Assembly (NCBI GenBank): GCA_037349105.1
Contig: JAYJMM010000107.1
Span: forward strand, 248,001 to 312,000
DNA length: 64,000 nt
Reading direction: 5' to 3'
Source of the DNA: Limnomonas spitsbergensis
Lineage: Eukaryota > Chlorophyta > Chlorophyceae > Chlamydomonadales
The notes beneath the pieces are model-generated. The model was not told the DNA's origin, searched no databases, and worked only from the letters and a program-made list of their open reading frames with translations. The stretch's first letter is position 1; the number at the start of each line of letters is the position of its first letter. Made by a program: the position numbers and the translations under genes. This document shows, one piece after another, positions 1 to 64,000 of the stretch.

Positions 1-134
1 CTCGGTCCACACACCCTCCACCCCCCCCCTCTCCCCTCGGTCCACACACCCTCTTCCCCCCCTCTCCCCACTCCCCCCCTCGGTCCACACACCCTCTTCC
101 CCCCCTCCCCCCTCTCCCCCCTCCCTTCACTCAC
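1..134. repeat. C-rich tandem repeat in Nup133 intron
   Basis: About three imperfect units of roughly 35-42 bp, each starting ctcggtccacacaccctc and followed by a poly-C/T tract. The repeat lies directly downstream (minus-strand sense) of the splice donor at 134/133 and continues off the left edge of the window. It is purine-poor on the plus strand, has no coding potential and is read as intron. Confidence 0.8.
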
Positions 135-3100
135 TCTCTGACCACTGCTTGGGCAGCATGTCCACCAGGTGCGTGCTGTACCGTCCTAGCACCTCCATGT
201 TGGACACCAGCGACAAGGCGCCCAGTGCCTCCAGCCGCCGGCCCAGTCCCGAAACCAGCGCCAGCAGCGGCCGGCTGCCCAGCTGCTGCTGCTGCGCCAC
301 CAGAGCCTGGCTGATACTTGAGTCAAGCAGATGAAACACCTGCTGGCCTTGCTCGGCAGTCAGGGGGCCTGAGGGGGCAAGATGGGTTTAAAAACAGTGT
401 GGAAGGAAGTGTGATGGAAAGTGTAATATGGTGTGAAGAAGAGGGGGGTGGATGAAACACTTGCTGGCTCTGCTTTGCACTCAGAGGGGGCTGAGGGGGG
501 GAGAATGCAAGTGTGAAAACGTGAAATGCAAGTGTGATATGGCGTGAATAGGGAAGGGGAAGGAGGGGGAGGGGGGGAGGGATGAAGGGAAGGGGGAGAG
601 GGATGAAGGGAATGAAGGAGGACGCACCCTGCAGGGGCCAGGGTGAGAGGGGGGGGGGGGGACGTAGAGGACATATTGTGGACAAGCCTAGCTGCAGCCA
701 TCCTTTCGTCCATTACAAAGTAGTACGGTACAAAGAAGAGGGGGAAGGATGAGGGGCAGGAGGACGCACCCTGCAGGGGCCAGGGTGGGAGGGGGGGGGG
801 AAAGGATATATTGTGGACAAGCCCAGCTGCAACCGTGCTTTTGTTCATTGGCTTAAACGCAAGCAGTGGCCACAGCAGATGCCGATGGGGGGGAGGGAGG
901 GGGCAGGCGAGCAACAACCCCATCCGTAATCTGAATTCCACAACCTGAAATCCACAATCTGGGAATCAGGAACACGGGATGTCCCTCCTCCCCCTCCTCC
1001 CCCTCCTCCCCCTCCTCCCCCTCCTCCCCCTCCTCCCCTCCTCGCCCTCCTCCCCCTCCTCCCCCTCCTCCCCCTCCTCCCCCTCCTCCCCCTCCTCCCC
1101 CTCTTCCCCCTCTTCCCCCTCCTCCCCTTCCTCCCCCTCCTCCCTCTCCTCCCCCTCCTCCCCCTCCTCCCCCTCCTCCCCCTCCTCATGGGCATGTCAG
1201 CAGAGGGGCCAGGTAGTTAAAGGTTGGGGGTGCAGGGTCAGGGTTGAGAACCCAGCCATCAGATAATTCAACCTATCAAACCAAAGCCGACATCCTCGTC
1301 GCCCGACGGAACCTCTTTCGCCAGGCTGGCCGCCCAACCTGGTCATAACTCCCAGTCAAAATAAAAGGAGGGGTGGGTGGGGGAACACGACTGAGCTGGT
1401 CTCAACCTCCCATACCCCACCCAACCCCATACCCAACCCCTATCCCAACTTCCCATACCCAACCCAATCCCAACCCCAACTTCCCATACCCAACCCAATC
1501 CCAACCCCAACTTCCCATACCCAACCCTATCCCAACTTCCCATACCCAACCCCAACCCCAACTTCCCATACCCAACCCCAATCCCAACTTCCCATACCGA
1601 ACCCAAACCCCAACTTCCCATACCCAACCCCAACCCCAACTTCCCATACCCAACCCAATCCCATACCCATCCCCACTGCCCAGCCGCGAAGCCCTACCTG
1701 AAGCCTTGCCCGCCGCCACCGCGTCTGCGGCCCTGGCCACCTCCAACACGCCGTACGTCGCGCTCAGCACCACCCACGCGCCGCAGGCAGCTGCGGCGGC
1801 GGCATGCCCCTGTACCGCCTGCGGCGCAGAGCCGGCAGTACCGGCAGCAGCCGGCAGCAGCGAGCAAACCGCCAGGGCGTCCAGCTCCGTCGAGAGCGTG
1901 CGGACCCGCGGCCTGCCAGGGCCCAGGCCCGCAGGCCCCCCAGGGGGCCTCCCCGCTCCGGGAGGGGCCAAAGTCGCCTGCCCCGGTGCAACAATCACCT
2001 GCCCACTGCTGCTGCCGCCGCTGCTGGTATCGCACTGAACCAGGGTTTGGCCGGGGCCCAGCAGCAGGCAGGACTGGCCAGAGGGGTCGCACGAGAGCTG
2101 CAACGGGGCGTCGCGGAGGGGCGAGGCACCGGCAGCGACAGCAGGGGCCTGCCGGGGGAGGGTGGGGACATCAGGCGGTACAAGCAAGAGCACCGGGCAC
2201 GGGGAGGGGGGAGGAGGAAGTGCATCAGATGTGGGCGGTAACAACTCCAGGAGAAACATGGTGGGCTTCTTACTGGCAGACGGCAGTTATATCAGATCAG
2301 GTCCTCTCATGGACCTCGCAACCCTTCCTATTTGCCCGATTTTGTCCTACTTACCTTATTTTGTCCTGTTTGCCCTATTTTGTCCTGTTAACCCTATTTC
2401 TTCCTATTTGCCGTACTTTGTTATATTTTTGAGTCACAATGACTGCATCTTGTGTCACAACGGGAAAACCCTAGCCCATAAGGCCGTGAGGTGACTCGCC
2501 TGGTCAAAGGCGCCGATATGCGCACACCAGTCGTGAATGGGCTGTCCACTCGCGTCCAAGATGAGCCTGCCAACAGCAATGCAGGTGAGTTCGGTAAGTG
2601 GACACTACTGGACAGCGTTCGATTCTAACGCGTTTGAGGGTTTCAGGGTCCAATGTGGAAAAGGTGGCAGGTAGAGCAGTTCAGGTTTCAGGCATAGAGT
2701 CTCACGCTAGGGGACAAGGGTTTCGAAGCTTAAGGTTGGGTTTTGGGGTGAGCCCACACCACGTCAGTCTCGAGGCAGCCGGCATGGAGCAAGGCCGTGA
2801 GTGGAGAGGCCAGGGCAAGGACGGAACCGCGCACAAGTAAGGTCAAACACCTCTCACAGGACGACCGGGACCCATACTGCTCTTCCTTGTGTTGTGCCTC
2901 CCTAAGGGCTTATTTGGGGAGGGGGTCTCCGTTCTCGGTTTGCTCGGGGTTCTCCGTTCTCGGTTTAGGGTTGAGGATTTGCTCGGGGTTATCCGTTCTC
3001 GGTTTAGGGTTAAGGTCTGCTCGGGGTTATTCGATCTCGCTTTAGGATTTAGGGTTAAGGGTTTAGGGTGCTCGGGGTTATCCGTTCTCTCGGTTTGCTC

Positions 3101-6100
3101 TGCCTGGCCCTGTCAAAACAGTCAGCCTTGACTTTGAAACAGCAAATAAACCCCCTTCCCCGAACACCCCTAGCACAAGTACTCCTCGCCCCTTCCTGGT
3201 ACACAAACCTGAGGAGACAGGTGAGGTGTGCTGGCAACCTCTCACCTCGCTGGCATAGGACCAGCCCTTTCCTGGCAGGCAGGCCACCACCACAATATTA
3301 CCGCACACACGTAGTGCCTGGGCCTGCCATCCCCTCATCCCTCTGCACGTAGTGCCTGGGCCTGCCATCCCCTCATCCCTCTGCTCGTAGTGTCTGGGCC
3401 TGCCATCCCCTTATCCATCTGCACATAGTGCCTGGGCCTGCCATCCCCTCATCCCTCTTCGCGTAGTGCCTGGGCCTGCCATCCCCTCATCCCTCTGCAC
3501 GTAGTGCCTGGGCCTTCCATCCCCTCATCCCACTCCATGTAAGCCTGCCATCCATATGCATGTAGTGCCTGGGCCTTCCATCCCCTCATCCCACTCCATG
3601 TAAGCCTGCCATCCATATGCATGTAGTGCCTGGGCCTTCCATCCCCTCATCCCACTCCATGTAAGCCTGCCATCCATATGCATGTAGTGCCTGGGCCTTC
3701 CATCCCCTCATCCCACTCCATGTAAGCCTGCCATCCATATGCATGTAGTGCCTGGGCCTTCCATCCCCTCATCCCACTCCATGTAAGCCTGCCATCCATA
3801 TGCATGTAGTGCCTGGGCCTTCCATCCCCTCATCCCACTCCATGTAAGCCTGCCATCCATATGCATGTAGTGCCTGGGCCTTCCATCCCCTCATCCCACT
3901 CCATGTAAGCCTGCCATCCATATGCATGTAGTGCCTGGGCCTGCTATCCCCTCATCCCACTCCATGTAAGCCTGCCATCCATATGCATGTAGTGCCTGGG
4001 CCTTCCATCCCCTCATCCCACTCCATGTAAGCCTGCCATCCATATGCATGTAGTGCCTGGGCCTTCCATCCCCTCATCCCACTCCATGTAAGCCTGCCAT
4101 CCATATGCATGTAGTGCCTGGGCCTTCCATCCCCTCATCCCACTCCATGTAAGCCTGCCATCCATATGCATGTAGTGCCTGGGCCTTCCATCCCCTCATC
4201 CCACTCCATGTAAGCCTGCCATCCATATGCATGTAGTGCCTGGGCCTGCTATCCCCTCATCCCACTTCATGTAAGCCTGCCATCCATATGCATGTAGTGC
4301 CTGGGCCTTCCATCCCCTCATCCCACTCCATGTAAGCCTGCCATCCATATGCATGTAGTGCCTGGGCCTGCTATCCCCTCATCCCACTCCATGTAAGCCT
4401 GCCATCCATATGCATGTAGTGCCTGGGCCTTCCATCCCCTCATCCCACTTCATGTAAGCCTGCCATCCATATGCATGTAGTGCCTGGGCCTTCCATCCCC
4501 TCATCCCACTCCATGTAAGCCTGCCATCCATATGCATGTAGTGCCTGGGCCTTCCATCCCCTCATCCCACTCCATGTAAGCCTGCCATCCATATGCATGT
4601 AGTGCCTGGGCCTTCCATCCCCTCATCCCACTTCATGTAAGCCTGCCATCCATATGCACGTAGTGCCTGGGCCTTCCATCCCCTCATCCCACTCCATGTA
4701 AGCCTGCCATCCATATGCATGTAGTGCCTGGGCCTTCCATCCCCTCATCCCACTCCATGTAAGCCTGCCATCCATATGCACGTAGTGCCTGGGCCTTCCA
4801 TCCCCTCATCCCACTCCATGTAAGCCTGCCATCCATATGCATGTAGTGCCTGGGCCTTCCATCCCCTCATCCCACTCCATGTAAGCCTGCCATCCATATG
4901 CATGTAGTGCCTGGGCCTTCCATCCCCTCATCCCACTTCATGTAAGCCTGCCATCCATATGCACGTAGTGCCTGGGCCTTCCATTCCCTCATCCCACTCC
5001 ATGTAAGCCTGCCATCCATATGCACGTAGTGCCTGGGCCTTCCATCCCCTCATCCCACTCCATGTAAGCCTACCATCCATATGCATGTAGTGCCTGGGCC
5101 TTCCATCCCCTCATCCCACTCCATGTAAGCCTGCCATTTCTCTGCACGCAGTGCCTGGGCCTGCTATCCCCTCATCCCACTTCATGTAAGCCTGCCATCC
5201 ATATGCATGTAGTGCCTGGGCCTTCCATCCCCTCATCCCACTCCATGTAAGCCTGCCATCCATATGCATGTAGTGCCTGGGCCTTCCATCCCCTCATCCC
5301 ACTCCATGTAAGCCTACCATCCATATGCATGTAGTGCCTGGGCCTTCCATCCCCTCATCCCACTCCATGTAAGCCTGCCATCCATATGCATGTAGTGCCT
5401 GGGCCTTCCATCCCCTCATCCCACTCCATGTAAGCCTGCCATCCATATGCATGTAGTGCCTGGGCCTTCCATCCCCTCATCCCACTTCATGTAAGCCTGC
5501 CATCCATATGCATGTAGTGCCTGGGCCTTCCATCCCCTCATCCCACTCCATGTAAGCCTGCCATCCATATGCATGTAGTGCCTGGGCCTTCCATCCCCTC
5601 ATCCCACTCCATGTAAGCCTGCCATCCATATGCATGTAGTGCCTGGGCCTTCCATCCCCTCATCCCACTCCATGTAAGCCTGCCATCCATATGCATGTAG
5701 TGCCTGGGCCTTCCATCCCCTCATCCCACTCCATGTAAGCCTGCCATCCATATGCATGTAGTGCCTGGGCCTGCTATCCCCTCATCCCACTTCATGTAAG
5801 CCTGCCATCCATATGCATGTAGTGCCTGGGCCTTCTATCCCCTCATCCCACTCCATGTAAGCCTGCCATCCATATGCATGTAGTGCCTGGGCCTGCTATC
5901 CCCTCATCCCACTCCATGTAAGCCTGCCATCCATATGCATGTAGTGCCTGGGCCTTCCATCCCCTCATCCCACTTCATGTAAGCCTGCCATCCATATGCA
6001 TGTAGTGCCTGGGCCTTCCATCCCCTCATCCCACTCCATGTAAGCCTGCCATCCATATGCATGTAGTGCCTGGGCCTTCCATCCCCTCATCCCACTCCAT

Positions 6101-9100
6101 GTAAGCCTGCCATCCATATGCATGTAGTGCCTGGGCCTTCCATCCCCTCATCCCACTTCATGTAAGCCTGCCATCCATATGCACGTAGTGCCTGGGCCTT
6201 CCATCCCCTCATCCCACTCCATGTAAGCATGCCATCCATATGCATGTAGTGCCTGGGCCTTCCATCCCCTCATCCCACTCCATGTAAGCCTGCCATCCAT
6301 ATGCACGTAGTGCCTGGGCCTTCCATCCCCTCATCCCACTCCATGTAAGCCTGCCATCCATATGCACGTAGTGCCTGGGCCTTCCATCCCCTCATCCCAC
6401 TCCATGTAAGCCTGCCATCCATATGCATGTAGTGCCTGGGCCTTCCATCCCCTCATCCCACTCCATGTAAGCCTGCCATCCATATGCATGTAGTGCCTGG
6501 GCCTTCCATCCCCTCATCCCACTCCATGTAAGCCTGCCATCCATATGCACGTAGTGCCTGGGCCTTCCATCCCCTCATCCCACTCCATGTAAGCCTGCCA
6601 TCCATATGCATGTAGTGCCTGGGCCTGCTATCCCCTCATCCCACTCCATGTAAGCCTGCCATCCATATGCATGTAGTGCCTGGGCCTTCCATCCCCTCAT
6701 CCCACTCCATGTAAGCCTGCCATCCATATGCATGTAGTGCCTGGGCCTTCCATCCCCTCATCCCACTTCATGTAAGCATGCCATCCATATGCATGTAGTG
6801 CCTGGGCCTTCCATCCCCTCATCCCACTCCATGTAAGCCTGCCATCCATATGCATGTAGTGCCTGGGCCTTCCATCCCCTCATCCCACTCCATGTAAGCC
6901 TGCCATCCATATGCATGTAGTGCCTGGGCCTTCCATCCCCTCATCCCACTCCATGTAAGCCTGCCATCCATATGCATGTAGTGCCTGGGCCTTCCATCCC
7001 CTCATCCCACTTCATGTAAGCCTGCCATCCATATGCACGTAGTGCCTGGGCCTTCCATCCCCTCATCCCACTCCATGTAAGCCTGCCATCCATATGCATG
7101 TAGTGCCTGGGCCTTCCATCCCCTCATCCCACTCCATGTAAGCCTGCCATCCATATGCATGTAGTGCCTGGGCCTTCCATCCCCTCATCCCACTCCATGT
7201 AAGCCTGCCATCCATATGCATGTAGTGCCTGGGCCTTCCATCCCCTCATCCCACTCCATGTAAGCCTGCCATCCATATGCATGTAGTGCCTGGGCCTTCC
7301 ATCCCCTCATCCCACTCCATGTAAGCCTGCCATCCATATGCATGTAGTGCCTGGGCCTTCCATCCCCTCATCCCACTCCATGTAAGCCTGCCATCCATAT
7401 GCATGTAGTGCCTGGGCCTGCTATCCCCTCATCCCACTCCATGTAAGCCTGCCATCCATATGCATGTAGTGCCTGGGCCTTCCATCCCCTCATCCCACTC
7501 CATGTAAGCCTGCCATCCATATGCATGTAGTGCCTGGGCCTTCCATCCCCTCATCCCACTCCATGTAAGCCTGCCATCCATATGCATGTAGTGCCTGGGC
7601 CTTCCATCCCCTCATCCCACTCCATGTAAGCCTGCCATCCATATGCATGTAGTGCCTGGGCCTTCCATCCCCTCATCCCACTCCATGTAAGCCTACCATC
7701 CATATGCACGTAGTGCCTGGGCCTTCCATCCCCTCATCCCACTCCATGTAAGCCTGCCATCCATATGCATGTAGTGCCTGGGCCTTCCATCCCCTCATCC
7801 CACTCCATGTAAGCCTGCCATCCATATGCATGTAGTGCCTGGGCCTTCCTATCCCCTCATCCCACTCCATGTAAGCCTAGCCATCCATATGCACGTAGTG
7901 CCTGGGCCTTCCATCCCCTCATCCCACTCCATGTAAGCCTGCTATCCATATGCATGTAGTGCCTGGGCCTTCCATCCCCTCATCCCACTCCATGTAAGCC
8001 TGCCATCCATATGCATGTAGTGCCTGGGCCTTCCATCCCCTCATCCCACTCCATGTAAGCCTGCCATCCATATGCATGTAGTGCCTGGGCCTTCCATCCC
8101 CTCATCCCACTTCATGTAAGCCTGCCATCCATATGCACGTAGTGCCTGGGCCTTCCATTCCCTCATCCCACTCCATGTAAGCCTGCCATCCATATGCACG
8201 TAGTGCCTGGGCCTTCCATCCCCTCATCCCACTCCATGTAAGCCTACCATCCATATGCATGTAGTGCCTGGGCCTTCCATCCCCTCATCCCACTCCATGT
8301 AAGCCTGCCATTTCTCTGCACGCAGTGCCTGGGCCTGCTATCCCCTCATCCCACTTCATGTAAGCCTGCCATCCATATGCATGTAGTGCCTGGGCCTTCC
8401 ATCCCCTCATCCCACTTCATGTAAGCCTGCCATCCATATGCACGTAGTGCCTGGGCCTTCCATTCCCTCATCCCACTCCATGTAAGCCTGCCATCCATAT
8501 GCACGTAGTGCCTGGGCCTTCCATCCCCTCATCCCACTCCATGTAAGCCTACCATCCATATGCATGTAGTGCCTGGGCCTTCCATCCCCTCATCCCACTC
8601 CATGTAAGCCTGCCATTTCCTCTGCACGTCAGTGCCTGGGCCTGCTATCCCCTCATCCCACTCCATGTAAGCCTGCCATCCATATGCATGTAGTGCCTGG
8701 GCCTTCCATCCCCTCATCCCACTCCATGTAAGCCTGCCATCCATATGCATGTAGTGCCTGGGCCTTCCATCCCCTCATCCCACTCCATGTAAGCCTGCCA
8801 TCCATATGCATGTAGTGCCTGGGCCTTCCATCCCCTCATCCCACTCCATGTAAGCCTGCCATCCATATGCATGTAGTGCCTGGGCCTTCCATCCCCTCAT
8901 CCCACTCCATGTAAGCCTGCCATCCATATGCATGTAGTGCCTGGGCCTTCCATCCCCTCATCCCACTTCATGTAAGCCTGCCATCCATATGCATGTAGTG
9001 CCTGGGCCTTCCATCCCCTCATCCCACTCCATGTAAGCCTGCCATCCATATGCATGTAGTGCCTGGGCCTTCCATCCCCTCATCCCACTCCATGTAAGCC

Positions 9101-12100
9101 TGCCATCCATATGCATGTAGTGCCTGGGCCTTCCATCCCCTCATCCCACTCCATGTAAGCCTGCCATCCATATGCATGTAGTGCCTGGGCCTTCCATCCC
9201 CTCATCCCACTCCATGTAAGCCTGCCATCCATATGCATGTAGTGCCTGGGCCTGCTATCCCCTCATCCCACTTCATGTAAGCCTGCCATCCATATGCATG
9301 TAGTGCCTGGGCCTTCTATCCCCTCATCCCACTCCATGTAAGCCTGCCATCCATATGCATGTAGTGCCTGGGCCTGCTATCCCCTCATCCCACTCCATGT
9401 AAGCCTGCCATCCATATGCATGTAGTGCCTGGGCCTTCCATCCCCTCATCCCACTTCATGTAAGCCTGCCATCCATATGCATGTAGTGCCTGGGCCTTCC
9501 ATCCCCTCATCCCACTCCATGTAAGCCTGCCATCCATATGCATGTAGTGCCTGGGCCTTCCATCCCCTCATCCCACTCCATGTAAGCCTGCCATCCATAT
9601 GCATGTAGTGCCTGGGCCTTCCATCCCCTCATCCCACTCATGTAAGCCTGCCATCCATATGCATGTAGTGCCTGGGCCTTCCATCCCCTCATCCCACTCC
9701 ATGTAAGCCTGCCATCCATATGCATGTAGTGCCTGGGCCTTCCATCCCCTCATCCCACTCCATGTAAGCCTGCCATCCATATGCACGTAGTGCCTGGGCC
9801 TTCCATCCCCTCATCCCACTCCATGTAAGCCTGCCATCCATATGCATGTAGTGCCTGGGCCTTCCATCCCCTCATCCCACTCCATGTAAGCCTGCCATCC
9901 ATATGCATGTAGTGCCTGGGCCTTCCATCCCCTCATCCCACTCCATGTAAGCCTGCCATCCATATGCATGTAGTGCCTGGGCCTTCCATCCCCTCATCCC
10001 ACTCCATGTAAGCCTGCCATCCATATGCATGTAGTGCCTGGGCCTTCCATCCCCTCATCCCACTCCATGTAAGCCTGCCATCCATATGCATGTAGTGCCT
10101 GGGCCTGCTATCCCCTCATCCCACTTCCATGTAAGCCTGCCATCCATATGCATGTAGTGCCTGGGCCTTCCATCCCCTCATCCCACTCCATGTAAGCCTG
10201 CCATCCATATGCATGTAGTGCCTGGGCCTTCCATCCCCTCATCCCACTCCATGTAAGCCTGCCATCCATATGCATGTAGTGCCTGGGCCTTCCATCCCCT
10301 CATCCCACTCCATGTAAGCCTGCCATCCATATGCATGTAGTGCCTGGGCCTTCCATCCCCTCATCCCACTCCATGTAAGCCTGCCATCCATATGCATGTA
10401 GTGCCTGGGCCTTCCATCCCCTCATCCCACTCCATGTAAGCCTGCCATCCATATGCATGTAGTGCCTGGGCCTTCCATCCCCTCATCCCACTCCATGTAA
10501 GCCTGCCATCCATATGCATGTAGTGCCTGGGCCTTCCATCCCCTCATCCACTCCATGTAGCTGCCATCCATATGCATGTAGTGCCTGGGCGCTGCTATCC
10601 CCTCATCCCACTCCTGTAGCCTGCCATCCATATGCATGTAGTGCCTGGCCTTTCCATCCCCGCATCCTCCAATGTAAGCCTGCCACATCCCTATGCAGGT
10701 AGTTTCCTGGGACTTCCATTCCACTCATCCCACTCCATGTAAAGCCTGCCATCCATATGCATGTAGTGCCTGGCCTTCCATCCCTCATCCCACTCCATGT
10801 AGGCCGGCCATCCATATGCATGGGGTAGTGCCTGGCCCTTCCATCCCTCATCCCACTCCATGTAAGCCTACCATCCATATGCACGTAGTGCCTGGTCCTC
10901 CATCACCTCATCCCACTCCGATGTAAGCCTGCCATCCATATGCATGTAGTGCCTGGGCCTTCCAGCCCCTCATCCCACTCATGTAAGCCTGCCATCCATA
11001 TGCATGTAGTGCCTGGGCCTTCCATCCCCTCATCCCACTCCATGTAAGCCTGCCATCCATATGCACTGTAGTGCCTGGGCCTTCCATCCCCTCATCCCAC
11101 TCCATGTAAGCCTGCCATCCATATGCACTTAGTGGCCTGGGCCTTCCATCCCCTCATCCCACTCCATGTAAGCCTGCCATCCATATGCATGTAGTGCCTG
11201 GGCCTTCCATCCCCTCATCCCACTCCATGTAAGCCTGCCATCCATATGCATGTAGTGCCTGGGCCTTCCATCCCCTCATCCCACTCCATGTAAGCCTGCC
11301 ATCCATATGCATGTAGTGCCTGGGCCTTCCATCCCCTCATCCCACTCCATGTAAGCCTGCCATCCATATGCATGTAGTGCCTGGGCCTTCCATCCCCTCA
11401 TCCCACTCCATGTAAGCCTGCCATCCATATGCATGTAGTGCCTGGGCCTTCCATCCCCTCATCCCACTTCCATGTAAGCCTGCCATCCATATGCATGTAG
11501 TGCCTGGGCCTTCCATCCCCTCATCCCACTCCATGTAAGCCTGCCATCCATATGCATGTAGTGCCTGGGCCTTCCATCCCCTCATCCCACTCCATGTAAG
11601 CCTGCCATCCATATGCATGTAGTGCCTGGGCCTTCCATCCCCTCATCCCACTCCATGTAAGCCTGCCATCCATATGCATGTAGTGCCTGGGCCTTCCATC
11701 CCCTCATCCCACTCCATGTAAGCCTGCCATCCATATGCATGTAGTGCCTGGGCCTTCCATCCCCTCATCCCACTCCATGTAAGCCTGCCATCCATATGCA
11801 TGTAGTGCCTGGGCCTTCCATCCCTCATCCCACTCCATGTAAGCCTGCCATCCATATGCATGTAGTGCCTGGGCCTTCCATCCCCTCATCCCACTCCATG
11901 TAAGCCTGCCATCCATATGCATGTAGTGCCTGGGCCTTCCATCCCCTCATCCCACTCCATGTAAGCTGCCATCCATATGCATGTAGTGCCTGGGCCTTCC
12001 ATCCCCTCATCCCACTCCATGTAAGCCTGCCATCCATATGCATGTAGTGCCTGGGCCTTCCATCCCCTCATCCCACTCCATGTAAGCCTGCCATCCATAT

Positions 12101-15100
12101 GCATGTAGTGCCTGGGCCTTCCATCCCCTCATCCACTCCATGTAAGCCTGCCATCCATATGCAATGTAGTGCCTGGGCCTTCCATCCCCTCATCCCACTC
12201 CATGTAAGCCTGCCATCCATATGCATGTAGTGCCTGGGCCTTCCATCCCCTCATCCCACTCCATGTAAGCCTGCCATCCATATGCATGTAGTGCCTGGGC
12301 CTTCCATCCCCTCATCCCACTCCATGTAAGCCTGCCATCCATATGCATGTAGTGCCTGGGCCTTCCATCCCCTCATCCCACTCCATGTAAGCCTGCCATC
12401 CATATGCATGTAGTGCCTGGGCCTTCCATCCCCTCATCCCACTCCATGTAAGCCTGCCATCCATATGCATGTAGTGCCTGGGCCTTCCATCCCCTCATCC
12501 CACTCCATGTAAGCCTGCCATCCATATGCATGTAGTGCCTGGGCCTTCCATCCCCTCATCCCACTCCATGTAAGCCTACCATCCATAGCCTGCCATCCAT
12601 ATGCATGTAGTGCCTGGGCCTTCCATCCCCTCATCCCACTCCATGTAAGCCTACCATCCATATGCACGTAGTGCCTGGGCCTTCCATCCCCTCATCCCAC
12701 TCCATGTAAGCCTGCCATCCATATGCATGTAGTGCCTGGGCCTTCCATCCCCTCATCCCACTCCATGTAAGCCTGCCATCCATATGCATGTAGTGCCTGG
12801 GCCTTCCATCCCCTCATCCCACTCCATGTAAGCCTGCCATCCATATGCATGTAGTGCCTGGGCCTTCCATCCCCTCATCCCACTTCATGTAAGCCTGCCA
12901 TCCATATGCACGTAGTGCCTGGGCCTGCTATCCCCTCATCCCACTCCATGTAAGCCTGCCATCCATATGCACGCAGTGCCTGGGCCTGCTATCCCCGCGC
13001 ACTTCCGAACATTGTGCCTGGGCCTGCCATCTCCTCATCCTTCTGCGCGTTGTGCCAGGACTTTCCATCGCCACGCACCTCTGCGTGTAGTGCCTGGGCC
13101 TGTCAACCTCACGTACCTCTGTACGTAGTGCTTGGGCCTGCCATCCCCTTGTCCCTCCTCCGCCGCCAGCATCCACACAAACACAGACGCTGCCCCGACT
13201 GTGATCGTCAGGTTCCTCGGCACGCCGGTGGGCCGCACAGTGTCGTGCTGCATGGCCATTCGGTTTTGAAAGGACCACAGCAGTTGCTCCGAGGGGCGGA
13301 GGCCGAGGGTGACCTGTGACGCAGGCGGCCAGCAGCAGGAGGCAGCTTAGGCAGGGAGCAGTGGGCGGTAGCTTAGGCGGGGAGCAGCGGGGCGGTAGCT
13401 TAGGCAGTCAGCAGCGGGGCGGCAGCTGATGCATGTATTATGGAATAGGACCTGAGCTGCCCTGCCCATCATACAGACTAGGCAGGGAGCAGGTGTTGTG
13501 CAGGTGCCACGGAGGGTGCCCCTCCTAACACACCGGCGGGTTGCTCAGCACGGCTGCTCCGGTGAGCGACCCCTCCTCATCATGCCCTTGGAGGAGGTAA
13601 CGATCACAATCCTGTGCGGCCCCACCTAAGATCCTTTTGACAGAAGAGACAGAAATATCTAAATTTCGTTAGCAAGGTAGATAGACAGAAAATGTGTCAC
13701 AAATATATGCATTTGTATATAAAGTAGAAGTTTGGTTATAAAGATTGTTCGGTGCCCTGCCCCCCCCCACCCACCAGGGACGCCTGCGTGTGGCAACCAC
13801 ACTGCGCTGTTCCCTGCCCAAAGTATACATATCCCACGCCAAACCCTCACCATCCAGCAGTCCTCCACCGTCTCTGTCAGCACGACGAACCAAACACTAC
13901 ATGCACCCATATTTCACACCTCTTCACACCCCGCCCCGCACCCTCACCATCCAGCAGTCCACCGCCGTCTCTGTCAGCACGACCACCCGCAGCCGCCCAG
14001 CATCCAAGGCTGCCACGCAGATGTCGGCAACTGGCCGCCCGGTGGTTGGCGTTCGCTTGAGCAGCTTGGCGCTCGGGTCGAACACCTCTGAGTACGTCCA
14101 GCTCAGTGCCGAACCCAGCTTGCCTAGAACGGAGCCCTCCTGGCGCCTGGGCCCCCCTGCCGGCACGGGGTTGAGCTGCCGCGTGATGAGGCCCTGACTG
14201 GAGCCCTGCACCAGCAACCAGCTGCCATCCGACAGGCCTGTGCAGGACGCAGAGGGGCAGCGGGGCAGCAGGTCGGCACTGACGGCAGGGAGATCCCAGT
14301 TGCTTTTTCACAACAGCGAGCATCGAGCAGTATGATTGTTTGTGTGTGTTCAAGGCATGGAGCCGCGTCCCTTGCATCACAGCGGTGATCCTGAAAGCGC
14401 CGTCTCTTTGTGCGTGCCATGCGATGGGGGGCAGGGACGCGACTGGGTGCGTCATTGCCGCGTCCATCTTGCATCATGCATTAGGCGTCGTACATGTCAT
14501 GCAATGAGGAGCAGGGACGCGATGAGGAGTGGTGGCGCTCCTTTGGGGAGGTTTACGAAAGGTCTGATGAGGTATTAAACAGATCCTCTGGAAAGGACTG
14601 GAGATGTCAGGAGGTCTTCAAGACGTGTAAGTGATGTAGGTCCAGGAGGCGCCTCCTGAAGCTTCTCTATCCTCTGTCTTAAGGTTTCACGTTGTCGGGT
14701 TCCACTCAAGGTGACATCAGATTATCTGCCTAAATTCCCCCAAGCTTGAACCGCAACAGGCAGGCCTGCCCTGGCTGAACATTACATTGCCTGAGGGAGC
14801 TTCAACATGTTGGGAGCAGAGTAGCTACCGTCCCATGCAACCATGCACATGTGTGTTTGGTGCGGCTTCATTGGTACGACCGCAGCATGCCTGAATGGAC
14901 CCATGCTTGCACGCCATGGGCACAGGGGCAAGACATGGCATCTGCCATAAGCTGGCAGGCATGAGCTAACTCAATCTTCTCGCATATCTGCACCTGCTGC
15001 AGAGACAAACATGGCTCCCGACCCCGCTGTCTCGGTGGGCACCGTCGCGGAAAAACTGGTGATCTGGCATGGGGTGGAGGGAGCCAGCTGGCCCACGACC

Positions 15101-15671
15101 GGCTCCGACAGGTAGTTTACATCCAGCCACGCTGCCAAAGCACCCGAGCTGGAGCATACTACGACAGTGACAGCATTGCTTCGCGGCTGTGGAAGCACGA
15201 ACGCGAAGAACCGGCCCTGTGTCGAGTTCAAACTGTTGCCATCCCCGGACAGCGCTGACGGCAGCAGTAGCGTGACAACCCTGGCGTCACGACCTTCATG
15301 ATGTTTCCAAACGTGCAGGCTGTTGCTGCAAAGGATCCATGAGTGTGTGGCGCTGATGCCGGACTGCACATCACCTCGACCCTGGTGGATGTGCAACGTC
15401 TCTAGGATCTGCCTGGGTATCAGGTAGCTTGCGTGTATATCCATCACTACGACGTGATCTGCGGAAACAACGACGAAAGAAAGTAATAGTTGATGTAGCT
15501 TAATTATGTACAACAGTAGCTGTGCAAACAAACTTCCACACTTTTGAAAGTGGTACCATGTGACTCCTGGCCGTGGTGCTTAAGCAACGTAGCAGGGAAC
15601 ATGAGATAATTTAACACACATACCACCTTACACTCATACTGCTCGGCAATATATAGATCATCAGAGCACAT
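135..15671 (-). CDS. NUP133: Nucleoporin Nup133-like, 5' half (6 exons, partial)
   Basis: Six minus-strand exons: 15671-15632, 15458-14994, 14237-13948, 13313-13117, 2272-1698 and 368-135. Introns are GT-AG and reading phase is continuous, giving about 600 residues; the gene runs off the left edge. The family is a Y-complex scaffold nucleoporin with an N-terminal beta-propeller and a C-terminal alpha-solenoid, usually about 1150 residues, so roughly half is present. Visible signs are the propeller-start pattern (VVVMDIHASYLIPRQ, then WILCSNSLHVWKH), a later VVVCSSSGALAAWLDV strand matching the family's blade motif, then GSVLGKLGSALSW and EQLLWSFQNRMAMQHD. Exon 6 (FHLLDSSISQALVAQQQQ) resembles the start of the helical domain. 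The start at 15671 is the only in-frame ATG near the first donor, but an upstream exon is possible. Intron 4 is 10.8 kb and is nearly all satellite. The assignment is by remembered similarity; Nup155-type is the main alternative. Confidence 0.82.
369..850. repeat. Tandem duplications in Nup133 intron 5
   Basis: Two pairs of imperfect direct repeats. Positions 452-505 repeat the acceptor and exon-6 start at 334-372 (shared core gatgaaacac-tgctgg). Positions 618-700 and 765-835 share ggacgcaccctgcaggggcc and then a tattgtggacaagcc tract. No intact reading frame is implied; this is intron DNA. Confidence 0.7.
979..1190. repeat. 9-bp CCCTCCTCC minisatellite
   Basis: About 23 near-perfect 9-bp units in a Nup133 intron. 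It translates as Pro-Ser-Ser or Gly-Arg-Arg runs on the two strands, but these are repeat artefacts rather than genes. Confidence 0.95.
1408..1678. repeat. Minisatellite of cccatacccaacccc type
   Basis: Tandem units of roughly 20-26 bp built from acttcccatacccaacccc with variable aacccc insertions. It ends about 20 bp from the donor of Nup133 exon 5 (1698). Long frames across it are shadows. Confidence 0.9.
2273..3301. other. Intron 4 of Nup133, part distal to the satellite
   Basis: Gene-free intron sequence. Positions 2325-2415 hold short repeats of cctattttgtcctgtt type. Positions 2925-3090 hold four or five units of about 38 bp mixing cgttctcggtttagggtt with gctcggggttatc, which contain telomere-like TTTAGGG words. 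No splice-bounded exon was recognised. Confidence 0.6.
3302..13130. repeat. 61-bp satellite array (about 155 units) inside Nup133 intron 4
   Basis: A head-to-tail array with an exact 61-bp period over most of its length; each unit contains catgtaagcctgccatccat, then atgcatgtagtgcctgggcc and catcccctcatcccact. The left flank (3310-3520) has about six shorter 38-bp units lacking the catgtaagcctgccatccata part, and the right flank (12975-13130) has diverged 38-46-bp units. Variant units (ctgctatcccc, tgcacgtag, ccacttcatg, tgccatttctctgcacgcag) recur in the same order about 3.17 kb apart, showing internal segmental duplication. An indel-rich stretch lies at 10530-10930. Open frames of 60-116 codons here are by-products of the period. 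Confidence 0.98.
13118..13947. other. Nup133 intron 3 and exon 4 surroundings
   Basis: Exon 4 occupies 13117-13313. The intron between it and exon 3 (13314-13947) contains 13330-13420 repeats of the type cagcggggcggtagcttaggc, an AT-rich stretch at 13640-13740 and, at 13843-13886, an imperfect copy of the exon 3 end with its splice donor (13940-13984). Confidence 0.65.
14238..14993. other. Nup133 intron 2
   Basis: A 756-bp intron on the minus strand between the donor at 14993/14992 and the acceptor before 14237. Nothing else was recognised in it. Confidence 0.6.
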
Positions 15672-15927
15672 CAGCGGCACACCGGCGCACCCGGCGATTT
15701 TATAAGGTGGCACAATAGCATGTTCGAAACAGATTTCCAGGCTGCAGAGAAGGGGCAGCTGTCCACTTCGGGCAAAGTACTGCACGGAAGTCCCCGCTGT
15801 TTTGTCAAATCAGCGGAGCGCAAGGCCGTCTCAAGTATCCCTGCTAAATTCGAAACGGTTCTGTTTACGGGTCCCAGGTGAGGCCCGCCGAAATCCGCGC
15901 ATTGGCCGATATGTCCTTAGAACGCCG
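15672..15927. promoter_or_regulatory. Bidirectional intergenic region Nup133 / STPG-like
   Basis: The first ATG of Nup133 (15671, minus) and the first in-frame ATG of the STPG-like gene (15928, plus) lie head to head with 256 bp between them. Both promoters and 5' UTRs must fit here unless an unseen upstream exon exists. No clear TATA box was recognised. Confidence 0.5.
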
Positions 15928-18900
15928 ATGGTGAGCCCTCATAACCCGCTTGGACGCACTCGCAGGGAGAAGAAAGGCTTCGGCAGCGTGTCGAAGCGCT
16001 TTTCGGATCAAGAGAGAGATAATCCAGGGCCAGGCGAATACGATGGCCAGGCCACCCTAGAGTATACACACGACTCTATTTCGAAAAAGGTGAGGAGCGA
16101 AGAGGCTCGGGTGCCCGGCAGTCCTAGGTGCTCATCGCCAGCTACCTGATATTAGGGGAGGGGGGGCGCAATTGGCCTCGGTCAGTTCGACCCGACAGTG
16201 CCGCATGCCCGGCTCATGCAGATACCATGCATGGCCCGCGCCCCACCTTTTTCGCTGACCTCCTTGCCATGCAGGGGTACGGGCCCATGACATCCAGTGA
16301 CAAGCGCTGGCGTGGGCAGCGCACGCTTTACTCGGGGCCAGGGCCAGGGGATTTTGCCCAGCGCACGCCACACGAGCTGGAGCGCGACAAGTACTTCAAC
16401 AAAGCGACCTCCACCTCTGCGTTCCACCAAAAGGTGCGGTACAATTGTGTCCCCATATTTACAAGGCATGGTCGCTGCATACACACTGCAGAACCGATGG
16501 TTGGCCTATGCCGCCATGCATCCTTGCCTGCCAAGGCCGCTGCTCGTGAAGGTGCAATACGCTGCGTCCGTATTGCATGTCAGGGTGACTTGGGAACCAG
16601 GTGCACGGATGGCTGCCCTGGCAGGCAAGGCTGCATAGAGCGTCCATTCCTTGCGGGCCTGTCGGCGGGTACCAGGCCTCGCCACATGCGATTTGGTCTG
16701 CACGGGAATGGAGCATCCGTCCATTCCCTTTGACAGACAATATGCCATGGGTTGGGCCTGCTCATGCCTAATGTCATGGCCGGTCAACATGCTCAGCTGG
16801 AGCGCTGTGCTCATGCATGAGGTGTCCTCTACTTCACTGGGTGCATTGTTGTGTACATGGAACCTACCGCCTCCCCTCACAGGACCCTTATCCCTGACAA
16901 GCCCCCAAACCCTGACAATACCCTAAACCCTGGCAAGTACCCAAACCTTGACAAGACCCTAAACCTTGACAAGACCCTAAACCCTGACAAGACCCTACAA
17001 TCTGGACTATAACCCCTTAGAGAACCCTGAACCCTTACAGGACCCTAATACTGAACCCTTGACGCTTACAGGACCCGAAACCCTCAATCCTAACGATACC
17101 TGAAACCCTGAAACCTGAACCCTTACAGGACCCTAATACTGAACCTTTGGCGCTTACATGACCCTAAACCCTCAATCCTAACAAGACCTGAAACCCTGAA
17201 ACCTGAACCCTTACAGGACCCTAATACTGAACCTTTGGCGCTTACATGACCCTAAACCCTCAATCCTAACAAGACCTGAAACCCTAAACCCTGAACCCTT
17301 ACAGGACCCTAATACTGAACCCTTGACGCTTACATGACCCTAAACCCTCAATCCCAACAATACCTGAAACCCTAAACCCTAAACCCTTACAGAACCATAC
17401 TACTGAACCCTTGGCGCTTACATGACCCTAAACCCTCAATCCTAACAAGACCTGAAACCCTGAAACCTGAACCCTTACAGGACCCTAATACTGAACCCTT
17501 GACGTTTACAGGACCCTAAAACCCTCAATCCTAACAATACCTGAAACCCTTAACCCTGACCACTTACAGGAGGGCAAGACGGTCAAGGTCTCTGAGGCAT
17601 ATGACGTTCCGGGCCCCGGCGCCTATATTGCAGAGGACACGACGCGCACCGGCCGCAACCTTCAGTGGGCGGCATCCAACCACACCCACAAGTCTGCATT
17701 CAGGGCCACGCCGCACAAGCTGACGCTCATGGGCAACATTGACGCACCCCCGCCAACAAAGTACACTTTGGTGAGCAGGGGCCCTATCTTTTGGCCGTCC
17801 GGCCACATTCGCCCAACCACCCCAATGGGGTTGCTCTTTGTGTGCAGGCCTCCCGATTTCTATCCCTGCCTCTTGATTTCCTGCCCCTGCCCCTCTCAAC
17901 ACCTGCCCCTGACCTGCTGCTGGTGAGCCGGCCCCTCTAAGCCGGCCTCCTAATTCCCGGCCACACCTCCCGCTTCCTGCCCCTGACGAGGCATGTCCCT
18001 GCTGCTGCTGCTGCTGTGTCTGCAGGCGGACCACTGGGACCCCCGGTCCTATGCCAACAGCGTGGCGGGCAAGATGCCGTCCCAGGCGGGGATGAGCTCC
18101 TTTGCCGGGAAGTCCGTGTCGACATCGCTTGGGCACCACAACCCCGCCATGTTCCTGGAAGATCCCAAGGTGTGTGCACCGCTATTTAGTGATGGGGGTG
18201 TGCGCTCAAAAGCTACGATTCAGCTGCATTGGGAGAGCCTTCTACTGCTGGGGCCACTGGCCCCTGGCAGGTCAGGCACAGTTGGGCCCGAATCGGCCCC
18301 CAGGGGTGCCTGGTTGGCTAGCCGGACGGAATCCGAATGATTTTTTCCTGTTTGACGTTGAAAGCAGGGTTGCTGGATAGGAGCCTTTCACTGACTTTGA
18401 TGGAGCGTTGTTTTGTGTCTCAGGCGCCTCACAAGAAGCCCGACACCGGCCCGGGGCCCGGCTCGTATGAGCTCCAGTACTTTGAAGGCATCAAGTCACG
18501 GCTGGAGAAGGACGCTGGGAAGGCGTCCAGCAGCTTCCAGCCCAGGGAGTTCACAGACCGCTTCGGAAAGTGAGTGTGGTTCATGTGACATGGGGGTTTT
18601 GAATTCAACAGGAGCATCCGTTATGAAGCAGCTGGAGTTGACGGACCGGGTCTGGTGGGGGGCAACAATGTGGCAGCAGGACACTGTGCTGGAGGGAGAG
18701 GGGGCAGGCCCTGCGTGCCAAAGAAGTTTCACGTCATTTACTCATTTACTGCAGGACGTATTGTGGTTTTAAAGCAGGGCCCAGATGTGGAAAGTCTTTT
18801 ACACGGGGCTGCAAGCGGCTGCGCTTGCTGTTGGAATCGGCGTTTGAACTTGCGCCTTGCCCTTGAACAGACCCCTCGCCGTGGCACCCACGGGCAACAA

Positions 18901-19159
18901 CGGAGCCCCCGCTGCTGCTGGCGCCAACGGCTCGGTGGTGTACGCACGTGCGTCGCCTGGGGGCGGATCCGGCCCTGTTGCACGCATCACCAGCCCTTCA
19001 CGAGGCGTCATCTCCTCTTTCCGAAGCACAGTACCCGGGCGGTCGGAGTATGACTTGAAAGAGGCCACGAAAGCTCCGGGGCCCGCATTCTACTCGCCTG
19101 CATCGCAAGCCCCGAAAGTTAGCCACCACATGAATGCAAAGAAGTCCATGGTGCCGTAG
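15928..19159 (+). CDS. STPG/SHIPPO-repeat ciliary microtubule protein (6 exons)
   Basis: Exons 15928-16089, 16275-16433, 17570-17770, 18026-18169, 18424-18569 and 18871-19159; all junctions are GT-AG and phase-consistent, giving 366 residues. It carries several sperm-tail PG-rich repeats: NPGPGEYDG (about residue 36), SGPGPGDF (about 74), VPGPGAYIAED (about 128), TGPGPGSYELQY (about 218) and KAPGPAFYSP near the C-terminus. The repeats are preceded by FGSVSKRF-type segments typical of the family. STPG/ODF3-type proteins bind axonemal microtubules, several as microtubule inner proteins, so the organism is presumably ciliated. Length is close to animal STPG1 (about 330 residues). The start is the first in-frame ATG; the frame is open further upstream, so an earlier start or exon is possible. 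Intron 2 holds a telomere-like repeat. Confidence 0.85.
16880..17565. repeat. Telomere-like tandem repeat in STPG intron 2
   Basis: It begins with short ccctgacaaga / ccctaaaccctgacaaga units and then settles into about six units of roughly 90 bp, each containing cttacaggaccctaatactg, cttacatgaccctaaaccct and caatcctaacaagacctg. CCCTAAA is the plant/algal telomere word, but units are interspersed with other sequence. The array ends within a few bases of the exon 3 acceptor (17569). Confidence 0.9.
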
Positions 19160-19745
19160 CGCTGGCCTGGCTGCTCCGTTTCTAATGTTACACTATTTAT
19201 CATGCTCTACCTGGTAGTCACAATTGGTTGATGACTTGGTGTGTCTGAACGGTTCCCTCTTACCGGTAGATTTTGTCGTTTTTTATTTTTGGCATTTGCA
19301 AACTGCCCTTTGCATTGACCTCCAGCATCAGCCACATTAGAGCAGTCAACTGCACTATAACTACATGTTTTGAAACAAACAGCTGATCTGCCGGATTTTA
19401 TTATACATGACATTCTGGACAGTTGGGCGCCCATGCGTACGAGCCTTTTAAGATTAGCGTGGCGTGGCGTGGCGTGGCGTGAGATTCTTATTCCAAGGCC
19501 CACTCACCCTCCCTCAGCACCACAACAAGGGCAATGGTAAATATGCAATAACCGACAAATCACGAAATAGCACATCCCCAATTTATGCAATACAAGCTCC
19601 TCAGCGAACAGCTGATTTCCAAAAAACGGCTACCGTCCCAGGCTTTAAAATGCTGTGCAGGCACACAGACCTATTCGATTCAAGTTCAAATCTGAAAATA
19701 AAAATGAAAACGTTTATAATCTATTTTCCCAAGCTTTTGTCCAGG
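19160..19745. other. Convergent intergenic region STPG / COX10
   Basis: Both flanking genes end here, so it should contain both 3' UTRs and polyadenylation sites. It holds a short gtggc run (about 19459-19480). At 19421-19450 is agttgggcgcccatgcgtac, which resembles the LINE 3'-tail motif seen elsewhere in the window. No gene was recognised. Confidence 0.6.
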
Positions 19746-21545
19746 CTAATCAGCCACTCCCTCAGCTCCGGGAGGCTCCCTGGCGGCCGCCCCCCTCTTC
19801 GGGCCATCTCCTGCCTCCAAGTCCTTGCAGTGCACCTTGGAAGGGCACCTGACGTATGAGAGCACGATGCCGCCATCGATCCGCGAGGCCACTGTTGCTA
19901 CCGCAGCCACAACCCGGTCGATCGCTACGGCGGCACCATCAGCCTGCAGCGCGACCCCCTGCGCAGTCTTGACGGCAGAGTCCAGGGCGCCGCAGGCCTT
20001 GGCCTCGACATCCTGCCAGCTGGTGACGGAGTGGGTGTTGGGCACACGGTGCAGGACCATGAGCGCCATCAGAGCAGGCAGGAACAGCAGGCTGAACTTG
20101 AACATTGCGCGTGCAGTGGCCTGGCCCGGGGCCGCAGCGAAGCGCAAGGCATAGACGCCGATCGCCGCCGACATTGCGGCAGACTCGAAAGCGAACGGCC
20201 AGGTCGCCACGCCCGCTAGGACAGCCAGCAGGCCTACGGGAGCTAAATACAGGCTGTGGCGCACAGCAACAGCGGCTGTCCGTCGCCCGAGCGGGTCGAT
20301 GCTGGGGAGCATCTGATGAGGCACGCAAAAACAAAAAGATGGGTCATGCTCTGTAGCATCAAACACTAAACAACAAAGCTTCACAGATCTGCCCCACACG
20401 TAATCCACACCTTCACTTTGTCATCTAATTATGCTCCACACCTTCACAAAGCCGCCCTTCGTCAGGGCCCCTGACCCGAGCCTCCCCTCACCTTGAATCC
20501 CCCCCGCAGGTAATCATCCTTGCACAGCCACGCCAGTGCCATGAAGTGTGGCATCTGCCAGCTGAACAGTGCTGTAGCCAGCACCGCAGAGCCCAGCTCC
20601 AGCTGGCCCGACGCTGCGGCCCAGCCCATGAGAGGCGGGATGGCCCCCACCAAGGCCCCCACCCAGGTGTTGACCACAGACAGCTGCTTCAAGGGCGTGT
20701 AAACGGCAGCGTACAGAAGGATGTTTGACACGCCTAGGCAGGCTGTTAGCGCGTTGGTCTGCGAGCAGCACAGCAAGTCAGTGGCATCAAGTGTGTGAAA
20801 ACTGTTGGAGAGGGGCCCAGGCAATTGGGCAATGTACCTGGTATGCTAAACATGCGCAGTCCTTACAACAATACCGCGAGATGCAGTAGCTTTATCCATC
20901 ATCGGACATAAGCCGAGGAGGCGAGGAAGCAGTCAGAGAAAGAGAGAGCATGCCCTCGCTTGTGGCTGGGGATGCCAATGTATGTGTTCCTGGCCTCACC
21001 TTGTCATACAAAATACCAATGCCAGCCGCGCCCATGACCGCTGCAAAAGCCGCGGCATGCATTCGTGTCAGCCTGCCGGCAGGAAGCGGCCTGTTGGCTG
21101 TCCGTGTCATCCTACTGTCGTTAACAACCTCATACAGCTGGTTAAGGGTGTTAGCACAGGCCGCCGCCCCAAAGGTTCCGAGAGCAGTCCATGCAAGCCC
21201 TGACCAGTCGATGTCCTTGCCTGAGCCTGCTACATAGCCACCAGCTGATGTGAGGACCACCAGGGCCGAAAGTTTAAATTTGGAGAGTTGCTTATAGTCG
21301 TTCAGTAGTCTCTTGAAGCTAAACTGCGCGCTGTTCCTGCTACTTCCAGCCGCAGCGGTGGCTGCAGAAAACAACCTTGGCGCGTGGTTGATCACGCCTG
21401 CTGATGTGGATGCCACGCTCTTAGAGACCCCCAGGAGACCGAGCTGGGACAAGCTCAGCTGTGTGTGGATTCCGAAGGCGTGATGATGTTGACACGCTTC
21501 CAAGCACCAGAAACCCGCCTTGTTCAACAGGCTTCGTCCAGTCAT
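19746..21545 (-). CDS. COX10: Protoheme IX farnesyltransferase, mitochondrial (3 exons)
   Basis: Exons 21545-21000, 20758-20492 and 20312-19746 on the minus strand; all introns are phase 0 and GT-AG; 459 residues. It is a UbiA-superfamily inner-membrane enzyme that transfers a farnesyl group to heme b to make heme O, the first step of heme A synthesis for cytochrome c oxidase. Visible signatures: the first prenyl-diphosphate site NQLYEVVNDSRMTRT (about residues 135-149), [24 protein letters not shown] (about 202-226), SWQMPHFMALAW then KDDYLRGGFK (about 248-271), and DPLGRR in exon 3. Residues 1-75 are Ala/Ser-rich with few acids, as in a mitochondrial presequence. The C-terminal 90 residues after the last membrane segments form a longer tail than in bacterial homologues. 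It is convergent with the STPG gene and divergent from the NUMOD3 gene. Confidence 0.97.
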
Positions 21546-21937
21546 TACGCTTAATTAAATACAATTACTACCAGGGGCCACTTCCTATAGTTCAATGTCG
21601 TTCGATAAAAAGGCGCGCTAGGCATGTAACATAATATTTCGTGTATGTTGATGTATCTGTAAACTTGTAAATCCTCCACCAACATCGGCCAGAGGCGTAC
21701 TTGGTCCGAAATAAGTGTGGGCGCTAGGTTCGGAGCAAGCTCTCAGCAGAAACAAGATTGGCCGCCCAACGCTCCAGACACCTGGTGATCACCTTTGTTG
21801 CAACTTCATTTAAACCTTTGCTTAAAATCCACACAGAGTCTGGCGGTGGCGTCGTTGTCGCCCCGGGTTGGTCTCCCTCAAAGCTGCCCCCAGCGATTTG
21901 GTCTCTTAGCAAGAAGTAAATACACACATCTAAATAA
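21546..21937. promoter_or_regulatory. Bidirectional intergenic region COX10 / NUMOD3 gene
   Basis: 392 bp between two head-to-head start codons (21545 minus, 21938 plus). It is locally AT-rich around 21600-21680. No defined motif was recognised; short frames here are not supported as genes. Confidence 0.5.
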
Positions 21938-24900
21938 ATGCGCCAGCGACTAGTTACCGCTCCCTCTAAGACACCGCTCAGGCAGTCTGGCAGGCCCGTC
22001 GTCAGGCCTTGTCGCCGTTCCTGCCGTTGCTACAGCAGCAGGCCGGAGATGGCTTCAGCCGCTGCGCAGTTAGTGTCAGAAGATCCACCTGCTGCCCTAC
22101 ATGCGGATGTTGAGGAGCCCGCCCCCAGCAGCAGCCCCTCAGCCTCTGTTACCCAAGAACAGCCTGAGCTCGACGAGAGGGAGCTACTGCGGCGGAAGCG
22201 GATATCAGAAGCCAACACCGGGAGAGTGCCTTGGAACCTTGGCAGGAAGCACTCTCCAGGTGCCCTGCATGGAGCCTATGCATGCATGGCACCACGCATC
22301 ATGCGGCCCCATGAGACACATGAGCATGGCATGGAGCATCGTTTCTCTCAGTAGTCATGCATGCTGCTGCTGCTACTTCATAGCCATAGCAGACAGGGTC
22401 CCTTCCTGCTAATGTTTGACCATGCCAAGACTGTGATGTGGTTTTAAGCCAGTTCAGATATTTGCAGCGTGCTACCTGATCGATATGGCCCAGCCTCCAG
22501 GACTGATGGTGGCATGTGCTTGTCGCAACCTGAATGCAGGAGTCATGCATTTCAGTTGCGACTTGAACATGGCCAACACAATTTGTTATTCGACCCGCAG
22601 TCCCGCCCCACACATTCCTTTCAATCTCAGCCCCCCATGAAGTGAGCGTCTGACAGCAACCATACCACAGCTGATGTCCAGGTGCCTCAGCTACAATTCA
22701 GCTATGGTTAAATGGATGAACACGGCCTGCAGACTGAGGTTCCTAGTGCAGCAAGCCCTGCTTGGGCCCCCTGCTAGGCCGGTTATGGCTTGGTCCACAT
22801 CGGCTCGGTGATGGCTTCCCAGTAGCCTGCATTAGGTGACTTGGTGCACACTACCATAAAATGGAACCACTCCACTATTATTTTTAGCTTTCACCCCACC
22901 AACTTTGGAGGGGGTTGCTTTGGAGAATAAGTCATGACAGGTCCACTGCCAGCAGCCCAGGCCGCTGGACTTATCTGCACCAGCCTCCCCCGGCCGCAGG
23001 CCGTGACGTAAATGAAGCATGCTGAGAATACCACCGCCCATCACACGCCCTCCCCACCGCCCATCACGCACCTCCCCACATAATTGAAGCATGCTGAGAA
23101 TACTACCGCCCGTCACGCGCCCTCCCCACCTCCCATCACGCACATTCCCCACAGTAATGAAGCATGCTGAGAATACCATCGCCCATCACGCGCCCTCCCC
23201 ACTGTCTTGCATGCGAACCTCCAGAGACAATTGCAAAGATAAAAGCGCGCACAGCCCAGGCCATGCTGCGGCCTGACGTGGCAGAGAAGACTAAGAGCGG
23301 CGTTGAGAGGCGCGTGCAAGTGCACAGCGAGGAAACGCGGGTGAGAGCACCGGGGCAAGGGGGTAATACATTGCCCCCTCTTGTATTGCCCCCCTTGTAT
23401 ATAATACAAGGGGGGCAAAATGAAGGGGGGCAGAGGGGGCAATACAAGAGGGGGCAAATGGGCAATACAAGAGAGGGCAAGGGGGCAATACAAGAGAGGG
23501 CAAATGGGCAATACAAGAGGGGGCAAAGGGGCAATACAAGAGGGGGCAAAGGGGCAATACAAGAGGGGACAAAGGGGCAATACAAGAGAGGGCAAGGGGG
23601 CAATACAAGAGAGGGCAAGGGGGCAATACAAGAGAGGGCAAATGGGCAATACAAGAGGGGGCAAGGGGGCAATACAAGAGGGGACAAGGGGGCAATACAA
23701 GAGGGGACAAAGGGGTAATACAAGAGGGGGCAAATGGGCAATACAAGAGAGGGCAAATGGGCAATACAAGAGGGGGCAAAGGGGCAATACAAGAGAGGTC
23801 AAGGGGGCAATACAAGAGGGGGCAAATGGGCAATACAAGAGGGGGCAAAGGGGCAATACAAGAGGGGGCAAAGGGGCAATACAAGAGGGGGCAAAGGGGC
23901 AATACAAGAGGGGGCAAAGGGGCAATACAAGAGAGGGCAAGGGGGCAATACAAGAGAGGGCAAATGGGCAATACAAGAGGGGGCAAAGGGGCAATACAAG
24001 AGGGGGCAAAGGGGCAATACAAGAGGGGGCAAAGGGGCAATACAAGAGGGGGCAAGGGAGCAATACAAGAGGGGGCAAGGGGGCAATACAAGAGGGGGCA
24101 AAGGGGCAATACAAGAGGGGGCAAGGGGGCAATACAAGAGAGGGCAAAGGGGCAATACAAGAGGGGGCAAAGGGGCAATACAAGAGGGGGCAAGGGGGCA
24201 ATACAAGAGGGGGCAAAGGGGCAATACAAGAGGGGGCAAAGGGGCAATACAAGAGGGGGCAAGGGGGCAATACAAGAGAGGGCAAATGGGCAATACAAGA
24301 GGGGGCAAAGGGGCAATACAAGAGGGGGCAATACAAGAGGGGGCAAAGGGGCAATACAAGAGGGGGCGAGGGGGCAATACAAGAGGGGGCAAGGGGGCAA
24401 TACAAGAGGGGGCAAAGGGGGCAATACAAGGGGCAAGGGCGGCTATGACGGAAGGTACCCGGCAGTTGTTGAGGGTTGAGATGGCAGTTGGTTTAGACAT
24501 GGGATTTAGGAGGGAGGGATTTTGGCAGTCGGCTGTCGTCTGATTTGCCGGCTGGAACGCATGTCGTGTGCCACTGCCGCTGCAACGTGTTTGGTTTGCC
24601 ATTGGCGCTGCACAGGCCAAGATAAAAGAGGCACTGCTGGCTAACCGGCGGGCAAAACGGATAGCCCAGGGCCTACCGCCAGACCCAGAGGTGCGACGCC
24701 AGCTCCTGCAGCCATCGGGGTTCAGGCCAAGGGATGGGCGACAGGCGGTAGCTTGGGAGGTTCAAGCGATGGGCGAGTGATAGTCCCTGGTCTGTTTTAT
24801 TGCCTAGGGTGCCGGTACGGTATACCGGTTATCGGCCATTTTATTCCCATTTACCGTCATCCCCTTTTATTTCCCATTTCTTCCCATTTACTGTCTGGGG

Positions 24901-27900
24901 GACACCGGTAAAGCCTTCTCATTCCTTTTGGGGTAACTCCCATTGCCGTTTACTGCCCTCAACGTTGCCCTTTTGGCATGTTGACCTCTCTTGACACCAA
25001 TCTCTCAATGAACCTGAAATGACTCCCTCTCCCTAAACCCTCGACACTGGACCTTGTTCCCTCCCTTAATCTAGCATGTCTCTCTCTCCCTCAATCATAA
25101 ACCCCAGAACCTCCAATCCTTAACCCTCCCTGAATCAAACACGTCTCCATGTCCGTAAGCCCTCAACCCTGTACCCTTCAACCCTCCCTAAATATGACTT
25201 GTAACCCTCTCCCTAAATCCTACCCCGCCTCTGAGCTGGGCTTGCCTCCTTCACACTGCCGGCCTACTGCAGCCAAAGCCCCCCCCGACCCCACGTGTCA
25301 AGAAGAGCAAGGAGGAGGCCGCCGAGGTGCCTGGCACCAGTGAGGAAGGGGAAGGCGTGAAACCGCCTAAGAAGAGGAAAAGCAGAGCAAAGGCTGCCGT
25401 GGAAGCAGCTGCTGCGGGGACAGAGGGTGGCAAGGAGGGCACGGACGAAACACAGGAGGTCAAATCAGCTGTGAAGAAACGGCAAGTTCACTCGTTGGAG
25501 CTTGTGGGCATGATCATGCGGAGCTAACATGGATTCCTCACTGAGAGTGCCAGGGGTCGTTTGTGTGTGTGTGTGTGTGTGTGTGTGCATGTACAGTTGT
25601 GCACGCTTGTGTGTGTGTGTGTGTGTGTGTTCATGTGCATGTTTGTGCTTGCTTATGCATTGGCATGGGGCATGGCGAGGGTGGTTGTGAGATGCGGCAG
25701 CGCTCGGCGACTTGAGCGTAGCAGGGGGGAGGAGTGGCTTGAAATGACATGAAGGTGATTTGGCCCCGGAACCAGCCTCCGCCCCGACCTGCGTCACCCG
25801 CCCCGACCCGACCTGATTTGACCTGCGGTGGGCTCTTTCACATTGGATCCATGCTGGACGATTTCGTCACCGTGCCGTTGTGTGCTTGCAATCTATCGCA
25901 CTCCCACCGGCTGTACTGCGCACTCACCCTAGTTATACTGCACGTCTACCGGTGGTGTACTGCACTGTCATCGGTGGCGTACTGCTAACTGCTTGTGTGC
26001 TCCCGCCCGGAACTGCGCTCTTACCTGCTGTGTACTGCGCTTCCACCCTTGATGTACTGCGCTGCCATCCCTTATGTACTTCGCTCCTGTCCGTCATGTA
26101 CTTTGCGCCCACCCATGATGTACTGTGCTCCCACCCATGATGTGCTGCTCCTCCCTGCACAGGGTGTCAAATAGCGCTGAACACAAGGCTGCCATTGCAG
26201 AGGCCATCAGGCTCAAATGGGCGGACCCAGATTACCGAGCCCATATGGTCCAGGTACATGTTTTTTGTGCAAATGAAGGCTCTGGGGGCGAAGGAGGGGG
26301 GGCAGGGGGACAGGGGTTGGGGGCAGGGGGCTGAGGTAGGGGGCTAGAAGCATGGGGCTGGGGGAGGGGGGGGGAGGGGCAGGGGCAGGGGCTGGAGGGG
26401 GCAGGGGGCGGAGGATGAGGGGGGAGGGGAGTGGGGGGACACGGCGGCATGGCGCAGCAACTAATTCTGAGGCCGCGGTTCGATGGCGGGGACGAGGTGT
26501 TGGTTCCCTAGTTTGTGCTGTGGGTGGTAATCAAATGGGAGAATCAAGGGGGCTCCGGGCTGGCTCATGAAGAGGATTATAAAAGGGCTTTGCCCTGAAG
26601 TTGGGCTCTCTTCCAGGTATCCGTTTTCCTGCCTGTGCCCTGAACCAGTCCCCCTGGACCTGTTCTCCCCCCTGATACATAATCATTTGTTTAATGTGTG
26701 TGTTCTCAATTTGTCACCCAGGCCTGTTCTTCCCCCCGAAGTGGAAAATGAAGGAATCCTCCTTTGCTGCCTGTGCCCTGAACCAGTCCCCCCTGGACCT
26801 GTTCTCCCCCCTGATGCGGAATGCTGTCTTTATGAATGTGCCCTAAACCTGCCTGCCTGCAGTCATTCGCCCCCCAACGTGGAAGATTGGGGGATAATCC
26901 TTTCCTGCCGGTGCCCTTAAGAGGCAGTATCGGTGGACCCAATTAACCCCTTGACACAGAATAGGACAGGATCCTTGTGTGTCCCTTCCCTGACACGGTC
27001 TTTGAAGTCTTTGAAGTTTTTCACCAAGAAAAAATTGCCGGAATGGCGCTGCATTTGTTTTTGCCGGTCAAGCAATGTTTGCTGCCATTGCCGGTCCCAA
27101 GACCCTGTCTCTCCCGGACACCGAAAATTATCTTTCATCTGTCGCACACACCCATAGAAGAGTCCCGGCGAAGTTGTTTTGTTATTCTCCCTTACCTTCT
27201 TCGTTCGGAAATTATACATTAATCCTTCTCCTCCTAAATCTGAAAATGATGGAATCTGCCGCCTGCTGCCCTGGCGAAGCCCCGGCGCATGAGCCCGCCT
27301 ATTCAACTGAAGAGAAAAAACGGCTGTTTTTTAATATATCCATCTCTCCCCCCGCTCTCCTCCTCCCGACTCAGAAAATGAGGGAATCTGCCGCCAAACG
27401 CCACGGCACGTCCATCAAGACAGACAAGGCCAGTAGCAGCACGCGCAGCGCCAGCGGCTGGGGCAAGAGCAGCCCCCCCGCCGTCTCCCTCAAAAGGGAG
27501 GTATCCAAGGCGGCTCAGCTGCAGGAGCAGGAGGTGAGGGGGCTTACACAGGCAGGCGTGGTCACAGAAGCGTAATGTGTGGGGGCATGGTTGGGAGGAT
27601 CTGGGGGAAGGGTGGGGTGTGAGGGCTTGCACAGGCATGGTGACTGTGTGTCAATAACGTTACACCTCTGGGCGTGCTCAAAGCTTGGTCGTGTGGGCGC
27701 CCAACTGTTCAGAAGGGTGACTGTGTGTGTTTGTGTGTGTGTGTGTGTGGTGGGGTGGTGGGCTCACTTGGGAAGCCTAAGGGGTGGGGGGGGGGTTGAG
27801 GGAGGAGGGAGAGGTCTGTCTGGACAGTTAGGTGTCTGCGAGGACAAGGGAGGGGGGGGGGGGGTCTGGGAGGTGTCTGTTAGGACAGGGGGGGGGAGGC

Positions 27901-30860
27901 TGGGAGGAGGAGGGGGCGCCTGGGAGGACCCCGGTGTGGGGTGGTGGCTTTGAGGAGAAGGGGACGTCTGACTTCTATTGAACAGCACAGCTAGGTGCTC
28001 TGTTCCCTCTTGACTGCGGTGAGTTCCACGCAAAGCAACTTGTGACGGGTGCTGGGATGGAATGAATCGGGGCTATCGAGCCGACTGGAAACTCGAGCTT
28101 CAGCGCCCATCTCAGCGGCAGGCACGTCCTTGGGTCTTGTTCACGGAGAGCACGTTTGGGGGCCTGTCCCTGCAGCCTTTTTTTTCACCAGACCACCAGA
28201 TTGTTCTCCGTCCTCCCGACGTTCCTCTAGGTGTTGTGGCCGCTACTTGCACGCTCAGTCCCTGGTGCCTTCCGCCCTCAGCCCCTTGCCCTCGGATCCT
28301 TTCACTCAGCCCTAAGTCATCCTCGCCCTTGGCTCGTCAAGCCTTGGCTCGCCCCCCGGGCATGCTTGGCCGAGCCGTTTAATCTTGGATCATGCTCGCC
28401 CTTGGATCACCCTAGGCTTGTTACAAACGGCGTCAGTATAGCCCACATGCCCCAGTTTTTAAAGAGGGCTTTGGTGCTTCGACTTTGCGGGTAGCAACCC
28501 CAATTGTAGCACCATCGATGGGGGGTCTGCTCATTGCCATATGCCTCAGGTTTGGAGAGGGCTTTCGGGGTTTTGGTTTAGGGCTTAAGGTTTTGGGTTA
28601 GGGTTTAGGGTTTTGGAGAGGGCTTTCAGGGGCATTTTAGTATAATTATTTATATTCAAAAATTGCAGGGAGAGGGTCTGGCGCTTTTAGGGTTGACCTA
28701 GGCCCCAAGGTGCTCTGTTTGTCTTGCCTACGTTCGCATCCTAGTTTTGCTAGGACTTAACAAGGTGTGAGACCGGCTGCACAACCCTAAAAAGCCGAGA
28801 CCGGGGCGTTGGGGCAAACGCATCAGGCCTCGCCCGTCTTGGAGTGATACTTCTAGGCATCGGCAATATTATATAATATTGTATAGTACATAAAGTATAT
28901 ATTACATTATATCATATATATTAGAATTCGGCATATCATATATACTTTACATAAAGTCGCGAAAATCCTGAATGTCGCGACTGAAAACGTGGAAATACGG
29001 CATTTCAGCTACTGTGGGCTACTTGTGAGACAAGCGCATGCGTTCTCGACCGATTCTATACTCCAATAATACTCCTGGTACCTGGAATGGCCCCTAAGAA
29101 AGTAAAACAATCTATCCTTCTCGACAATGGCAAGCAACTGCACTTAGGGACCGAGTGGGAGCCTGAGGCTCTGTGTGCCGAGCTGAATCATATATCCATG
29201 TGACCACGTGCGCAACGGAGCGGAACTGGTCAGCATGGGGGCGGACGTACACCGGTAGCCGCTCTCGCCTATGCATCGCGCGGGCTGAGAAGCTGATTTA
29301 CGTCAAGGCGAACCGTGACGATGGCGAGGTCAAGGAGGTTCAGCACGAGGAGTTTTCTCTGAACTATTACTCCAACTGATTAAGAACTTGGGAACAGTCA
29401 TGCTATGAGACTCAAATTTATGCCTAGTGATCATGTAGTGGTTCTTTAACTGAACTTCTGGACCAGACCTGCCCCATTTTGCGAACCCGTGATCCGCGTC
29501 AAACAAATACAGTGTCTTAGTGTTTTGAGGACATAGCTTTCTTAGATAGGACGAGTTAGCTGCAGATTCTAAATGCCCTGATTGAGCTGAATCCAGACCT
29601 CTATTTATTTTTTACTTTGGCCCACTTTTTCTGACTTTATATACTATATATATGATATACTTTACATTGGCGGGGCATGTAAAGTATATTGCCGATGCCT
29701 AGATACTTCGCATCACACTTTCCATGCAAACCCTGTTTTGTCTGTCCTTTTTGACCGTGCCTTCTCTGTTTGACTTGCCTACGTTGGCATCCTAGCTTGT
29801 CCCTCTCAACCGTGTCTGTTGCTTTGCCCCGCGCCCCAAAGCCCTGAACCCGCAAACCCTAAACCCTGGACCCGCAAACCCTGGACCCGCAAACCCTGAA
29901 CCTGCAAACCCTGAACCCGCTAACCCGCAAACCCTGAACCCGCAAACCCTGAACCCTAAACCCTAAACCCGCGCCCCAAAGCCCTGAACCCGCTTACCCT
30001 GAAAGCTGCTTTGCCTCCCTCCCCTCCTGTTCAGGATTGGCTTGAGAAGGTGCAGGCTATGGCGGACCAGCTTTTCGAGTCCAGGAAGCTGGCCAGCTCC
30101 ATGGATCGGGACATCGTGGACTTCCAGGATCAGGTGTGTGGAGGTGGTGTGGGGAAGTGCTATGGGACCTGTGAGGATGTGGGCAATGCCAGTGGACTGC
30201 CCCCTTTTGTTTAGCCCGGATCGTTTATTTTAGCGTACGCTGACCTTCAGCCATAGGAAGGGCGCGTTCCCCCCTCCATATTTCACCGTGTGTTGTTTTT
30301 TGTCATTCCCAGGACGGAAAGCAAATCTCAATGAGCAGAACAGGTTACCAAGTTCTCCTGACAGACTCGCCCCTGCCACAAAGCTCATTTGTTGACATCC
30401 GCCCATGCCCCGTGCCCCTGCCACAAGGCTCATTTGTTGACCCCCGCCCAGGCGCCCATGCCCCCGTCCTGCCCCCACCCGGAGATTTCGTGTCCTCCCA
30501 TAGGCCAGCGAGGCCTTCATCAAAGCTGATTTGTTTGCCCTGTTCATGCCCGCGCACCTGCCCCCGCCCCCGCGCCCTCCCTCCCCCCTCCAGGCCAGCG
30601 CGGCCTTCATCAATGACGCCTACATGTCCGCCCAGCTGGACGAGACGGTGGTGGAGATCATGGCGCGACGCAAGAGGCTTCATGAGCGCGTGCAGGCCTT
30701 GCAGGACATCATTCCCCCGAACGTCGGCTTCGATGAGCGGGGCCGCGTGTTCCTGCTGGACCAGCCGGAGGAGGAGCGCACCGTGCGGGTAGCGGGCCGA
30801 GTGATGGCTCCAAACCAGGACCCGTCGTGGATTGTGAAAAGCCCGACACGGAAGTCGTAA
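21938..30860 (+). CDS. NUMOD3-motif protein, plant type, probably organellar (8 exons)
   Basis: Exons 21938-22259, 23225-23340, 24616-24690, 25273-about 25493, 26163-26253, 27375-27533, 30035-30133 and 30594-30860. Phases agree and total 449 residues; the exon 4 donor is weak and its end is uncertain. Residues 1-40 are rich in Arg/Ser and nearly free of acids, consistent with a transit peptide. Exon 1 ends in RISEANTGRVPWNLGRKHSP and continues in exon 2 with ETIAKIKARTAQAM; this is the nuclease-associated modular (NUMOD3) pattern found in plant proteins of unknown function. Exon 5 carries KAAIAEAIRLKWADPDYRAH, also shared with those plant proteins. Exon 4 is Lys/Pro-rich (PKKRKSRAKAA). Exons 6-8 look helical or coiled-coil. 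Homing endonucleases use this motif for DNA binding, but no nuclease domain is visible, so the function is unknown. Confidence 0.82.
23012..23224. repeat. Three 71-73-bp direct repeats before NUMOD3 exon 2
   Basis: Units begin gaagcatgctgagaatac at about 23014, 23085 and 23158, followed by cgcccatcacgcgccctcccc. The last unit runs to within about 20 bp of the exon 2 acceptor. Confidence 0.85.
23405..24440. repeat. 22-23-bp GGGGCAATACAAGAGGGGGCAA minisatellite
   Basis: About 45 units in NUMOD3 intron 2. Variants differ mainly at gagggggc/gagagggc and aaagggg/aaatggg. The period keeps several frames open on both strands for hundreds of codons. These are artefacts: the array lies between a clear donor (23340) and a clear acceptor (24615). 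Confidence 0.97.
24691..25272. other. NUMOD3 intron 3
   Basis: About 580 bp. It contains ttttattcccatttaccg repeats (24838-24900) and degenerate telomere-like ccctaaaccct words (about 25030-25220). Nothing else was recognised. Confidence 0.55.
25560..25632. repeat. TG/GTGTGT microsatellite
   Basis: Two (TG)n tracts separated by about 25 bp in NUMOD3 intron 4. Confidence 0.95.
25905..26160. repeat. Degenerate about 24-bp repeats (tgtactgcgctcccacccatga)
   Basis: About ten imperfect units based on tgtactgcgct plus a C/T-rich half. They run directly into the exon 5 acceptor at 26161-26162. Confidence 0.75.
26270..26440. repeat. G-rich simple repeat in NUMOD3 intron 5
   Basis: Short tandem runs of ggggcaggggct / gggggagggg type, with many G-tracts on the plus strand. 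No coding role. Confidence 0.85.
26600..27374. repeat. About 130-bp imperfect repeats before NUMOD3 exon 6
   Basis: Repeated blocks of ctgtgccctgaaccagtccc and cctggacctgttctcccccc, each followed by a relic of the exon 6 acceptor and start. Examples are ggaaaatgaaggaatcctcc at 26743 and gaaaatgatggaatctgccg at 27239, compared with the real exon start gaaaatgagggaatctgccg at 27374. Read as intron that grew by junction duplication. Confidence 0.7.
27652..27715 (-). mobile_element. 64-bp LINE-tail insertion with 13-bp target duplication
   Basis: A 64-bp segment matching the 3' tail motif (gttacacctctggg, gggcgcccaactgttcagaag) of the LINE family seen at 33.7 kb. It is flanked on both sides by ggtgactgtgtgt (27639-27651 and 27716-27728). 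The element's 3' end is at the left, so it is minus oriented and extremely 5'-truncated. It sits in NUMOD3 intron 6. Confidence 0.75.
27770..27960. repeat. G-rich simple sequence in NUMOD3 intron 6
   Basis: Long G runs (up to about 12) interspersed with tgtctgngaggaca repeats. Low-complexity intron DNA. Confidence 0.8.
28555..28625. repeat. Interstitial telomere-like repeat
   Basis: Short run of gggtttagggttttgg type units in NUMOD3 intron 6, resembling TTTAGGG telomere repeats. Confidence 0.75.
28853..29702 (+). mobile_element. 850-bp non-autonomous hAT-like DNA transposon
   Basis: Perfect 17-bp terminal inverted repeats, ctaggcatcggcaatat at 28853-28869 and its reverse complement at 29686-29702, are flanked by the 6-bp direct duplication atactt (28847-28852, 29703-29708). 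Subterminal DNA is AT-rich with further tatatcatatata-type repeats. Inside, a 38-codon frame from ATG 29090 (MAPKKVKQSILLDNG) overlaps, in another frame, a 29173-29379 frame. The second contains ERNWSAWGRTYTGSRSRL and ARAEKLIYVKAN, matching the C-terminal hAT dimerisation-domain pattern (RNWS...H...RNRL...RAEKLVY). Most of the transposase is deleted. Canonical hAT elements leave 8-bp duplications; 6 bp is unusual. It is nested in NUMOD3 intron 6. Confidence 0.72.
29173..29379 (+). pseudogene. hAT transposase C-terminal remnant
   Basis: A 68-codon frame ending in TGA with the hATC pattern (CATERNWSAWGRTYTG, then RLCIARAEKLIYVKAN) and a trailing SLNYYSN. It has no ATG start and lacks the catalytic RNase-H-fold part, so it is a deletion relic within the 28853-29702 element. 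Confidence 0.65.
29836..30005. repeat. Telomere-like ccctgaacccgcaaa repeats
   Basis: About twelve units of 14-15 bp (aaccctgaacccgc) mixed with ccctaaaccctaaacc, ending about 30 bp from the exon 7 acceptor (30034). Confidence 0.85.
30365..30593. repeat. Tandem duplications before NUMOD3 exon 8
   Basis: Two copies of ccacaa-gctcatttgttgac (about 30377 and 30421), then 30501-30526 (taggccagcgaggccttcatc) as an imperfect copy of the exon 8 acceptor and start (caggccagcgcggccttcatc at 30591). Intron 7. Confidence 0.75.
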
Positions 30861-31800
30861 CGTGTGAAAGAGGCGTTATCACGTATCGACTCTTTACTGA
30901 CGAGGCAGAAGTGACTTGCAACGGCGTCATCATGTAACGGCACTCGTTCTTGCTGTCGAGGTGGGAGTGTTATGTAGTGTGGCGAAATGGGTCGTTGCTG
31001 AAACGAGGCGGGAGACAGGTTTGTTTCCGCCTCCGGCTACGAGGCCACTTGGGCAGGTCGCCCCTTGGGCAGGACGCCCCTTGGCGGGGAGCCGCACCTG
31101 GACCAAACATGGACCACCCCGGTGGTATGGCAGGCCATGCGTAGGGCCTCTACAGCAGGGGATGTTAGGTAGCTGAAATGTAGCTGAATGGCAGCCTTTC
31201 CCGAGTAACGGGAAAGAAGCAGGACCTTGTTAGCCAGGAGTCTTGTATGTGAGCTGCCACGGGGATTCTGAGGTACTGCCTGGCTGGGGGGGGGGGCGCA
31301 ATGGCTTTCTAAGTTGTCCCTGTTCTTGGGGGGGGGGGTAACGATTTCCTTTCAAAAATATGAACGGGATCGGGGTGTGTACGGGGAGGATGGGGGCTGT
31401 TGGGCCCCAATCTGTGATTCTGTCTGTCCTTTTTCATGAGGTACCCTCGCCAGCCTGCCGATTGGGGTGTGCTAGGTATTTTGAGTGCTGGCCTGCTCTG
31501 GAGGAATCCGTTTGGGGTGCTCTGGGGGGGCACCTTGTGAGTCCTATTATTATCTATCTCGGCCAGCACCCGCAATAAAGAGGAGGGTTTCGATCGTGCC
31601 ATGCCAAGACCTTGTTGCAAGGCTATGACACTAGGTGCCTCGGCTTTGGGGCATATGACGGGAGGGTCCCCTGAGGCGACTCCCCTCTCCTTGCCATCCA
31701 TTTTGCCATTCTTACGAGAATCACCAGCAGGTATTGAACCCGGACGTGTCGTGCATTTAATAGAATGTTGGCCCGCCCACTTATTCCGACGGCACCATGT
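30861..31800. other. Gene-free region downstream of the NUMOD3 gene
   Basis: Presumed 3' UTR followed by low-complexity G tracts (31286-31297, 31329-31338). Positions 31728-31795 contain cagcaggtattgaacccgg, which on the minus strand resembles a tRNA T-arm box. No gene is supported. Confidence 0.5.
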
Positions 31801-31802
31801 AA

Positions 31803-32080
31803 TGACGTTACACCTCTGGGCCATGCTGAAATGAAGCTCGGCCACGTCGGCAAACAAACAGTCAGCTAGGGAAATTCAAGGGAGAAGGCACAAGAGGAAA
31901 GAAAGGATAGCAAGTTGAACTTTCGAAGTTCACCCACCAAATAACACGAACACAAAGGTCTGGCAAACCTTATCCCCCGCTTCTGAAGAGACTAGCCTTC
32001 GAAAAGCCAACTACCGGTACAAGTTGTGGAAACCAGGGCCTCCCACCTCTGCTTGCGGGCTCTCCGACGTCCTGTCTTGT
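31803..32080 (-). mobile_element. LINE-family 3' end, subfamily with catgctgaaatgaagctcgg
   Basis: Starts gttacacctctgggcc and matches 47562-47815 along about 250 bp (ggcaaacaaacagtcagcta, gaaagaaaggatagcaagtt, ggaaaccagggcctcccacc). It is non-coding 3' UTR of the family. Orientation is inferred from copies that retain coding sequence. Confidence 0.65.
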
Positions 32081-33309
32081 TGGGAGGAGAAAGGGGAGAG
32101 GAGCACGACATGCACTGGAAAACAGGCCTCCAGAAAATGGGAAGGCAAACCGAAGGTTCCCTGCCTGTGAAAACAAGAGAGTGGCAAAAGGGGAAAGAGC
32201 CAGTCCCCAGGGAGGCACAAGCAATACAGCAGACTAGCCCGAGGGGGGGGGGGCAAAAAAATCCGACCCCATCCCCGTTTTTTGTAGAGCTTGACGAGAG
32301 CGTTCCTTAGCTGCTTTTTAAATATTCTTTTGCCCAGGGGGGGGGGGGGGATATGGGGGCAAAGTTGGAGTGGGTGGGTGGGTGGTCTCCCAAAAAAATG
32401 CAATATTTGGAAAACTACGTTATTTTTCTTGAGGTATGTTGTGGCTGGCAGCGGCACCTCTGTGTTCTTCTTGCCAACATGATTCCATTTACATACTAAA
32501 ATGTTGCTTGAATTACCACGTGACCCCCGGGCCCCCCATACTGAGGGTTTGGCTCCTTTGGAGACACCCCGAAACCAGCTGAGCCAGCCTTAGAAAGAGC
32601 TGTATGACACGCAGCACATGGTAGTGTTCGTCTGGTGGATTATGAATAGACAGATCACTTGTGGTCGTTGTGGCAAGGTCCTCAAATCAGCTGACCCTGC
32701 AAACGTCGGACGCCTTCAGAATGGGAGGGAGAGCGTGGCAGCTTCCGCGATACAACCCGATTCGAAGCAGCAGAGAACGCTCGGGCTTGCTCCCGTTTCA
32801 CCCCTATCTATCCCTAAACCCTAAACCCTAAACCCTATCTATCCCTGCTGCTACCCCAGCTGCTGCCCCTGGGAGCTCATGGCCAAGATGAAGGCTGATG
32901 CCATCGCGTTGCCACCGCCATCCAGGCCATCTGCCTTTTGGAAGCATGTGATCGCAAGCTAGAAGTAGTCGGTAGGCGATAGCCTGGCTGAGCTCAGTAC
33001 CCTAATTGACTGTTGGTATGAATTGTGATCGCTAGCGAGCATAAGTCGGTACTCAATAGCCTGGCTGAGCCCAGTACCAAAATTGACTGTTGGCATGATT
33101 TTTCATCACCTGACGAATTGAAATATACCAGTAAAAGCGCGTCGACGAGCTGATAAAAACACCCCTTGCATGCCCTGTATTTTGAATTTTGACTGAGATA
33201 TTTGAATTTCAATGGGTTCCGGAGGCGGGAGGTGGGTGGGTGGTAGACTTGGGTGCTCATTTTTATTTTGGGGATGGGGTCCCTGGCTTTCTTTTGCCCC
33301 TCCCTCGGA
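32081..33309. other. Gene-free accessory region
   Basis: Contains G-runs (32242-32251, 32337-32350), a short ccctaaa telomere-like run (32813-32836) and a 60-bp direct repeat: ctgagctcagtaccctaattgactgttgg at 32988 versus ctgagcccagtaccaaaattgactgttgg at 33064. No supported gene. Confidence 0.5.
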
Positions 33310-33590
33310 CTAGCCCTCAACAAAGTCTACCACGTCCTCAACAACAGCCAGAGCCTCCCACCCATGCCTGCCCTGGTACAACTCAAAGTCCGTGGCGCCC
33401 TTCGGAGGGCCTGTCCAACCTCTGGCCCTCAGCCTCTTTTTACGCTAGGGCACTGAATGCACACATGCAGCGCATCCTCCACTTGTTAGCCGTGTCCCTC
33501 AGCCCAGCACCGTTGGCAGTAGCGTGTGTCATGCTGCTGATCGTTGCGTCATCCTCTATTATCAGCTGTTAGTGACGTATCTCTGCTTAA
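33310..33590 (-). pseudogene. LINE reverse-transcriptase C-terminal relic
   Basis: Minus strand; stop TAG at 33312-33310 preceded by EALAVVEDVVDFVEG, and upstream (towards 33500) a Cys/His segment resembling HVCIQCPS. The pattern matches the better copy at 34125-34660. Frame breaks occur inside. Confidence 0.55.
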
Positions 33591-33746
33591 TAAAGCTCGG
33601 CCGTGTCGGCAGACTGTAATTGGCTCGGAAAGGCAAGGGACAAGGCACAAGAAGAAAGAAAGAAAGGAAGCAAGTTCACCTTTTAAGAAGAAGAAGAACA
33701 ACAAAAATATCAGGAAAACCGTACTACCAGCTGTGCTGGCCACTCC

Positions 33747-34124
33747 GTCAATAACGTTACACCTCTGGGCCCGCTCAAAGCTCGGCCGCGTGGGCGCCCA
33801 ACTGTTCAGAAGGGAGTAAAGAAGGAACCAAAGGGAAGAGAGGGGGAAAGGAACAAAAGGAGAGGCAGGGAAGGCAAAGTAGACCAAATCCAACACCTGA
33901 GTTCCACTAGAGACTAGCCCTCAACAAAGCCTCTAGGAAAAGAGAAGTCCAGAAAAGCAAGCGTATCCCACCCCTGCTTGGCCGCGAGGGCGCCCCACTG
34001 ATCAGAAGGGAGAAGAGAAGCAACTAAAAAGGGGGCAAACAACAACAACAACAACAACAACAACAAAAGGACCAAAAGAGAAGGCCGGAAAGGCCAACGA
34101 CATCGGCCTCAGAAACCCTGGAGA
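33747..34124 (-). mobile_element. LINE 3' UTR and tail
   Basis: The left end is the family tail (caataacgttacacctctgg, cgcgtgggcgcccaactgtt). A purine-rich 3' UTR with a (CAA)n run (34040-34066) follows, leading into the C-terminal coding relic at 34125. A second tail-like segment, ggccgcgagggcgccccactg, lies at 33980. Confidence 0.6.
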
Positions 34125-34660
34125 CTAACCCTCAAAAATGCCCACAGCACAGTCCACAAAAGCAAGTGCGTCCCACCCATGCTCAGCCTGGTACAACTGG
34201 TGGAAGTTAGTGGCAGCGCCCGGAGGACCTGCCCACCCCCGCTCCCGCAACTGCTCCTTGACACTAGGGCACTGGAAGCACACATACAGTGCATCCTCTA
34301 CCTGCTCGCTATCCCCCCGTGCCCAACACCGCAGGCAGCAGCGTGCCTGTCGCCGCTGACCGTTGCGCCGTCCTCTGGCATCAGCAGTGCTGATCGTGCC
34401 AAGCCGCAGTCGAAAATTAGTGCGCACACAAGCACACTCCCTCTGACTAGTGCGGCTCTTGGCTTGCGCCAGCACGGCACCCGCCGTGGACTGGAACCAG
34501 GCGCGGTAGGCCACTCCGTGTCACAGCCTGATGTTAGTGCACTCACAAGCGCACGCCCTTTTGCTAGTGCGGTTCCTGGCATGTGCCAGCACGAGCATAG
34601 CGCCCGTTGTAGGCTGAAACCAGGCGTGGTAGGCGGCCGAAGACCTGTGTTTGGTGGCGG
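34125..34660 (-). pseudogene. LINE reverse-transcriptase C-terminal domain, 5'-truncated
   Basis: The minus frame ends DALAFVDCAVGIFEG-stop at 34125. It contains CLRCWARGDSEQVEDALYVC then FQCPSVKEQLRER, a C-x2-C...H/Y...C-x3-C type zinc motif at the C-terminus of many algal and plant non-LTR reverse transcriptases, preceded by an RLRLGTISTADARGRR segment. An imperfect in-element tandem duplication of about 117 bp (AWFQ-T-GA motif twice) interrupts the frame near 34515. No RT catalytic (YADD) or endonuclease part is present. Confidence 0.6.
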
Positions 34661-34666
34661 GTCTTA

Positions 34667-34811
34667 AGGGTCTTCCTGGCCGACGACCTCCTTCTGCGCC
34701 CGCTCATAGGCAGCGTCCACTAGTGCTAGCACCTTGGCGACGGGGAGAAGTTGTAGGTCAGCCGCTGCCTGACGCAGTTTGGGGGCGGCTGATTCCCGCT
34801 CTGGCTCCTGT
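34667..34811 (-). CDS. Possible terminal exon of unknown protein
   Basis: A minus-strand open segment after a good acceptor (ctcctgtaagaca on the plus strand). It reads EPERESAAPKLRQAAADLQL then LLPVAKVLALVDAAYERAQK and ends at TAA about 34667. Composition looks coding (Ala/Leu-rich helix). It could be a host exon or a further part of the neighbouring LINE; unassigned. Confidence 0.35.
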
Positions 34812-35249
34812 AAGACACATAGCAGTTCACTGCACAATTGCGTCCTCTAGTGCTCCGACTGAGCGTGAGCTGCATATCAGCCGCCATGGCTGCCACCATG
34901 CCAAGTGGGCTGTCTTCATGTGCTGCCGGTGGTACAGCTGCATTGTGGAAGCGAATGACACGGCACCACCAACCTCGCAGTAACGGTTGGAAATGTAGCT
35001 CCCTGAGGACTCCCCAACTGGCGGCTGACGCAAGGAGCCACCCTGCCTATCGCAAATGTTGTAGAAGGCTGGACTGCAGCAATGCAGCTTGCTCTGGAGA
35101 TAGTGTTGCGGTCGCATGTGACCGGTGGCCCACACCACAATACCACATCACCGTAGTTGGATGCAGGAGCTGCGTATTTGGCCGCAAGCCGGATGTCAGT
35201 AGGCGAATGATGCCTCAGGCGCACCTTGGCACCATGTGAGATTCGCCTG

Positions 35250-35510
35250 TTCCACCCATGCCTGAAGAAAAGTCTAAAAACTCTCGTGGCTACGTTTCTT
35301 TGTCCCAACTTAACTGTTGGGAGCCCAGCTCATTTCTCCTTCTGACGGCACCAGATAAGAATCGACTGCACCATCCATCCCTAAAGAAAATGCAACGCCA
35401 CTTGGAGCTTCCCTCACTCAACTTAAGTGTTGGGCGCCCACGCGGCCGAGCCTTTTTGAACAGGGCGCCAGGGCCCAGAGGTGTTACGTCAGTCATTATT
35501 ACATTATCGT
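35250..35510 (+). mobile_element. LINE 3' tail, plus orientation
   Basis: Contains gttgggagcccagctc and then gttgggcgcccacgcggccgagcc and cagggcccagaggtgttacg, the reverse complement of the tails at 27.65, 33.75 and 48.05 kb. This copy is therefore in plus orientation. Confidence 0.6.
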
Positions 35511-36554
35511 ACCGTACTAGGGCATGCCGCCTAGCTGGGTGAACAGGATGAACGCATGTTGATAATCAGGTTTGACATTTTGAATGCCAGTTTTGGTTTA
35601 TAACGGGTAGGTTGGAGGGAACTGCTATCAGCCACCTAGGGTAGTCCTTGTGGCGTCCATAAACTGTGGTAAAAACCTGGGAATCAATCAAATGGAAGTG
35701 CAGGTAAGCAGTTGCCAACGTTGCCCCCCATGTATAGAAAGTGCGGAAAGTGTGGATCAGATCTCTGGTGTGAACTGTGAACCAGCTGTTAATGGGCTAA
35801 CTACAGCGGGGCCACAACATCAACGTACCGCACATATCACCGGCACATATCAATATATCATGCTCTGGTACACCAGCAGTACATGTGGCACCTTTCCTTG
35901 TCGTGTCAAACTGCCTTAACAACTCTGCGAGTAACACTCCACAGTCCATGCGCTCATTCACTTGCGATGTACCAGGTTTGAGTTAAGGGTCGAGGGTTTA
36001 CTGTATTCAATCAGGATGCGAGGTTCAGGGCTTGAGGTGTAGGCTTCAGGGTGTAGGGTGTAGGGTTCTGGAAGTAGGGTCAATGTAGTCCCGGGGTCGA
36101 GCGTTCACTACCTGAAGGATGGGGATGCGAGGTGCCAGCTAAACATGTCGAACCTTCCTCAGATTGACACCCCGCTCCCCAGCCAATCCCCAGCCCCCCT
36201 CACGCACCACAGGCTTGTTCTTGCCGCACATGGCCCGGCTCCCAAACTGCAGGGACTGGAGCGTCTCATCTCATGTGCTGAAGTGAATCTGCGACCACCA
36301 ACGGGGTCCTTGTATTGCCGCCCAGGGACTCCTGCAAGTTGTTCCAGGTCTCAAGAGGGTGGGACATCAATGGCAGGGACTGGAGCGTTGCATGTAAGTG
36401 TGCATTGCATGTAAGTGTGCACATCCATTCTATGGTTAACACGCAGGCATGGCAAAGCACACGACACTAGGTACCTCCCCCCACACCCGATATCCCAACA
36501 CAAACACATCCCATGGCATGTACGTCACCCCTTGGTTCACATCTTGCGGTGCAT
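35511..36554. other. Gene-free region
   Basis: About 1 kb with no supported gene. Contains ggtgtaggcttcagggtgtaggg-like short repeats (36020-36075) and two gactggagcgt words around 36255 and 36380. Confidence 0.5.
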
Positions 36555-36599
36555 AACTATTCACACCGGTTGGCACTGAGCGTGAAAGACAAAGTGTTC

Positions 36600-37335
36600 G
36601 GGGTACGGGGTTCAAACAGGGTTGGGGATAACGGATTCAAATAGGGTTGGGGATAATGGATTCAAATAGGTTTGGGGATAATGGGTCCAAATAGGGTTGG
36701 GGATAACGGGTTCAAATAGAGTTGGGAAGAACATGTTCAAATAGGGTTGGGGATAATGGATTCAAATAGGATTGGGAAGAACATGTTCAAATAGGGTTGG
36801 GGATCATGGATTCAAATAGGATTGGGAAGAACAGGTTCAAATAGGGTTGGGGATAATGGATTCAAGAAGGGTTGGGGATAATGGATTAAAAAGGGTTTGG
36901 GATAATGGATTCAAAAAGGGTTGGGGATAATGGATTCAAAAAGGGTTGGGGATAATGGTTTCAAATAGGATTGGGAAGAACAGGTTCAAATAGGGTTGGG
37001 GATAATGGATTCAAAAAGGGTTCGGGATAATGGATTCAAAAAGGGTTGGGGATAATGGATTCAAAAAGGGTTGGGGAGAATGGATTAAACAAGGGTTGGG
37101 GATAATGGATTCAAAAAGGGTTCGGGATAATTGATTCAAAGAGGGTTCGGGATAATGGATTCAAAAAGGGTTCGGAATGATGGATTCAAAAAGGGTTGGG
37201 GATAATGGATTCAAAAAGGCTTCGGGATAATGGATTCAAAAAGGGTTCGGAATAATGGATTCAAAAAGGGTTCGGGATGATGGATTCAAAGAGGGTTCGG
37301 GGTATAATGGATTCAAAAAGGGTTGGGGATCACAC
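36600..37335. repeat. 25-bp repeat (ggttggggataatggattca)
   Basis: About 29 units, 25 bp each; early units carry caaatag and later ones caaaaag. The inverted copy at about 62207-62400 has only seven to eight units. Confidence 0.95.
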
Positions 37336-38187
37336 TCATCCGCATCCAGGCTGAAAGATCATCCCTCGTTGTTTCCTCCTTTCAGATTTAAGAAAGGCTT
37401 TGGAAGCCCCTGCCGCTAACTCCGCTGCGAGCTGTATCATCGAGGCTCCAATTATTTCGCAACCAGCTGCCGGCAAATCAAATTCAATCAACAGTTGATG
37501 TCACGTTTCCTTCACGGCACTGGCAACGGGGAGGTGCCACTGTCACGTTCGTTGGTTAGCGTATTCGTATCAACAGCCACATTACTAATCGATTCACAAA
37601 GAAGTGTAGCCTTACCCATTTATGCGCACAAATAAAATAAAATATATCCAACATAACAGAAGGTTGCAATGAATGCTCGCCACCGACCCCATTCCCCCCT
37701 GGCCTCCTCCTCTCAAGCTCCCCTCCTGCCTCCCCCCCCTCCACCTGAGGGAGGGCAGCCATACTGCTACCTCCTTGTCAGCCCCTAGACCCTCGTCCCC
37801 CATGGGACCTCCTGTCGCGCTTTCCTTTCCACCCCAGCCCCCCTCTCTACACCAAGCCTGTCCCATCCAGCTACAATTGCTGCGTCTCGCAAATCGCCAT
37901 ACCCTCCTTTCTCTCTCTCATCCCACCGGCCTCCCTCCCTCTCCCCCCAATTCCACCTACCCCTGTCCCTCCTGGCCTCCCACATCTGCCCTCTTTTACC
38001 TGAACCTATTTCCCCCTCCAAACCCCACCTCAAGCCGCCCCCTCATCCTTCTCCCTCCCCACCTGTCCCTCATCCCTCCTCCACATCCCACCTGTCCCTC
38101 TTCCAGTCTCCCTCCTCCCTCCCCTCCCCCCTGTTCCTCCCCCCCCCCCCCCCCCCCCCACCAACCCGTCTGCCTCCTCCTTCCTAT
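37336..38187. other. Arm-1-specific insert plus C-rich low complexity
   Basis: 37336-37680 has no recognisable gene. 37680-38165 is a C/T-rich tract of cctcccac words ending in a poly-C run of about 19 bases. Long proline-rich frames here are composition artefacts. Confidence 0.6.
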
Positions 38188-38295
38188 CTGATGCACATGC
38201 ATGCCCAGTGTGGTCAGACTCTTGTTGACGAAGATGGCCTCTGAGGCCCGCAGGTCCGTGGACCCGCTCTTCTTCAGCTGCTCGCTGCCCGCCAG
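38188..38295 (-). pseudogene. Kinesin motor-domain exon relic (copy 1)
   Basis: 36 codons reading LAGSEQLKKSGSTDLRASEA then IFVNKSLTTLGMHVHQ. This matches the kinesin switch-II region DLAGSE, the following SG-x-G-R-EA segment and NKSLSAL, conserved in nearly all kinesins. The expected acceptor before the Val-Asp of VDLAGSE is missing, and a gcatgcatgcaggcaaggtg repeat field abuts the exon. The same fragment is at 61994-62101 in the opposite orientation. Confidence 0.7.
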
Positions 38296-38660
38296 GCATG
38301 TTGTCATGCTGGTGCGGCAAAATGCATGCAGGCAAGGTGTTGTCGCGCCGGCGGGGCCATATGCAGGCAAGGAATTACCATACCGGTGGGCCGTCACTGC
38401 ATGCATGCAAGGTGCTGTCCGGCTGGCCAGGCGCTATGCATGCCGGCAGGGTGTTGATGTGCTCGCTGGGTGCTATGCATGTCGGCAGGGGGATGCCCTG
38501 CTATTTGGGCGCCACCGCATGCAGCCATGCAGGTGGGTTGCTGTCATGCAAGTGGGATGCTCTGCATGCATGCAGTGTGATGTTGTCTGAGTGGGGCGTT
38601 GGCATGCCGGCGGGGAGCTACTGCATGCGGGCGGGGCACTGTCTCGCATGTGGGGAGCCA
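38296..38660. repeat. About 43-bp ATGCATG-containing repeats
   Basis: Eight or nine imperfect units built around gctatgcatgccggcagggtg, adjoining the kinesin relic; an inverted copy is at 61640-61990. Confidence 0.8.
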
Positions 38661-38683
38661 TTTCATGCATTGTTCTCACAGTA

Positions 38684-38911
38684 TCAGATACCTGCTGCTC
38701 TGCCCGCCTTGTAACGGTTATGAACTGCCTGTCTCAGACCTGGCCCTGCTGCTCGTAAGGCCGTTAAGGCCGTTTCTGCACGTATGACGGTATCGGCATG
38801 AGAGAGCCGATGAGATGCCAGGTGCAATCCAATATCCTCCTCCTCCTCGGCATCCCATCTAGTTGAGCCACTCCTGAGCTTGTAAGACCTTTTCATGTAG
38901 CTCCTCCGCAT
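38684..38911 (-). CDS. Unknown ORF in inverted duplication, copy 1
   Basis: 75 codons, start ATG, begins MRRSYMKRSYKLRSGSTRWD and contains an EEEED acidic run. The copy in arm 2 (61388-61606) is 72 codons and differs by a 9-bp deletion that keeps the frame. Not recognised; an in-frame length change in both copies could mean selection or chance. Confidence 0.3.
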   Translation of the reverse strand: MRRSYMKRSYKLRSGSTRWDAEEEEDIGLHLASHRLSHADTVIRAETALTALRAAGPGLRQAVHNRYKAGRAAGI

Positions 38912-39216
38912 TCCTGATTATTGTATACATCGTTAAATGTTTCGCGCATTACAGCAGGCAACTCTTGTCGAATGTGTTGATTGATGGCCAAGCTAACGCC
39001 CAACCCTTAACTTCCAGCTAAACGGCCTCCAGAGTTTGATCAGCTATAGTTTTTCGGTCGATGCATGGCTTATGTACAACCTAGCTGCGTTGTGCAATAC
39101 CTTGGCTGGCTGCCCGATACCCTCAAAGGATGTTCGACCTGCCGACCGCGCGTGGTCTACCGTACGTACATTATTTTACAGAGGTATTAGAGCTGCTGCC
39201 AGAACGACGACCGTTT

Positions 39217-39579
39217 TTAACTAAGACACCCTTCTAAGAATTTCATCTGCTCGTTGAAACCGTATGCGTGTGCGTGAGACTGCAGACTGCAAAGCTCGGC
39301 TTCTGGATCAAATGACTTGCCAATAGGACAACGCGAATCTGACGACGCTACGAGGTAGCGTACCTCGATTAGAGCCTGGGGACAAAGGCCATGTCCTCTC
39401 TGGTTTCTGGTTTCTTCATGCACTTCCTCCCTAAATACCATAATATTTTTTCGCAGGGCAGCAGCCTGCAGGATTGACGATTTCCACTCCTGCCTAGCTA
39501 TTCGTCCCCTGATTCGTCCCCCCTGTCTGCGGTTCGAGAATCCTGCCTGAGCAGGTGAGTTAGTTGTTGTCAGAAGCAT
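39217..39579 (-). CDS. Unknown ORF, possible gene 3' end
   Basis: Minus-strand frame of 120 codons ending CSLQSHAHAYGFNEQMKFLE and a stop. The last 35 codons are duplicated with few changes at 60964-61072. The protein is not recognised and no ATG is evident at the start. Confidence 0.25.
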   Translation of the reverse strand: MLLTTTNSPAQAGFSNRRQGGRIRGRIARQEWKSSILQAAALRKNIMVFREEVHEETRNQRGHGLCPQALIEVRYLVASSDSRCPIGKSFDPEAELCSLQSHAHAYGFNEQMKFLEGCLS

Positions 39580-39955
39580 CTAGCAACTCCGGGTGACCTC
39601 AGTCCCACAAATTCGTGAAATTGTTCTTGGCCTCCTTATTCCTTTGGGCTACTGGATTCGAGGTGTGGTTACTACTTACTAGTAGGTTGTCCCTCATCTT
39701 TGGCCTTGCATTTCTTGGGAGTTTATGGCTCCTGCAGTCCTGCTTAGCATCTAGCTTCGCCAAGGGCTCAGAGAATGGAGGGACTTCGCTTTTTGAATGG
39801 GGTTCCAGCATACCTTTTCGTGAAGAGGCCACTGTCCTTGCATACTAGGTGACGCTATGGGGTCAAGTACCGGTATATATACGGTATCGAGGCTCAGCGG
39901 CTTCTGCATGAGCTTGTTTGGAACTGAGCTGCCGGCCCCACCCTTCTCTCTACAG

Positions 39956-40170
39956 GAGGATGGTAACCATGGACGAGTTGAAGCAGGTGCTGCTCGAACA
40001 GGGCCTCAAGCCCAGTCAAGTTCAGAAAATCTCAGAGGCAGAGCTCCAAGGCCTGCTTGACAATGGCTGGGACGACGAGGATTCTTTGCTTGTAGCGACG
40101 GGCGAACAATTGCAGCTGGCGGGACTCAAGCCAGGTCACGCTTGCATGCTGAAGGTGCACTTCACGCAAG
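39956..40170 (+). CDS. SAM-like helical domain exon (copy 1)
   Basis: Acceptor tctctacag at 39955 and donor caag/gtagga at 40170. It reads MDELKQVLLEQGLKPSQVQK then ISEAELQGLLDNGWDDEDSL and ends with a GLKPGHACMLK helix. The layout (about 65 residues, helices, GL-P-G-A-L near the end) resembles SAM or related helical interaction domains. Its nearest relative in the window is the exon at 63250-63442. Neighbouring exons of the same gene were not identified. Confidence 0.5.
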
Positions 40171-40915
40171 GTAGGATGGAAGCACTGTACCTTGCATGGG
40201 GCCATTCTAGATCCATGCCCTCATACTAGGCAAAATGGTGGGCTAGGGCTTTCCTAAGCAGGAAGTTTGTTTGCACGCCTGGCAATGACGTCTTTTTATG
40301 TCCCGGAAAATCTTGCACCGTGACATATGACCTATGCTGGTTCATGTTGGCGTTGAAGCTGAATGAGATCTACATGCGACTTCCTCCGCATTCTGCCCTA
40401 GTCATACAACTTTTGAGAGACATTCGTACCAAAGCCCCTCATGCATTAGTTACCATCATATGATCTGCACTTTTCTTAGTCGATGGGGATGGTCCTCCAA
40501 CGAGTCCACCCTGTCACACTAGATGGCTGTTTTGAGGGCAGTTCGACCAGTCACTATTACAGAATTCGAAAACCTAGGTTTTACCGTGATGGCTAAACAT
40601 AAGTTCAAATCCGACTTTGACTGTGGGACTCCCCATGCAATGAAAGGCTGGGCACTCCAGTGCTCGATTCCCAACCTTGCATTCCCCCACACTTGCGTCT
40701 GAAGACTGAAGGCGGTACCCCTACAGTTTGGGGAGGCTCTGTGCCACAGTGCAACAGTTGGAAATCGTTTGTGTGTGTTTTGCCCCACTCCTGCTCCGTC
40801 CATGCAAGGGATCCCACATGGGTGGTATTATGGAGAAGTGGAGGGGGAGGTTGGGTGGGACACCAAACACCCTTTTGACGCCCTAGCTGGGTCGGGGTCC
40901 CTCTTTAGGGATTGC
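40171..40915. other. No recognised gene
   Basis: Possibly intron of the SAM-exon gene. Nothing else was seen. Confidence 0.4.
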
Positions 40916-40929
40916 ATAGTTGCAGAGAG

Positions 40930-41012
40930 GGCTGTAGTAGGGCTGTAGTAGGGCTGTAGTAGGGCTGTAGTAGGGCTGTAGTAGGGCTGCAGTAGGGCTG
41001 TAGTAGGGCTGT
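40930..41012. repeat. 11-bp gtagtagggct minisatellite
   Basis: Seven to eight tandem units of gtagtagggct. Confidence 0.95.
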
Positions 41013-41526
41013 CATGATGCACCTAGTGTCTTGCTGTCCATGCATGCATGCTTAGAATGCATATTTGTTGCTGAGTCATGCATCTTCATTTCGTATTTCC
41101 TGACGATGTTTTTCGCTTGCTGACTGCAGCGGTGATGCCAACTCAGGCGGGGGCAGGTGGGCGTACGGAAGAGCTCTAAGATGGGGACATGGGGTGGGAG
41201 GCATGGGGCCTGTATGGCACATGTTCTGAGTTGTGTGATGCACCATCCAGGACCTAGCGCACAGGTGCCGCCCATTATGGTAATGGGGTGGCCAGACAAC
41301 AGGTATGCATGATGGTGTGGGGTGTACCTGCCCCTTTCTCCAATTATTTAGTTACAATGTTTGTTGGGACTGCCGTTCTTTATGATCTTCACGTTTCACC
41401 CGACAAAGAAATAATTGATTCCTTGACGATGCCACCATATATGTCAACTGTGATTTTTTAAGGAATCGGCTAAAATCTGATTGTACCACTTCAAGATTTT
41501 TTGCCCAGTCCGTAGGTGAAATTTTA

Positions 41527-41745
41527 TCACCCCAGGGTGTGTGTGGGGGACACCGCCCCCCTGCTTGGGTGCCTTGTGGCGAAGGCTGTTGTCATTGGCA
41601 ATCTTCCCTCCTCCAGGGCCTTAAAAGCTGCCATGCTATTTGTGTGCTTGAGTGTCTTTTTCATTTTTTCATGGTCATCAATCTGCCGCTTGTGTGTGCC
41701 TATATCCATCTGGCAGATGCTGCAGTGACACACGTACTTGTCCAA
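41527..41745 (-). CDS. Small Cys/His ORF, possible zinc-finger exon
   Basis: Frame containing YVCHCSICQMDIGTHKRQID then DHEKMKK, i.e. C-H-C-x2-C followed by spaced His, which could bind zinc. No ATG start. It resembles small DNA-binding modules at the N-terminus of some transposases, but no specific family is recognised. Confidence 0.25.
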   Translation of the reverse strand: MDKYVCHCSICQMDIGTHKRQIDDHEKMKKTLKHTNSMAAFKALEEGRLPMTTAFATRHPSRGAVSPTHTLG

Positions 41746-42051
41746 GCTCTATTGAATTCTCTGATTTTGAGCCAGACGCGCCGCATTACGCCGCCTCAAA
41801 AGTATGCGTCCTGAAAAGTGTTTGTCCCCTCGCCTTTCTTGCCCCTCCGAGGACCATCACTTTGGTCTTTCTTTAGTTTCTCCGCCATTTACTGCAATCG
41901 ACCGTGCATGAGCTGAAATAAACCTGTTGTACTGAAGGGTACGGCCACGCCAAAAAATTCGGATTTTACCACGCTGATCGGACCCCGAAAACGTTTGTTT
42001 TACGTTTGTTGTGAATCGTGGTACACGATGCCTTCAAAAACATCACTGATA

Positions 42052-42425
42052 TGTCAATGATGTTACACCTCTGGGACCTGACCAAAAACGTCACTGATAT
42101 GTCAATGATGTTACACCTCTGGGACGTGACCAAAAACATCACTGATATGTCAATGATGTTACACCTCTGGGACCTGACCAAAACATAACTGATACGTCAA
42201 TGATGTTACACCTCTGGGACGTGACCAAAAACATCACTGATATGTCAATGATGTTACACCTCTGGGACCTGACCAAAAACGTCACTGATACGTCAATGAT
42301 GTTACACCTCTGGGACGTGACCAAAAACATCACTGATATGTCAATGATGTTACACCTCTGGGACCTGACCAAAAACATCACTGATATGTCAATGATGTTA
42401 CACCTCTGGGACCTGACCAAAAAGG
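42052..42425 (-). repeat. 48-bp tandem array of the LINE 3' tail
   Basis: About eight units of 48 bp, each with tcaatgatgttacacctctg then ggacctgaccaaaaac and atcactgata. The unit contains the family tail motif gttacacctctggg. The array ends in the normal tail continuation (aaaggctcggccgcataggc). Confidence 0.9.
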
Positions 42426-42640
42426 CTCGGCCGCATAGGCGCCTAACTAAAAGGGGCAGAATAAAAGAGGAAAAGGGGTAAAATAAAGTGAAGGGACAGA
42501 CATAAAGTGAAAGAACAGGAGCAGCAGGGGAGGGCAGTGGCAGCCCAGGCGGAATCCCCCGGGTCACTGGGATAATCACCTCTCCTTAAAGGCAGGAAAG
42601 GAAGGCAAAGGAAGTTTGAGCCTCTGAGAACATCTATGCC
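42426..42640 (-). mobile_element. LINE 3' UTR remnant
   Basis: Continues from the tail array and matches 47868-47960 (aaaaggggtaaa-taa--tgaagggacagac, and agcctctgagaac-tctacgcct). Confidence 0.55.
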
Positions 42641-44135
42641 TGAACCACATATATTTATATTTACACCTGCTGCAACAGGGCGTTGGTCCAGAAAAGTGCC
42701 TAGTTCTGCACATTTCACACCTTCTAGTGTGCCCTTCAAAAAATAAATAGAAAAAACGACCTAAAATTACACCTGGTAGGCAGAAGTGGACGGGAAAAAG
42801 AGAGGTTTGACCCGACCGTCATCGTAAGGCCCCCCAGGACACTAGGACCGTTAGTCGCAAATGGTATTTTTACCTTTGGTCCCATGTCTTGGCCTTGAAT
42901 GAAGCCTTGTTTTATCCAACATTGGCATGGAGATTTAGGTAACCCGAGTTTGGTTTCATGGAAACTCATTTTAAACATGTTTTTTTGTGTCGAGAAAAGC
43001 CATCACAGTTAAGTTGACCACCCGTGCCACGCTACACCGTTGTGATGCAGATGCTCCTACCTAGTAGCCTCGACATGTTCCTTGTGGCATGCACCACAAC
43101 TGTATCTGGAGCATCCCAAAGCCTATGCAGCTGACTCTAGGGTTTGGGAATTAGGGGCTGCTACCTCTGTGGTTGTGCTCTCAGGGTCAGATGCATCTTC
43201 ACTGTTGCTGCTGAAGTTGCTGATTGTGCTGTTGTCACCATCATCCCTGGGTGCTTGTCCTCATTTGCGCCCTCGCCCACACCCACACCCACACCATGCT
43301 CTTTTGACACCTGCCCTCTGCTCGTCTTTCTCAAAGGTGGAGCTGGTGGTGAATGCCTCTTCTTCTGAGATGATGCATGCCTCATCTTATATTCTTGGTG
43401 TATTATTTGCCCCGGCCCCTAGCCCCTGCCCTTGCCCTTGCCCTTGCCCTTGCCCTGCCCTTCCTAGCAACAGCCGAATGCATATCGGTGGCCACATCAG
43501 CATTATTCACCTAGTTTAGAACGAGTAGCCCATTCGCAAACTCAGCATCGTCGACCGCATCTGAACGATTACTCGTTAGTCTCGCCCCGCCCCATGTTGC
43601 TGTCCGATTCTTCGGCTGCTTTTGCTACACATGTTGTTGTTGCTATTTATGCGGCAACAGCTTGAACTCAGATGAGACGAAGTTGATAAGCGTTATGTGG
43701 CAGGCAGATGTTGATCCATGCCGGCCCCTGCCAGTGAGGGGACTTAAACGGAGTTGTTTATGTCTTAATGTATGCAAGCAATAGCGTGCATCCTAAAACA
43801 GAGGAGAAAGCGTGGTAAAACACATTTCCCACACGAAATATGCCTTTCGCAAAAATGTAGGTTTGGTTCAACAATTTCAATTTTGGAAGGCCACTTTATC
43901 CATATTGGCTTCATGTTTTGAGACCATAGTAAATACTAATTGAGAATGGCAGTACGGTGTGGTCGGTACGGTTAGTACGGTTTATATCATGATGTGAGTC
44001 AAGCTGGACGAGCCTCCTCATCATGCCTCTGGCATTAATGACAGTGTCTACGTTTTATCACACAAGTTCCATTTGCCTGTTTTGGGGGGCTTGCACACTT
44101 GTCTCTAATTTGCTTTGTGTCTTCCAAAATTGCAG
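42641..44135. other. Gene-free region
   Basis: About 1.5 kb. The 43082-43519 frame is driven by (CCTTGC)n-type sequence at 43420-43465 and lacks gene-like features. The rest is AT-richer than the surrounding genes. Confidence 0.45.
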
Positions 44136-44458
44136 GAGGAAGACCAGTGGCTGCGCAAACGGCGGCAGTCACGTTCAAGGCAGACGCGGCAAAGGCTGTT
44201 GCCGACAAGGAGGTTGAGAAGCAGGAGATGGAGGCGGCAAGGATGCATGGTGGCCGTTGTATGGCTATGAGGGAGAAAGGTGTGCACATTGCATGGGCAA
44301 TGGGGTACTTAATTGCCATCCCCATGAGCCATTTGTGTGACACGCACATCAACAACAATATCTCAGTGGCACACCATCCCGAGATCTCGATGCTAAGGTT
44401 AAGAGTTAAGACGGAGGGCCTTTGCATCGAACTTCTGTTCGGGATGGTGTGCCACTAG
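44136..44458 (+). CDS. Possible exon, Ala/Lys/Glu-rich then hydrophobic
   Basis: Follows an acceptor-like tccaaaattgcag. The open frame to TAG 44458 reads GGRPVAAQTAAVTFKADAAK then AVADKEVEKQEMEAARM. The tail overlaps a long inverted repeat. Not recognised; it may not be coding. Confidence 0.25.
44365..44455. repeat. 18-bp perfect inverted repeat (hairpin)
   Basis: agtggcacaccatcccga at 44365-44382 and its exact reverse complement at 44438-44455, separated by 55 bp. Confidence 0.9.
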
Positions 44459-44696
44459 GATTCTTCATACTTACGGGCACGTCTGCCCGGCTCCATCCCA
44501 TTTATCTATGTGTATACGTGTATGATGTATATCAGCATCCCACTAGCCCTTGAATGATAAAACGTGATTGATCGCTCCGCACGCACCGCGGCAGTCTGAT
44601 CCCGGCTTATTATCAAGTGTGGCGCTTTCAACATCTTCAAAACAAACGATATTTATCGTAAAACGGGTTTGACTCTGCTATCAATTAATTATTTTG

Positions 44697-45160
44697 GAGG
44701 TGCGCGGAGTACACGCGCGGTAGAAAAATAATAGCAAAAAGTGTGCGCAGCCGGTCAGTCACGGACCAAAACAAATATATATACATGTTGGAGGGTGCGC
44801 GGAGTAGTATTTTCGTAACTACCAGCACTGATTGATTGATTGACGACTGACTGATTGATTGACGACTGATTGATTCGACATCAATTCACTGATTGTTGAC
44901 CGTGTACTGTTCTTCCAGGCATCAAACTAGGGGTTTGATTGAGTTGACTGTACGTAGTGCCTATAAGCGCTGCGCGGAGTTGAGTAAACGACATTCACTA
45001 AAAGTACTGCGCGATGTTTAATTAATTGTTTAGAACCGGCTGCGCGATATAGCAAACAACTATTTAAAAAAATCAGCTGCGCGTGCGCGGAGTTTGGTAC
45101 TTATTTTGCTGCGCGACTAATTTGATATAATTATTCCGAATCGGGGTGCGCGGACCCCAA
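44697..45160. repeat. Dispersed TGCGCGGAGT motif cluster
   Basis: About ten copies of tgcgcgg/tgcgcga, several extended to ggtgcgcggagt, spaced 20-180 bp apart in AT-rich sequence, with gattgattgacgactga repeats at 44830-44890. Such clusters resemble subterminal transposase-binding motifs. Confidence 0.6.
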
Positions 45161-46254
45161 AGCGTTTTACGGTGTTGGAACAATTCTGCCTTGCCTCGCT
45201 ACGTTTTACCTCCAACTATGCCTAATGCACTTGCAACTCGTAACTCGGCCTCCGTTCGCCACGCGCTATATGTGTGGAGCCATAAAAAGTGTCCAGAGTC
45301 GCTAGGCGAACGCATGGTGGATGGGAATTATTTATTAGCAACTATTTGGCATATCAATTTAATGCGATGCTGCTTCATCGATGGGCTAAAATTACCCAGC
45401 CAGAGAACATAAACAGTTCCTCCTTTTTGCTCCAACTTCGCCAAAAGACCCGCCAGCTTTTACCTATTTATTTTCTCTCTGGCCAATAGGCCCTTGCTAC
45501 CGGCCGGTTTGTAGAGCCTTGTTTGACTGGCCTTGCAGGGCTGGATACCAACTACACTAATGCAAATACACTTCGGCGACGTCATGTGGCTCGAATTTGA
45601 AGCCTATGACCTTGCTGGTGAGTGGTGTCAGGGGTCGCTATGTAGTACCCTGCCCGAGGGTTTCAAGCAACTCACAATTTGGAGTTAAGGTAATGGTGCA
45701 TTGCCATAGTTTCTGATTCAATCATCACTTCAAGCACTTGAACGAGGTTGGGCTCTTGCGTGGGTCAAAGTGGAACCGAGCGTGTATGTGCCAAGGAGGA
45801 GCCATTTACCAAGGGAGTCCAATCGTTTAATTATGGACTCTAATGAGAGCGCCGAGTTGCTTGGTAGACGGACAGGGCCCCAGTTTTAACACGCACTGAA
45901 AAGCGTACCCTTGTTATGGCCCTATTACCAAGACCGAGTGATTGTGCACCAAGAGAGTGGCAAGGGCCCAGGGGAGGACCTATGCAGTAGGGAAATATGC
46001 ACCGTCCGGCACCTGGAAAATTTTGGAATAAAGCAAAAAACAACAGATGCCCTGACAGGGTCGTTAGACGGGAGCCGGAAGTTTGAGGGGTGGGCGGTTG
46101 GTTGCGGCCGAAGGCCTGAGCTAAGGGTGGTTTGGCCTTCAGTAAAATACAAACAGTAAACTTCAGTAAAAAAAAATCTAACATAAGTATGGTTCACCAC
46201 CATAGACACTTTTCAACTCAAAGCCATATGTTGAAGGGAATGCTCCAACAGATG
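45161..46254. other. Gene-free region
   Basis: Short frames at 45146-45490 are not recognised. The remainder shows nothing supportable. Confidence 0.4.
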
Positions 46255-46325
46255 GTTCAATGACATTTCACCTCTGGGCCCTGCTCAAAAAGGCTCAGCA
46301 GCGTGGTCGCCCAACAGAAAGTTGA
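46255..46325 (-). mobile_element. LINE tail fragment
   Basis: caatgacatttcacctctgg, followed by ctgctcaaaaaggctcagcagc and gtggtcgcccaacag, a diverged copy of the family tail. Confidence 0.5.
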
Positions 46326-46553
46326 AGCATCGATATTTTTACGAGCTTTGTCCATAGCATTTGCTCAGGTTCAAAAGCTCTTTTGATCAAAGTCTTGTAT
46401 GAAACAGAGAAATGTCAACACAAATTTGACTTGATTTGTGCGTGCTAAAATACTTATAAACAAAACATATGGTACAAAATGTAGCACACAACACCTCACA
46501 AAATCTTCCGACATTTGTGCTAATTTATTGCCCCCCCTCCCCCCATGTGTAGA

Positions 46554-47026
46554 GATTCCTCTCTTCGTGGGTATCTCAGCCCTTGTGCAAAGCATGTTGA
46601 TGAGGATGCGCTTGTTGGAGTATGCTCCAGACATGATGAACAATACGATGGCCCTCGCCCTCTTGGGTTGCATTATCTTTTCACTCTTCCCCTCCGGACC
46701 TTGGAGACGCTGTCCTGGGTGCGTCGTTCTACGGTGCCTTGCTTACCATGTTCCTGGAGATCATGATAAGTGGCGACCTGATCGACAAGTTCAAGATGTA
46801 CGAGAGGACAACACCGTACGAGCTCTTCTGGGTTACTGTATGGCTCGTCTGTACAATGGGGCCTGTTTGGTGGTTTGTGAGGGTCAACGTTTGGTTTGAG
46901 GTCATGATGACCCTCACATTTGTCATCAAGGCGAGGGACAATGCGGCGAAGGTGGTCAAGACTATGAGCAACAACCTCATCAACCTCGTCATGGTGACGC
47001 CCGCCATCATTACTCTGAAGTTGTGA
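46554..47026 (+). CDS. Predicted multi-pass membrane protein, apparent 1-nt frameshift
   Basis: Begins after an acceptor-like ccccatgtgtag (46553). The first frame reads EIPLFVGISALVQSMLMRMR and ALALLGCIIFSLFP. After the CCCC run at 46689-46692 a second frame continues to TGA 47024-47026 with DAVLGASFYGALLTMF, TPYELFWVTVWLVCTMGPVW, VWFEVMMTLTFVIKA and NLVMVTPAIITLKL. Three or four hydrophobic helices are plausible. Continuity across the shift suggests one gene with an indel (real or sequencing) at the homopolymer. Not recognised. Confidence 0.4.
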
Positions 47027-47561
47027 GGAAACAAACCTCATGTGACATGCGGTTCTGGTGCACCTCAGTTTACTGTGTTGAAGACCTGCCAACTAGCTTC
47101 CTCATCATTTCAGTTTGCACTCTTGGAGTGCGTTGGCGGAGTTGGTGGCTGCCCGTGTTGCCTCGCTTTCAATGTAGTACTTACTGTTGCTTGTTGTGCC
47201 CCGGTCCCTTTTGTTTCTGGCTTCGCCCCTGGCTCTGGGTTGGGTTATGCCCTTGCCCTGCCTTGGGCTTCTGACTTCCGCTTCTGTCTTTTGGCTTCGG
47301 GTTCAGACTTTTGGTTTCGTCTTCCCCTTGTTCTTTGTCGCTTCTTGTTGGTCATGCTTTCTGGTTTCCATTGTCCCTGTCCTGATGGTGTGCAAGGGCC
47401 AATAGCATGGTCCAAAGGTATAGGGTTCATTTTAGTCCCTTTGGTGAAGGTAGTGGGGTGCTGTCGATTGCATCAAGTTTCGCGGGACTCTATCTCACAT
47501 TGTTGTCCTCCCGACACAACAATCAACAACCCCATGAGATGTGTTGACGTTGTTTGTTGAC

Positions 47562-47820
47562 GAAGTTACACCTCTGGGCCATGCTGAAATGAAGCTCGGC
47601 CACGTCGGCAAACAAAAAGTCAGCTAGGAAAGTCAAGGGAGAAGGCACAACAGGAAAGAAAGGATAGCAAGTTCTCCCACTAAACAATAGGAACACGAAG
47701 GTATGACAAAACGTATCCCCTGCCCCTAGAGAGACTATCCTTCAAAAAGTTCAACGACAAGTTGCAGAAACCAGGGCCTCCCACCCCTTCCTGTGGGGTC
47801 TCCGAATCCTGTCTGGTGGT
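47562..47820 (-). mobile_element. LINE-family 3' end (sister of 31803-32080)
   Basis: gttacacctctgggccatgc, then tgaaatgaagctcggccacg, with about 250 bp of collinear similarity to 31803-32080. It runs into a second copy at 47830. Confidence 0.65.
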
Positions 47821-47829
47821 GAGGAAAAG

Positions 47830-48034
47830 GAATGGAAGTTTTGGCTCAGTGTTTTTACCCCCCCCTCTCGGAAAAGGGGTAAATAAGATGAAGGGACAGA
47901 CAAAAGGCTAGAAAGGTAAGGTACAGGAAGTTCCAGCCTCTGAGAACGTCTACGCCTCAACGATATCTACCACGTCTTCCACAAAAGCCAGGGCATCCCA
48001 CCCAAACCTGAGTGCCCCGGTACACACACCCTAC
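47830..48034 (-). pseudogene. LINE C-terminal relic with 3' UTR
   Basis: 3' UTR like that at 42426-42640, then a coding end reading GWDALAFVEDVVDIVEA-stop (minus, about 47965-48003), the same C-terminus as the 33310 and 34125 copies. Confidence 0.6.
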
Positions 48035-48303
48035 AAGTCAATGACATTACACCTCTGGGCCCTGCTCAAAAAGGCTCGGCTGCGTGGGCGCCCAACTGTC
48101 CACTGGAAGAAAAGAAAGGACCGTAAGTTAAGAGGGAAAGAAGGAAAAGAACACAAAGGAGAAATAAATACCCCCCAAAAAGGAAAAGGCCTACAAGGAA
48201 AACATACACACGGGTTTTAAGGTTAGCTTACTTAGCTCCCCGTCGTCCAGTACAGTCCACCGTGGCGGGTTGGTGGATGGGCTGCATTTTGAATTGCAAG
48301 GTG
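48035..48303 (-). mobile_element. LINE 3' tail and flank interrupted by the split-repeat element
   Basis: Tail at 48037-48100 (tcaatgacattacacctctg, gcgtgggcgcccaactgtcc). Further right a minus-strand open segment (stop about 48235) reads towards the insertion site at 48304 and continues, in frame, beyond 57978. Confidence 0.5.
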
Positions 48304-48932
48304 GCTGTCACAGTATATTACCGTATACGTGACAGAACCGTTTAGACCGCAGTTAGCGGCCTCGGGGACTCCGCAGCTTCTCTGCGGAGTCTACGGATTT
48401 GAACTGAGACCTAGAAACCCGCTTACGCCGGTTGATTGTACCGTATTCTGAATTGGGCCTGCCGGGTCCCTGTATCCCGGCAGTTGCCTAGGCTAACTAC
48501 TTCGTCCCTTTCTAAAGGACAGACCTCTTATGTAACAAGCTCCGGCCGGCATCCAATGCATGAGGCCTGAGGTGTTCATAACGTCAGTACCTATATCAAG
48601 TCAAGACTAGCTCCGCCTCAGCTGAACTACCTGGAGACAAGTACCTCAGTAGTGAACCGAGACCCTGCCGAAGAAGAAGTACGCAGTCAACCTCCCGGCT
48701 ACCTCACCGCGTGTTGCGCGGTAAGTGCCCTTAACATAGCCCAGCTGGATCGCGCCCAGACGGCCAGAAGGCCTACGCTACCATACGTCTATTGCTATAC
48801 ATACAAATATCCAGCTCTACTGCTTAACTCGCTGAGCACTCGCAGCCAGTGAAGAGTCACTGAGCCTGCCCGTAGGCGTCCGTCACTGCCGTGAGGAAAG
48901 AAGTCCGCCACGGACCTGAAGCGCACATCGCG
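48304..48932 (+). repeat. Split direct repeat A1
   Basis: 629 bp, starts gctgtcacagtatattaccg and ends cacatcgcg. It contains an inverted repeat ctgtcac-N17-gtgacag at its left end (48305-48335), a 10-bp hairpin gactccgcag/ctgcggagtc and an 8-bp hairpin ctgccggg/cccggcag. A strong splice donor word gcg/gtaagtg lies near 48722. The 66-codon frame inside lacks an ATG and is not called as a gene. Confidence 0.9.
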
Positions 48933-49650
48933 TGTCCTTTAGAAAGGGACGAAGTGGATTTAGCCTGATCAGCTTGATTCGCCAATTCCTGCTAAAGGTG
49001 CTTGTGCAGCGGAATTGGAATTTTGTTTGCATGCAAACGACCTTGGACAGCGTTTGAACTGCACTTTGCTGTGGTAATCTCCAGAGAGAGATTGCCAAGT
49101 TAAACCCTGAGAATCGCTGAGCGTGGCAGCTTAGTGTTGAGTCCAGGAGAGGCTTGAAGATCTGGCTGTGGATTTAAACACCCAGCAGATAATTACCTGT
49201 GTGACTGCAGATTGTGATCAGGTGGATCCAATCTTTCATCATTGACAGAAGTGAACTTGTGGATAGAACATCCAAGTTTGAAATCTTGTGGGTGTACCAA
49301 AGGATCCCCGCAGGGACGCAGAGCTGAGCGGACACTACGCAAGAGGCTACATCCACGCAGGGCGTGTGACATCCACGCAGGACGTGAGACATCTAGAAGC
49401 AGCCCAGCCAGCAAGGTGGGAAGAACTGAAAAGGCGAAGGAGGATTCCGCCAGATTGAAATTAGTGAGCAGAAAAGCAGGAAGGCAAGGCCTATCCTGCA
49501 TATTGCTGTACCTGCCATCCGATCTTGGCTCGCAAGCCCTCACCAGATTGCAGTAGGAACAAGGGGGCAGAAGCCTAAAGTTAGCAGATCCTGTAGGGGG
49601 TGTCGCCAGCACGCTTGCAGGACCGTGCGGTTCGTAAATTGCCTGTAGGA

Positions 49651-52600
49651 ATGACAGACGTAGATCTAAATCCCGATAGGCACCAGCACCCTGACGCCCA
49701 ACGGAGAAGTGGGCGTCTGAGGGGGCTGGAGCCGGGTGTAAACCTGATGGAAGCTAGTGATGAGCTGGCTGCAGAAGCCCTGTTGGTGGCGGCGAAGCTG
49801 GCAGGGCCAGTGGGACCGCCCGCAGGAGACAGCAAGGTGCCAGAACCGGGCCGCGTACCGCCCAGAGAGGCAGGGGCGCAGGCAGACGGCTCAGCACTAG
49901 TGTCGCACAAAGGGATCAGCCGAGGTGGGCGAGTGCCCCAATCAACCCTGGATATTCCAAGGCAAGGCCTGGAATATGCGCAGTGGTTGAGACAGGGAGG
50001 AAGAACCCCTGAGCTGACATTGGACCCGGCCGTTGAGGTGTCGCAGACCAGTGGCGCAAATCGGGACAGTGGTCCAGAAGGCGCACCAGAGCAGGACTTG
50101 CCCAGTGGGGCAGGGGCCGTGCAACGAGTCAAGAACGAGCCCGATCACGGTGATCAAGGGGCAGGCACCTCGGCAGCCCCAGAGGGGGCAGCAGAGTGCG
50201 GAAGAGCAAGAGACCTAGGCAGTGGGCCAGAATACGCGACGCAGAAGAGGCTAATGAGAGTGGCAAGTGCTGCGCAGTGCGTTAAAAAGGAGAACGGGAC
50301 GATGCCCCGTGGTGGAAGTCAGGTGATCAGGAAACCTGCAGATCTGCAGGCGGTGGGTGGAGCACAAGCCGCCACTGCGGAATGGCCCCCAGTAAAAAGG
50401 AAGGAGGATCTGGCTCAGCCAAGAGGGTGGAACAGGCTAGGGCAGTGGGCCACTGGAGTGTGGAAAAGTGTGTGTGACGCAGAGCAGGCGGGGTTAAGCA
50501 GTCTGGCTGTGCCCCAGCAGCGCGCACCCTTGGAGGCATTGACCAAGTGTATGGAGCAGCCAGGTAATCAGGTGTCCCTCAACGGCTGGTCCATGTTTGA
50601 CATCCTCAGCAGTGACAGTGAGCCAAGTCCCAGGCACCTGATCAACTGTATTACGGCAGAGAGTGCCGGCCCACCCAGGCAGGATAGCCTGGTAGCTAGC
50701 GAGCAGCTGCACCTGATCAACTGTATTACGGCAGAGAGTGCCGGCCCACCCAGGCAGGATAGCCTGGTAGCTAGCGAGCAGCTGCACCTGATCAACTGTA
50801 TTACGGCAGAGAGTGCCGGCCCACCCAGGCAGGATAGCCCGGTAGCTAGCGAGCAGCTGCACCTGATCAACTGTGTTCCAATAGGGAATGCTTTTTCACC
50901 CAAACCAGTGACCGGTGGCTGCGAGCCAAGCCAACTGCAGGTGCAGGCGTCACGGCTGGGTTTGCAGATGGAGGCAGTTCCTGTGACACCTGTCGGGATC
51001 GGTGGCTGCGAGCCATGCCAACTGCAGGTGCAGGCGTCACGGCTGGGTTTGCAGAGAGAGGCAGTTCCTGTGACACCTGTAGGGATCGGTGGCTGTGAGC
51101 CAGGTCAACTGCAGGTGCATGCGTCACGGCTGTGGTTGCCGAGGGAGGCAGCCCATGTGACACCTGTGGCGGCCGCTGGCTGTGAGCCAGGCCAACTGCA
51201 GGTGCATGCGTCACGGCTGTGTTTGCAGATGGAGGCAGTTCCTGTGACACCTGTCGGGATCGGTGGCTGTGAGCCAGACCAACTGCAGGTGCAGGCGTCA
51301 AGGCTGGGTTTGCAGAGAGAGGCGGTTCCTGTGACACCTGTAGGGATCGGTGGCTGCGAGCCATGCCAACTGCAGGTGCAGGCGTCACGGCTGGGTTTGC
51401 AGAGAGAGGCAGTTCCTGTGACACCTGTAGGGATCGGTGGCTGTGAGCCAGGTCAACTGCAGGTGCATGCGTCACGGCTGTGTTTGCCGAGGGAGGCAGC
51501 CCATGTGACACCTGTGGCGGCCGGTGGCTGTGAGCCAGGCCAACTGCAGGTGCATGCGTCACGGCTGTGTTTGCAGATGGAGGCAGTTCCTGTGACACCT
51601 GTAGGGATCGGTGGCTGTGAGCCAGACCAACTGCAGGTGCAGGCATCACTGCTGTGTTTGCAGAAGGAGGCAGTTCCTGTGAAAACTGTGGTGGCCGGTG
51701 GCTGCGAGCCAAGCCAACTGCAGGTGCAGGCGTCACGGCTGTATTTGCAGAGAGAGGCAGTTCCTGTGACACCTGTAGGGATCGGTGGCTGTGAGCCAGG
51801 CCAACTGCAGGTGCAGGCGTCACGGCTGTGTTTGCAGAAGGAGGCAGTTCCTGTGAAAACTGTGGTGGCCGGTGGCTGTGAGCCAGGCCAACTGCAGTTG
51901 CAGGCGTCACGACGGTGCGTGCAGAGGGAGGCAATTCATGTGACACCTGTAGGGATCGGTGGCTGTGAGCCAGGCCAACTGCAGGTGCAGGCGTCACGTT
52001 TGTGTTTGTCGAGGGAGGCAGCCCATGTGACACCTGTGGTGGCCGGCGGCTGCGAGCCGGACCAACTGCATCCGTGGGAGCAGAAGCTGACCCAAAGGGT
52101 GGCTGAGGAACCAGTTGGCCCAAGTGAGGTTGAGGACCACGAGCACAGGCAGGCGCCGGTGCTGGTGCAGATGCACCAGCCAGAAGAAGATGGGCCTGTC
52201 ACACCACCAGTGCCAGCAGCTCCAGGAGGGGTCCAGGTGCCAATATCAGAACCAGGTGCGGCCCAGCAGGCCAGCAAACAGCTGGAGGCGGCAGAGAATC
52301 CTGAGGGGTCAGAGGAGCAGGGGATCTCCATACCCATGCTGAGGGAAAAGGTGAACTGGTACCAGCAGAAGCTCAAAGGAATGGCCAGGCAGCTGTGGAT
52401 GGCCAGGCAGCCAGGGATTGCCTGGCAGATGAGAATGACCAGGCAGCTGAGGATGATGAAGCGTCGCTTGGCAAATAAACTGCAGACGCTGTTGCCACAA
52501 GACAGGGCAGCTGACAGTGACGTGGATGAAGCTAGGAGCAGCAGGTCTCCGGTGCCAGCACCCGTGAACAACAGCAGCAGCAGGAATGTGTGCCTGGTAG

Positions 52601-55600
52601 CATTCCCTGCTGCGGTGCCTGCAGATGTGGAGCTGGCCAGGCTCTGGGAGGATTGCGCAACAGGTGACCGTCAGCAGCAGATGGACACCCGCAATGCCAT
52701 GCGTCAGGCCATGAGGTATTACCCCGGAAGAGTATGCATGTTCTGCGGGTTCGAGTGCGAGCACAGCGACAGTGCATGTGAGCACCTCATGGATGCCAAC
52801 ATCCAGAGGGGGCTGGAGCCGGGTGAGGACCCGGCTGAGGCCAGTGATGCAGAGATCAAGCGCGAGGGAGCTGAGATCAAGCCTGCTGTGACCAGGCAGG
52901 CCCCGCAGAGCAGCAAAGAACCACAGGAAAAGTCAGCTGTACCGGTGGGAAAGCCGTGGGCTGACCTAATATCTGAGGAAGAGCTGCCTGATCCGATACA
53001 AGAAGAGAAGGGGCGGCAGCCAGTGACAGGGCTGCGCCCAAGGCAGCCAATGCGACCACGCAGGGTGCCGGTTCAAAGAGGGGCGGGATCCACAGTTTAC
53101 GGGACGCCGCTGTCCAAGTTTACGCCCAGTGTGGGCAGACCTGTGCAGACACCCAAGGAGGGATCTAGCAGCCAGATGCGAGCAGGCGGCGGCCACAAGG
53201 AAATCCTGCGCGGATTTTATCAAGGTACAGCACAGGCGCAGGATACCAGACCTAGAGAGCCAGAGCGCTCCGGGACTGGGGGAGTAGTGTGCGGCAATGA
53301 GGAGTCAGAAGGACCGATCGGTTGGGCAGGAATTTTGCAGTGGGCAACAGACCTGTGGAAGCAAGTTTGCTCCAGGACGTTCTTGCATTTCCAGGACCAG
53401 GTCACAGCCATTGAGGAGTTCAAGGCCCATCATCTGAGGGGATGGGCAACAAAGGGCATGCTGGGTATCCCCCACACAGGGCAGGACAGGGCGACGCTGT
53501 TAGGCGCCCTTGGACAGGTATCCAAGGGAAGGGCTGGACGCGAAGCAGCCCTGGCTGTTAAGGCCTTCGCAGATGAGTGGTGCAATGAGGTAACAGGAAA
53601 TCAGGTGGAACCGGGATCCGAGCCAGAAGATGAGGAGGACCAGGCATGGGAAGGATTTAAAACAGCGGGGCAGCGGCCTGAGGAGCTCAGGGAAGTCCAA
53701 AGGTGGCAGCAGCAAGCAAGAACCGCGCCAACCCCAACACTCAGATCTGAGGTTTTTGAGGTCAGCAGCGAGCCAAGCCTCAGGGGGCGGCCAAGGGGCA
53801 GGGAAGAGCCCAGGGCCAGTAGCCCAGCCGCCAGCGAATGGGCGGAGTTGACTAGCCGATCGCTGGCCAGGATGGCTGAGCAAGGCGTAGCAACGCGCAG
53901 AGCAAACAGGCAAGAGTCCTATGCACTCCTGCGCATAATCGAGGACAAAGAGAACACAGGCCAGGAAACCCAGGTGGATTACATCGAGGAGTTCCTGAGG
54001 AAAAGGCAAGAGGGCGCAGCAAGAGGACCACAACAGGACGAGCCTGCAGGCAGTGTGCGCTTCAGTGGACCAAGAAGGCAGGAAACCAGAGGGGAAACAC
54101 AATCTGATTCCTACGTCAGGAATTACACAGGAGGGAAACAGCCAAGCTGGCAGAGCCAGGAGCCGCCCAGGGGGCAGGCAGACGGCAGGGAACAGCCAAA
54201 CTGGCAGAGCCAGGAGCCGCCCAGGGGGCCGGCAGAATACGGCAGGAGGACACAGCCAGGCGAGCCAAGCCAGAAGCCGCCCAGGGGGCAGGCAGAATCC
54301 GGCAGAGGATCACAGCCTCGGGAGTCTGGCCCAGAGGAGAGAAAAAGCAGAGATGAGGCTGATCAGCCGCCACCCGAGAGGAGCAGAGGCTCCGCGAGCA
54401 GGGCCGGCAGACAGTCGTCCGGGGGCGGACAAGCCCAGGATGGGGCTGGCCGCAGAAACAGCCAGTACCAGCGCAGTCGCAGCCCATCAGGGGGCGACAG
54501 TAGCGGATCTGGATCAGACTCCAGTTTAGACGAGTCGGGGTCAGGTGGAGCGGACAGGCGCGGGCCAAGGGCCAGGCGGGAGTCCAGCGACCAGGAAATG
54601 AAGAGGCTCGATAGGGAGCAGACAAGGATGAACATGCAGCTGCTGCAGCAGATGGTCCTGCAGCTGGCAGGGGTGGCCAAATATACCAAAATCCCAGCTA
54701 TCCAAGGCAACGTGCCGGTGTTGGATATGTCACACCCGGGCGCGGTTGCAGCCAAGAAATATTGCCAAGAGTGTGGCTATTGGGGATCACACAACAGACT
54801 GGCGCTGTCGGATGAACCACCGGCGCTGGCCGTGGTGGCAGGGGAAATTGTTGGATCCTGCCAGTCACCCTCGGCCATGGCCATGCTCGTGCGATCCCTG
54901 GCCAGGTTGTGGAACAACAAGCCTGCCAGTGTGGGGCCGTTGATGGTGGCCATCAGGGCAGCGCCCCATGCAGGGGACAGGGCCACCAAGGAGGTGGAAA
55001 GGATCAGGGGGCAGTGGGCCGCTCCAGCAGAGGAGCAGTGCTGTGCGGTTTCCCTGCTTACCCTGTGGATCAGGGTGGTAAAGGAGGAGGTGGGGAAGCC
55101 GACCTCGGATGAGAGATCCGCGATCACCAACCTCAAGCTGGGAGTCAAAACAACCTTGGATCCAGAGGTCAAGCCAGAGGAGACAGTGGAGGCGTTTGCG
55201 CACAGAGTACTGTCCACAGCAGAGCTGCTGCAGATCTCGAGGGATGCAGTGGACTACTTTGGCAGAAGGCACTCGGTCTCGCACATGTTCTATGAGGGGC
55301 TGCCAGTGGCCACCAGGGTCAAGCTGAGCAAGTTCGTGATCACTGTGCCAGGGTACTTGTGCATGACCGATGAGGAGCAGATCACAGTGCTGACGCAGCA
55401 GGTAGTGCTGTGGGAGAAGTTCGCCCTGGAAATGGGGGACCTGATGGTCACAGATCACAGGCCTACGGCAGAAGAGGAGAATGAGATGGAAGAGGCAGAA
55501 GAGGAGAATGAGATGGAAGAGGAGGAAGAGGCGGATGAGGAGGAGGAGGCGCGAGAGGCTTCTTGGAGGAAGAGACTTTTTGGAGAAAGATATTCCTTGG

Positions 55601-55659
55601 ATGAAGAGAAGCCAATGTCACCCAGCGAGCGGTCCATAAATGGGCCAAGGTGGCGCTAG
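49651..55659 (+). CDS. Giant gag-like protein of the split-repeat element
   Basis: 2002 residues from the first in-frame ATG (the frame is open to GTG 49600). Layout: residues about 329-408 hold three 25-aa repeats (HLINCITAESAGPPRQDS...); 422-798 hold 13 copies plus a partial of a 29-aa repeat (GGCEPGQLQVQASRLCLQ + REAVPVTPVGI). About 1029-1045 is a Cys/His cluster CMFCGFECEHSDSACEH, possibly a zinc knuckle. About 1350-1650 is rich in Gln/Arg/Gly/Ser (PPRGQAE repeats, RSRSPSGG). About 1650-1940 is a globular, Trp-containing region with a second CQECGYWGSHN motif, the likely capsid-type domain. A Glu-rich tract (1941-1970) precedes the C-terminus. WATGVWKSVC and WATDLWKQVC occur about 960 residues apart, suggesting an internal duplication. 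No polymerase motifs. The gag role is inferred from element architecture. Confidence 0.72.
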   Translation: MTDVDLNPDRHQHPDAQRRSGRLRGLEPGVNLMEASDELAAEALLVAAKLAGPVGPPAGDSKVPEPGRVPPREAGAQADGSALVSHKGISRGGRVPQSTLDIPRQGLEYAQWLRQGGRTPELTLDPAVEVSQTSGANRDSGPEGAPEQDLPSGAGAVQRVKNEPDHGDQGAGTSAAPEGAAECGRARDLGSGPEYATQKRLMRVASAAQCVKKENGTMPRGGSQVIRKPADLQAVGGAQAATAEWPPVKRKEDLAQPRGWNRLGQWATGVWKSVCDAEQAGLSSLAVPQQRAPLEALTKCMEQPGNQVSLNGWSMFDILSSDSEPSPRHLINCITAESAGPPRQDSLVASEQLHLINCITAESAGPPRQDSLVASEQLHLINCITAESAGPPRQDSPVASEQLHLINCVPIGNAFSPKPVTGGCEPSQLQVQASRLGLQMEAVPVTPVGIGGCEPCQLQVQASRLGLQREAVPVTPVGIGGCEPGQLQVHASRLWLPREAAHVTPVAAAGCEPGQLQVHASRLCLQMEAVPVTPVGIGGCEPDQLQVQASRLGLQREAVPVTPVGIGGCEPCQLQVQASRLGLQREAVPVTPVGIGGCEPGQLQVHASRLCLPREAAHVTPVAAGGCEPGQLQVHASRLCLQMEAVPVTPVGIGGCEPDQLQVQASLLCLQKEAVPVKTVVAGGCEPSQLQVQASRLYLQREAVPVTPVGIGGCEPGQLQVQASRLCLQKEAVPVKTVVAGGCEPGQLQLQASRRCVQREAIHVTPVGIGGCEPGQLQVQASRLCLSREAAHVTPVVAGGCEPDQLHPWEQKLTQRVAEEPVGPSEVEDHEHRQAPVLVQMHQPEEDGPVTPPVPAAPGGVQVPISEPGAAQQASKQLEAAENPEGSEEQGISIPMLREKVNWYQQKLKGMARQLWMARQPGIAWQMRMTRQLRMMKRRLANKLQTLLPQDRAADSDVDEARSSRSPVPAPVNNSSSRNVCLVAFPAAVPADVELARLWEDCATGDRQQQMDTRNAMRQAMRYYPGRVCMFCGFECEHSDSACEHLMDANIQRGLEPGEDPAEASDAEIKREGAEIKPAVTRQAPQSSKEPQEKSAVPVGKPWADLISEEELPDPIQEEKGRQPVTGLRPRQPMRPRRVPVQRGAGSTVYGTPLSKFTPSVGRPVQTPKEGSSSQMRAGGGHKEILRGFYQGTAQAQDTRPREPERSGTGGVVCGNEESEGPIGWAGILQWATDLWKQVCSRTFLHFQDQVTAIEEFKAHHLRGWATKGMLGIPHTGQDRATLLGALGQVSKGRAGREAALAVKAFADEWCNEVTGNQVEPGSEPEDEEDQAWEGFKTAGQRPEELREVQRWQQQARTAPTPTLRSEVFEVSSEPSLRGRPRGREEPRASSPAASEWAELTSRSLARMAEQGVATRRANRQESYALLRIIEDKENTGQETQVDYIEEFLRKRQEGAARGPQQDEPAGSVRFSGPRRQETRGETQSDSYVRNYTGGKQPSWQSQEPPRGQADGREQPNWQSQEPPRGPAEYGRRTQPGEPSQKPPRGQAESGRGSQPRESGPEERKSRDEADQPPPERSRGSASRAGRQSSGGGQAQDGAGRRNSQYQRSRSPSGGDSSGSGSDSSLDESGSGGADRRGPRARRESSDQEMKRLDREQTRMNMQLLQQMVLQLAGVAKYTKIPAIQGNVPVLDMSHPGAVAAKKYCQECGYWGSHNRLALSDEPPALAVVAGEIVGSCQSPSAMAMLVRSLARLWNNKPASVGPLMVAIRAAPHAGDRATKEVERIRGQWAAPAEEQCCAVSLLTLWIRVVKEEVGKPTSDERSAITNLKLGVKTTLDPEVKPEETVEAFAHRVLSTAELLQISRDAVDYFGRRHSVSHMFYEGLPVATRVKLSKFVITVPGYLCMTDEEQITVLTQQVVLWEKFALEMGDLMVTDHRPTAEEENEMEEAEEENEMEEEEEADEEEEAREASWRKRLFGERYSLDEEKPMSPSERSINGPRWR
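50635..50874 (+). repeat. Three in-frame 75-bp repeats in gag ORF
   Basis: Near-identical 75-bp units starting at 50635, 50710 and 50785, with a partial at 50860. They encode a 25-residue unit beginning HLINCITAES. Confidence 0.95.
50914..52065 (+). repeat. Thirteen in-frame 87-bp repeats in gag ORF
   Basis: The 29-codon unit begins GGCEP every 87 bp from 50914 to 52045. Units 1-4 and 5-8 show the same order of variants, implying a four-unit (348-bp) duplication. Confidence 0.95.
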
Positions 55660-56850
55660 GCTTCCAACAAAGAGGAGGAGTCAGCCCTTGCGGAGCTTAC
55701 CGAGACCTGAGGCCGAGCCCAGAGCGGCAAGGCCGCTGAGCACGTGACGTTACCCACGCCGTAACTGGCAATGGGCGGGCAGGCGCCTACAGAGCAGAAA
55801 ATGCAGACGCAGAGCGGCTTGTCCTAAGTAACCGGCAGGCAGTGGGCCGGCAGCCAGCGGACCGAAGACGGAAGATGCAGGATTGGAGTTAAAGCTATCG
55901 CAGCAACATAGTGAAAATTTGTTTCTCAAACACCGTAGCAGCAAGGCTACGGTAGTACATATGTTATGAAGATGATGAGCGAGGAGAATTAGTCAACTCG
56001 GGCGATGATAACACAGCAGGGGGCGGATCACGCTGCTACGGCGCACATTTCCTGTGGCCATTGAAGACCAGGCGGCTATGGCGCAGTGGGGCGAGAGCAG
56101 CGGTTGTTCTTAGCTTGACCTGATAACTTTGAAAATTTCTCTGTTTGCTAGCCAGTAGTGGGCTGAACAGCCTGGATTTGTAGGATTCTGCGCATTGCGC
56201 TTCAGCTGAGACTCGGTGGATTTTTTTAATTCTGATTGAAGAAGGCCTGAACCAGGCAGATTTGCTGAGACGATTTGAGCTTCTACGTACATATTTTCCA
56301 GAAGTTTAAAGATTCTGATTTCTGATGATTTCTGATGACTTCTGATGATTTCTGAACTTGGTTTCTGATGGTTTCTGATGATTGCTGAGGGTTTCTGATG
56401 GGTTCCGACCCTTTATTGCCTGCAACCAAGCATGACACTGGTGACGGTACCGGATTCTGTGTGGTCCGCCACGGGTTTCAGTGAATTTTTTCTTTGATGA
56501 ATTTCCTTGTGTGGATGTCCTGCAGCACATTTCCTGCAGTGGATTTTCTTCAGGGGATTTTTTTTTACCGACTGGCTGGATTGCAGTCAGATGTTTAGGA
56601 GGCTTCAGTGTTAGGGAACTGACAAGTTCTGGGCGTACAGATTTTGCTTTGAAAACAGCCTGAACCAGGCTGATGTGTGTATATAGCCTGAACCAGGCAG
56701 ATGCGGGGGACGGCCTGAACCAGGCAGATTTGCTTTGATATTTTGATCTTCTGAGGTGTACATATTGCCAGAAGTTTCTTTCTTTCAGTACCGACCCCTT
56801 TTTCCGGCTCCCAGCGCATGCCCTTTAGGCTTAACGCTGAGGAGCGGGGG
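55660..56850. other. Element 3' non-coding region
   Basis: No ORF above about 75 codons. It contains tttctgatga repeats (56318-56405) and four copies of gcctgaaccaggc-gat (about 56246, 56659, 56687 and 56712), two followed by related atttgcttt...ccagaagttt stretches. Confidence 0.7.
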
Positions 56851-57096
56851 GCGAGTGAAGTAGTAGGGGCGGTACCCACAAGACAGGGACACCCAGACAT
56901 TACCCCTAGGCAGAGAGACTTCCTGCTAGGGCCGAACCTTACAGTAGCCAGTTAACAGCTCTTGTCTGAAGTACAAGGAGTCTGTGTGTACGGTAATGTA
57001 CCGTGTTTATGAGTAGAAGGACACTTCTCTAAGGCGCCTTTACCGGAGATTCCGGAGTTTACCATATTGGCACGTTTACTGCTTTATGGTGCGACA
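56851..57096 (+). repeat. Split direct repeat B1
   Basis: 246 bp, gcgagtgaagtagtagg to ttatggtgcgaca; matches 57732-57977. Confidence 0.92.
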
Positions 57097-57734
57097 GCTG
57101 TCACAGTATATTACCGTATACGTGACAGAACCGTTTAGACCGCAGTTAGCGGCCTCGGGGACTCCGCAGCTTCTCTGCGGAGTCTACGGATTTGAACTGA
57201 GACCTAGAAACCCGCTTACGCCGGTTGATTTGACAGATTGTACCGTATTCTGAATTGGGCCTGCCGGGTCCCTGTATCCCGGCAGTTGCCTAGGCTAACT
57301 ACTTCGTCCCTTTCTAAAGGACAGACCTCTTATGTAACAAGCTCCGGCCGGCATCCAATGCATGAGGCCTGAGGTGTTCATAACGTCAGTACCTATATCA
57401 AGTCAAGACTAGCTCCGCCTCAGCTGAACTACCTGGAGACAAGTACCTCAGTAGTGAACCGAGACCCTGCCGAAGAAGAAGTACGCAGTCAACCTCCCGG
57501 CTACCTCACCGCGTGTTGCGCGGTAAGTGCCCTTAACATAGCCCAGCTGGATCGCGCCCAGACGGCCAGAAGGCCTACGCTACCATACGTCTATTGCTAT
57601 ACATACAAATATCCAGCTCTACTGCTTAACTCGCTGAGCACTCGCAGCCAGTGAAGAGTCACTGAGCCTGCCCGTAGGCGTCCGTCACTGCCGTGAGGAA
57701 AGAAGTCCGCCACGGACCTGAAGCGCACATCGCG
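57097..57734 (+). repeat. Split direct repeat A2
   Basis: 638 bp, equal to A1 plus a 9-bp insertion (tgacagatt, around 57230). Confidence 0.92.
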
Positions 57735-57977
57735 AGTGAAGTAGTAGGGGCGGTACCCACAAGACAGGGACACCCAGACATTACCCCTAGGCAGAGAGAC
57801 TTCCTGCTAGGGCCGAACCTTACAGTAGCCAGTTAACAGCTCTTGTCTGAAGTACAAGGAGTCTGTGTGTACGGTAATGTACCGTGTTTATGAGTAGAAG
57901 GACACTTCTCTAAGGCGCCTTTACCGGAGATTCCGGAGTTTACCATATTGGCACGTTTACTGCTTTATGGTGCGACA
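57732..57977 (+). repeat. Split direct repeat B2
   Basis: 246 bp, overlapping A2 by the shared gcg. It ends at gcgaca, followed by tggctgtca of the right flank. Confidence 0.92.
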
Positions 57978-58920
57978 TGGCTGTCAGCTCTCATCAACAC
58001 CTTGGTGGAGGGTGGCAGCCTCTGGCTAAGACTTCCTTGATGTGTGTTCATAATCCTCATATCAGGGGCAGCAGAGCGCTTGTTGAGATTCTCTGATGTT
58101 GAAGTGATGATGAGATATAATTGAATTGCCTCCGTGGCCCATTAGCCTAGGACACTCGGAACCCCTCTTGCCATTTCATTCTCCTGTGATTGTAAGCACG
58201 ATACTGCTCGAACTTAACACTCGTCTCGTAAACCTATCCGCCCAAGGAACCTCAGCAACAGGGGTCCTAATTCAATCAGAATCACGCTGATCACGAGGGG
58301 CCGTTTCTGAATTTTGCCCTTGGGTCAATACGGCATTCTTTGGCATCTGAATAAATCTCCAGCTCGAAAAACTTGCAGGCCCAGCATTTTGGGCATGGCC
58401 ACATCTTCTTCAAACTAGACGCATGCAAGATTGTGTGCCACCTTCAAAGAGGGTGAAGGATTTGCCTGACAATATCCTGACATCATATTTTGATATATAG
58501 TTCGTAGATTCCCTACGGTACAAAGCAATTCACTGTCCTACAAGAAATGGAGTATGGCAGTCAAAAGGCAGTACCCCCTATTTAATTTCAAGACATGTTG
58601 AAGTTCTTCGCATGAAATTAGTGCTCACACCCCGGCCTTCCTCACAAAGCTCGGTCGCATCAGCAAATAAAAGTCTGTAAGGTAACTCGAAAGAGAAGGA
58701 AAGAGAGAGGAATATTTGAGTCCTCCCCTTATATACCAGAAATAAATAAAATGACAGGATAATCAAAGCCCTAGGCTGTCCCCATGTAATTAAAAAGCAT
58801 GACGAAATATAAGAGTAAAAAGACAGGTCATGCAATCGGCGTGGGTGCCCCGATGTTATACCGTGTATTGTTTGTGCTTAAATAAGCAGTGCCTCAGGCT
58901 TGCGTTTTTCTGGGAACTCC
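57978..58920. other. Right flank of the element
   Basis: 57978-58100 carries a minus-strand open segment that joins the left flank across the insertion site. 58640-58800 has caaagctcggtcgcatcagc and gaaagagaaggaaagagag, resembling the LINE 3' UTRs at 31.8 and 33.6 kb. No gene recognised. Confidence 0.45.
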
Positions 58921-58984
58921 TCCAGCCTTGAGTGCAAGGTGATGAAATCACCCTCACCCTCCTCCTCGGCTGTATCCTCCCTCC

Positions 58985-60345
58985 CAAGCTAGAGGGAGAA
59001 GGGGGGGCAGCGGCAAGAGCATGAGGGAACGAGGGGGCATGGACAGGAGCAGGAGGGGGACGAGGGGGTAGGGACAGGAGCAGGAGGGCGATGAGGGATC
59101 AAGGGCAGGAGGGGACGAGGGGGAAGGTACAGGGGCAGGAGGGGGAGGAGGGGGCAGGGACAGGAGCAGAAGAGGGATGAGGGAGCAAGGGCAGGAGGGC
59201 ACGAGGGGGAAGGTACAGGAGCACGAGGGGGACGAGGGGGCAAGGACAGGCGCAGGAGGGGGACGAGGGGGCGAGAGCATGAGGGGAGAAGGGGCAGGGA
59301 CAGGAGCAGGAGGGGGACAAGGGGGCAGGGACAAGAGCAGGAAACGAGGATGGGACAGGGACATGAGGGTTACAAGGAGGAAGGGGCAGGAGCAGGAGGG
59401 GGAAGAGGGGGCAGGGGCAGGAGCATGATGGGGCGAGGGGGCAGGGAAAGGAGCAGGAGGGGGACGAGGGGGCAGAGACAGGAGATAGGGGGGGACAAGG
59501 GGGCAGGGGCAGGAGGGGAAGAGGGGGCAGGGACAGGAGCATGAGGGGACGAGGGGGTAGGGGCAGGAGGGGGCAAGGGGGCAGGGGCAGGAGTAGGAGG
59601 GGACGAGGGGGAAGGGGCAGGAGCAGGAGGGGGACGAGGGGGCAGAGGCAGGAGGGGGAGGGGGACGAGGGCGCAGGGACAGGAGCATGAGGGCGATGTA
59701 GGGGCAGGGGCAGGAGGGGACGAGGGGGTAGGGACAGGAGCAGGAGGGAGATGAGGGGGCAGGGACAGGAGCAGGAGGGGGATAAGGGGGCAAGAGTAAA
59801 AGGGGATGAGGGGGCAGGGACAGGGGCAAGAGGTGGACGAGGGGACAGGGACAGGATCAGGAAAGGAGGATGGGGCAGGGGCAGGAGGGGGACGAGGGGG
59901 CAGGGGCAGGAGCAGGAGGAGGACGAGGAGGCAGTGGCAGGGGGGGGACGAGGGGGCAGGGGCAAGAGCAGGAGGGGGGCGAGGGGGCAGGGGCAGGAGC
60001 AGGAGGAGGACGAGGAGGCAGTGGCAGGGGGGGGACGAGGGGGCAGGGGCAAGAGCAGGAGGGGGGCGAGGGGGCAGGGGCAGGAGCAGGAGGAGGACGA
60101 GGGGGCAGGGGCAGGGGGGGGGGCGAGGGGGCAGGGGCAAGAGCAGGAGGGGGGCGAGGGGGCAGGGGCAGGAGCAGGTGGAGGACGAGGGGGCAGGGGC
60201 AGGGGTGGTGACGAGGGGGCAGGGGCAAGAGCAGGAGGGGGGCGAGGGGGCAGGGGCAGGAGCAGGAGGAGGACGAGGGGGCAGGGGCAGGGGGGGGGAC
60301 GAGGGGGCAGGGGCAAGAGCAGGAGGGGGGCGAGGGGCAGGGGCA
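58985..60345. repeat. G-rich minisatellite (gacgagggggcaggggcagg)
   Basis: Imperfect units built from ggagcaggagggggacgagg and ggggcaggg. At 59940-60330 a higher-order unit of about 87-90 bp (marked by gggggcaggggcaagagcagg) repeats five times. Gly/Arg or Pro-rich frames on both strands are artefacts. Confidence 0.95.
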
Positions 60346-60439
60346 GGAGAACTGCTAAGGAAATAGCGCAATATGAAACACGGTAAGTGTATGTAGGCAC
60401 ATGCACGGCCTGGCTATATTTGTAAGCTACCCACCACGC

Positions 60440-60497
60440 TCACAGCCTTGGGCGTTCCCAGTTGCCGTGCATCTTGGTCATCCGTTCCTTCACCTCC
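60440..60497 (-). CDS. Possible short terminal exon
   Basis: Minus strand: acceptor aatgttttttcag, then EVKERMTKMHGNWERPRL and TGA at 60440. The splice signal is good and the short peptide looks coding, but no preceding exon was found and the protein is not recognised. Confidence 0.3.
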
Positions 60498-60539
60498 CTG
60501 AAAAAACATTGCCATGTGAGGAGTCGGTATGGCGACAAG

Positions 60540-60963
60540 GCTGCAGGGTAGGGCTGCATGGCATGGCATGGCAGGGCTGCAGGGTAGGACAGGGCTGCAG
60601 TTATGGCAGGGCGAGGCAGGTTTGTGGGGCAGGTCAGGGCAGGGCTAGCTGCATGCAGGGCTGGGCTGCATGACAGGGCATGGCTGCAAGGCAGGGTTGT
60701 AGGGTAGGGCTGCATGCAAAACAGGGCTGCATGCATGCCATGGATGCAGGGCAGGGCTGCATGAAGGACAAGGCTGCATGGCAGGGCATGGCAGAGCAGG
60801 GCATGGCAGAGCAGGGCGGGGCAGGACAGGGCAGGGCAGGACAGGACAGGGCAGAGGATGGCATGGCATGGCATGGCAGGGCAGGGCATGGCATGGCAGG
60901 GCATGGCAGGGCAGCATGCATGGTTGCAAGGCATGGCATGGCATGGCATGGCATGGCATGGCA
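60540..60963. repeat. GGCAT/GGCAG pentanucleotide-type repeat
   Basis: Runs of ggcatggcatggcagggc mixed with ggcagggctgcat units. It ends abruptly at the boundary of inverted-duplication arm 2. Confidence 0.93.
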
Positions 60964-61387
60964 TATTGGCAAGTCATTTGATCCAGAAGCCAAGCTTTGC
61001 AGTCTGCAGTCTCACGCACACGCATACGGTTTCAACGAGCACATGAAATTCTTAGAAGGGTGTCTTAGTTAAAAACGGTCGTCGGTCTGGCAGCAGCTCT
61101 AATACCTCTGTAAAATAATGTACGTACGGTAGACCGTTGTACCACACGCAAGGTCGGCAGGTCGAACATCCTTTGAGGGTATCGGGCAGCCAGCCAAGGT
61201 ATTGCACAACGCAGCTAGGTTGTACATAAGCCATGCATCGACCGAAAAACTATAGCTGATCAAACTCTGGAGGCCGTTTAGCTGGAAGTTAAGGGTTGGG
61301 CGTTAGCTTGGCCATCAATCAACACATTCGACAAGAGTTGCCTGCTGAATTGCGCGAAACATTTAACTATGTTTACAAGAATCAGGA

Positions 61388-61606
61388 ATGCGGAGGAGCT
61401 ACATGAAAAGGTCTTACAAGCTCAGGAGTGGCTCAACTAGATGGGATGCCGAGGAGGAGGAGGATATTGGATTGCACCTGGCATCTCATCGGCTCTCTCA
61501 TGCCGATACCGTCATACGTGCAGAAACGGCCTTACGAGCAGCAGGGCCAGGTCTGAGACAGGCAGTTCATAACCGGTACAAGGCGGGCAGAGCAGCAGGT
61601 ATCTGA
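61388..61606 (+). CDS. Unknown ORF in inverted duplication, copy 2
   Basis: 72 codons, same protein as 38684-38911 minus three residues (a 9-bp difference). Not recognised. Confidence 0.3.
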   Translation: MRRSYMKRSYKLRSGSTRWDAEEEEDIGLHLASHRLSHADTVIRAETALRAAGPGLRQAVHNRYKAGRAAGI

Positions 61607-61993
61607 TACTGTGAGAACAATGCATGAAATGGCTCCCCACATGCGAAAAGGGGCCCGCCGGCATGCAGTAGCTCCCCGCCGGCATGCCAACGCCCCACTC
61701 AGACAACATCACCCTGCATGCATGCAGAGCATCCCACTTGCATGACAGCAACCCACCTGCATGGCTGCATGCGGTGGCGCCCAAATGGCAGGGCATCCCC
61801 CTGCCGACATGCATAGCACCCAGCGAGCACATCAACACCCTGCCGGCATGCATAGCGCCTGGCCAGCCGGACAGCACCTTGCATGCATGCAGTGACGCCC
61901 CACCGGTATGGTAATTCCTTGCCTGCATATGGCCCCGCCGGCACGACAACACCTTGCCTGCATGCATTTTGCCGCACCAGCATGACAACATGC

Positions 61994-62101
61994 CTGGCGG
62001 GCAGCGAGCAGCTGAAGAAGAGCGGGTCCACGGACCTGCGGGCCTCAGAGGCCATCTTCGTCAACAAGAGTCTGACCACACTGGGCATGCATGTGCATCA
62101 G
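61994..62101 (+). pseudogene. Kinesin motor-domain exon relic (copy 2)
   Basis: Encodes the same 36 residues as 38188-38295 (LAGSEQLKKSGSTDLRASEA...). Flanks are repeat DNA, with no companion motor exons nearby, so it is a duplicated fragment. Confidence 0.7.
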
Positions 62102-62467
62102 ATAGGGAGGAGGGGGAGGGGGGAGGCAGACGGGTTGGTGGTGGTGGGGGGGGGGAAGGAACAGGGGGGAGGGGAGGAAAGAGGGAGACTGGATGAGGGA
62201 CAGGTGGGATTATCCCCAACCCTTTTTGAATCCATTATCCCCAACCCTATTTGAACCTGTTCTTCCCAATCCTATTTGAATCCATTATCCCCAACCCTAT
62301 TTGAACCTGTTCTTCCCAACCCTATTTGAACCCGTTATCCGCAACCCTATTTGGACCCGTTATCCCCAAACCTATTTGAATCCGTTATCCCCAACCCTGT
62401 TTGAACTTTGAACCCCGTACCCCGAACACTTTGTCTTTCACGCACAGTGCCAACCGGTGTGAATAGG

Positions 62468-63249
62468 TATGACCCGGCGACGGTTGTAGCCTGTTATATA
62501 ATACCAAGAACATTAAAATATACTCTTAACTTGGGGCTTGTGTCAGTCCCTGAGTGGATTCGTGCCTGAGGTGGGTCGCGACAGGAGATTGCGTCGAGCA
62601 GTTGGCATGTAAGTGGATTTGAATATCGTGATTGCTGTATGCAGGATTCCTGAAGAGTTTCAAGAGGCTGAGCCGTGTTCCTTGAGCACACGACAGTGCC
62701 CGGGACATCTCGGGCTAGGCAGGCTTTGAAAGAGGTTCTGAGACCAGTAAAGGTGAAGTGCGAATGAACGATTGCAATGGGTCCGAGCAGACGAGTCGGA
62801 ATTGCCTGAACCTTCTTCAGGTAGCCGAGGCTTGAGCCTCGAGGAGCTGGGGGCTAGTTCCAGGCACGTGGCTAGGTTCCTGTGAATGAAAATAGTCAAA
62901 TGCACGATATGTGACGAGATACACGTCTTCTCGGGCTGCGACGCTCCGTCGAGCACCCGCCACATGACCTTCTCTCTCTCCCCGCCTAGAACGCCGGGTT
63001 CCATGTTCCTGCCCCCTCGCACAGGAGGATGGCATGGCTGCACCATGGCATGGCCCAGGCTGTGCATGCTAGCTGGAATTGAGCCTAGTTATTCCCTACC
63101 AGCCCCACGTGGCCGAGCGTTCAGCGGGTATGCACCGTTCTAAACTGGCATAGAGAGAATCTTGCGGAGAACAGAGTTTGCGCAATTCGAAACAGCACCA
63201 TCAACCTAAATTCTGGGTCATCATTGCTCCTGCCTGGGCCCTGCCACAG
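62468..63249. other. Gene-free region
   Basis: No supported gene. It may include promoter or intron sequence of the following SAM-like exon. Confidence 0.4.
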
Positions 63250-63442
63250 ATGCAAGGATTGAAGACAGCTTTGTTCGACCTGCTCGGTGAATGCGATGCT
63301 TCAAAGTTTTCTGAGGAAGAGGTGACCAGACTCGTGAAGGGGGGCTACGAGGACCTGAGAGACCTGAAGACGGCATCACGGGACGGGCTTCAGACCTGTG
63401 GGCTTCGTCCAGCACGGGTGGACGCCTTAATGGCTGTGACGG
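63250..63442 (+). CDS. SAM-like helical domain exon (copy 2)
   Basis: Acceptor ccctgccacag at 63249 and donor acgg/gtgagcg at 63442. It reads MQGLKTALFDLLGECDASKF then SEEEVTRLVKGGYEDLRDLK and CGLRPARVDALMAVTG. It is related to 39956-40170: SE-E-L/V, a Gly-Trp/Tyr-x-Asp core, and GL(K/R)P at the same spacing. Other exons are presumably outside the window or unrecognised. Confidence 0.5.
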
Positions 63443-64000
63443 GTGAGCGTGCTCATGTGCCCTTTCGACATAAAGCACCCTTCTACACACGTGGCTGTGC
63501 GTGGACATCTTATGTGCATATGCACGGGGTTTGCTCGGCTGGACCGGGCTTTCCCACGCCCTGCCCGTAGCGGCCCTCATGTCTTGCTCCCAGCCTGCAG
63601 GCACATGATGGCTGACCGGCATGGGCCTAAGTTCGGAAGTCAGAAGGTAGCTGAACTGTAGCTGAACTGGGGGTCATTTGGGTAACATTATTCAGCGACC
63701 ACTCTGGCCTTTCCCCACCTTCCTGAGTACCTAGAGACCACTTTTGGCCGTCTTCCCTGGGGCCGCCAAAGGCCCGTTAGTTGCATACTGGGATCTCAGA
63801 CGCCGCGGCGCTGCTCTAGCCTACCCCCTGGGTGCCTTGTGGCATGTGTACAGTCCTGGCTGCATGATAAGAAAAGGCTGCATGTCAATGACGCGCGGTG
63901 CCTCCATGTAAGTGCCATGTATGTGCTGCCCCCCCTCTCTGCTATGATGCCAGGCCGGCACCCCATTGCTGCTCTCACATCTGCATGGGTTTGGCATGGC
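63443..64000. other. No recognised gene at right edge
   Basis: Probably intron or 3' region of the SAM-exon gene; nothing distinctive was seen. Confidence 0.4.

Follow-up and report, generated by a model that had tools for sequence, protein, structure and literature searches.

A Gag-only retroelement with split direct repeats in Limnomonas spitsbergensis and its probable place in a Ty3-like, DDE-integrase family

Structure of the element and its family

The window, a 64,000-nt stretch of Limnomonas spitsbergensis DNA (contig JAYJMM010000107.1, positions 248,001 to 312,000), contains a retroelement of 9,672 bp at positions 48306 to 57977, between TGGC duplications, with the following features.

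48302..48305, no strand: 5' target-site duplication TGGC, repeated at 57978-57981
48306..48932, forward strand: A1 repeat, 627 nt, starting TGTCAC and ending CGCG; 9 bp shorter than A2
48497..48521, forward strand: putative self-primer CTACTTCGTCCCTTTCTAAAGGACA, complementary to the primer-binding site (PBS)
48933..48954, forward strand: putative PBS TGTCCTTTAGAAAGGGACGAAG, immediately 3' of A1
49600..55659, forward strand: gag-type open reading frame (ORF), 2,019 aa
50825..52168, forward strand: array of 87-bp (29-aa) direct repeats within the ORF
54877..55443, forward strand: Gag end region shared with the relative described below (145/189 aa identical)
56839..56853, forward strand: polypurine tract (PPT) GAGGAGCGGGGGGCG, immediately 5' of B1; boundary length constant in 30/30
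56854..57096, forward strand: B1 repeat, 243 nt, ending GCGACA
57097..57098: GC spacer between B1 and A2
57093..57102, no strand: presumed internal palindromic integration site GACA-GC-TGTC (B1/A2), constant length in 31/31
57099..57734, forward strand: A2 repeat, 636 nt
57734..57735, no strand: A2/B2 joint CGCG/AGTG, presumed site of cDNA end joining
57735..57977, forward strand: B2 repeat, ending GGTGCGACA
57978..57981, no strand: 3' target-site duplication TGGC

B1 and B2 are identical over all 243 bp, and the sole difference between A1 and A2 is the 9 bp missing from A1. The original prediction had located all four split repeats, its first two bases (48304-48305) being part of the target-site duplication, and its description of the element as young, with split direct repeats and a gag-type ORF alone, was confirmed. 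The order A1-ORF-B1-A2-B2 is genuine and is the norm in a young family, of which 40 near-identical loci were scored; it recurs in 17 further single copies, all complete and each flanked by different sequence. Element length varies from copy to copy. The multicopy, nonautonomous lineage that had been proposed was likewise found, and 18 of the 20 loci retrieved over a long span carry the gag-only form. Loss of reverse transcriptase (RT) from this copy alone, named beforehand as a refuting outcome, does not describe the family, as the deleted form has itself been amplified.

Signals for reverse transcription lie directly beside the repeats, with the PBS adjoining A1 and the PPT adjoining B1. Primer and PBS form a perfect inverted repeat of 23 nt, compared with at most 14 nt in 20 mononucleotide shuffles. 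A primer block of about 30 nt is identical in the A2 of one relative copy (L074), and when the otherwise diverged repeats of the two families were compared (one copy each), the near-identical blocks were both integration ends, the primer, and outer U5. A1 would hold the end of U3 followed by R and U5, and the self-primer stretch would be present in the RNA. Together, these landmarks (self-primer/PBS and PPT) imply a long terminal repeat (LTR) composed of B+A, even though the integration ends are those of the internal palindrome GACA-GC-TGTC.

Target-site duplications and an RT-bearing relative

Elements of the Ty3/gypsy group generate target-site duplications of 4 to 6 bp, whereas PAT/DIRS tyrosine-recombinase elements are not known to generate any. 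Perfect 4-bp duplications flanked 31 of the 32 gag-only-family copies for which both flanks were read (L024 matched at 3 of 4 positions), a count that omits the loci with one flank only (L036, L039, L044, L045, and L066-L069) and the C105 recombinant described below. The duplication extended to 5 bp in 0/18 copies, and mismatched flank pairings agreed in 4/992. Gag-only copies start with TG and end with CA, so that both the duplication length and the TG...CA ends expected of Ty3/gypsy elements are found in this family. Identical complete LTRs at both ends are not, as the 5' end carries A alone and the 3' end carries B-A-B.

An abundant relative of about 18.7 kb shares the B1-A2-B2 end of the gag-only form. 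In C105, the only copy covered over its whole length, a frame of 4,315 codons contains RVT_1, RNase H, H2C2, rve, and PHD domains and a C5-methylase-like match; its integrase is of the D,D(34)E type (D2689, D2749, and E2784), and its best PDB matches were Ty3 Gag-Pol (2e-72) and, for integrase, that of PFV (1.7e-14). The Ty3/gypsy order of RT-RNase H followed by DDE integrase was therefore found, in the relative only and in this single copy. Full-length relatives with the same A/B arrangement had been predicted to carry both RT and a tyrosine recombinase; the RT-bearing relative exists, with a D,D(34)E integrase and no PF00589 match in place of the recombinase. Across this autonomous family, B lay directly upstream in 39 of the 40 best A-B units (the exception, C113:609532, had no B upstream), and 10 of 14 A1-A2 pairs implied lengths of 18.3 to 18.7 kb, with pairs and 5' ends placed by coordinates only. 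Next to A1 in one of the autonomous copies lies an inverted match of 27 bp to the primer.

The C105 copy (L015/L029/L030) was considered as a direct parent and rejected, since its identity profile is that of a recombinant: compared with the gag-only copy L014 in steps of 200 bases, identity is 97.6 to 100% over the first ~5.4 kb and only 68 to 82% beyond. Its flanks (5' ...CGCCA and 3' CCATGG...) hold no clean duplication.

The Gag end region is homologous to the Gag of the relative, with a dN/dS of 0.13. The CCHC and protease-like motifs, RT, RNase H, methylase-like domain, integrase, and PHD that follow this shared region in the relative are all missing from the window element, with about 12 kb absent from the gag-only form in comparison. 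A Pfam scan of the 2,019-aa ORF returned no match, a search for homologues of the Gag end region found none at an E value of 0.001 among 7,974 scored candidates, and IMG/VR contained no relative. The gag-only form is best read as a derivative of the relative that is mobilized in trans; its copies would retain the cis signals and borrow the enzymes of the relative. The predicted structure of the Gag end region had a mean pLDDT of 38.7 and was left unused.

The A2/B2 joint and the route of integration

Based on these features, the window element is probably a nonautonomous, Gag-only derivative of a Ty3-like DDE-integrase family in which the cDNA ends are joined and integrase opens an internal site. 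We also lean toward the broader proposal that these are LTR retrotransposons that, with an ordinary DDE integrase, obligatorily join their cDNA ends and integrate via the internal CA-GC-TG junction. The 5' part of the transcript would fold back onto the PBS, allowing self-primed, Tf1-like reverse transcription, and synthesis from PBS and PPT would yield a linear cDNA of the form BA-internal-BA, with B+A as the LTR. The ends of this cDNA (CGCG on the primer side and AGTG on the PPT side) would then be joined into a two-LTR circle, most simply by host end-joining. Rather than the cDNA ends, integrase would cut CA-GC-TG, the internal site within the 5' LTR, and the resulting linear A1-internal-B1-A2-B2 would be inserted with a 4-bp staggered cut.

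Of the four boundaries compared among copies, only the joint that this route would create varies in length. Length changes were found in 10/50 A2/B2 joints versus 0/83 at three control boundaries (PPT/B1, 30/30 constant; A1/PBS, 22/22; B1/A2, 31/31), giving a Fisher p of 3e-5 (10/50 versus 0/82, with the B1/A2 boundary of L072 left out) or 2e-4 without L062 and L070. The sequence of the B1/A2 palindrome was identical in 30/31, L072 having one substitution. The 50 joints comprise 47 with an intact B start, on which the tally selects, and three without one (L056, L062, and L070), all abnormal and counted in the 10/50. Standard length was seen in 40 of the 47, two of which (L055 and L080) carry a substitution; the other seven had gained T, TG (twice), 12 nt of PBS, GTG, or A or had lost 47 nt on the A side (L068), and the 12-nt and GTG additions were each accompanied by one substitution. 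In L056, the joint consists of TG, a 7-nt filler, and a shortened B, with the duplication intact. In L070, A2 is followed by primer complement running into an inverted A, a 225-nt stretch that ends exactly at the TG terminus of A, and in L062, 11 nt separate A2 from an inverted A that has diverged. PBS nucleotides are often present at the length-variant joints, although in 5 of the 10 (L056, L062, L068, L078, and L090) PBS sequence makes up none or only part of the change.

A two-LTR circle could be opened in two ways, but only one of these was found, as B precedes 0/38 of the outer 5' ends read. This one-sided opening is not predicted by a plain circle model and counts against the proposed mechanism. 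It could be explained if, after integrase has cut at the 5' LTR site, RT were to jump from the right to the left cDNA end and so make the A2/B2 joint with no ligated circle, because the 5' LTR would become double stranded first. Such a jump also fits the PBS additions at the joint. However, the filler and B-side loss in L056, the A-side loss in L068, and the tail-to-tail joint of L062 look more like end-joining, and we regard the jump as unlikely.

Alternatively, A2-B2 may be an ordinary LTR, with B1 and A1 being remnants of an old deletion since copied passively. A2-B2 alone does resemble a TG...CA LTR, but this reading is very improbable given that young copies vary at the joint with PBS-derived bases while the neighboring boundaries are constant and that the PBS adjoins A1 and the PPT adjoins B1. 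It is also opposed by the identity of B1 and B2 within 5/9 autonomous copies, even though these copies differ from one another at up to 15 positions. In the gag-only family, the two were identical in 14/18 copies, which is weak evidence because most gag-only copies are identical to one another.

The repeat order had originally been taken as diagnostic of a PAT/Kangaroo-type tyrosine-recombinase element, reduced to Gag and mobilized by a recombinase-bearing parent, and the order A1-internal-B1-A2-B2 is indeed termed typical of DIRS retrotransposons in a passage of PMC5890265. The 4-bp duplications in 31/32 copies and the DDE integrase of the relative contradict this assignment, which we judge extremely improbable. 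Furthermore, PF00589 had no match in the scanned element ORFs or genome-wide, although diverged eukaryotic recombinases could escape this profile, compared with 150 scored places for rve in the same genome. Nested insertion or misassembly, raised beforehand as a possible refutation, has a negligible chance of being correct: nothing was found in its favor, the same structure occurs across many contigs with private duplications, it was read in the 17 further copies with their separate flanks, and the RT-bearing family has the B1-A2-B2 end as well.

Relation to known systems and implications

TR-GAG elements are nonautonomous LTR elements of plants with a Gag-only ORF between simple LTRs. The window element likewise keeps only Gag but differs from TR-GAG in having split repeats, an internal integration site, and no simple LTRs. 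With the Tf1/sushi self-priming group, as described in part of PMC7175516, it shares a putative RNA stretch complementary to the PBS; here, however, the primer lies about 190 to 215 nt inside A, and the complementarity spans 23 nt rather than 11. The A-coding-B-A-B repeats of PAT/DIRS/Kangaroo elements, such as SymbioDIRS-Dnmt3 in passages of PMC5890265, are also present, whereas the DDE integrase, 4-bp duplications, and Ty3-like RT set this family apart from them.

Closer by description is KnitGypsy-Dnmt3 of Klebsormidium nitens, which passages of de Mendoza et al. (2018; PMC5890265) present as a Gypsy element that combines DIRS-type repeats with a methyltransferase in Pol, all of which have counterparts in the relative. 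No Gag-only derivative of it appears in those passages, and a term search of the main text returned no "target site," "circular," or "PHD." The combination of Gypsy, DIRS-type repeats, and methyltransferase has thus been published before, in Klebsormidium, and the gag-only derivative and the joined-end evidence appear to be new in the literature searched.

According to part of PMC11054761, linear viral DNA proved active, and the retroviral two-LTR circle-junction model fell into doubt. As in that model, integrase would here act at an internal symmetrical junction; unlike in the retroviral case, the very structure of the provirus calls for end joining. If the proposal is true, an obligate end-joining lineage would be a natural counterpart of the abandoned model, split direct repeats would be explained without a tyrosine recombinase, and the lineage would support Gag-only hitchhikers. 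Elements are classed as tyrosine-recombinase retrotransposons on the basis of split direct repeats, a rule that fails here. Joint scars in dozens of young insertions would record cDNA end joining before integration, a step once proposed for retroviruses, and whether a DDE integrase can routinely integrate from a joined-end substrate becomes testable. The two forms also provide a clean autonomous/nonautonomous pair in which to study the persistence of Gag-only elements.

Among green algae, Ty3/gypsy, PHD-bearing relatives in Pleodorina, Tetrabaena, Haematococcus, Chlamydomonas reinhardtii, Monoraphidium, and Scenedesmus have RT, RNase H, integrase, and usually PHD; REM1 of C. reinhardtii has an unusual structure. 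Green-algal relatives were 39 to 53% identical to the 18.7-kb relative over its RT-RNase H region, and a methylase was also present in 33/120 of them among the matches listed.

The gag-only element and its family

The element in the window (48306-57977, with TGGC duplications on either side) is ordered A1, an internal region with an ORF, B1, GC, A2, and B2. B1 and B2 are identical in sequence, and A1 lacks 9 bp that are found in A2 and in the A1 of 17 other complete copies. The ORF, between A1 and B1, encodes 2,019 aa and includes a 29-aa repeat array; a Pfam search of it gave no match. This copy measures 9.67 kb, and the usual gag-only copy 9.0-9.3 kb. Two other repetitive stretches of the window, 58954-60406 and 23113-24492, contain long proline-rich or repetitive frames that are probably not genes.

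A1 together with about 70 bp of internal sequence, searched against the genome (260 Mb, 124 contigs), gave full-length matches at 98-100% at no fewer than 40 loci, a lower bound given that the best 40 of 2,097 candidates were scored. Twenty of the 39 matched loci other than the window were fetched at length, yielding 17 complete single gag-only copies, a tandem start (L022), a truncated copy (L021), and a recombinant with an RT-bearing element (L015). A stop-free frame of 1,877-1,880 codons is present in 10 of 18 gag-only copies, with shorter frames (1,825 and 1,796 codons) in two and an interrupted frame in six.

Insertion by these elements leaves a short duplication. Reading 5' of A at each of the 40 loci gave 38 outer ends that start TGTCAC and two positions internal to tandems, with B before A. 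Flanks of 4 bp were identical in 31 of 32 copies with both flanks read (three of four bases in L024), compared with agreement in 4 of 992 mismatched flank pairs, and identity extended to 5 bp in none of 18 tested. L021 and L022 have one 5' flank in common; the pair L048 and L065 uses the L021 flank, identical in sequence to the flank of the true partner, L022.

An RT-bearing relative with an integrase

The recombinant on contig C105 continues into one 4,315-codon frame with zinc knuckles, RVT_1, RNase H, H2C2, rve, PHD, and a C5-methylase match, as well as an MDSA motif that we take to be protease-like. The integrase triad (D2689, D2749, and E2784, the last two spaced by 34 residues) is invariant in 10 of 10 aligned sequences, namely, this frame and nine homologues, six of them from named green algae. 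Ty3 Gag-Pol is the nearest solved structure, with PFV integrase as the nearest for the integrase part. The chimera itself (C105:1711985-1732935, covering L015, L029, and L030) is of gag-only type for its first ~5.4 kb and of autonomous type thereafter, lacks a clean duplication, and has its gag frame shifted near L015:6400. A C5-methylase-like domain lies between RNase H and integrase (L029:6300-7200); its GWECQDLS motif is presumably catalytic, and the domain may possibly mark cDNA.

The relative is abundant. Its integrase-PHD DNA recurs at 99-100% in at least 40 places (best 40 of 836 candidates scored), and 3' ends were read in 10 further copies. Among the best 40 A matches were 14 A1-A2 pairs, 10 implying lengths of 18.3-18.7 kb and four 12.9-17.6 kb, with equal A1 and A2 scores in nine of the 14; B lies directly upstream in 39 of the best 40 A-B units, the exception being C113:609532.

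The recombinase profile PF00589 was matched by none of 120 listed homologues of the RT region (151 found), 115 of which carry rve and 33 a DNA methylase. A PF00589 search of the genome also returned nothing, although diverged recombinases may escape this profile; rve scored in 150 places. Several rve-bearing copies, such as C104:2168020 and C82:1534868, have stop-free frames of ~5,513 codons and probably represent another family. All listed homologues with an organism name are from green algae except P0061, an algal-type retroelement protein in a MAG labelled Minisyncoccia bacterium, which is probably contamination. The names of these homologues point to a green alga as the likely host.

In the last Gag region, the gag-only form and the relative are identical at 145 of 189 aa (dN/dS 0.13); 3' of it, the gag-only form has ~168 bp in place of ~12.3 kb in the relative (L015:6974 to L029:9354), past which homology resumes. 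Between the window and the C105 copy (L030), A is ~86% and B ~75% identical. Against the copy of the relative at locus L074, however, four blocks are conserved: the opening ~56 nt of A, with one mismatch; a primer block of ~30 nt; the closing ~45 nt of A, with two mismatches; and the closing 39 nt of B, with no mismatch. Such retention despite divergence would be expected of two families served by the same enzymes.

KnitGypsy-Dnmt3 has been described with repeats of DIRS structure and domains of Gypsy composition (PMC5890265); thus, the combination of split repeats with Gypsy domains was already known. We found no discussion of mechanism in section 9 or the Fig. 4 legend of that account. At the level of titles, abstract openings, and retrieved passages, a literature search gave neither a Gag-only split-repeat element nor one with a DDE integrase that integrates after its ends are joined.

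Proposed joining of cDNA ends at A2|B2

The putative self-primer (48497-48521) and PBS (48933-48954) match as a perfect inverted repeat of 23 nt, compared with a maximum of 14 in 20 shuffles. In one autonomous copy, positions 200-226 of A recur in inverted orientation over 27 bp, one base away from the end of its A1 match. A PPT directly precedes B1 in the window element. Given these PBS and PPT positions, reverse transcription should end at the CGCG of A and the AGTR of B, and the LTR in the reverse transcription sense would be B+A. Integration ends lie not there but at the palindrome GACA-GC-TGTC, between B and A. Conversion of BA-int-BA to A-int-BA-B would require both cDNA ends to be joined, with A2|B2 as the joint. 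The second possible opening of such a two-LTR circle was not seen, only one; we conjecture that this may be because the 5' LTR site becomes double stranded first.

Fifty joints were read. Among 47 selected for an intact B start, the length is standard in 40, two of which carry a substitution, and nonstandard in seven; because of this selection, B-side losses are visible only in the other three (L056, L062, and L070), which bring the abnormal joints to 10 of 50. No length change was found at the control boundaries PPT|B1 (30 of 30), A1|PBS (22 of 22), and B1|A2 (31 of 31, one substitution in L072). PBS or primer-complement sequence is present in five abnormal joints, and the other five are mixed.

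Abnormal A2|B2 joints, those with PBS or primer-complement sequence first
L010: addition of T
L018 and L082: addition of TG
L012: addition of 12 bases, with a substitution beside it
L070 (C120:3135601-3136200): a 225-nt stretch of primer complement followed by inverted A, which stops at the TG terminus of A
L056: TG, 7 nt of filler, and a shortened B
L078: addition of GTG, with a substitution
L090: addition of a single A
L068: loss of 47 nt of A
L062: gag-only A end, 11 nt, and an inverted B-A unit

L070, read at its right end, looks as though the strand had snapped back and integrase had cut the inverted site; it probably represents a snap-back product whose insertion used two A ends. The inverted unit of L062 is 83% identical to that of the window and hence autonomous-like, which suggests, but does not prove, that both cDNAs were present together.

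B1 equals B2 within five of nine delimitable autonomous copies (of 11), and these copies differ from one another at up to 15 positions. The same identity in 14 of 18 gag-only copies says little, since most gag-only copies are identical to one another.

Tandem dimers of the form A-int-B-A-int-B-A-B lie at C72:152870-170526 and C113:5271232-5288895; each is flanked on the outside by one 4-bp duplication, and they possibly arose by unequal exchange. Another locus, L052 (C101:618042-619421), ends B-A-B-A-B, with both joints of standard sequence and one duplication, tagt.
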